Source: a virus. From it: a stretch of 31,328 nt of DNA. The notes beneath the pieces were generated by a model. The model ran no database searches and was not told the origin of the DNA. It saw only the letters and a list, made by a program, of their open reading frames with translations. The stretch covers positions 1 to 31,328 of IMG/VR virus record IMGVR_UViG_3300048548_000488, one strand, 5' to 3'. Below are positions 1 through 31,328 of this stretch, piece after piece (the first letter of the stretch is position 1; every line of letters begins with the position of its first letter). A program made the translations under genes and the position numbers.

Positions 1-480
1 GAATACTCTTCCCTTAGTTAATGCTTGGAGTGAATTTGCATTCAGACCACCAGCAAGACCACCTGCTTGAGAAAGTCCATTTGCCAACTGTGAAACAGCA
101 GAACCAGCAAATTCTGGTAATGCAGCTGCAGCAGCAGATTTAACAGCAGCAGCAAGATTATCGGTGTTTGTGATATCACCGCCCATAGCAGCGATTGTTG
201 ATACACCCAATACACCTAGGTCAATTTGTGTATATTGAGGAGCATAGTTAGTTTGCAATCCTTTAGGCATTGCCAAATACACTGTATTTTGATTATACTT
301 AAGGTTGGTCGAACTTGATTCTGGAAATGAACGACCGTAGTATGCTCTACTACTATCTTTATAATTAAGTCGATGACGACGGAATTTGATGTAATCAATA
401 GCTCCAGTGGAACCATCCGCTAATGATGCGGTATCTCCTCCTGATACAGGAGGTGTCAATGGGTATCTGAATATCGCCAA
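1..480 (-). CDS. 48: gp48-like baseplate tail-tube cap protein (partial, 3' end outside window)
   Basis: The minus strand is open for 160 codons from a TTG at 480 to the window edge. The product begins MAIFRYPLTPPVSGG, continues with a DYIKFRRHRLNYK stretch and a VYLAMPKGLQTNYAPQY stretch, then becomes alanine/glycine rich. This layout (a RYP start, a DYI/DYL strand, then a VYLPMP-type strand and a small-residue region) resembles the gp48 tail-tube cap of marine T4-like phages. In T4, gp48 with gp54 caps the hub and nucleates the tail tube. No ATG lies in this frame near the start. I chose TTG because an AGG sits about 7 bases upstream and a late-promoter motif (ATAAATA, 518 to 512) lies about 30 bases upstream. 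The gene diverges from gp4. The frame is sure; the gp48 name is moderately sure. Confidence 0.62.
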   Translation of the reverse strand, partial: MAIFRYPLTPPVSGGDTASLADGSTGAIDYIKFRRHRLNYKDSSRAYYGRSFPESSSTNLKYNQNTVYLAMPKGLQTNYAPQYTQIDLGVLGVSTIAAMGGDITNTDNLAAAVKSAAAAALPEFAGSAVSQLANGLSQAGGLAGGLNANSLQALTKGRVF

Positions 481-488
481 CTTAACAC

Positions 489-495
489 CTAAATA
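489..495 (+). promoter_or_regulatory. T4-like late promoter motif for gp4 (CTAAATA)
   Basis: CTAAATA lies 21 bases before the gp4 start. T4 late promoters are read by a gp55-directed polymerase at TATAAATA; cyanophages use close variants. A single seven-base match is weak alone, but the same motif recurs before several structural genes here. Confidence 0.4.
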
Positions 496-511
496 TAGTG
501 TGACCTCTATG

Positions 512-518
512 TATTTAT
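512..518 (-). promoter_or_regulatory. T4-like late promoter motif for the gp48-like gene (ATAAATA)
   Basis: ATAAATA on the minus strand sits about 30 bases before the TTG chosen for the gp48-like gene. It overlaps the first bases of the gp4 start codon on the other strand, so the two divergent promoters are packed into about 30 bases. Confidence 0.5.
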
Positions 519-936
519 GAGATATCAAGGTAGATACAGACCTTCTTTTCCTGGGAAGTATAAAGGAGACCCAAGTAATGTAATTTACAGATCATCTTGG
601 GAGTATAAATTTATGAAATGGTGTGATATTACCAGATCTGTTCAAGAGTGGGGTAGTGAAGAAATTATTATTCCTTATGTATCTCCTGTTGATGGTAGAA
701 GGCATCGATATTTTCCAGATTTTTATGTTAAGATTGGTAAAAGAAAGTATCTAGTTGAAGTGAAACCCTTCAAACAAACTAAAGAACCTAAAACTCAAAA
801 AAGACATACCAAAAGATATATTAATGAAGTTGTTACATATGCTGTAAACCAAGCAAAGTGGAAAGCAGCAACTGAATTTTGTATGGACCAAGGTTGGGAG
901 TTTATGTTAATCACTGAAAAGGAACTTAAAATCTAA
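517..936 (+). CDS. 4: Head completion protein gp4 (TnsA-like endonuclease fold)
   Basis: The 139-residue product matches the T4 gp4/gp50 head-completion family in length and motifs: an N-terminal RYQGRYRPSFPGKY, then YRSSWEYKFMKWCD, EWGSEEIIIPY, RHRYFPDFYV and YLVEVKP. The spacing PDF...EVK gives the PD-(D/E)XK catalytic pattern of TnsA-type endonucleases, with D at about residue 69 and E-V-K at about 86-88. In T4 this protein acts on the filled head, finishing the packaged DNA end and making the head ready for tail joining. The ATG at 517 is the first in frame and follows a CTAAATA motif. The stop TAA overlaps the ATG of the next gene by one base (TAATG), so the two are translationally coupled. 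Confidence 0.88.
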   Translation: MRYQGRYRPSFPGKYKGDPSNVIYRSSWEYKFMKWCDITRSVQEWGSEEIIIPYVSPVDGRRHRYFPDFYVKIGKRKYLVEVKPFKQTKEPKTQKRHTKRYINEVVTYAVNQAKWKAATEFCMDQGWEFMLITEKELKI

Positions 937-1754
937 TGGCAATCCAAAGACCAGAACAAGCTAGATATAACTCTCTTCAGGAATTTATCGGATTCTTTAA
1001 GGATGCTGACATGCATCCTGCTACAACGAATCTATTTTCTGTTCACTTTTCTAGTCCACCCATGTTAATTCAAGGTAGTGGAAATACTAAGACCTCTAGA
1101 TTACAGACTGAAACTGGTCGGATGGGTTTTTTATTAGATTACTATGCAAAAACTGTCAATTTACCCAGTAAGCAAATTACTACAGGACAGCAAGTTGATG
1201 TTGGTTCGGGATTTAAATATGGGACAGGAACGGCATTTAGTCAGATTAGTATAACTTTTCAAATGCCACGTTCTCAATATACAAGAACATTATTTGAAAG
1301 ATGGACGCAGTTGATGGCAAATGATGCCAATCAATATACAGATTATTATAGGAACTATGTTTGTCCTGAATTATACATTTACAAGTGGGAAAGAGGTGGT
1401 GGTGCAGATGCTGTAACTGACCCCAAACTTCTAAGAGCAGTTAGACAAAACGGTAATAATGCACTTCTCGCTAAAAAAAATAAATTGACTGCAGTATGGG
1501 TTCTCAAGAACGTTTTCCCATATAATATTGGTTCCGTTCAACTTAATAACGGTCCCGCACAACTTATGGATCTTAACGTGCAATTTTATTATGAAAGATA
1601 TAGATTCTATCCAGAGTCTGCTTTCGATGATGAGGGTGTAGGACAATTAATTACAATCCCATCCACTGGAGATGATGTTACCACTCAATCTACTCCGAAG
1701 AATCAAACTGCTTTATACTCTGGGTTCCCAAATTCATCTGGAAACATTGCCTAA
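936..1754 (+). CDS. 54: gp54-like baseplate tail-tube initiator protein
   Basis: The 272-residue product begins with YNSLQEFIGFF and has an NLFSVHFSSPPM strand, a QISITFQMP strand, ERWTQLMAND and a C-terminal LNVQFYYERYRF strand. This order (an LEEF-type helix, N-x-F-x-V-x-F strand, then a beta barrel ending in a V-x-F-x-Y-R strand) is that of the tail-tube fold shared by gp19 and gp54. T4 gp54 is about 320 residues and starts tail-tube polymerisation on the hub. Its place next to gp4, gp48-like and gp26 fits a baseplate role. It could instead be another tube-fold baseplate protein; the fold seems more secure than the exact number. The start overlaps the gp4 stop. Confidence 0.65.
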   Translation: MAIQRPEQARYNSLQEFIGFFKDADMHPATTNLFSVHFSSPPMLIQGSGNTKTSRLQTETGRMGFLLDYYAKTVNLPSKQITTGQQVDVGSGFKYGTGTAFSQISITFQMPRSQYTRTLFERWTQLMANDANQYTDYYRNYVCPELYIYKWERGGGADAVTDPKLLRAVRQNGNNALLAKKNKLTAVWVLKNVFPYNIGSVQLNNGPAQLMDLNVQFYYERYRFYPESAFDDEGVGQLITIPSTGDDVTTQSTPKNQTALYSGFPNSSGNIA

Positions 1755-1757
1755 ATA
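1751..1757 (+). promoter_or_regulatory. Late promoter motif before gp26 (CTAAATA)
   Basis: CTAAATA overlaps the stop codon of the gp54-like gene and sits 21 bases before the gp26 ATG, the same distance as the motif before gp4. Confidence 0.45.
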
Positions 1758-1778
1758 AAAATACTGATGTGAATTTCT

Positions 1779-2489
1779 ATGGCATTACCTAAATTAAATG
1801 TACCTAGGTACAAACTGAAACTGCCATCTGATGGCAGAACTGTGAACTATAGACCGTTTCTAGTAAAAGAAGAAAAACTTCTTCTTTTAGCAACTGAAAC
1901 GGGAGAACAATCGGACATTGTTATTGCTATTAAAGATATTATTAAAGGATGTACTGATATCGCTGATGTTGATTCGTTAGCAACTTTTGATATTGAATTT
2001 GTGTTTCTGCAAATTCGTACTAGATCAGTCGGTGAATCTGTTGATGTATCTGTGACATGTCCTGATGATGGAGAAACAGAGATGTCTATTTCTATTTCTC
2101 TCGATGATATCAAAGTTCAAAAGACCAGAGGACATAAATCTGAAATTAAATTGTCCGATGAAGTTATCGTTACCATGGGATATCCCAATCTCGAAACTTT
2201 TGTTAAAATGAATTTTAGTGAGGAAGTCAATCAAATTGACCAAGTGTTTGACATGGCAGCAGGTTGTATAAAAACAATTGCTGATGCGGATCAAGTCTAT
2301 GATTGTGCCGATTCGTCGAAACAAGAATTGCTTGAATTTTTTGACCAACTAAGTTCAAAGCAGTTTGGATCAATTCAAAAATTCTTTGAAACGATGCCTA
2401 AACTTTCTCATACACTTAAGGTAACTAATCCTAATACTGGTGTTGAAAGTGAAGTTGTCCTTGAGGGGTTAGCGAGTTTTTTCGCATAG
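1779..2489 (+). CDS. 26: Baseplate hub subunit gp26 (T4_baseplate family)
   Basis: The 236-residue product starts MALPKLNVPRYKLKLPSDG and has YRPFLVKEEKLLLLATETG, the hallmark opening of the gp26 family in T4-like phages (T4 gp26 is 208 residues). A DIEFVFLQIRTRSVGE segment and VTCPDDGE follow. In T4, gp26 helps assemble the central hub. The last zero-frame codons are AGT TTT TTC GCA TAG. These carry a T-TTT-TTC slippery heptamer that lets ribosomes pass into the -1 frame encoding the gp51-like segment, so both the 236-residue form and a fusion of about 299 residues are predicted. The next gene downstream is tape-measure-like, which is the usual neighbour of frameshifted tail-assembly chaperones. 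Confidence 0.85.
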   Translation: MALPKLNVPRYKLKLPSDGRTVNYRPFLVKEEKLLLLATETGEQSDIVIAIKDIIKGCTDIADVDSLATFDIEFVFLQIRTRSVGESVDVSVTCPDDGETEMSISISLDDIKVQKTRGHKSEIKLSDEVIVTMGYPNLETFVKMNFSEEVNQIDQVFDMAAGCIKTIADADQVYDCADSSKQELLEFFDQLSSKQFGSIQKFFETMPKLSHTLKVTNPNTGVESEVVLEGLASFFA

Positions 2490-2526
2490 CACTCCTTCAC
2501 GCCAATCTTCGTTCTTATTATGAAGG
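2477..2526 (+). promoter_or_regulatory. Predicted -1 programmed ribosomal frameshift site (gp26 to gp51)
   Basis: T-TTT-TTC at 2477-2483 is an X-XXY-YYZ slippery heptamer in the correct zero-frame phase, four bases before the gp26 stop. Eleven bases downstream a six-base arm CCTTCA (2494-2499) pairs perfectly with TGAAGG (2521-2526), with TAGC (2487-2490) and GCTA (2536-2539) able to add an outer helix. After the shift, reading continues CGC ATA GCA CTC to the stop at 2675-2677. The -1 frame is open from 2465 but has no ATG, GTG or TTG before the conserved gp51 part. The signal is seen; that it works is inferred. Confidence 0.72.
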
Positions 2527-2677
2527 TAATTTTGCGCTAATGCATCATCATAAATGGAATATCGAACACATCGATAATCTGATGCCTTGGGAAAAAGAGA
2601 TCTATGTGAATTTATTAGTACAATTCCTCAAAGAAGAAGAACGTAGAATGAAGGAGCAGCAAGCAGCTAGTGGCTAA
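2483..2677 (+). CDS. 51: gp51-like hub assembly protein segment, read as a -1 frameshift extension of gp26
   Basis: From the first codon read after the predicted shift, the frame encodes 64 residues: RIALLHANLRSYYEGNF, then MHHHKWNIEHIDNLMPWEKE, and an E/K-rich end. The MPWEKEIYV pattern is what I recall for gp51-like proteins of marine T4-like phages. The only ATG in frame (2540) would cut off the conserved HANLRSYYEGNF part and has no well-placed ribosome site. The segment is therefore most simply made as the C-terminus of a gp26-gp51 fusion of about 299 residues. In T4, gp51 is a separate protein said to catalyse hub assembly. The stop overlaps the GTG start of the next gene by eight bases. 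A short independent product from 2540 is not excluded. Confidence 0.68.
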   Translation, partial: RIALLHANLRSYYEGNFALMHHHKWNIEHIDNLMPWEKEIYVNLLVQFLKEEERRMKEQQAASG

Positions 2678-5465
2678 ATTACAAGTTTATAAGTTTGTAA
2701 ATTCTGGGTCTGTCTCAACAAAAGACCCGTTAGTTGCTGCTGCTCGCTCGCAGACGTTAGCATTTAATAGAATGGGGTCAACATTGACCTCTATTGGAAC
2801 TGTAATATCTGATATAGAAAAAATATCAATTGCTCAGGTAAAGGACGCTAAGAAGCGTGAGCAACTTGAAAGGAGGAGAGACCGTAGACAGAAAGATACT
2901 GCGTCCGAAGAAATACAAGAGTCAACAAAATCAAGAGGTAAAGCTGCAAATCTTGGTGGAAAGATTAAAAACTCTGCCAAGAAAGGACTTGGTTGGATTG
3001 ATAAATTTCTAGGACCAATCGCAACAACCTTTGTAAAATTAGCATCTTTTGCAATTACTACAAAAGTATTAGAGTGGTTAGCTGATGACCAAAATACTGA
3101 AAAATTAAAAACCTTTTTAGACAGAACAAAATTTGTTTTTGAAAAGATATTTGGTTGGGCGAAGGGATTTACTGAAAATATCTTAGATGGATTTGGTGCT
3201 TTAGCAGATCCTAATGGGTCATTTTTATCTAGATTAGGTGGTCTTGGTAAAATAATGATGGGCATCATTGGGTTGAAATACCTGATGAATCCATTCAGTT
3301 TAATTAGTGATATTCTAGGTTTGGTCGATATTCTTGGAAGGCGAGGTGATCGCCCACCAAGAGTCGATAAATCAAAAAAGGTTACTCAAAGACCAACAGC
3401 AAATAAACCATCAGTAAGACCAACAGTAAAACCTAGTCCTAAACTATCTCCTTTCCAGTTAGAGCAAGCACGAAAGGTTGCCACTAAAGAATCTCTTGAA
3501 GGAACTGGTGAACAGGTTGGTAAGAAAGCTACTGGACAGGTTTTTAAATATGGTGGTAAAAATATAACTAAGGCAACACATCGTTTCTTCCTGAAAGTTA
3601 TTGGAAGAGGTGGTGTAACAGGATTAAAGAAATTAATCGGTGCATTTAAGTTACCACTTATAAGTGGTTTACTAACTGCTGCATTGAATTGGATCATGGG
3701 TGAGTCTATCGCCAAATCGCTCATGATGGGTGTTGGTGATGGTATTGGTACATTCTTAGGTGGTTGGGCAGGTGGCGCTATAGGTGCTCTGGGTGGTCCT
3801 GCAGCACCCATTACAATACCTTTAGGTGCATTTGTTGGTGCAATGCTTGGTGGCATTGCAGGTGAGGCAATCGGCGGATACTTATATGATTTGATGTTAG
3901 GTAAGGCAAACTTAGGTGCTGACCTTGGTGCTATGGGCAAGAAACTTATCAGTGGTATGAAGTCTCTTTGGAATGACTATATTATGAATGGAGATTTCTG
4001 GGCAGGTGCCTGGGAAACATTCCTAAACATCGGTCAAGATGTTATGAGTAGTGCCTGGGGCTCTATGATGAACATGTGGAATTATGCTTCTGGTGCTGCA
4101 GCAGATTTCTTTACTCATATGATGGAAGTCTCGAAACCCTGGCGTGAAGCAATGTGGGATGCCTTCCAAAAATATGTTGTTAATGGTCCGCAAGAGTTAG
4201 TCAAAGTTATCTTTGACACGATTCTATCTGGTGCTAAAGGAATTGGGCAAATTTTTGCTGAGGGTGCTCCTATTTTGATGTCCATTATTAAAACTTCTGC
4301 TGAAGCAGCAATTGATTGGGCATTTAATAAAGTCAAAGGTTTAGTTGAAGGAATCCGAGATGCTGTAGTAGGATTCAGACCAAGAGAAGCACTTAGCAAG
4401 TTGGGTTCATTGTTAGTGATGCTTGGAGCACCACTGTCACAGATTCCTGAGATGATGAAAGCTGTTGGTGCTGCAACTAGCAAAACGATTAGTCAAGCAA
4501 TAGCAAAATCAAAAGAAATTGGGCAGATGATTATTGATCCCATCATGGGATATATTGACCCTGCTATTAGAGCAATTAATGAAACCTGGAAAATTGTTAG
4601 TAACCTTCCAGGGTATGTTTACGATAACACTATCAAACCAATCTTTGATGCTATTGGTTCTGTATGGAACTCTGGTCCTGCAATCTGGGAGTTTTTACAT
4701 AGACCAAATACATTCCAAGAAATTACAGGACAAGAAGTTCCCCAACAAGAAATGTTCCTTGGTGGTGTAGTTAAAGGTATTGGTAACGCTGTTAAGGGTG
4801 TTAGTAATGCAGTTAGTGGTGTTATGCAAAGTCCTGTTGGACAGGTACTTGGAACTGCTGCATCTTTTATTCCTGGTGCTGCACCAATTATGGCAGGAAT
4901 TAACACACTTGCCACGGGCAATCCCATGTCAATGTTAGGAATGATTCCTGGCATGGGTGCGATGATGAATAGTCCTTTAGGTCAGATAGGTAGTCAGTTA
5001 TTAGGCGGCAATTTTACAGGTGCTTTGAGTACTGGAATGAATATGGTTCCTGGTATGGGTCAATTCTCTGGACTTGCATCTGGTGCAATAGGTGGACTTA
5101 TGTCTGGTTCTCTTAGTCCTACTAGATTGATAAGTAATGTTGCCGAAAAATTTAATATGGGTGGACTGTATAAAGCAGTTACTGGTGCTATGGGTGGTGA
5201 TTATACATCGAGCATTCGAGAACTTGGATCACAAATTGGAGTTAATCCTAGTGTTCTAGGTGCGGTAGAAAGTACTACTAGCAGAGCAATGTCTAAGGAT
5301 GGTCTTTCTGCAGAATATGCTATGCAACAAGCACTTGAATTTGTCCCAGTACCAATGATTTTAGAGCGACTTGTTCCTCTACCTACAGCAGTTCCCATAA
5401 ATACTGGAGGCGGTGGTGGTGTCGTCACTGGTGTACCTTCTAGCATAACGCAGCGTACTCAATAA
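2670..5465 (+). CDS. Tape-measure-like tail protein (first of two paralogues)
   Basis: The 931-residue product has an N-terminal part with LQVYKFVNSG, a helical NRMGSTLTSIGTVISDIEKI segment and a charged K/R/E-rich coil (about 65-95). Next is a conserved block with VLEWLADDQNTEKL and LKYLMNPFSLISDI (about 110-220), then long alanine/glycine hydrophobic helices with glycine-zipper spacing (about 330-410), and low-complexity G/M/S-rich sequence to the end. This is the composition of a tape-measure protein, and its place directly after gp26/gp51 and before gp27 matches T4 gp29 synteny. At 1.5 A per residue, 931 residues of helix would span roughly 140 nm, plausible for a long cyanomyovirus tail. 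GTG at 2670 is the start, overlapping the gp51 stop. The N-terminal 220 residues are paralogous to the next gene. Tape-measure identity is inferred, not proven. Confidence 0.6.
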   Translation: MAKLQVYKFVNSGSVSTKDPLVAAARSQTLAFNRMGSTLTSIGTVISDIEKISIAQVKDAKKREQLERRRDRRQKDTASEEIQESTKSRGKAANLGGKIKNSAKKGLGWIDKFLGPIATTFVKLASFAITTKVLEWLADDQNTEKLKTFLDRTKFVFEKIFGWAKGFTENILDGFGALADPNGSFLSRLGGLGKIMMGIIGLKYLMNPFSLISDILGLVDILGRRGDRPPRVDKSKKVTQRPTANKPSVRPTVKPSPKLSPFQLEQARKVATKESLEGTGEQVGKKATGQVFKYGGKNITKATHRFFLKVIGRGGVTGLKKLIGAFKLPLISGLLTAALNWIMGESIAKSLMMGVGDGIGTFLGGWAGGAIGALGGPAAPITIPLGAFVGAMLGGIAGEAIGGYLYDLMLGKANLGADLGAMGKKLISGMKSLWNDYIMNGDFWAGAWETFLNIGQDVMSSAWGSMMNMWNYASGAAADFFTHMMEVSKPWREAMWDAFQKYVVNGPQELVKVIFDTILSGAKGIGQIFAEGAPILMSIIKTSAEAAIDWAFNKVKGLVEGIRDAVVGFRPREALSKLGSLLVMLGAPLSQIPEMMKAVGAATSKTISQAIAKSKEIGQMIIDPIMGYIDPAIRAINETWKIVSNLPGYVYDNTIKPIFDAIGSVWNSGPAIWEFLHRPNTFQEITGQEVPQQEMFLGGVVKGIGNAVKGVSNAVSGVMQSPVGQVLGTAASFIPGAAPIMAGINTLATGNPMSMLGMIPGMGAMMNSPLGQIGSQLLGGNFTGALSTGMNMVPGMGQFSGLASGAIGGLMSGSLSPTRLISNVAEKFNMGGLYKAVTGAMGGDYTSSIRELGSQIGVNPSVLGAVESTTSRAMSKDGLSAEYAMQQALEFVPVPMILERLVPLPTAVPINTGGGGGVVTGVPSSITQRTQ

Positions 5466-8317
5466 TGGCAACTGTAACAAAGAGTTCAAAAATTAATTTC
5501 TATAAGTTTGTACAGGTAAAAGAACCATCTGCTACTGTTACAAAAAATGCTGGCGGCAACGTAGATTTAACTAAAGCATTAACCCAAAATACAGTTGCTA
5601 TTAATCGAATAGGGGCAACTTTAAATTCTATTGCTTCTATTACTTCAGATTTAAAAAAAGTTGCTATTGCTCAATCTGAATTAACTCGCGCTAGTGCAGG
5701 AAGTTCATTCACTCCACAATACAATACACCGAAAGAAAAGAATAAGGTTAAAACAGGTGGTGGTATTGTAGATTCTCTGAAAGTCCCTGGATTCCTGGAC
5801 GGATTACTGAATATTCTAGGTGGTCTAGTAAAACTTACAGTTGGTACTACTGTCTTAAAATGGTTTGCTGATGATGCAAATCAACAGAGTTTAGTCAATA
5901 TTTTAGACGGAATTAAAAAGATTGCAACATTCATCTTCAAAGTTGCTGAATTTGGTGTTTTTAATACAATCGATGGATTGTATGAGTTATTATCTGATGA
6001 TTCAAATCCTTTAGAAAGAATAGGAGGTCTTGTAAAAGGATTAACAGGACTTGGAACATTATTATTAGGTCTTCGCTGGTTATCCAATCCAACTAGACTT
6101 CTTACCGATTTTGGTAATGTGTTAATTTTCTTTCGTAATAATCTTATCAAAGGAAGGAGAGGATTATTAGGTAGAGGTTTAGCCCTTGGAGTTGCAGCAG
6201 CAAGTGCTTATGGTGGAGTTAAAGCATATAACTATCTTAAAGAGGGTGAAACTACTGCCACTCAAGTAGAAGATGGTCAAGAACCAGCAAACAAACCTGA
6301 AGGATTTTCTAAAGGTGGTAAAGTAAATCTACTACCTCAAAGAGCATCAGGAGGATTTATTAATGGACCACAATCAGGATATCCCGTATCACTGGACGGG
6401 GGGAGATCGACCTCGTTTATCGGACACGGACGTGAGTATGTTGCTAGAAAGAGCAATGGGGGAGCTTTCGTCGTTCCTCTTAATACTCCTGGAACAAAAA
6501 CGCAACCTCATCTAACTTCTAAAAGGATGGGTGAGGCACAGAGTCAAGGATTTGACATCGGTGGAATGGTGAATGCATTCCAAGGTGGATTTGATCCAGG
6601 AAGGGGTTATGGTAATCCTATGTCTAAGAGTGTATTAGGTTCTTCACCAGAGTCTAAATTTATGTCTCAAGGTGGTGGACTTCCTGGTTTTGCAAATGGT
6701 GGTAATTTAAATAAACAGATTTATTTGCATTGGACTGCTAGTAGACATAATTGGAAGGCAGGTCCTTATCATACTACTGTTCAAGGTGATGGTACATTAT
6801 ATAAGCATTTACCATATGATCGACACACTGCTCACACATACTACAGGAACACAGGAAATGTAGGTCTTTCAGTCGCTGCGATGAAAGATTGGAATTGGGA
6901 GAGTTACGGACCAACAAGACCTCAACTTGATGGTTTGATGGGAGAAGCAGCGGTTGTTGCTAAAGGTTGGGGATGGAAACCATCTGATGTTACCGTGAAA
7001 AGAGTTATGACGCACGCTGAAGCAGCGTCAAACAAAGACGGTAGATCACCTCATGATAATTATGGTCCTCAATTCTGGGGTGGTACTGGTGAGCGTTCCG
7101 ACTTACATAAATTATCTAGAAATGAAAAAGATGGTACAGGTGGAGATAAACTTCGTCAGATGATGAAGAAATTTATGGGTATGTCAAATCCCCCTCTACT
7201 TAAAGAAGTTGGTCCTGGTGCAGGTCCAAATGGTGGAGGAACTCAGAAAGCAGGATCAATGAATAGTAGTGAATATAATTTACTCCAACGTTTAGTTCTT
7301 GCAGAATCGGGTGGTGAAGGTAAGATTGGTATGTCACTTGTTGCTCGTTCTGTATTGAATAGAGCAGGACTTATTCAATCAGGAAAAGTTGGACCTGGAA
7401 TGTTCATGGCGAATGATTCGTCTGTGACTGGTGTTATCATGGGCCCAGGTCAGTATGAACCTGTTCGTAATGGTAGTATTAATGATAGTAGATCAGCAGC
7501 ACAGATGTCAGAGGCTAAGGATGCAATTGAAATGGCAAGAAATCCTGCAAATCTCAGAGGAACTCTTGAAGGAGAAGGTTTACAAGCAGCACAAATTAAC
7601 TACTTAATGGCTTCTACTGGATTTAGAACTGGTTCTGCATTTAATGATGAGTCTCAAAATGTCAATGTAGTTAAATACAAAAATCACTTCTTTAATACTG
7701 CTGGTAATAAAGATGTCAAACATTCACTTGCTGAAATTGAGAATGGTGGCACTGGTGGTGGACATGGTTCTGGGGATTATGGTGGTGGACAAACAAATGG
7801 AGACAGTCGTGGAGTTCAGTTTGATAGTGATTTCAGTAAATTAGTTTTAGGTCCAAGTACAAGCGTCCCTACTACTGATTATTCTGGGTATACATATGGA
7901 AACGCTGCTGCACGGCGACCAGTTCGTAGAGTAGGTGCTGCTACCGCAGGACCTAGTGCAGTTGGTGCATCAAATGTTGCACAAAGACAAAGAATTCAAC
8001 AGTCAACTAATGAAAGAAATACTGCCAGACAAAAAATTAATGAGAAAACTAGAGAGATGATGGCCGCGGCATTAGAAGCAGTTGGTGAACAAAATGGAAT
8101 GAATGCTCAGATGGTTGCTTCTGCATCGCAAGCAATTATGCAAATGCAAGCACAATCTGGTGGTTCACAACAACCGCAATTCATTCCTTCTAGCGGTGGT
8201 ATTTCTGGTGCTGGAATTGGTCGTGCTATGGGTGGTGATGTTGGTGCTGCTATTGGTGGAACTGCAGCTGCCGTACTCAACTCTACAAATAATCCCCTTA
8301 AAGGTATATTCCGATGA
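5465..8317 (+). CDS. Tape-measure-paralogous tail protein with amidase and SleB-like peptidoglycan hydrolase domains
   Basis: This 950-residue protein has three parts. Residues 1-225 match the preceding protein (INFYKFV, NRIGATLNSIASI, VLKWFADDANQQSL, LRWLSNPTRLLTD). Residues about 415-560 form an Amidase_2/PGRP-type N-acetylmuramoyl-L-alanine amidase: IYLHWTAS with H422, a RHTAHTYY strand, a GNVGLSVAAM strand, THAEA with H517, and RSDLH with D546, giving a likely H/H/D zinc site. Residues about 600-735 resemble the SleB (Hydrolase_2) cell-wall hydrolase: LVLAESGGEGKIGMSLVARSVLNRA with the likely catalytic E614, closing in KYKNHFF. The C-terminus is glutamine/glycine rich. The likely role is local digestion of host peptidoglycan at infection. 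The ATG overlaps the upstream stop (TAATG). The domain calls are firm; tail location is inferred from context. Confidence 0.78.
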   Translation: MATVTKSSKINFYKFVQVKEPSATVTKNAGGNVDLTKALTQNTVAINRIGATLNSIASITSDLKKVAIAQSELTRASAGSSFTPQYNTPKEKNKVKTGGGIVDSLKVPGFLDGLLNILGGLVKLTVGTTVLKWFADDANQQSLVNILDGIKKIATFIFKVAEFGVFNTIDGLYELLSDDSNPLERIGGLVKGLTGLGTLLLGLRWLSNPTRLLTDFGNVLIFFRNNLIKGRRGLLGRGLALGVAAASAYGGVKAYNYLKEGETTATQVEDGQEPANKPEGFSKGGKVNLLPQRASGGFINGPQSGYPVSLDGGRSTSFIGHGREYVARKSNGGAFVVPLNTPGTKTQPHLTSKRMGEAQSQGFDIGGMVNAFQGGFDPGRGYGNPMSKSVLGSSPESKFMSQGGGLPGFANGGNLNKQIYLHWTASRHNWKAGPYHTTVQGDGTLYKHLPYDRHTAHTYYRNTGNVGLSVAAMKDWNWESYGPTRPQLDGLMGEAAVVAKGWGWKPSDVTVKRVMTHAEAASNKDGRSPHDNYGPQFWGGTGERSDLHKLSRNEKDGTGGDKLRQMMKKFMGMSNPPLLKEVGPGAGPNGGGTQKAGSMNSSEYNLLQRLVLAESGGEGKIGMSLVARSVLNRAGLIQSGKVGPGMFMANDSSVTGVIMGPGQYEPVRNGSINDSRSAAQMSEAKDAIEMARNPANLRGTLEGEGLQAAQINYLMASTGFRTGSAFNDESQNVNVVKYKNHFFNTAGNKDVKHSLAEIENGGTGGGHGSGDYGGGQTNGDSRGVQFDSDFSKLVLGPSTSVPTTDYSGYTYGNAAARRPVRRVGAATAGPSAVGASNVAQRQRIQQSTNERNTARQKINEKTREMMAAALEAVGEQNGMNAQMVASASQAIMQMQAQSGGSQQPQFIPSSGGISGAGIGRAMGGDVGAAIGGTAAAVLNSTNNPLKGIFR

Positions 8318-9687
8318 CTATTGCTAGACAAAAACCAGGTGATATTGAATTATCTGTAAGTATCTACAGAAATGGGGAAAAACTGCAGGATAGCGGTGGT
8401 AACTACGATCTGAAAGAATATGTTAAAGCTGTAGAAATTTACGAAAGTATTAGTTCTGCAACGATTGAAGCAATGATAATCATCAATGATTCTGGTGGTT
8501 TGATTGGTGCTCTAACTGGTTCTGAAGTATTCAGGATTGATATAAAAAGTTCTGTCTACGACAGAGTATTTTTTATGAGATCGTATCAAATTAATTCACG
8601 TTCTAGAACTAATCAGGATACTGAAATTTATATTCTCAATCTATGCTCAGACGAGTATATCAAAAATGAAGTAATCAATGTATTTGGTAACACAGAGGTT
8701 GTCTTTAGTAATAAAACAGAAACCTCTGAAATTATTGAAGAGGTTTTGAAGGGTAGCAAATATATGGGTACGAAGAAAAAAGTCTTCTTAGAAGAAACTA
8801 TGAACAGACAGACTTTTGTTGTACCAAACTGGAGACCATTTGACTGCATCTATTGGATGTCACAACGAGCAGTTCGTAAGAATCAAAAGGGTAAAAGTCT
8901 TCAGAATGCATTTGCTTTCTATGAAAATTCATTAGGATTTCACTTCAAGTCCATTGATAAAATGATTGAAGATATCAATAACCAGGATAGCATACAAAAA
9001 ACTAACCAGACAACTGGACAACCAAGACTTTATGTTTATACTCAAGCACCGAAACAGATTGATGCTGGTGCTGATGACCAGTTTAAAATTTCTAAGATTG
9101 TATTTCCTGAGGAAAAAAACTTTTTGATGGGTCTTAGACATGGAACTTGGTCTGGATTTAGTATCGGTTTTGATCCTAACACTATATCAAATTCTAAATT
9201 TGGTGAAAGTACAGATATGTCTGTAGATGCTTATCGCTACAGCATTAATGAAGAGTGGAATAAAATGTCTCACTTAAAAGGTGGTAGAAATACTAATCCT
9301 ATTGAATCTATGGACGACGGCATCAAGGCAATGATTGATTATCCAAAACGAGTTAGATATACAGTATTACCTAATCAAATCTTTGACCCCAAATATCAAA
9401 ACAATCCTCAGAAAAACTATGAGGCATTAGTCGAATTGCAAGCATATCAATGGATGAGAATGGAGTCATTGAAATCTACAAAACTTCAAATCGAAATCCC
9501 TGGAAATCTTGATTTATATGTTGGTGCGGGTATTGAGATTGAACTACCAGCAACATTTAGGAAAGGTAGTAAACCAACACTCGATGAAAGATATAGTGGT
9601 AGATACTTGATTGCTAGTTTATCACATAAAACAACAGGATTCAACATGGTTACAGAACTTTTATTGATGAAAGATTCGACCATCTAA
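8314..9687 (+). CDS. 27: gp27-like baseplate hub protein
   Basis: The 457-residue product opens with GDIELSVSIYRNG and YVKAVEIYESISSATIEAMIIIND, then GLIGALTGSEVFRIDI and the RSYQINSRSRTNQDTEIYIL strand. A VPNWRPFDCIYWMSQRAV segment follows, and the end is a beta-rich ELPATFR...YLIASLSHKT part. This is the tube-like hub fold of T4 gp27 (391 residues), which forms the trimeric adaptor holding gp5 beneath the tail tube. The DSGGLIGAL strand and P-x-W-x-P-x-D-x-I-x-W-x-x-x-R motif are typical of the family. Its ATG overlaps the upstream stop (ATGA). The cognate gp5-like gene lies 1.6 kb downstream, separated by an inserted accessory cassette. Confidence 0.78.
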   Translation: MTIARQKPGDIELSVSIYRNGEKLQDSGGNYDLKEYVKAVEIYESISSATIEAMIIINDSGGLIGALTGSEVFRIDIKSSVYDRVFFMRSYQINSRSRTNQDTEIYILNLCSDEYIKNEVINVFGNTEVVFSNKTETSEIIEEVLKGSKYMGTKKKVFLEETMNRQTFVVPNWRPFDCIYWMSQRAVRKNQKGKSLQNAFAFYENSLGFHFKSIDKMIEDINNQDSIQKTNQTTGQPRLYVYTQAPKQIDAGADDQFKISKIVFPEEKNFLMGLRHGTWSGFSIGFDPNTISNSKFGESTDMSVDAYRYSINEEWNKMSHLKGGRNTNPIESMDDGIKAMIDYPKRVRYTVLPNQIFDPKYQNNPQKNYEALVELQAYQWMRMESLKSTKLQIEIPGNLDLYVGAGIEIELPATFRKGSKPTLDERYSGRYLIASLSHKTTGFNMVTELLLMKDSTI

Positions 9688-9688
9688 C

Positions 9689-9717
9689 TTGACAAGCACT
9701 CATTAAAGTACTATAAT
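9689..9717 (+). promoter_or_regulatory. Consensus sigma-70 promoter for the cp12/cpeT cassette
   Basis: TTGACA (9689-9694) and TATAAT (9712-9717) are both perfect and are 17 bases apart. This host-type promoter lies just after the gp27 stop and about 70 bases before cp12, so the cassette can be transcribed by unmodified host polymerase early in infection although it sits among late genes. Confidence 0.88.
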
Positions 9718-9754
9718 AACCTTGTGAGAGGTTCAGAACAAATTTGAGCTTCTA

Positions 9755-9761
9755 CTAAATA
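9755..9761 (+). promoter_or_regulatory. Late promoter motif before cp12 (CTAAATA)
   Basis: CTAAATA lies 25 bases before the cp12 ATG and downstream of the sigma-70 promoter, suggesting the cassette may also be transcribed late. Confidence 0.35.
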
Positions 9762-9786
9762 ATACCGTATCACTATTATACATGCT

Positions 9787-10014
9787 ATGGAAAGCATCGA
9801 AAAGCATATTGAAAAGGACAAAGAGATTTTGGATACTCCATCCATCTCTCCACAACAACGTCGCCACATTGAGGGCGAACTACACGAATTAGAAGAATAT
9901 GTAGAACATCATAAGTCAGAGATTGAAGCAGGTGATCATCACGATCCAACATACTTAGAGCTCTTTTGTGACCAGAATCCATCAGAACCAGAATGTTTAG
10001 TTTATGACGACTAA
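9787..10014 (+). CDS. cp12: CP12 homologue, Calvin-cycle inhibitor (auxiliary metabolic gene)
   Basis: The 75-residue product has a helical N-terminal part (MESIEKHIEKDKEIL, then PQQRRHIEGELHELEEY) and ends in LELFCDQNPSEPECLVYDD. This is the C-terminal CP12 signature with C61 and C70 eight residues apart. In cyanobacteria CP12 binds GAPDH and phosphoribulokinase and turns the Calvin cycle down. In cyanophages it is thought to divert reductant and carbon into the pentose phosphate pathway for nucleotide synthesis. The N-terminal cysteine pair found in many plant and cyanobacterial CP12s is absent, which leaves only the GAPDH-binding disulphide. The gene follows a perfect host-type promoter and overlaps the next gene by 11 bases. 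ATG at 9787 gives the usual length; an ATG at 9782 is out of frame. Confidence 0.9.
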   Translation: MESIEKHIEKDKEILDTPSISPQQRRHIEGELHELEEYVEHHKSEIEAGDHHDPTYLELFCDQNPSEPECLVYDD

Positions 10015-10465
10015 CTTTGAAGACTATATTATTGGTCATTGGTCAAATAAATCACAAGCACAATCAAATCCTCATCACTTCGTTTCAGTAGAGATTATTT
10101 GGAAACGTTATGAAGAGGGATACCAATCAATGAACTTTAAACGTTGTGATGGACCTGATAATTATTATAGAAAAAAGAATCACAAGATTGTCGAACTGTC
10201 TGAGACTGAGGTATTGGTAGAGAACTATCACTTGGACTGGACAAGACACGAAGATTGTGATATGATATTTAAGTTCGATGGCAAGGCATGGCACGGTCAA
10301 CTTGCTGGAGATAATTGTAGAGGTTATAGGGGAGACCGTGTAATCTCTGAAATACATGTCTTTCAAGACAAACTACATACTTGTGACCAAGGAAGAGACT
10401 TGGAAACAGGTGAACTTATGTGGGGTAGTACAGAATTGTATCGCTTCACTAGGAAGCCCGAATAG
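10004..10465 (+). CDS. cpeT: CpeT/CpcT-like phycobiliprotein lyase
   Basis: The 153-residue product shows the CpeT/CpcT pattern: an N-terminal IIGHWSNKSQAQSNPHHF, a YRKKNHKIVEL strand, a central DNCRGYRGDRVISEIHVF, and a C-terminal TCDQGRDLETGELMWGSTEL followed by YRFTRK. Family members attach phycobilin chromophores to phycobiliproteins. Phage versions are about 150 residues, shorter than host CpeT (about 200), and their activity is less certain. A role in keeping or altering host light harvesting during infection is inferred. It overlaps cp12 by 11 bases, so the two are co-translated. Its stop codon lies inside the acceptor/D-arm part of tRNA-Val, so mRNA and tRNA share ten bases. Confidence 0.8.
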   Translation: MTTNFEDYIIGHWSNKSQAQSNPHHFVSVEIIWKRYEEGYQSMNFKRCDGPDNYYRKKNHKIVELSETEVLVENYHLDWTRHEDCDMIFKFDGKAWHGQLAGDNCRGYRGDRVISEIHVFQDKLHTCDQGRDLETGELMWGSTELYRFTRKPE

Positions 10466-10527
10466 CTCAGCGGTAGAGCACCTCCTTTACACGGAGATTG
10501 TCGGGGGTTCGATCCCCTCTTCGGGCA
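10456..10527 (+). tRNA. tRNA-Val (anticodon UAC)
   Basis: A 72-base cloverleaf. The acceptor GCCCGAA pairs with TTCGGGC, the D-arm is GCTC/GAGC, the anticodon loop TTTACAC reads TAC, and the T-arm GGGGG-TTCGATC-CCCTC has one G-U pair. The discriminator base is A and no CCA is encoded. The first anticodon-stem pair is a C-A mismatch. It overlaps the last ten bases of the cpeT-like gene. UAC reads A-ending valine codons, which AT-rich phage genes use more than the host. Confidence 0.93.
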
Positions 10528-10543
10528 TGTTCAATTTATTATT

Positions 10544-11224
10544 ATGAACAACAAACTTATTAATGCTTTTTTGACACTCGGACTCTTAGGATCTGTAGTT
10601 CCTGCTATGGCAGAACCAATTAGAGAAACTGAATACAAGACCATGCACTCCATGGGATGTATGCTACTAGGTGAATGCACCGATGGTGTTAAGAAAGTAT
10701 ACTCTATGCTTGATATCTCATCGGAGTATGATAACACCGAAGAATTCACTGGCGTCACTGGTGAGTTCCATAACATCCTACACTCACTCAATCAAGTTGG
10801 TGTGAATGTATTCCTTGCTGATGAAAAGTATTTCCCTGCAGGACATCGTGGTGTATACCATACTGTATCCAATAACTTCTTTCTGAATAAGAACTTTATG
10901 GGTAAACCTGGTACGTTGATGATGGTTATGCGTCATGAAGGATGGCACGCTGCACAAGATTGTATGGCAGGTACGATTGATAACAGTTTGATTGCTATTA
11001 TCAAACCAGAGGATGAAGTTCCTATGATTTGGCGTGTATTAGCAGAACGCACCTATCCTAAGTCTGCTGTGCCATGGGAAGCAGAAGCAGGTTGGGCAGG
11101 TCGTACTGAAAACATGACTATGGATGCCCTTGCTGCCTGTGCTGGTGGTGCTATGTGGGAAGTCTATCCTCCTACTCCACTAACACGTAAGTATCTGGAA
11201 GACTTCGGATATATCGATAAATAA
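10544..11224 (+). CDS. Secreted HExxH zinc metalloprotease-like protein
   Basis: The 226-residue product has a clear signal peptide: a basic MNNK start, hydrophobic LINAFLTLGLLGSVV, and an AMA cleavage site near residue 23. The mature part contains MRHEGWHAAQD, an HExxH zinc-protease motif with H131, E132 and H135, followed by acidic residues (EAEAGWAGRTE) that could supply a third ligand. Cysteines at about 39 and 45 could form a disulphide, fitting a periplasmic or surface product. Similar proteins occur as uncharacterised genes in T4-like cyanophages. Substrate is unknown: host envelope proteins or virion processing are both possible. It begins 16 bases after tRNA-Val with no obvious promoter of its own, so it is probably transcribed with cp12, cpeT and the tRNA. 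Confidence 0.68.
   Translation: MNNKLINAFLTLGLLGSVVPAMAEPIRETEYKTMHSMGCMLLGECTDGVKKVYSMLDISSEYDNTEEFTGVTGEFHNILHSLNQVGVNVFLADEKYFPAGHRGVYHTVSNNFFLNKNFMGKPGTLMMVMRHEGWHAAQDCMAGTIDNSLIAIIKPEDEVPMIWRVLAERTYPKSAVPWEAEAGWAGRTENMTMDALAACAGGAMWEVYPPTPLTRKYLEDFGYIDK
11216..11223 (+). promoter_or_regulatory. T4-like late promoter for gp5 (GATAAATA)
   Basis: GATAAATA overlaps the stop of the metalloprotease gene, 22 bases before the gp5 ATG. The following bases AACTTTGTAGCA match those after the late promoter at 16065 except for one base, so the similarity extends into the start of the transcript. Confidence 0.65.
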
Positions 11225-11245
11225 CTTTGTAGCATTTGCAAAATT

Positions 11246-13774
11246 ATGCAAACAATTGACGGCATCATTAATGAACCTACCGTAAATTTTGTCGGTAAAG
11301 ACGGATTTTTTTGGTGGGTTGGTGAAGTAGAAGATAACGAAGACCCTATGGAATTGGGTCGGGTTAAATGTCGTGTGCTTGGGTATTATACTAATGTTCG
11401 TGGAGGAACTGTAGGTGATTTACCTACAGAACATCTTCCATGGGCAACTGTATTGCAACATACATCTCAAGCAGGTAATGATGGTCAGGGTGAATCTTCT
11501 GGTCAGTTGCAACCTGGTGCGATCGTTATGGGATTCTTCATGGATGGAGAATCTGCTCAAATGCCAATCGTTATTGGTGTTCTTCGAGTTAAAAAATCTG
11601 CTGATACTGCGGATGAGAAGATTTTTGCCTTTACTGGCGAGAATATGGAACCAGGTGTTGCACCTAATCCTGCTTCTCTGCCAATTGGTGAAACAAATAC
11701 TATGGCAGAAGGTTCTTTCAAAAGAACTGGTGAGAATAATACAGTCTCGACTCCAAACGCAAAACTTTCACAACCTGGAGGAATTGGTTCCCCTAATAAT
11801 GTTGGTAATCAGTCAGGTATTGCAGGTAGTTCTTCTAATCCAACTAAACCTAGAGAACCTGATCTTCCAATTCCTGCAGCAAATGGTGTTGGTGGACCAT
11901 GGAAAACTCTAGAGTATCAACTCAGTTATCTTTTAGAAGATATTGGAGATAGTGCTGGTAGTCTTGTAAAAGCAGAAAATGGCGACTTTTTAGATATTGT
12001 CACTGGAAAAATTGTAAAAGCAAAAGCATTAACTGCAAAATTGCAAAACTTCTTGGGTGCAGTATTTGCTCAAGTTGTGTCTGCTGTTAGACAAGCTCTA
12101 GCAAACTTAGCAGAACAATTAGAACTTGTTAATTTGTTGGGTGGTGCTACTGGAGCTCCCTTCGTTATTTTTACAACAATTCAATCAGCAGTTACTACAA
12201 TTCTGAGTTCACTATGTAATATTGACCAGCAGTTAATTGGTTATATTTCAGACCCAGTTGGTAGTGTAATTGGTTTTATTGAGAGTCTGTTAGATGGTGC
12301 CATTTCAAAAGCAGAAATGGTTCTATCAGGTGTTCAGGAAGTAATTAACCAAGTAGTTTGTAAAGTACAACAAATTCTTGATCAAGTTCTTCAAATTGTT
12401 GATACTGTTACTACCATTGTTGATGGTGTTAAGCAAGCACAAGAAATTATTAATGCCTGGAAAGATGCAAGTGGTATCTTTGAAGAAGGTACAGACTTAA
12501 TTAAAAAGGGTATTACATCTATCAGTGGTCTAATTGCACTGTTTATTAAGTTTGCAACGTCTGGATGTAATAGGGAACCCAAAGGTGGTAAAGATACTGT
12601 TGGTTGGTATCCTTTATTCGGTGTTACTCATTGTACTGATGCAGAGTTAGACCAAATTAATAAAATTAGAGGAAAAAGTAGAGGTAGTTGTGGTGATAAT
12701 GGAAGTGGTGGAGGATTCTTAGATTCATTCTTCTCCGAAGCAGATCCATATTTAACTCAAGCAAAAACTTTCCTGGATGGTTCCTACGAAATGTGGGTTG
12801 GTACTCCTGGTCGCCAAGCAAGTGTTAAAAAATCTGCTAGTGGTACAACTACAACTAGTATTCGTGCAAACAATGCTGAGAATCAAGAACATGTAGCAAG
12901 AGGGCAAATTAGGAAGGAAAATCCTAATGCCACTGAAGAAGAATTAGAAGCAAAAGTCAAAGAATCTGTAAAATCTTCTACTGGTGGACAAGGTGATACT
13001 GGTAACCTAGTTGCTGATCATACTTCATATGCTGGTACATCTACCATAGAAGTTCATGGTGATGATTGTAAAGCAGTTGATGGTGATAAAGTAGTTAACG
13101 TTGAGGGTGATTATTTCCTCAAAGTTACTGGTGATTGTCATATTGAAGTTGGTGGTGGATTCTTCTTTGGTGCTGAAGGTTCACCAAAGGTTGCTGATAA
13201 GGATGGAGAAAGTAAAGATAGTGATATTCAAAAGCATACCATTCGCTTTGGTTCTGACGTTGATGTGAATACTGTTGGTGCTAAGTTTGAATTGCAAGGT
13301 GCTGAAGCAAACTTTGCATCTTTATCTACCAAAATTACTGGTAGTATGTTTGAAAACTCTGCATCTAATCAGTCATACTCTGGTGCAGAAATTATTATTG
13401 CAGGTAGTAATTCCGTTGAAATAAGTACACCTCACCTTTATGAATTTATTAACGTCCCTTCAATATTACCTGTAATTACAACTGGTATTACTAGATTGGT
13501 TGGTGGTTCTGTTGATACTATCATGACACCTGGACTTAGCACTGATGCTATTCCAAGATATACTGTGGTCAACCCTGTTGGTCCTATCTCTCTGACATGT
13601 GGTGCAACAGGATATAACTGTAACGTTACTACAGGAGCATTTAATGTTAACGTTGTTGCAGGACTTATCAACATGAACGCATCAGCAGCTGCTACTTTTA
13701 ACGCTGGTGCAGCAATAACTATAAGTGCTATCGGTGTTGTGACAGTTACTGGACTGTCCATCTTCCTCAATTGA
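11246..13774 (+). CDS. 5: gp5-like baseplate hub / central spike protein without recognisable lysozyme domain
   Basis: The 842-residue product has an N-terminal OB-fold part typical of gp5 (FFWWVGEVEDNEDPMELGRVKCRVLGYY, then HLPWATVLQHTSQ and the GAIVMGFFMDG strand, about residues 15-120). A P/S/N-rich linker, a long hydrophobic helical region (about 225-430) and a C-terminal repetitive beta part follow (STIEVHGDDCKAVDGD, then VVNVEGDYFLKVTGD, and to the end). The last part resembles the gp5 beta-helix spike. In T4, gp5 (575 residues) has a lysozyme between the OB fold and the spike. I see no lysozyme E-D-T pattern here; the middle is helical and hydrophobic instead. A late promoter precedes it. 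Its partner gp27 is upstream across the cp12 cassette. Confidence 0.82.
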   Translation: MQTIDGIINEPTVNFVGKDGFFWWVGEVEDNEDPMELGRVKCRVLGYYTNVRGGTVGDLPTEHLPWATVLQHTSQAGNDGQGESSGQLQPGAIVMGFFMDGESAQMPIVIGVLRVKKSADTADEKIFAFTGENMEPGVAPNPASLPIGETNTMAEGSFKRTGENNTVSTPNAKLSQPGGIGSPNNVGNQSGIAGSSSNPTKPREPDLPIPAANGVGGPWKTLEYQLSYLLEDIGDSAGSLVKAENGDFLDIVTGKIVKAKALTAKLQNFLGAVFAQVVSAVRQALANLAEQLELVNLLGGATGAPFVIFTTIQSAVTTILSSLCNIDQQLIGYISDPVGSVIGFIESLLDGAISKAEMVLSGVQEVINQVVCKVQQILDQVLQIVDTVTTIVDGVKQAQEIINAWKDASGIFEEGTDLIKKGITSISGLIALFIKFATSGCNREPKGGKDTVGWYPLFGVTHCTDAELDQINKIRGKSRGSCGDNGSGGGFLDSFFSEADPYLTQAKTFLDGSYEMWVGTPGRQASVKKSASGTTTTSIRANNAENQEHVARGQIRKENPNATEEELEAKVKESVKSSTGGQGDTGNLVADHTSYAGTSTIEVHGDDCKAVDGDKVVNVEGDYFLKVTGDCHIEVGGGFFFGAEGSPKVADKDGESKDSDIQKHTIRFGSDVDVNTVGAKFELQGAEANFASLSTKITGSMFENSASNQSYSGAEIIIAGSNSVEISTPHLYEFINVPSILPVITTGITRLVGGSVDTIMTPGLSTDAIPRYTVVNPVGPISLTCGATGYNCNVTTGAFNVNVVAGLINMNASAAATFNAGAAITISAIGVVTVTGLSIFLN

Positions 13775-13777
13775 TGC

Positions 13778-13806
13778 TTGACACTCTTCCTTAAACCTGC
13801 TATACT
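13778..13806 (+). promoter_or_regulatory. Sigma-70 promoter for the 13.8-15 kb accessory block
   Basis: TTGACA (13778-13783) and TATACT (13801-13806) are 17 bases apart, placing the start of transcription near 13813, about 17 bases before the next ATG. It lies in the only gap after gp5. Confidence 0.85.
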
Positions 13807-13829
13807 ACATAGGTACAGAAGAGACGCTC

Positions 13830-14021
13830 ATGGACTCCCTCTCACACATCTTTGTCAACTTCTCAAAACGAAAAGTAACTCTCGTAGATGATGAAGGTTA
13901 TGAAAAGGATGTTCAATGGCAATTCAATTCTGTAGGTGCTGAAGGTTTCTCTGAAACAATTTCACAAATACAGGAAATTATTGATAACGACTTGATTACT
14001 TATTGCTTTGCTGTACGATGA
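13830..14021 (+). CDS. Small conserved-type cyanophage protein, function unknown
   Basis: The 63-residue product (MDSLSHIFVNFSKRKVTLVDDEG at the start, then GAEGFSETISQIQEII) looks like a folded small protein: two beta strands, then a helix. It resembles uncharacterised small proteins I recall from T4-like cyanophages, but I know no function. It is the first gene after a consensus sigma-70 promoter and therefore probably early. Its stop overlaps the start of the next gene (ATGA). Confidence 0.72.
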   Translation: MDSLSHIFVNFSKRKVTLVDDEGYEKDVQWQFNSVGAEGFSETISQIQEIIDNDLITYCFAVR

Positions 14022-14239
14022 TTGGACCGATTGGAATTACCCTGGAACAAGCAGAAGATAACTTTGAGTTTCTTTTAGATCTCACTGATAATCAACATGT
14101 TTGTTGGAAGATTACTCGTCCTGATGGAAAGTCTGTAATGATGGTTCCTGTAAACGAAGTATCTCCTATTCCTGATGAAATTCAAAATCAAGTAGAAGAA
14201 TTTCAAAAACAATTCTTAGAAAGTAAAAATGACAGTTGA
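14018..14239 (+). CDS. Small protein resembling the Phd/YefM antitoxin N-terminal domain
   Basis: The ATG at 14018 overlaps the upstream stop and gives 73 residues. An upstream in-frame start at 14003 would lie inside the previous gene and is less likely. The pattern ITLEQAEDNFEFLLDLT followed by WKITRPDGKSVMMVPVNEV resembles the Phd/YefM dimerisation fold (helix A-x-x-x-F-x-x-L-L, then a strand ending R-x-G-K-x-V-x-M-V-P). The end is a charged helix (IQNQVEEFQKQFLES), where antitoxins carry their toxin-binding segment. No toxin gene is evident beside it. This may be a solitary antitoxin-like regulator or a chance likeness. It overlaps the next gene by 11 bases. Confidence 0.6.
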   Translation: MIGPIGITLEQAEDNFEFLLDLTDNQHVCWKITRPDGKSVMMVPVNEVSPIPDEIQNQVEEFQKQFLESKNDS

Positions 14240-14747
14240 AATTTTTGATAATTTTTTGCCAGAACATGATTTTGTTATTTTAAAACAACTTATTGTAGAA
14301 GATCCAGCAGATCAATTTCCATTTGCAATGTTAACTCATGTCGCAAATGGAGAAACAGATGAGTATGAACATTGGAATTGGATGGGTATACATCCATTTT
14401 ATAAAGAACATCAACCAAGAAGTCCTCATTTTAACATGATTGCTTCAATGATTATTACTCGATTAGAAGAAAATCATGACTTACGTTCTTTAATTCGTGT
14501 CAAAGGTAATTTCTATCCCTGGACAGAAACAATTAAAGAACATGAATTCCATGTTGATTACACCTATAATCATCGAGCAGCAATTTTTTCTCTGAATACC
14601 TGTGATGGGTATACGTTATTTGATGATGGTACGAAAGTCGAAAGTGTAGAAAATCGTCTTTACATTTTTAATCCTCAACAAAAGCATTGCTCTAGTACAA
14701 CTTCTAATGATAGAGGACGATACAACATTAACATCAATTTCTTATGA
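14229..14747 (+). CDS. 2-oxoglutarate/Fe(II)-dependent dioxygenase family protein
   Basis: The 172-residue product carries the facial triad of the 2OG-Fe(II) oxygenases: FHVDY with H108 and D110, QQKHCS with H153, and an arginine (R162 or R164) in DRGRYNI likely to bind 2-oxoglutarate. The double-stranded beta-helix strands are visible as AAIFSLNTCDGYTLF and NRLYIFNPQQKH. Such small oxygenases are abundant in T4-like cyanophages. Their substrates are mostly unknown, with protein, nucleic acid or small-molecule hydroxylation all proposed. The gene lies in an overlapping run with the genes on both sides. Oxygenase family is confident; substrate is not known. Confidence 0.82.
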   Translation: MTVEIFDNFLPEHDFVILKQLIVEDPADQFPFAMLTHVANGETDEYEHWNWMGIHPFYKEHQPRSPHFNMIASMIITRLEENHDLRSLIRVKGNFYPWTETIKEHEFHVDYTYNHRAAIFSLNTCDGYTLFDDGTKVESVENRLYIFNPQQKHCSSTTSNDRGRYNININFL

Positions 14748-14983
14748 GACCCGAAACTCGTGAATCAATGGAAAACCTTTGGTCCGCCAAATGGAATCTT
14801 CCTAAAGCAGCAAGAAACTGTAATCTGACAGATAAGGAGATGAAAATCACCTTTAACGAGTATTGTGCTTTTCATCCTCCTACCTGGGAAATTGGTAACA
14901 CCAAACAAATTGGTATCCTTTATGTTGATGGGAGTGTGGCGGAATCGGTAGACGCACCAGACTTAAAATCTGTTGACCATTAA
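14744..14983 (+). CDS. Small protein of unknown function; 3' end overlaps tRNA-Leu
   Basis: The 79-residue frame begins MRPETRESMENLWSAKWNLPKAARNCNLTDKEM, a helix-turn-helix-like arrangement (WSAKWNLPKAARNCN, L-T-D-K-E-M) also seen in small cyanophage ORFs. The ATG overlaps the upstream stop (ATGAG). From about residue 63 onward the codons are those of tRNA-Leu, so the C-terminal 17 residues are probably not under selection as protein. The fold and DNA binding are not established. Confidence 0.6.
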   Translation: MRPETRESMENLWSAKWNLPKAARNCNLTDKEMKITFNEYCAFHPPTWEIGNTKQIGILYVDGSVAESVDAPDLKSVDH

Positions 14984-15014
14984 GGTCGTGGGGGTTCAAG
15001 TCCCCCCACTCCTA
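14930..15014 (+). tRNA. tRNA-Leu (anticodon UAA)
   Basis: An 85-base class II tRNA. The acceptor GGGAGTG pairs with CACTCCT (the first pair is G-U), the D-arm is GCGG...GACGC, the anticodon loop CTTAAAA reads TAA, there is a long variable arm (TGACCATTAAGGTCGT) and the T-arm is GGGGG-TTCAAGT-CCCCC. The discriminator is A; no CCA is encoded. It overlaps 54 bases of the preceding ORF. Confidence 0.93.
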
Positions 15015-15020
15015 TATAAC

Positions 15021-15063
15021 TGGGGGAGTACAAAAGATCTGCAATGTAGAAGCAGCGCCCCCA
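15021..15063 (+). ncRNA. Compact structured RNA element between tRNA-Leu and tRNA-Thr
   Basis: TGGGGG (15021-15026) pairs perfectly with CCCCCA (15058-15063), and inside it CTGC (15039-15042) pairs with GCAG (15052-15055) around a nine-base loop. At 43 bases it is too short to be a tRNA and has no T-loop. It could be a decayed tRNA, a processing signal for the tRNA transcript, or a small stable RNA like the unexplained RNAs C and D of the T4 tRNA cluster. Pairing is seen; expression is not known. Confidence 0.35.
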
Positions 15064-15069
15064 ATCAAC

Positions 15070-15141
15070 GCCTCCGTAGCTCAGTGGTAGAGCAGGGCTT
15101 TTGTAAAGCTCAGGTCGCAAGTTCAAATCTTGTCAGAGGCT
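15070..15141 (+). tRNA. tRNA-Thr (anticodon UGU)
   Basis: A 72-base cloverleaf. The acceptor GCCTCCG pairs with CAGAGGC with one C-A mismatch. The D-arm is GCTC/GAGC, the anticodon stem GGGCT/AGCTC carries the loop TTTGTAA (anticodon TGT), and the T-arm is GCAAG-TTCAAAT-CTTGT. The discriminator is T; no CCA is encoded. Confidence 0.92.
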
Positions 15142-15146
15142 CTCAA

Positions 15147-15219
15147 TCCTCTATAGCTCAGTTGGTAGAGCAGGTGACTGTTAATCACCCTGTCCCTGGT
15201 TCGAGTCCAGGTGGAGGAG
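15147..15219 (+). tRNA. tRNA-Asn (anticodon GUU)
   Basis: A 73-base cloverleaf. The acceptor TCCTCTA pairs with TGGAGGA, the D-arm is GCTC/GAGC, the anticodon stem GGTGA/TCACC carries the loop CTGTTAA (anticodon GTT), and the T-arm is CCTGG-TTCGAGT-CCAGG. The discriminator is G; no CCA is encoded. Only five bases separate it from tRNA-Thr. Confidence 0.94.
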
Positions 15220-15236
15220 TTAGTAAAAAATATATT

Positions 15237-15599
15237 ATGAATTATCAGTATCCTTTGTACGCACCATATTGGAAGGTTGACCTCTTTCATAAATCATGGT
15301 ATAGTACACTCAGTTCTCTTTTTAAGATGATCAATGTCAAAGACAACGAAGACGGTTCGTTCGTCATCGAATGGGACGAAACCGATGAAGCAGAAAGTAT
15401 CTTCAACGACTGGACCAAAGAAGACTTCACAAACTTCCTCCGCTGGGCAGCAGAAGAAGAACTTAGTAAAGACTCAGACAAATCTGGAGAAGAATCTGGA
15501 GAAGATGGCGACACCTCCAAAGAAGCGACAGAGAAAGACTGGGAAGACTTCTGGAACGGTCCAGAAGCAAACAAAGGTGAAAGTAGTAAACTCCCGTAA
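15237..15599 (+). CDS. Acidic small protein of unknown function
   Basis: From the ATG at 15237, eighteen bases after tRNA-Asn, the frame gives 120 residues. The first half is folded-looking and aromatic (YQYPLYAPYWKVDLFHKSWYSTLSS, then NEDGSFVIEWDETDEAESIF). The second half is a low-complexity acidic stretch (SGEESGEDGDTSKEA) closing with KDWEDFWNGPE. The frame stays open upstream through the tRNAs, but that part is only tRNA sequence, so the longer reading is rejected. Function is unknown; the acidic tail could mimic nucleic acid or bind a basic partner, but nothing shows this. Confidence 0.68.
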   Translation: MNYQYPLYAPYWKVDLFHKSWYSTLSSLFKMINVKDNEDGSFVIEWDETDEAESIFNDWTKEDFTNFLRWAAEEELSKDSDKSGEESGEDGDTSKEATEKDWEDFWNGPEANKGESSKLP

Positions 15600-15753
15600 A
15601 AAGGATTTATTTCCTTGGGTTGAAACTTTTCCGTACTTCATGCAAGACATGAGTGAGAACAAAAAGTGTTGGTTTACCTGTGAAGAACATGCTGAGAAGT
15701 ATGTCAATAGATACAATTGTAATTACAAACTTTATCTGTATACTGGTAAATGA
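15577..15753 (+). CDS. Small protein of unknown function
   Basis: GTG at 15577 gives 58 residues: VKVVNSRKKDLFPWVETFPYF, then SENKKCWFTCEEHAEKYVNRYNCNYKLYLYTGK. Three cysteines and many aromatics suggest a compact domain. The frame is open back to an ATG at 15334, but that part is a serine/threonine/lysine-rich shadow of the previous gene. I therefore prefer the GTG, which overlaps the previous gene by 23 bases. The next start overlaps its stop (ATGA), which supports it being a translated gene. Confidence 0.58.
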   Translation: MKVVNSRKKDLFPWVETFPYFMQDMSENKKCWFTCEEHAEKYVNRYNCNYKLYLYTGK

Positions 15754-16073
15754 CACAAGGTCTGAGTAAATACGACTTTGGTGGACTTGAGAGGCATCCT
15801 GCTAACATACTAAGATTGATTAGTGAGTTGGAAGGATCATATCAACTCTGTAAATATATGGGGTTTGAAGATGATATGAATACTCTTGATGAGATGAAAA
15901 AACCTTATTATAAACTGTATTTCAAAACCGTAAAAATGCAAAAACTTAATGATAGTATTCCTTCTCACCTAAAAGATGAATGGAAATCCTATCTTGCTGT
16001 TTGCGAATCTCTCAAGGTAGAACCTAACTCAAAGAGATTCCTGAGATATAATGAATTATATCCGTATAAATAA
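15750..16073 (+). CDS. Conserved-type small helical protein, function unknown
   Basis: The 107-residue product is mostly helical: LERHPANILRLISELEGSYQLCKYMGFEDDM, then LKDEWKSYLAVCESL and a closing FLRYNELYPYK. It overlaps the previous stop by four bases (ATGA), and a late-promoter motif for the next gene lies over its last codons. I do not recognise a function. Confidence 0.68.
   Translation: MTQGLSKYDFGGLERHPANILRLISELEGSYQLCKYMGFEDDMNTLDEMKKPYYKLYFKTVKMQKLNDSIPSHLKDEWKSYLAVCESLKVEPNSKRFLRYNELYPYK
16065..16072 (+). promoter_or_regulatory. T4-type late promoter (TATAAATA) before the fibre gene at 16100
   Basis: TATAAATA is the exact T4 late consensus. It overlaps the upstream stop and is 27 bases before the GTG. 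The bases that follow (ACCTTGTAGCA) repeat those behind the gp5 late promoter with one change. Confidence 0.72.
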
Positions 16074-16099
16074 CCTTGTAGCAAATCGTGTGACTATTC

Positions 16100-17419
16100 G
16101 TGGGAACCAGAAAAATTTCTCAGTTGGATACTATTTCAGACGCGAATCTGTCGGGAGAAGCAATTCTTCCCGTTGTCGTATCTGACCCTTTGATTCCCAA
16201 CCGAAAGGCAAAAGTTAATCAACTCTTTCGTGGAGTATCTCAAGGTACTAAAGCAGCACCTGGACTTACTTTTGACCTGGATCGAAATACTGGTTTATAT
16301 CAAAATGCATATGACCAAATTGGTATTTCATTTGGTGAAGGTGGTGTTTATTATTCCAGAATTGATAATGGGGGAGTAAGTTCTTCTCTTTATATTAACG
16401 CTGTTGATGATACAGCAGACAATACCGACCTTGTTTTTGCACCAAAGGGAACTGGTTCTGTAAAGGTTACTGGCACATTCTTGATGTCAGATGACCAATT
16501 TGTGTTAGAAGACGCACAAGGACCAAAGGCACGATTTGAAGTTGGTAATATTGGTACTGGTACAAATACCAGGATTATGACATTACCTGCTATCACTCAG
16601 GGTAATGGAACAACCTTAGTTGGTGCTGATACTACACAGACATTGACGAATAAAACTATTCTCATTGATGAGGATAATTTTGTTCTTGTTGATGGTCAAG
16701 AGGAAGCAATCTTCCAGATTAATTGGCCAACTACAGTCGATACTCGTCGTTCTTATTTTTTACCTGATGCTGGCACAGTAACTACAACTGCAGAACCAAC
16801 TGCTACAACATCTACATTACTTGATACAAAAACCGAACAAATTGTTCTTAGTAAAACTTTAGTAAATCTAAAACTTGCTGCTAACGCAGAAGTAACTACA
16901 AACTGGGTTCAGTTTAATACTGATGCACTTGATGCAAATAGAATTATTACTGTTCCTAACCAGAATCTGACTCTGGTTGGTGTTGATACTACACAAACAT
17001 TATCAAACAAATCAATTGAGGGATTGATTTTATCTGATGCTACAGATCCAACTAAAAAGGTTGTATTTGATGTAAGTAATTCTAATACACAAACGACGAG
17101 CACAGTATTTTTTCCAGATTCTCCCCTTCTTAATTCTGCTGGATTTAGAAACACTGTTGTTACAGAAAGAGCAACACAAACTCTTATCAATAAAACTCTA
17201 ACTGACGTTACCCTAAATACATCAGGAGCAACAGGTAGAGTTGATATTATTTGTGATAATATTACAGATATTAGAACAATTCGTTTCCCAGATGCTGATG
17301 CTACACTGTTGTCTACAAACAACGTAACTTTAGACAATGTAAACTTTGGCGCTGGTATTGGTGCTAATAACTTAACGGGTCAAACAAGACTTCAACAATT
17401 CTTCTACGCAGGGTTCTAA
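16100..17419 (+). CDS. Virion structural / tail-fibre-like protein with TQTLxNKT repeats
   Basis: The 439-residue product opens with RKISQLDTISDANLSGEAILPVVVSDP, the usual beginning of a family of cyanophage fibre-like structural proteins. It contains repeated units with the pattern T-L-V-G-x-D-T-T-Q-T-L-x-N-K-(T/S)-I at about residues 173, 292 and 352, each followed by a beta-strand pair. The repeats suggest an elongated trimeric beta-structured shaft. A GTG start at 16100 fits the conserved N-terminus and lies just behind a perfect late promoter; there is no strong ribosome site. It ends seven bases before the next structural gene. Whether it is a fibre shaft, whisker-like or side-fibre protein is unresolved. 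Confidence 0.7.
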   Translation: MGTRKISQLDTISDANLSGEAILPVVVSDPLIPNRKAKVNQLFRGVSQGTKAAPGLTFDLDRNTGLYQNAYDQIGISFGEGGVYYSRIDNGGVSSSLYINAVDDTADNTDLVFAPKGTGSVKVTGTFLMSDDQFVLEDAQGPKARFEVGNIGTGTNTRIMTLPAITQGNGTTLVGADTTQTLTNKTILIDEDNFVLVDGQEEAIFQINWPTTVDTRRSYFLPDAGTVTTTAEPTATTSTLLDTKTEQIVLSKTLVNLKLAANAEVTTNWVQFNTDALDANRIITVPNQNLTLVGVDTTQTLSNKSIEGLILSDATDPTKKVVFDVSNSNTQTTSTVFFPDSPLLNSAGFRNTVVTERATQTLINKTLTDVTLNTSGATGRVDIICDNITDIRTIRFPDADATLLSTNNVTLDNVNFGAGIGANNLTGQTRLQQFFYAGF

Positions 17420-17425
17420 TTAACA

Positions 17426-18895
17426 ATGGCAGACCAAGGACTTTTAGGGCAAGCAAAGCCCGCAGGAACTACAAATACATTGCTTTATGGGGCACCCATT
17501 GATTCATCTGCTAGTGCGGTTTTGACAATCGCAAATGATGGAACTGGTGCTGCATACGATGTAGCAATCAAAAATTATGATCAAGCGTTAACCCTAGACG
17601 CATCTTCATACTTATTGCATGAAGGTGATGTAATCACTGGATATCGATTTACTTTAGGAACTCCTATTGACAGAAATTCAAATTTAGTTCCCAGTAATAC
17701 GATTACATCTGCTGATGGAGAAAAAACTGCACAGTTTGAATCTTTTTACGTCCCACCTTTTACTGAGATTGATGTAAAAAACGTTGCAATTCGTGCAATT
17801 ACAGTTGAATCTGTTAGCGGTACATTTGCTATTGGTGATACTTTAACTAAAGGTAGTTCTCCCAACAATACAGATGCTTTAGTTTATGCTGTTGTTACTG
17901 GTGAATCTAATACCATTATTCATATCGGTCCTTCTACATTGAATGGAACTGGTACAGAATTTGCAGATGGTGATTCTGTAAGCACTGCTGGTGGTGCTAG
18001 TGCAACTGTTTCTACTGGTGGTGTTGGTTCTGCTAATAATGAATTTGTATTCTCCACCGATGGGAGTACTTATAATCTGTTCCTTGGAGTAGACTTAACT
18101 ATTTTCAAAGATAGAAGTTATCGCTTTGATACTTCAGATTCCTCTATGAGTGGTAGAGACTTTAGTTTCTCTACAACCATTAATGGTGAGTGGGGACCAG
18201 ATAATACTGCTGGAACAGAAGACGATGGTTCGGAATATACTACGGGTAAGACTACAAATGGCACTGCTGGTTCTGGTGGCGCTTATGTTCAATTTGACTT
18301 CTCAGCAGACCCTAACTTAGGCACAACCTTATATTTTTATGATGGTGGTACAGGAACTGCTTCAAATGCAAATTTTGGCGGAACCGACCGTTTCCTCAGT
18401 TTGAGCACAGATTTTACATATAATGAAATTTATGTTTATGAACTTGCAGGAACATGGGCTAATTCTAGTGATAGTTTCACCGCTGGTGGTACGTCATTTA
18501 CCTTAACAGGACAAACTGCTGGTCCATATGGTTATGTTCGTTCTTATAGTTCTACGACACTTAAGGTAATTAAGGGTACTGGTTCTGCAGATTTTGCTGG
18601 AACTAATGTTTTCCAGGATTCCCCTAAAGATGGAACTGCATCACGTTCTATTGTTACCGTAAGTAGTGTAGATGTTGCTACAACAGCGGTGGGAGTAGAA
18701 AATTTCATTAGTAAGGATAAAACAAATGCTGCAAACAATGTTGATAAACTTACATCTCTCGTCATTGGACCTGGTGAGCGTTTGATTGTTGAAAGTGCAA
18801 CTCAAAATAATGTATTCACTCTTCTTGGATTTGAAGATGCTTCTAATGCTTTTACTATTAGAAACTTCGTAGAATCCGCAGCAGGTGGGGGTTGA
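17426..18895 (+). CDS. Virion structural protein, fibre-associated
   Basis: The 489-residue product opens MADQGLLGQAKPAGTTNTLLYGAPIDSSASAVLTIAND, a start I associate with conserved cyanophage structural proteins, and has a beta-rich, Thr/Ser/Gly-rich composition throughout. Repeating short motifs (SGTFAIGDTLTKG, then the FADGDSVSTAGGASATVSTGG stretch) resemble those of long phage fibre and sheath-decorating proteins. The middle includes aspartate-rich cadherin-like segments such as DLTIFKDRSYRFDTSDSSM. No enzymatic motif is seen. It starts seven bases after the previous gene and probably shares its late transcript. Confidence 0.65.
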   Translation: MADQGLLGQAKPAGTTNTLLYGAPIDSSASAVLTIANDGTGAAYDVAIKNYDQALTLDASSYLLHEGDVITGYRFTLGTPIDRNSNLVPSNTITSADGEKTAQFESFYVPPFTEIDVKNVAIRAITVESVSGTFAIGDTLTKGSSPNNTDALVYAVVTGESNTIIHIGPSTLNGTGTEFADGDSVSTAGGASATVSTGGVGSANNEFVFSTDGSTYNLFLGVDLTIFKDRSYRFDTSDSSMSGRDFSFSTTINGEWGPDNTAGTEDDGSEYTTGKTTNGTAGSGGAYVQFDFSADPNLGTTLYFYDGGTGTASNANFGGTDRFLSLSTDFTYNEIYVYELAGTWANSSDSFTAGGTSFTLTGQTAGPYGYVRSYSSTTLKVIKGTGSADFAGTNVFQDSPKDGTASRSIVTVSSVDVATTAVGVENFISKDKTNAANNVDKLTSLVIGPGERLIVESATQNNVFTLLGFEDASNAFTIRNFVESAAGGG

Positions 18896-18906
18896 TTCCT
18901 CCGTCT

Positions 18907-18914
18907 AATAAATA
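18907..18914 (+). promoter_or_regulatory. Late promoter motif before the 1335-residue fibre gene (AATAAATA)
   Basis: AATAAATA followed by AC lies 21 bases before the ATG at 18935, in the only gap between the two structural genes. Confidence 0.55.
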
Positions 18915-18934
18915 ACTAAAAACAAGTATAAGAA

Positions 18935-21900
18935 ATGGCTCTTACTCGTCTTAAGAATATTATTACGTCCAGAACTGGACGTATCATTTACGTCAACCCT
19001 GATGATTTCGACGCTTCGGATGCCATTGACAATAGAGGAAACTCTGCTCTGCGCCCATTCAAATCTCTTCAAAGAGCATTTCTTGAAGTTGCTAGATTTT
19101 CATATAGAGTAGGTTTATCGAATGACGAATTCGATGCCTTCTCAATTATGCTGTATCCAGCAGAGTACATCGTTGATAATAGACCTGGAGAAGTTCTTTA
19201 TACAAATGTTCCTCCCATTGATTCTAACTCTAATTTAGATCTTACATCTCCTAATAACGTATTATATAAGTATAACTCAGTTGAAGGTGGTATCATTGTT
19301 CCTAGAGGTTGTTCCCTCGTAGGTACTGACCTTCGTCGTACAAAAATTATTCCCAAGTATATACCTTATCCTACGACTTTACCATCTAAAAATATCAATA
19401 ACGAAGGTCAAGTTCCTCCTAGAACAGCAATCTTTAAGGTAACTGGTGGAACATATTTTTGGCAGTTCTCTTTCTTTGATGGTGCTGAGGAAGGTGTATA
19501 TTTCAAACCTGACAGTACAGAAACATTAGCACCTAAGTTTTCTCACCATAGACTTACTTGCTTCGAGTTTGCAGATGGTTTGAATCCTCTTTCAACTCTT
19601 ATTGCCTCAGGAACTGTTCCTAATTCTGATTATTCTGCTGTTGCTAATATTCAAGAAAGAACAGACTTAGAGATTTATTATCAGAAAATATCAAAGGCAT
19701 TTGCTACTATTCCTGATACATCTGGCGATCCATCAGGTGACCAAATTCAGGCAAGAGTTGAAGAAAATAGAATTGTTGGTCCTATTTCTGACGAATATCG
19801 TGTTTTCCAAATTACTCGTAATGGACAAACTGCAACAGCAGTTACTGTTGATGAATTGGGAAATGAGAGAAATCATGGATTCTCTGTTGGTGTAAACATT
19901 AATATTAGTGGTGTTACTGGTTCAACTGGACCTCAATCTGAATTGGATGCATCATTGTATAATGGTTCGTTTACAGTTACCTCTGCATCAGGTAATGTAT
20001 TTACCTATCAAATGCAAGGAGAACCGACAGGTAATGCAACTGGTAACAGTATTTCTGTTAAGACGGAGATTGATACTGTTGACTCTGCATCACCATATGC
20101 GTTTAACTTGTCACTGAGAAGTGTCTGGGGCATGAATGGTATGCATGGAGATGGTTCTAAGGCAACTGGATTTAAGTCCATGGTTGTTGCTCAGTTCACA
20201 GGATTGTCCCTCCAAAAAGATGATAGGGCATTCGTAAGATATAATGCCTCTACTGGTAACTATGATGCAGCAGTCGCTGGCGATGGTGCTCACTTAGATG
20301 GTTTTGCTGAATACAGAAAAGGATGGGCACACGAACACATTAAGTGCTCTAATGATTCCTTCATTCAAGCAGTTTCTGTGTTTGCTGTTGGATATGGCAC
20401 ACACTTCACTGCTGAGAGTGGGGCTGATATGTCAATCACGAACTCTAACAGTAACTTTGGAAACACTGCTTTAAGATCTGCTGGATTTAAGGCAAAATCA
20501 TTCTCTAAAGATAAAGCAGGTGCAATTACTCATATCATTCCACCTAAGGCACTAAACGTTATTTCTACAACTGCTACAGGCACTTCTGGAACTAATACTA
20601 TCACTCTTGCAAATGATGGTTCTGTGAATGGTGTTATTCAAGGTATGACAATTACTGGTGATAATATTGGAAGTGGTGCATTAGTCTCTTCTTTCAATGT
20701 TAATACCCGTGTAATTACACTAACTGTTAATAATAGCGGTACTGTTAGTGGTGGTGTAATTTTTGGTGAAGAAACATCCATCAACTGGGTCAACATTGAT
20801 ATCCAACGTACTGTTGATATTAATGCTGCATTAGTCGGACAGGGTGGTACTGCTGGAACAAGACTTTACCTTTATGGATATACGACTGAGGCATCTCCTC
20901 CTACAACGAGAGTACAAGGTTACACCGTTGGTGCTCGTCAAGATGGGACAGGTGCGAGTGCTATTCCCGATAAAATCAACTGCCTCTTAGTTCCGACAAC
21001 AGGTGCTGCTTCTTCTGAAGTTCGTACTGCTAAAATTTCACCTTATGGTCCTTCTGTTTCTGGTCTAAATGCAGGAGTTTCAGGTTCTCCACTTCAGTTT
21101 GATAGCACTACATATACTGTTAATGGTGTTGCTGGTCAAATTGGAGGTTGGTATTTAAGTGTAGATTCCAATGATAACCAAATTTATACAACTCTTACTA
21201 CCAATACTCAGTACAATAGTGTAAACTTTACTCCTACAACTTTTATTAAAAGAATCCCCGATCCTCGTGACTTACAAGATAGAACATATCGTGTTCGTTA
21301 TGTAATTGATAAGGATAAGACTAATCCACTTCCTCGTAATCCTCTGTCGGGTTATGTACTACAACCTTTGAATGGTGATACTACAGCATTTGCATTACAA
21401 AGAACATTCTATATCTACGATATTGAGATTGTCCAAGAATTTGAAAGAGGTGTTGCCGATGGAATCTTCTATCTTACCCTACTATGTGCATCTATTGCAC
21501 CTACAACTTCTAACTTTAACGACAGGAAGTTCTCTCAAAACGTCAACGAAGTCTATCCTACGTTTGACAGAGACAACCCTGTTGCTGACCCTGTTGCTTC
21601 GATATCCGTCGCTGACAATGAAACTATAGGTCTAGTAAATTCAACTGATGGTGCATCACCTACGCCCAATAAAGATCCTAAGCGTTCTATTACAAAAGAG
21701 GGGGTTCAATTCTTATTGACTGATACTGGTTGGACACAACCAAGTACAACACCTAATTACGATTCTGTTAATACTAGACTTTCTGGTGTTGAACTTACTG
21801 CTCGTGCAGGTGATGAGGAGACTAGAAAGATTAGTGTTCGTGAAACAAATGATGGTATTGTTGCACCTATTCCAGTAGAACTTAGAAGGCATTCTATTAT

Positions 21901-22942
21901 GCGTTCTGGTAATCACACGTTTGAATATCTTGGTTTCGGTCCTGGTAACTATTCAACTGCATTCCCTCAGACACAAGTAGAGACGCTATCTACTGACCAG
22001 ATTAAATTCTCCCAGTCTATTAAAGAAGAAGCAGGTGTTGCATTCTACTCTGGTCTTAACTCCAACGGAGACCTATTCATTGGTAACCAGATTATTAACC
22101 CTGTTACTGGTCAGATTACGAACGAAGATATTGCACAACTGAATGTTGTTGGTGAAGAGAATACAACGATTGAGACTTTCTCTGAGTTGGTACTGACTGA
22201 TAAACTCACAGTTATCGGTGGTGCATCTAACCAGTTAGAATCAATCTTTGCTGGTCCTGTTACATTCCAAGGGCAAGTATCTTCTACAAATAACCTCGTT
22301 GCGAAGAAGATTACTTATAATAATCAAGATGGTACTGTAATTAAGCAGACTCTTCTTGCACCTGAAGATGCAAACGGACTCCCTAGTTTTGCTAATATCA
22401 CAGGATATGATACACCTGCTGATGGAGATTTAGTTTATAATATTAACTGGGAACCTGGTAAATCTCTTGGTTGGATTTATTCTGGTGCGTCTTGGTATGA
22501 ATTTGGTCTAACTGATGTTGGATTTATTGATATTGCGGTTAAGGATCCTCTTAATCCTGCTAATAATTTGACTATTGATGCTGCTGGTACAGTAGGAAGT
22601 GGCGTTGGTCTTGGTAGAGACGCTAAAAATGCGTTTAGAGTTGCAGTAGACGGTGACGTTTATGTTGATGGAAATCTTGTTGGTACTGGTCAAGGTTTCG
22701 TTGGTTCTGACAAGTATGTTACTAAAACATATACTGGAGATGGTGCGACCCTAACATTTGCGGTTACTACATATACAGGTGTCCAGCATACTGATGATTC
22801 TTGTTTGGTATTCCTGAATGGTGTTGCTCAGATTGCAGGTACTAATTACACTGTAGATAGTAATGGTGCAAACATTGTATTTACATCAGGTGATGCTCCA
22901 CTTGCTAGTGATACAATCCATATTCTTGAGATGCCTATCTAA
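18935..22942 (+). CDS. Large tail-fibre-like virion protein (1335 residues)
   Basis: The N-terminus IYVNPDDFDASDAIDNRGNS followed by RPFKSLQRAFLEVARFSYRVG is a signature I recall from very large structural proteins shared by T4-like cyanophages. The P-F-K-S-L-Q-x-A pattern is like the opening of right-handed beta-helix (pectin-lyase-like) domains, and the segment GGIIVPRGCSLVGTDLRRTKI fits the first helix turns. The middle is beta-rich with several Gly/Thr-rich repeats. The C-terminal segment (TYTGDGATLTFAV, then SCLVFLNGVAQIAGTNYTVD and ANIVFTSGDAP) is a fibre module common in phage tail proteins. The likely role is the long tail fibre or a baseplate-attached fibre that contacts the host surface. 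It is the longest gene in the window and follows its own late promoter motif. Confidence 0.75.
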   Translation: MALTRLKNIITSRTGRIIYVNPDDFDASDAIDNRGNSALRPFKSLQRAFLEVARFSYRVGLSNDEFDAFSIMLYPAEYIVDNRPGEVLYTNVPPIDSNSNLDLTSPNNVLYKYNSVEGGIIVPRGCSLVGTDLRRTKIIPKYIPYPTTLPSKNINNEGQVPPRTAIFKVTGGTYFWQFSFFDGAEEGVYFKPDSTETLAPKFSHHRLTCFEFADGLNPLSTLIASGTVPNSDYSAVANIQERTDLEIYYQKISKAFATIPDTSGDPSGDQIQARVEENRIVGPISDEYRVFQITRNGQTATAVTVDELGNERNHGFSVGVNINISGVTGSTGPQSELDASLYNGSFTVTSASGNVFTYQMQGEPTGNATGNSISVKTEIDTVDSASPYAFNLSLRSVWGMNGMHGDGSKATGFKSMVVAQFTGLSLQKDDRAFVRYNASTGNYDAAVAGDGAHLDGFAEYRKGWAHEHIKCSNDSFIQAVSVFAVGYGTHFTAESGADMSITNSNSNFGNTALRSAGFKAKSFSKDKAGAITHIIPPKALNVISTTATGTSGTNTITLANDGSVNGVIQGMTITGDNIGSGALVSSFNVNTRVITLTVNNSGTVSGGVIFGEETSINWVNIDIQRTVDINAALVGQGGTAGTRLYLYGYTTEASPPTTRVQGYTVGARQDGTGASAIPDKINCLLVPTTGAASSEVRTAKISPYGPSVSGLNAGVSGSPLQFDSTTYTVNGVAGQIGGWYLSVDSNDNQIYTTLTTNTQYNSVNFTPTTFIKRIPDPRDLQDRTYRVRYVIDKDKTNPLPRNPLSGYVLQPLNGDTTAFALQRTFYIYDIEIVQEFERGVADGIFYLTLLCASIAPTTSNFNDRKFSQNVNEVYPTFDRDNPVADPVASISVADNETIGLVNSTDGASPTPNKDPKRSITKEGVQFLLTDTGWTQPSTTPNYDSVNTRLSGVELTARAGDEETRKISVRETNDGIVAPIPVELRRHSIMRSGNHTFEYLGFGPGNYSTAFPQTQVETLSTDQIKFSQSIKEEAGVAFYSGLNSNGDLFIGNQIINPVTGQITNEDIAQLNVVGEENTTIETFSELVLTDKLTVIGGASNQLESIFAGPVTFQGQVSSTNNLVAKKITYNNQDGTVIKQTLLAPEDANGLPSFANITGYDTPADGDLVYNINWEPGKSLGWIYSGASWYEFGLTDVGFIDIAVKDPLNPANNLTIDAAGTVGSGVGLGRDAKNAFRVAVDGDVYVDGNLVGTGQGFVGSDKYVTKTYTGDGATLTFAVTTYTGVQHTDDSCLVFLNGVAQIAGTNYTVDSNGANIVFTSGDAPLASDTIHILEMPI

Positions 22943-22946
22943 TCTG

Positions 22947-22953
22947 CTAAATA
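22947..22953 (+). promoter_or_regulatory. Late promoter motif before the adhesin cluster (CTAAATA)
   Basis: CTAAATA lies 26 bases before the ATG at 22980 and just after the stop of the large fibre gene. Confidence 0.42.
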
Positions 22954-22979
22954 CTATCGGGGTACAACTGTAGTTAACT

Positions 22980-23402
22980 ATGGCAGTTACTAGAATTAGT
23001 GATAACCAAATCGATACTGGCACATCGGCAGTATTGTCAGCGTTATCGTTTCTAAGTTCAAATAATGTGTTTAGATTGCCTGTTGGAGCAACAGGCGACC
23101 GACCAACATCACCTTCTGTAGGAACTTTACGTTTCAACAGTACGAATGATAATGCTGAAGTTTATGTTGCTGATGTTGGCACTGGTAGTGCTGGATGGAC
23201 TGAAGTCGCTGGTGGTGGACCTTCCTTAGGTGAAGATAGTGTTATCAGAACTAACAAGGATTCTATCGGTGAAAATCTTACAGTTGGACCTACTGCAAAT
23301 GGTGATGCTAAGTTTACTAATGGTTTTAGTGTTGGTCCCATCGAGATTAACACTAATCAGACAGTAACAATTGAAGTAGATTCTGTTTGGAGTATTATTT
23401 GA
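22980..23402 (+). CDS. Small fibre/adhesin-type structural protein
   Basis: The 140-residue product starts MAVTRISDNQIDTGTSAVLS and carries the module LPVGATGDRPTSPSVGTLRF followed by N-x-x-x-x-x-x-E-V-Y and an aromatic (about residues 33-73). This is a repeat unit typical of marine phage fibre proteins. The end TVTIEVDSVWSII is a closing beta strand. The same module appears in the next three genes. Likely a virion fibre subunit or fibre-tip adaptor. Its stop and the next start overlap (TGATG). Confidence 0.62.
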   Translation: MAVTRISDNQIDTGTSAVLSALSFLSSNNVFRLPVGATGDRPTSPSVGTLRFNSTNDNAEVYVADVGTGSAGWTEVAGGGPSLGEDSVIRTNKDSIGENLTVGPTANGDAKFTNGFSVGPIEINTNQTVTIEVDSVWSII

Positions 23403-23647
23403 TGAAATTAAAAGTAGCAAATATTGAAGGTCTTACTGCACCCGATTATCGTCTAACGGTATCACCAGGTACAGCACTTTCTCCTGAAGCAGGATTATCC
23501 CTGACTCAAAGTTACTTACCATTGCCCTCTGGTGCAACTACTGCTAGGTATACAGACGCTCCTATAGGTTCTGTAAGGTACAATACTACGACTGCAAAGA
23601 TTGAGGTTAAAACCTCAACTACAGCGTGGTCAGAAACTAATATGTGA
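23402..23647 (+). CDS. Very small fibre-module protein
   Basis: ATG at 23402 overlaps the upstream stop and gives 81 residues; a TTG at 23387 is possible but would lie inside the previous gene. The protein is almost entirely one module: LPLPSGATTARYTDAPIGSV followed by R-Y-N-T-T-T-A-K-I-E-V and a terminal tryptophan strand. Its size suggests a decoration or short adaptor rather than a complete fibre. It is the most diverged copy of the module in the cluster. Confidence 0.6.
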   Translation: MKLKVANIEGLTAPDYRLTVSPGTALSPEAGLSLTQSYLPLPSGATTARYTDAPIGSVRYNTTTAKIEVKTSTTAWSETNM

Positions 23648-23654
23648 TCAAAAT

Positions 23655-24677
23655 ATGTCAACACTAAGAGTATCAAAATTAGCAGGGACCGCAACTTCAC
23701 TTAATCAAGTAAGTGTTCCTGCTGGTAAAAAATTAAAGATTGGTGCTGATGCATCATTGGACCTAAGCGGATTAGACACTGCTTTACAACTTCCTGCTGG
23801 CACTACTGGTAACCGTCCAGGTTCACCTGCTACTGGTTATTGGAGATTTAACACCTCTACTAATGTGTTTGAGGTTTATACTGGAAGTGCCTGGGCAACA
23901 TTAAGTGCCGCTGCAAGTGGTGCCTCTGCTATTGTCGCAGATGGGTCTAGTGCAGTTGCGGCAGCAGATAATCCTGGTGAAGCATTTGCAGCAGGATTAA
24001 CTTCTGGTAGTGAAGTATGGTTAAAGGTTGGAGATACTTCTCTTCCATATGAATATGATCCTAGCGATAGATTTGGTACGGGTGATGAAGGATGGGCATT
24101 GATGAACCATACTTGGTTTGGTACATATGCACCTGCTCATCTAGTTGATTATGAAAGTTTTGGACAACCTTTTAGTATTCGTCCTGCATTTACTGATCAG
24201 GCAGATAAAGTAAGTAGAAACACAATTACATCAGGTAAATTTAGAATTGGGATGAACCAGAGACATGACCAATCAGGTTCTGGTGGTGACTCTTTGAGTA
24301 CAATTCGTATTCAAATGCCTAGAATGACAAAGGCACGTTATTACAAAGATAGTAGAACTAATGGTGGTTCTGATACTGCTGACTATGGTGCTTTTACTCA
24401 AAATTTTGATGGTATTAATGGAAATTCTCCTTATCAGGACAATGGTTCTGGTTATTGGCAGTTAATTTGGAGTGGTAGAACTTCTGGTAATGGCGGTTCT
24501 ATTGGTAATGATTGGATGATTATGGATAATGGTGCTAATAATTCAAACGGTTATGTAAGTAGTGTTCAAACATTTGGTGCTGGCAAACCAGCAACCGACC
24601 CCTGGGCAATTTGGGGCACAACTGACGCATACAATGAGTATGTTATATACAACACTTGGCGTATCTGGTTCCACTGA
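23655..24677 (+). CDS. Fibre/adhesin protein with a distinct C-terminal receptor-type domain
   Basis: ATG at 23655, seven bases after the preceding stop, gives 340 residues; an upstream in-frame start at 23601 lies inside the previous gene. The N-terminal segment (STLRVSKLAGTATSLNQVSVP, then LQLPAGTTGNRPGSPATGYW with R-F-N and E-V-Y following) is the shared fibre module. From about residue 110 comes a different domain rich in W, Y, D, G and N (GWALMNHTWFGTY, then GYWQLIWSGRTSGNGG and ending TWRIWFH), which looks like a globular fibre tip that recognises a host glycan or protein. The boundary between conserved module and variable tip is typical of receptor-binding proteins. Confidence 0.65.
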   Translation: MSTLRVSKLAGTATSLNQVSVPAGKKLKIGADASLDLSGLDTALQLPAGTTGNRPGSPATGYWRFNTSTNVFEVYTGSAWATLSAAASGASAIVADGSSAVAAADNPGEAFAAGLTSGSEVWLKVGDTSLPYEYDPSDRFGTGDEGWALMNHTWFGTYAPAHLVDYESFGQPFSIRPAFTDQADKVSRNTITSGKFRIGMNQRHDQSGSGGDSLSTIRIQMPRMTKARYYKDSRTNGGSDTADYGAFTQNFDGINGNSPYQDNGSGYWQLIWSGRTSGNGGSIGNDWMIMDNGANNSNGYVSSVQTFGAGKPATDPWAIWGTTDAYNEYVIYNTWRIWFH

Positions 24678-24688
24678 GGTAAAAAACA

Positions 24689-25630
24689 ATGAGTACAGTA
24701 AAAGCAAACAATTTAGAAGGTAGCGGTGGTGTTATCCGCAACGATAAGGCAGCAGTTCAGTTATCCGATGGATCTCTTAATGTCGTAGGTGCATTAGAGA
24801 TGGATAATGCTGCTAGTATTGTTTTACCTAGTGGTGATGCAGATGACCGTCCAACTCCTGCTTCTGGGCAGGTTAGAGTTAATATGGTATCTGGATCGGG
24901 AACCCTAGAGGGATATAATGGAACTGAATGGGTTTCTTTAACAGCACCTCCAGCGCAACCAATTCCTGGTTCTTCAGCAGAAAATCCAGCAGCATCTTGT
25001 TATGATATGTTAACCGATGATGGTATTACTCAGAATGGTTTTTACTGGATCGATTCTTCTGGCGCACCAACATTAACTTGGTGCTTTATGGAAGCACCTT
25101 GGGGAGAACCTGACTATAGTTTGCTTACTCCATATGGAGATATGAGTCAGACATATAATAATAATTATGGATGGTTCCACCATGATGATAGAGATGGTGG
25201 CAATATGACTGGCAATGCGCGGGCAAAAAATCCTGGTTCTGAATACTTTGTGTATTTCTGTGATGGTTGTAGTGAGGCAGATACAAGATATAATTATCCA
25301 GCACCATCAGGACATGTTATTCACTGGTATGGTGCAAGAAGTCATTGTGGTGGAGATAGGACATTTGGTTTCCCTGGAATGACAAATAGTTGTTCTAATA
25401 ATATTGCTAATTACAATTGTAACCAGGTGTTTAGATTTAATGGAGTTACATCAACTAACGTAGGATTTGAGCAACACGCCGATAACTGCGGTGACCCTAA
25501 CGAAGCAACATTAGTTGTCGTTTCTAAAGTAAATGGAACAGACAGACCTGCTCCTTCAATTAATACTTGGAAGGCATATTTTAGAGATGTTGGTTGGAGA
25601 TACGGCGGAGTTAATAGTCAAAACGGTTGA
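24689..25630 (+). CDS. Adhesin with fibrinogen-like C-terminal domain, putative receptor-binding protein
   Basis: The 313-residue product starts MSTVKANNLEGSGGVIRND, with the shared module in the form IVLPSGDADDRPTPASGQVRV and G-Y-N-G-T-E-W (about residues 45-80). The rest (about 103-313) begins with a cysteine and the pattern DDGITQNGFYWIDSSGAPTL-x-W-C, close to the start of fibrinogen-related domains (G-x-Y-W-I followed by a C). It carries eight or more cysteines and many W, Y, H, N and D residues, for example in RDGGNMTGNARAKN and SHCGGDRTFGFPG. Disulphide-rich fibrinogen-like lectin tips bind surface sugars. This is the most likely host-range determinant of the cluster. A GAGG lies nine bases before the ATG. 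Confidence 0.65.
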   Translation: MSTVKANNLEGSGGVIRNDKAAVQLSDGSLNVVGALEMDNAASIVLPSGDADDRPTPASGQVRVNMVSGSGTLEGYNGTEWVSLTAPPAQPIPGSSAENPAASCYDMLTDDGITQNGFYWIDSSGAPTLTWCFMEAPWGEPDYSLLTPYGDMSQTYNNNYGWFHHDDRDGGNMTGNARAKNPGSEYFVYFCDGCSEADTRYNYPAPSGHVIHWYGARSHCGGDRTFGFPGMTNSCSNNIANYNCNQVFRFNGVTSTNVGFEQHADNCGDPNEATLVVVSKVNGTDRPAPSINTWKAYFRDVGWRYGGVNSQNG

Positions 25631-25636
25631 TATATA

Positions 25637-25645
25637 TGGTATAAT
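25637..25645 (+). promoter_or_regulatory. Extended -10 promoter for the thioredoxin-like operon
   Basis: TGGTATAAT is an extended -10 box (TGnTATAAT) with a perfect hexamer at 25640-25645, 20 bases before the ATG at 25666. No good -35 is seen at 17 bases, which extended -10 promoters tolerate. Confidence 0.6.
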
Positions 25646-25665
25646 AGTTATTATCTGAATAAATT

Positions 25666-26079
25666 ATGGCATTTGAATATACGCCTTGGGCGGATGCTTG
25701 GAACTGGTTATGTGAAGGTGAGCATACTGTTGTGAAATGTGTTATGCTTGTTGATGATTCTTGTCCAACTTGCGCCAAATTTCATGATGAAGTTATTGGA
25801 AAGTTAGAAGAAGTTTATCCTTGGTTTGAAGTAAAATTTGTAGGGGCAAAGGATCTACCATTTCCTCCTGCCTCTGCACCAACAGGACACTTTACATATA
25901 ACTTTAGACATGAAAAACTAGGATTTCCTGAGATTCGTGCAGGTGCTGGTCCAGCACACTTAGTTGAACGAGATATTGTCACTATGCGTGCCATGAATGT
26001 ATATCAAAAACATTACTCAGAACTTACAGAAGAGGAAAAACACCAAAACGAATTAGATAAAGTAAATGGACATTCTTGA
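25666..26079 (+). CDS. Thioredoxin-fold protein with CPTC active-site motif
   Basis: The 137-residue product has VVKCVMLVDDSCPTCAKFHDE, giving a C33-P-T-C36 redox pair after a beta strand and at the start of a helix, as in thioredoxins and glutaredoxins. PWFEVKFVGAKDLPF and FPEIRAGAGPAHLVE follow, with a proline before the last strand. Phage thioredoxin-like proteins commonly support ribonucleotide reductase or maintain host redox control, but the exact partner is not shown here. It has an extended -10 promoter and is followed by two overlapping genes in the same operon. The next ATG overlaps its last codons. Confidence 0.75.
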   Translation: MAFEYTPWADAWNWLCEGEHTVVKCVMLVDDSCPTCAKFHDEVIGKLEEVYPWFEVKFVGAKDLPFPPASAPTGHFTYNFRHEKLGFPEIRAGAGPAHLVERDIVTMRAMNVYQKHYSELTEEEKHQNELDKVNGHS

Positions 26080-26320
26080 TAGATTCAAAGTTCCTGTTGA
26101 AGTACAGGAAGAAAGGATGGATTTGTGTTTGCAATGTGAGCACTTCTTTCGTCCAACAAAACAATGTAAAAAATGCGGTTGTTTCATGGGAATTAAAACC
26201 TGGGTGAGAGATTTAGAGTGTCCTATTGGTAAGTGGGGTAAGTATGGTAGTGGTGTATCTTGGGATGTGAATGAAGAACAACCAAATGATAATGCTTGGG
26301 GGCAATATGACTCTAATTAG
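26066..26320 (+). CDS. Small zinc-ribbon-like protein
   Basis: The 84-residue product has two CxxC knuckles: C21-x-x-C24 and C34-x-x-C37, followed by G-C39-F-M-G and a CPIGKWGKY motif with C52. This is a recurring arrangement in small cyanophage proteins that presumably bind one zinc. The C-terminal third (SWDVNEEQPNDNAWGQ) is unstructured-looking. Function is unknown; a redox or metal-binding role would fit its place between a thioredoxin-like gene and an iron oxygenase gene. It overlaps the next gene by 14 bases. Confidence 0.7.
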   Translation: MDILDRFKVPVEVQEERMDLCLQCEHFFRPTKQCKKCGCFMGIKTWVRDLECPIGKWGKYGSGVSWDVNEEQPNDNAWGQYDSN

Positions 26321-26933
26321 ACAACTTAAAAATCCAATGACTGAGCATTATCAGTCATTGAAAGATTATTCTCTAAGTTCTGACATTCTATTCACGTATC
26401 ATGGAGCAACGTGCGATGGAAACTCATCTGGAGACATATATGGTAGTGATACACCGTTTCTTTCTCATTTAATCTTAGGTAGACCTAGACCTAATAATGG
26501 TGCATATCCTCAAGAATGGGTGGATAGGGGATTAGTTCAAAGAATTGATCATGCTTTACAACAGATTTTGTATGTTAATAATATACAACTTGGTTGTTGG
26601 TTTAGAATTAACATAAATTCCATTCCTACTGTACCTGAGAATGATGCTTGGGGTGCAATTCATAATGACCATAATTTTGACCATACAAATATGATTGTAT
26701 ATCTCAACACCCCTAAGTGTGGAGGTGGACAAACACGAGTATACAATTCTAAATGGAAACCTAATCTTACTGAGGAACCATCTTGGGATGAATATGAAGA
26801 TCACTTTCCCAAAGAAGATGATGTGATTATATTTCCTGGTAGACATTTTCACCATGGAAAAGGTCCAATAATTCCTGGAGATAGAAGGACATTTATTGTT
26901 GCAACTTTCCATGAGGCAATACGTGCCAGTTAA
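26307..26933 (+). CDS. 2-oxoglutarate/Fe(II)-dependent dioxygenase family protein
   Basis: ATG at 26307, a few bases after a GGGGG ribosome-site-like run, gives 208 residues; upstream in-frame starts from 26271 would lie inside the preceding gene. The iron site is visible as IHNDHNF (H119, D121) and GRHFHHGKGP (distal histidine among H180, H182, H183), with R196 region (GDRRTFIVAT) for 2-oxoglutarate. The strand NMIVYLNTPKCGGGQTRVYN between them is typical of the prolyl-4-hydroxylase-like subgroup (M-I-V-Y-L-N, then G-G-x-T). It is one of two such oxygenases here, and the two are not close copies. A terminator follows immediately, ending the operon. Confidence 0.83.
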   Translation: MTLIRQLKNPMTEHYQSLKDYSLSSDILFTYHGATCDGNSSGDIYGSDTPFLSHLILGRPRPNNGAYPQEWVDRGLVQRIDHALQQILYVNNIQLGCWFRININSIPTVPENDAWGAIHNDHNFDHTNMIVYLNTPKCGGGQTRVYNSKWKPNLTEEPSWDEYEDHFPKEDDVIIFPGRHFHHGKGPIIPGDRRTFIVATFHEAIRAS

Positions 26934-26945
26934 ATTGGTGTCACA

Positions 26946-26970
26946 GGGGGGTTGCAACCCCTCTTTTTTT
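26946..26970 (+). terminator. Rho-independent terminator (ends the late region)
   Basis: A six-pair stem GGGGGG / CCCCTC (26946-26951 with 26958-26963, one G-U) is followed by seven T (26964-26970). The loop is TTGCAA, which is also the -35 box of the next promoter. Confidence 0.85.
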
Positions 26971-26980
26971 ATGCTATATT
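26952..26980 (+). promoter_or_regulatory. Sigma-70 promoter overlapping the terminator
   Basis: TTGCAA (26952-26957) lies in the hairpin loop. TATATT (26975-26980), preceded by TGC as an extended -10, follows at 17 bases. The T-tract of the terminator is the promoter spacer. It drives the small-gene cluster beginning at 27006. Confidence 0.72.
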
Positions 26981-27005
26981 GTATAGGTAAACAAACGACA
27001 GGACC

Positions 27006-27209
27006 ATGCCTCAATTCACTCTCATCTGTACCGATGAAGATTCTACAGTAACAACTAAAGAATTTGAAGCAACTATCCTAGAAGATGTTGTAGACAAGAC
27101 AGAAGACTTTCTGAAGGGTGTTGGTTATTGTTTTGAAGAGTTGCGTACTCAAGTATATCCTCTTCCTGAAGTAGATGAAATTCAGTCTATTTACAGGGAT
27201 GTAGACTAA
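27006..27209 (+). CDS. Small acidic protein of unknown function
   Basis: The 67-residue product (MPQFTLICTDEDSTVTTKEFEAT, then KTEDFLKGVGYCFEELRTQVYP) looks like a small alpha/beta protein with excess acidic residues. It is the first gene after the terminator-promoter element and so is probably early. I do not recognise a function. Confidence 0.65.
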   Translation: MPQFTLICTDEDSTVTTKEFEATILEDVVDKTEDFLKGVGYCFEELRTQVYPLPEVDEIQSIYRDVD

Positions 27210-27251
27210 TACATATTACTGTAGTTTACTTTTACTGAAACCTTCAATACA

Positions 27252-27446
27252 ATGGGTAAGACTTTTCGACGTGGTGGTAATGAACGGGGTTACTATGCTC
27301 CTGGCAAATCTATTCGTGACAAACGTGCAAAAGGTGGCACTAATCGTTCAAACTGGGCAGATGAATCAAATTATGACAATTTCTCCAAAGGCAACAAAAG
27401 AAGAAAGTTTGATCCCGAAAGAGATAACGATACTGGATGGTATTGA
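27252..27446 (+). CDS. Small basic, disordered protein of unknown function
   Basis: The 64-residue product is strongly basic and low in hydrophobic residues (MGKTFRRGGNERGYYAPGKS, RDKRAKGGTNRSNW, KGNKRRKFDPERD). It looks like a nucleic-acid-binding peptide rather than a folded domain. It starts 42 bases after the preceding stop with no clear promoter in that gap. The next small frame overlaps its 3' half. Confidence 0.55.
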   Translation: MGKTFRRGGNERGYYAPGKSIRDKRAKGGTNRSNWADESNYDNFSKGNKRRKFDPERDNDTGWY

Positions 27447-27516
27447 AGTTGAAGAGATTGAGTTTGATGATTCTTCTGAAGTAGATTACGACCTTGACTA
27501 CACCGTACAGTATTAA
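27373..27516 (+). CDS. Possible small acidic protein overlapping the preceding gene
   Basis: From the ATG at 27373 the frame gives 47 residues: MTISPKATKEESLIPKEITIL, then EVEEIEFDDSSEVDYDLDYT. The 3' 70 bases have no other gene and encode a clear acidic peptide, which argues that the frame is real. The start is uncertain: the ATG chosen lies inside the previous gene. It ends four bases before the next ATG. Confidence 0.4.
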   Translation: MTISPKATKEESLIPKEITILDGIEVEEIEFDDSSEVDYDLDYTVQY

Positions 27517-27520
27517 TTCC

Positions 27521-27706
27521 ATGGACTTTGATAAAGAATCGCAAGACATTAAGTTCAACCGAGGACTTGATTTGTTCATGGAATCTGTCCTTAAACCAGA
27601 CAGTAAATTGCGTGAGTGTGCTCACAACCAAAAATGTTACACCGAACTGATGTATGTCCGTTCCTATGTTCTTGACTATCTAAAAACTCTAAGAAGAGAC
27701 GACTGA
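27521..27706 (+). CDS. Small helical protein of unknown function
   Basis: ATG at 27521 gives 61 residues: MDFDKESQDIKFNRGLDLFME, then SKLRECAHNQKCYTELMYVRS and YLKTLRRDD. An in-frame TTG at 27494 would lie inside the preceding frame and is less likely. Two cysteines lie six residues apart. The stop overlaps the next start (TGATG), so it is coupled to the following gene. Function is unknown. Confidence 0.62.
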   Translation: MDFDKESQDIKFNRGLDLFMESVLKPDSKLRECAHNQKCYTELMYVRSYVLDYLKTLRRDD

Positions 27707-27903
27707 TGCAATTTCTACACTCACCAATCCTTGACAGGGATGAGAAGATGGTCTTAAAAGATGCGTTAATTTTGTATGTCTCGGACATACAAAAACGCTT
27801 TTATGCCGATGGTGTAATTCCTGAAGATGTGTATCTGAGTAAGATGAAACACGTAGAAGAAATAGTTGAAACATTACATTTAAGCGAACTCTATCGCCAG
27901 TGA
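27706..27903 (+). CDS. Small helical protein of unknown function
   Basis: The 65-residue product (MQFLHSPILDRDEKMVLKDAL, IQKRFYADGVIPEDVYLSKM, VEEIVETLHLSEL) is predicted to be all helical. Its ATG overlaps the previous stop. An eight-pair hairpin follows its stop directly. Function is unknown. Confidence 0.65.
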   Translation: MQFLHSPILDRDEKMVLKDALILYVSDIQKRFYADGVIPEDVYLSKMKHVEEIVETLHLSELYRQ

Positions 27904-27910
27904 CAATCTG

Positions 27911-27957
27911 CAAGGTGTCCACTACACCTTGCCAACCTAAACAATCTATGCAATACT
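27911..27957 (+). promoter_or_regulatory. Intergenic hairpin with a weak promoter-like pair (copy 1 of a leader family)
   Basis: CAAGGTGT (27911-27918) pairs perfectly with ACACCTTG (27924-27931) around CCACT, without a T-tract. TTGCCA (27929-27934) and AATACT (27952-27957) are 17 bases apart, like the leader copies further right. The predicted start of transcription would fall at or just inside the next ATG, so promoter function is doubtful. Confidence 0.35.
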
Positions 27958-27958
27958 A

Positions 27959-28153
27959 ATGATGTTGGAAAAAGACATTCGCCTATTGAACAAAGTCATC
28001 AAGAAAGGCGAAAGTGGTGAAGTCAGATATTCTGACGATGAACTAATCAAACTCAAAACAAAACGTTCTCAGTTAAAAAACTGGAAACGTTCAGCACAAA
28101 TCTCTCAAAACAATGGTTTCGGACAGTATCTCAATGAACAAAATGATGACTGA
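27959..28153 (+). CDS. Small basic helical protein of unknown function
   Basis: The 64-residue product (MMLEKDIRLLNKVIKKGESGE, then RYSDDELIKLKTKRSQLKNWK) forms two charged helices like a small coiled-coil or DNA-associated protein. Two adjacent ATGs (27959 and 27962) can both serve as start. It overlaps the next small gene by 11 bases. Function is unknown. Confidence 0.6.
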   Translation: MMLEKDIRLLNKVIKKGESGEVRYSDDELIKLKTKRSQLKNWKRSAQISQNNGFGQYLNEQNDD

Positions 28154-28277
28154 TGACACTTTCGGTGTCTCTTGGGAAGAGACTGATAAGGTTCAAGTTC
28201 AGGAAGATGATTGGGTTTCTTCTATCCTTGGCACCGAAAGTGATGCAATTTATGATGTTCTCTCTGAAATTCAATGA
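28143..28277 (+). CDS. Very small acidic protein of unknown function
   Basis: From ATG 28143 the frame gives 44 residues: MMTDDTFGVSWEETDKVQVQ, then EDDWVSSILGTESDAIYDVL and SEIQ. It overlaps both neighbours (11 and 4 bases), a coupling pattern that supports translation despite its size. Strongly acidic with two tryptophans; function is unknown. Confidence 0.55.
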   Translation: MMTDDTFGVSWEETDKVQVQEDDWVSSILGTESDAIYDVLSEIQ

Positions 28278-28435
28278 AAAGGGACTATGATCGCTGGCGT
28301 ATTCTCTGGAAGAAGGAGAAGAAACCAGGATTTTATGCAACTCAAGAAGTTGTAGTTTATGGAATGCACAATGTTGAATATGTAATCGACAATCTTGTGC
28401 CAGAAAATGTAAACTGGGACGTTCTTCCCATGTGA
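28274..28435 (+). CDS. Very small protein of unknown function
   Basis: ATG at 28274 overlaps the preceding stop (ATGA) and gives 53 residues: MKRDYDRWRILWKKEKKPGF, then YATQEVVVYGMHNVEYVIDN and LVPENVNWDVLPM. A basic, aromatic start is followed by a beta-strand-like region. The leader element that carries the next terminator and promoter begins within its stop codon (TGACAGT). Function is unknown. Confidence 0.55.
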   Translation: MKRDYDRWRILWKKEKKPGFYATQEVVVYGMHNVEYVIDNLVPENVNWDVLPM

Positions 28436-28453
28436 CAGTCAGCAAACTGGTCG

Positions 28454-28479
28454 GGCACCCTTGACGGGGTGCCTTTTTT
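28454..28479 (+). terminator. Rho-independent terminator whose loop is a -35 box
   Basis: GGCACCC (28454-28460) pairs perfectly with GGGTGCC (28467-28473), followed by six T. The six-base loop TTGACG is the -35 hexamer of the promoter that follows. It closes the small-gene cluster. Confidence 0.88.
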
Positions 28480-28489
28480 GTGCCATACT
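28461..28489 (+). promoter_or_regulatory. Sigma-70 promoter fused to the terminator (leader copy 2)
   Basis: TTGACG (28461-28466) and CATACT (28484-28489) are 17 bases apart. The transcript start is followed by ATAAGAGTCAAAGGA, which includes the ribosome site for the ATG at 28510. The same start sequence occurs in leader copies 3 and 5, and slightly changed in copy 4. Confidence 0.7.
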
Positions 28490-28509
28490 ATAAGAGTCAA
28501 AGGAAAAGC

Positions 28510-28689
28510 ATGATTTTTGATTTTGAAACTGAGTATCATTGGGGTGCTCTCATGGTCAAACTTGTTCCTATGTTTGCCATGGATGTTTACAAAGCATCCG
28601 ATGATGAGTTAGTATGGGTCTTTGATGTGAACAATCCTAAAAATGGTTATCATGTCCCTGCTCGCAATCTCTCCACCTATTCTTATTGA
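28510..28689 (+). CDS. Small protein of unknown function ahead of dam
   Basis: ATG at 28510, eight bases after AAAGGA, gives 59 residues; the frame is open further back, but only through the promoter. The product (MIFDFETEYHWGALMVKLVP, then MFAMDVYKASDDELVWVFDV and NNPKNGYHVPARNLSTY) looks like a compact alpha/beta protein. It ends two bases before the dam start, so the two share a transcript. Function is unknown. Confidence 0.65.
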   Translation: MIFDFETEYHWGALMVKLVPMFAMDVYKASDDELVWVFDVNNPKNGYHVPARNLSTYSY

Positions 28690-28691
28690 TT

Positions 28692-29510
28692 ATGCGTAAA
28701 CCATTCCTTAAGTGGGCAGGCAACAAGTATAGAGTGCTAGACCATTTACTGCCTCTGATTGGTACTCCAAAAACATATGTTGAACCGTTCGCTGGTAGTT
28801 GTGCAACAGCATTGAATGTTGATGCTAAACGATATGTATTGAATGATATTAATGCTGACCTTATCAATCTTTATAAGTATCTGATTAACCCAAACGACGA
28901 TAGTTTTATTCAACACTGTGGCGACTTCTTTCGTCCTGAGAATAACGACAAGGAAGAATATATTTCTCTTCGTAAGTATTTCAATGACAGCACTGATACA
29001 CTAGAACGCTCACGTCTGTTTGTATATCTCAACCGTCACTGTTTTAATGGTCTGACTCGATATAATTCTGGCGGTGGTTTTAATGTGCCATTTGGTAAGA
29101 TGAAGAATCCAATGTTACCTAGCACGGCAATGATGGACTTTCGTATGTATTTTCTCATGCGTAAGCATATCTTTGCTAACGTGCATTTTGATGACGGTCG
29201 TTTATATGCAGGACTAGGATCTGGTGATGTAGTATACCTAGACCCTCCCTATGTTCCTGCTTCTGATACTGCTAACTTCGCAAGTTATGCCAAGCAAGGA
29301 TTCTCTTATGATGAGCAAGTTGCACTAGTAAAGAGAGCAGAATCTATTGCTAGTAAGGGTGCTAAAGTTATCGTTAGCAACCATGATACTGACGTTAGTA
29401 GAGAACTATACAAAAATGCAAAAATCTATTCGTTGCAGGTGTCCCGTAGCATCTCCGCCAAGGGTAGCAGCAGAAAAAAGGCAAACGAACTGATTGCTGT
29501 GTACCAGTAG
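28692..29510 (+). CDS. dam: DNA adenine methyltransferase (Dam/MT-A70-unrelated, D12 class)
   Basis: The 272-residue product has the D12-class N6-adenine methylase motifs: RKPFLKWAGNKYRVLDHLLP with the AdoMet-binding K-W-A-G-N-K, YVEPFAGSCATALNV (motif I, E-P-F-x-G), FNGLTRYNSGGGFNVPFGK and the catalytic DPPY at residues 184-187 in VVYLDPPYVPASDTANF. Dam-type enzymes methylate GATC. Phages use them to protect DNA from host nucleases or, as in T4, for self-marking. ATG at 28692 is favoured over TTG at 28686. A nuclease-like, a ParB-like and a helicase gene follow, which makes a combined modification/nuclease system worth considering. Length matches T4 Dam (259). Confidence 0.9.
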   Translation: MRKPFLKWAGNKYRVLDHLLPLIGTPKTYVEPFAGSCATALNVDAKRYVLNDINADLINLYKYLINPNDDSFIQHCGDFFRPENNDKEEYISLRKYFNDSTDTLERSRLFVYLNRHCFNGLTRYNSGGGFNVPFGKMKNPMLPSTAMMDFRMYFLMRKHIFANVHFDDGRLYAGLGSGDVVYLDPPYVPASDTANFASYAKQGFSYDEQVALVKRAESIASKGAKVIVSNHDTDVSRELYKNAKIYSLQVSRSISAKGSSRKKANELIAVYQ

Positions 29511-29530
29511 ATTGAACTGTCCACCATCGC

Positions 29531-29559
29531 TTGCAAAGCACCTCAAAGGGTGCAATACT
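29531..29559 (+). promoter_or_regulatory. Promoter with hairpin in its spacer (leader copy 3)
   Basis: TTGCAA (29531-29536) and AATACT (29554-29559) are 17 bases apart. The spacer contains GCACC (29538-29542) and GGTGC (29549-29553), a five-pair inverted repeat between the two boxes and without a T-tract. ATAAGAGTCAAAGGA follows. Confidence 0.65.
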
Positions 29560-29587
29560 ATAAGAGTCAAAGGAAACGATCAACCCC

Positions 29588-30022
29588 ATGGCAACACACG
29601 CATCTCGCCGCACTGACAAAACTGGTAAGGACTTCGAGAACCTATGTGAATATATCTTGTGCCTCTCTGGTGTTAACGTAGAGGAGCAAGTAAACATCGG
29701 TTTGCGTCCTACAGGTGGTGCTCACAATACAGACCTAATCGTTGATGAGGAAGTTATCGTTTCTCTCAAATATCAGGACGTTGCTGGTACTGCTGAGGAG
29801 AAGATTCCATACGAGCAGATGTGCTTACAGCACGCATGTGAGACTTATGGATATAAAAAAGCACTCATAGTTCTTGCTGGTCCTGGTTGGACACATGACG
29901 ATTCTTATCGTGAAAATGTGTTTGGACAGTGGATGAATACTCCTGATGTTTCTATCATCAACTTTGATGAGTTTCTTGATGAGTTTCAACTATGGGAAAC
30001 CTTCCTGTCTGAAGTCCTGTGA
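29588..30022 (+). CDS. PD-(D/E)XK-nuclease-like protein
   Basis: The 144-residue product has an N-terminal helix (RRTDKTGKDFENLCEYILCL), then GLRPTGGAHNTDLIVDEE and VIVSLKYQD. The D49 in T-D-L-I-V and the S59-x-K61 in the next strand lie where the restriction-endonuclease-fold nucleases have D and (E/D)xK. A serine in place of the acidic residue is a known variation, but it leaves activity in doubt. A helix follows with YEQMCLQHACETYGYKKALI and a closing strand. The size fits a minimal nuclease core. It is a single-gene unit with a leader copy on each side, between dam and a ParB-like gene. A restriction partner for Dam or a host-DNA-degrading nuclease are both possible. Confidence 0.6.
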   Translation: MATHASRRTDKTGKDFENLCEYILCLSGVNVEEQVNIGLRPTGGAHNTDLIVDEEVIVSLKYQDVAGTAEEKIPYEQMCLQHACETYGYKKALIVLAGPGWTHDDSYRENVFGQWMNTPDVSIINFDEFLDEFQLWETFLSEVL

Positions 30023-30077
30023 CAGTTAGTTAAACTGTCCACTACCACTTGCAAAGCACCTTAAAAGGTGCAATACT
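30021..30077 (+). promoter_or_regulatory. Promoter with operator-like palindromes (leader copy 4)
   Basis: GACAGTT (30021-30027) and AACTGTC (30033-30039) form a perfect seven-base inverted repeat beginning at the upstream stop codon. TTGCAA (30049-30054) and AATACT (30072-30077) are 17 bases apart. The spacer holds GCACCTT / AAGGTGC (30056-30062 with 30065-30071), a perfect seven-pair palindrome. Without a T-tract it is more like an operator than a terminator. Confidence 0.62.
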
Positions 30078-30099
30078 ATAAAAGTCAAAACAAACATCC

Positions 30100-31011
30100 A
30101 TGACAGACCTCACCAAACTGGTAAAAGATATTGAGACGGGCAATCGTCCTTCCAATGATATTGACATCACTCAATTTTTCATTAAATTAAGTAATGGTGA
30201 ATATGTTCCTGATATGAGTACACGTATTCAGGTGCGTAATCGAGATCGTGATGTAGATTTTGTTGAGAGAACTGTTAATAAGATTAATAAAACTGGTGAT
30301 AGAAGTAAACTTTCCACTCTGACTACTGTATTCTTTCCTAAGACAAATGCAGTAAAACTTCTCAACGGAAACCATACTGCTGAGATTGAGTTGTTGTTGG
30401 GACTGCGAAAAGCAGGTGCTAACTCTATCAATTTTGATACAGAGTTGGGTGGTAAAATGTCACAGGCACGGCGTCTTGGTAATCTACTCAACCGTGAAGA
30501 AGTAGAACGCAATTCTACTTCTGCTGATGACGTAAGAGGAGAACTCTATGCAATCATGGACGAACGTATTGCTGAAGGAAAAGATGCAAAACCTTCAGAA
30601 GATGAACTTCAAGAACTAATCGATCTATATCCTTTTGTTAGTCGCTTAACAATTGGGCAATGGATTTCTTATCACGCTCAGGGTGGAAGCAGACGTTCTC
30701 CTTTGAAATCTTACTCAGGAGAAGAACTTAAGCAACAGAAAGAATTTTACACTAAGCAGAGAAAGTATCGTGGATATGTAATCCTGGCACCTCGTACACT
30801 TGGTGCGTGGGAGAGTACAGGAGTTGCACAATCATTCATTCAATGTAAGAATGAAAATAAGACTAAAGTTCTTGTTCCATTCTATTGTGCTTCTGTTGCA
30901 GAGTCAGAAAAACTTGAGAAAGGCGAAGATGTAAAAATTGAAAAATTTTATAAGGAACTTGGTGAACATTTTAATCTTACATTTGAGGTTGATTTTCTGA
31001 GTTGTGAGTGA
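30100..31011 (+). CDS. ParB/Srx-like nuclease-fold protein
   Basis: The 303-residue product has an N-terminal ParB-like block: a strand TRIQVRNRDRDVDFVERTVN, then STLTTVFFPKTNAVKLLNGNHTAE, with G90-N91-H92 matching the ParB D/N-G-x-H-R-box. Its conserved residues in ParB and Srx fold proteins bind CTP/ATP or form a nuclease site. A helical middle follows (LLNREEVERNSTSADDVRGE, then SEDELQELIDLYPFVSRLTIG) and a C-terminal basic and beta part ending NLTFEVDFLSCE. Phage ParB-like proteins occur as nucleases or regulators; this one lacks the tail of chromosomal ParB. It sits between leader copies 4 and 5, with the nuclease-like gene upstream and a helicase gene downstream. The family call is moderate and the function open. 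Confidence 0.55.
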   Translation: MTDLTKLVKDIETGNRPSNDIDITQFFIKLSNGEYVPDMSTRIQVRNRDRDVDFVERTVNKINKTGDRSKLSTLTTVFFPKTNAVKLLNGNHTAEIELLLGLRKAGANSINFDTELGGKMSQARRLGNLLNREEVERNSTSADDVRGELYAIMDERIAEGKDAKPSEDELQELIDLYPFVSRLTIGQWISYHAQGGSRRSPLKSYSGEELKQQKEFYTKQRKYRGYVILAPRTLGAWESTGVAQSFIQCKNENKTKVLVPFYCASVAESEKLEKGEDVKIEKFYKELGEHFNLTFEVDFLSCE

Positions 31012-31036
31012 CTTGTGACAGTCGCTGAACTGGTCT

Positions 31037-31062
31037 GGACCCCTTGACTGGGGTCCATTTTT
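31037..31062 (+). terminator. Rho-independent terminator whose loop is a -35 box
   Basis: GGACCCC (31037-31043) pairs perfectly with GGGGTCC (31050-31056), followed by A and five T. The loop TTGACT is the -35 hexamer of the next promoter. Confidence 0.85.
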
Positions 31063-31072
31063 ATGCCATACT
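31044..31072 (+). promoter_or_regulatory. Sigma-70 promoter fused to the terminator (leader copy 5)
   Basis: TTGACT (31044-31049) and CATACT (31067-31072) are 17 bases apart. The same ATAAGAGTCAAAGGA start follows. The helicase ATG is at 31098. Confidence 0.7.
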
Positions 31073-31097
31073 ATAAGAGTCAAAGGAACGCCATTCA

Positions 31098-31328
31098 ATG
31101 CAACTCCGTCCCCACCAGCAACGCGCCTTCGATGCTATGCAGGCGAACGATTGTGGTCAGGTGATTATCCCCACTGGCGGTGGTAAAACTTACATCATGA
31201 TCGCAGATGCTCTGCATCGTGCTGCACAGGGTCAAACCATTGTTGTTGTTGCTCCACGCATCTTGCTCGCTAATCAACTCTGTGAGGAGTTTATGGAGCA
31301 TATCAGTGGTACTTGGACGCATGTCTGT
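31098..31328 (+). CDS. SF2 DEAD/DEAH-type helicase (partial, 3' end outside window)
   Basis: The 77 codons present encode the start of a superfamily-2 helicase: a Q-motif-like LRPHQQRAFDAM, then the Walker A IPTGGGKT (K30, T31) and motif Ia VVVAPRILLANQL. This arrangement is seen in the translocase subunits of type I and III restriction enzymes and in phage recombination helicases. T4 UvsW has a separate N-terminal domain before its Walker A motif, which is absent here, so this is more like the minimal SF2 helicases annotated in cyanophages. It has its own leader promoter. Base composition in the first 100 bases is more G+C-rich than the small genes before it. What follows the window would decide whether a nuclease domain is attached. 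Confidence 0.82.
   Translation, partial: MQLRPHQQRAFDAMQANDCGQVIIPTGGGKTYIMIADALHRAAQGQTIVVVAPRILLANQLCEEFMEHISGTWTHVC

Follow-up and report, generated by a model that had tools for sequence, protein, structure and literature searches.

The window analyzed here, a 31,328 nucleotide stretch of viral DNA from a T4-like cyanophage, contains on its + strand a gp26 gene whose 3′ end overlaps an open −1 frame, both lying directly upstream of a 931-residue tape measure candidate. The gp26 product matches PF12322 (E 6e-75) and phrog_150, and scores 252 bits against the curated PF12322 model, for which the cut-off is 24.5, as a member of the T4 gp26 family. The gene ends in the codons GCG AGT TTT TTC GCA TAG, where three bases (GCA) separate an in-phase T_TTT_TTC heptamer from the stop codon. 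The first-pass annotation of this DNA had proposed that gp26 and gp51 are joined by −1 ribosomal frameshifting at this heptamer, which it placed correctly. The elements of the locus are:

1779 to 2489, + strand: gp26, the predicted short tail assembly chaperone (TAC-N), 236 residues
2463 to 2468, + strand: Shine-Dalgarno (SD)-like GAGGGG, 8 nt before the heptamer, a likely upstream frameshift stimulator
2465 to 2677, + strand: open −1 frame, with a predicted post-shift coding part (TAC-C, gp51-like) at 2483 to 2674 and a TAA stop at 2675 to 2677
2477 to 2483, + strand: slippery heptamer T_TTT_TTC, in phase with gp26
2487 to 2489, + strand: gp26 stop codon TAG
2494 to 2499, + strand: 5′ arm (CCTTCA) of the stem noted in the first-pass annotation
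2521 to 2526, + strand: 3′ arm (TGAAGG) of that stem, shared with a competing hairpin
2670 to 5465, + strand: tape measure candidate (phrog_790), with a GTG start and an 8 nt overlap with the −1 stop

The −1 frame matches phrog_634 at E 1e-32, a family labeled 'baseplate hub assembly catalyst', in agreement with its earlier description as an open, gp51-like segment. A second match is to phrog_150, the gp26 family, at C-terminal columns 227-278. A −1 shift on the heptamer would join gp26 residues 1-235 to a 64-residue C-terminal segment, giving a fusion of exactly 299 residues where about 299 had been estimated, with the predicted junction peptide ...LASFFRIALLHANLR... and the predicted C-terminus ...LEGLASFFRIALLHANLRSYYEGNFALMHHHKWNIEHIDNLMPWEKEIYVNLLVQFLKEEERRMKEQQAASG. 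The earliest start codon of the −1 frame in the window is an ATG at 2540, within the conserved segment.

The gene at 2670 is a candidate tape measure gene on the basis of its position, its size and weak profile matches to the tape measure PHROGs 167 and 1272. Its own family, phrog_790, carries the PHROGs label 'endolysin', perhaps transferred from hydrolase domains in related proteins. The adjacent gene at 5465-8317 is of similar length (both about 940 residues) and is related to it over the N-terminal ~215 residues (31% identity, E 3e-17), such that the two look like diverged tandem copies of a tape measure-like N-terminus; the second gene in addition gives weak amidase and cell-wall hydrolase matches. 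Elsewhere, the window contains four tRNA genes, Val-TAC (10456-10527), Leu-TAA (14929-15015), Thr-TGT (15070-15142) and Asn-GTT (15147-15219), and the listed open reading frames that span them are probably spurious.

Conservation of the slippery heptamer

Given a Ser-Phe-Phe sequence and the codon usage of the gene itself, the chance of finding T_TTT_TTY in the window is ~0.52. The heptamer is therefore unremarkable from the window alone, and it is the comparison with relatives that is decisive, placing the predicted slippery site and the −1 frame together far beyond chance. Relatives were collected by gp26 similarity alone, so the presence of the heptamer was not selected for. It lies at the same place in all 81 sequences of a first set (80 IMG/VR loci and the window), and T_TTT_TT(C/T/G) is found in 253 of the 255 loci with a readable gp26 stop in a larger set, which was gathered with more distant queries and includes a few duplicate records of one phage. 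From the start of the heptamer to the gp26 stop there are 10 nt in 218 loci, 31 nt in 29, 13 nt in five and 7 nt in one; the 31 nt group is telling, as the gp26 stop has shifted there and the heptamer has not moved. At one Stenotrophomonas phage locus (L179) the slippery run, near position 3250, consists of five T residues, not six, and because its zero frame does not enter the gp51 frame we treated it as a probable sequence (homopolymer) error or mutation. A further locus, L284, was left out as a poor match.

Substitutions were analyzed across 165 non-redundant gp26 genes with a tree length of 48 substitutions per site. Third-codon positions show a median of 48 changes per column, and just two third-position columns in gp26 have two or fewer; both define the heptamer, being the base that precedes TTT and the third position of TTT, and each has zero changes. 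The codon that precedes TTT encodes Ser, Asp, Asn, Ala, Gly or Thr, with 27 changes at its first position and 31 at its second, yet its final base is always T. The heptamer reads T_TTT_TTC or T_TTT_TTT in 164 of the 165 genes, both of which are good tandem-slippage sites. It is also present in distant phages, namely Aeromonas 65, Stenotrophomonas Bhz51, Acidovorax ACP17, Sinorhizobium phiM12 and Pseudomonas pf16, and further in Vibrio vB_VmeM-32, Pseudoalteromonas XG4, Aeromonas G2, Aeh1 and Cronobacter S13. These counts show the invariance of an in-phase heptamer near the 3′ end of the predicted TAC-N gene, a feature consistent with a tail assembly chaperone.

The heptamer is absent from the gp26 genes of Vibrio K364 and D503, Pseudomonas Cygsa01 and the Ackermannviridae SFP10 (Salmonella) and phiDP10.3 (Dickeya), whose 3′ ends are those of loci L085, L260, L264, L285 and L286. 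Four of the five (K364, D503, Cygsa01 and phiDP10.3) have a TAATG stop-start overlap, and SFP10 has neither element. In these relatives, reinitiation or a different site may be used. Scanning IMG/VR with the Vibrio K364 gp26 gave no matches.

Elements flanking the heptamer

In relatives, a GAGG sits roughly 8 to 14 nt upstream of the heptamer, and the Glu codon at this site is GAG in 88 of 122 relatives, compared with 28% elsewhere. Pairing with the anti-SD is strongest at the GAGG (mean duplex energy −6.4 kcal/mol, against a gene mean of −0.67 with a standard deviation of 1.39), and pairing here beats that of synonymous shuffles with p = 1.8e-11, a value that is optimistic because the sequences are related. 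The GAGG is under synonymous selection and is a likely frameshift stimulator.

Downstream, the perfect six-pair stem CCTTCA/TGAAGG proposed earlier does exist, beginning 11 nt past the heptamer, but within the window it is weak: its z score is −0.69, 40 of 200 shuffles fold equally well, and an overlapping eight-pair hairpin (2505-2512/2520-2527) competes for its 3′ arm. Within the clade of the window the stem is 83% paired and includes one both-side change; sliding it lowers the pairing to 44% or less. Stems in this region vary from clade to clade, and a search for a family-wide covarying stem found no pair at E<0.05; we therefore narrowed the claim to group-specific hairpins and folding energy. 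Across the family, the stretch of codons 2-16 in the −1 frame is more stably folded than its synonymous shuffles, by 4.7 kcal/mol on average and with a lower energy in 88% of sequences, whereas in control windows the difference is about 0 to −1.3, showing selection on hairpin stability. One group-specific case is a set of 41 sequences with CATATG at 15-20, in which a hairpin at 11-15/20-24 shows 89% pairing, four of its five pairs have changed on both sides, and the covariation of the four variable pairs beat a phylogenetic null in 1000 of 1000 simulations (p<0.001). The predicted family feature is thus some hairpin conserved in position and not in sequence, and the particular stem first noted in the window is not that feature.

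Predicted expression of the −1 frame and its relation to T4 gp51

In every relative tested, the gp51-like segment occupies the −1 frame at an identical offset; in the first set this holds for 80 of 80 placeable loci (one, L032, ends too early to place). Past the gp26 stop, the −1 frame of the 255-locus set stays open for a median of 182 nt versus 16 nt for the +1 frame, showing that the −1 frame is conserved; it would encode a C-terminal extension, again consistent with a tail assembly chaperone gene. A frame split by sequencing error was rejected, as the same −1 arrangement occurs in hundreds of independent records.

T4 itself has separate, divergent genes 26 and 51, the latter encoding 249 residues; in Klebsiella KP15 genes 51 and 26 are also separate, and adjacent. 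When the predicted fusions are built into a profile, its alignment to T4 gp51 runs through the junction and covers 179 columns (hhalign E 8.4e-9), with E values of 1.2e-4 and 7.8e-5 for the N and C halves alone, and T4 gp26 matches the N part of the profile (E 1e-15). This colinearity through the junction argues for homology with the T4 gp51 family and makes T4 gp51 look like an in-frame version of the fusion. T4 gp51 is needed for assembly and is absent from the particle (PMC3004832). A 2010 comparison (PMC3037559) found cyanophage gp51 to be ~20% as long, lacking the N-terminal ~200 residues, and reported gp51 as missing from Aeh1. Both observations would follow from frameshifting: the N-terminal part of T4 gp51 corresponds to gp26, which the shift would join to the segment, leaving cyanophage gp51 seemingly truncated or unannotated, and the 'missing' Aeh1 gp51 can be placed in the −1 frame, since locus L287 reads GAT TTT TTC GAC TGA and is followed by a gp51-like segment in that frame after the gp26 stop at 2699.

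Structural comparison adds a hint. AlphaFold models gp26 with confidence (pLDDT 87), and the highest Foldseek probability against the PDB, 0.72, belongs to the HK97 tail assembly chaperone 2ob9_B, but at E 0.9; no PDB match was significant by Foldseek, and phmmer against the PDB returned none. Among viral models, the gp26 model matches many gp26 proteins as well as gp51 of Acinetobacter phage ZZ1 (E 1.8e-5).

The first-pass annotation had also held that gp51 has no usable start of its own. This is borne out in the window and does not extend to the family, in which an ATG precedes the conserved core in the −1 frame of 87 of the 165 non-redundant relatives and 61 have no start of any kind ahead of it; yet 158 of the 165 have no SD-like motif suitably spaced from such a start. 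The ATGs recur at fixed places relative to the heptamer (63 at +15 and 43 at +24), as they might if the clades concerned made both a frameshift fusion and a separately started gp51 fragment. We consider this unlikely, given the 158 relatives just mentioned, the double service of these ATGs as codons of the conserved segment and as parts of the hairpin, and the fact that the window has no such ATG. Very unlikely is a gp51 that is only ever separate, started inside the −1 frame by reinitiation past the gp26 stop, with no fusion made and the T run a mere feature of codon usage. The same 87 relatives and the TAATG overlaps of K364, D503, Cygsa01 and phiDP10.3 would suit it, but it leaves unexplained both the unchanged third positions of the heptamer over the whole tree and the retention of the heptamer where the stop has moved, and it sits poorly with a first start inside the core in the window, with the 61 relatives that have none ahead of the core, and with the fusion-like, colinear T4 gp51. 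Transcriptional slippage on the poly-T run, yielding mRNAs with altered numbers of U that fuse the frames, is scarcely credible: polymerase slippage is sometimes seen at runs of around six T, the length found here, but the selected upstream SD-like element and downstream hairpin fit ribosomal slippage, as do the tandem-slippage sites in 164 of 165 genes.

It is therefore very probable that gp26 and the −1 frame form one tail assembly chaperone gene expressed by −1 ribosomal frameshifting, and their standing as T4-like counterparts of chaperones of the lambda G/GT type is well supported by evidence that is all comparative sequence, from relatives that share ancestry and with null models that are approximate. 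Most ribosomes would finish gp26 and stop at 2487, producing TAC-N (236 residues), while some would slip back one base on T_TTT_TTC and read to 2675, producing the 299-residue TAC-NC. Two aids to slippage are predicted: the upstream SD-like GAGGGG, pairing with 16S rRNA, and, for most relatives, the downstream hairpin. If lambda G/GT is a guide, TAC-N would coat the tape measure protein and the C-terminal domain would recruit tail tube subunits. We infer the occurrence of slippage, its efficiency and this chaperone action. Because the −1 stop overlaps the GTG at 2670, ribosomes that have shifted may also contribute to translation of the tape measure candidate; in relatives, the most frequent overlaps between the next start and the −1 stop are of 8 or 1 nt (82 of 165), which suggests that this translation is coupled to frameshifted ribosomes. 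Annotation pipelines should merge gp26 with the −1 open reading frame, and the variation of the signal among marine phages provides a large natural set for the study of frameshift stimulators.

Comparison with known systems

The frameshift had been put forward as seemingly undescribed in T4-like phages. The heptamer, the −1 frame and the colinearity with T4 gp51 support the biology of that proposal; the claim to novelty is out of date, since tail assembly chaperone genes of T4-like phages were reported by Vladimirov, Gautam and Davidson (Virology 2022, 566:9-15), as cited in PMC10885494 and PMC12846349. The second of these, on phage Adele, credits that work with −1 shift signals of the poly-T kind in the TAC-N genes of T4-like phages, and the first, on PRFect, describes some T4-like phages in which the shift is replaced by two genes, one short and the other a longer fusion. 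In the literature examined, which covered Vladimirov et al. by way of these citing papers, no description was found of the SD-like element, the fast-changing hairpin or the explanation for Aeh1. We regard the locus as an unannotated instance of a known system, the details of whose signal are possibly undescribed.

The 2022 abstract of Vladimirov, Gautam and Davidson reportedly states that several T4-like groups have conserved the frameshift and that in T4 the two products, TAC-N and TAC-NC, come from separate genes, 26 and 51. The logic of a short and a long chaperone, as relayed by the papers citing that work, is common to those phages and to the window, although T4 has two divergent genes where the window has one gene and a shift. 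Lambda G/GT and the other siphophage chaperone frameshifts, reportedly treated by Xu, Hendrix and Duda in 2004, likewise comprise a short form and a rarer −1 fusion just upstream of the tape measure gene; the lambda heptamer, G GGA AAG, differs from T_TTT_TTC. In phage Adele and the Vandenendeviridae and Andersonviridae, a −1 shift occurs close to the end of TAC-N at the conserved sequence GTTTTT, with the −1 frame open in every genome (PMC12846349). Their chaperone locus resembles the present one in the position of the shift, in other phage families.

The frameshift signal of E. coli dnaX comprises an SD-like element ~10 nt upstream, the heptamer A AAA AAG and a downstream hairpin. On balance, we favor the view that the signal of cyanophage-type T4-like phages is similarly three-part, combining an SD inside the gene with T_TTT_TTY and a hairpin downstream that is selected for place and stability while its sequence turns over quickly between clades, and that some relatives, those with a stop-start overlap and no heptamer, appear to have abandoned the strategy. 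The window and dnaX are thus alike in the upstream SD-like element, slippery heptamer and downstream hairpin, whereas dnaX is a cellular gene that slips on A AAA AAG, and at the phage locus the roles of the SD-like element and hairpin are deduced from selection.
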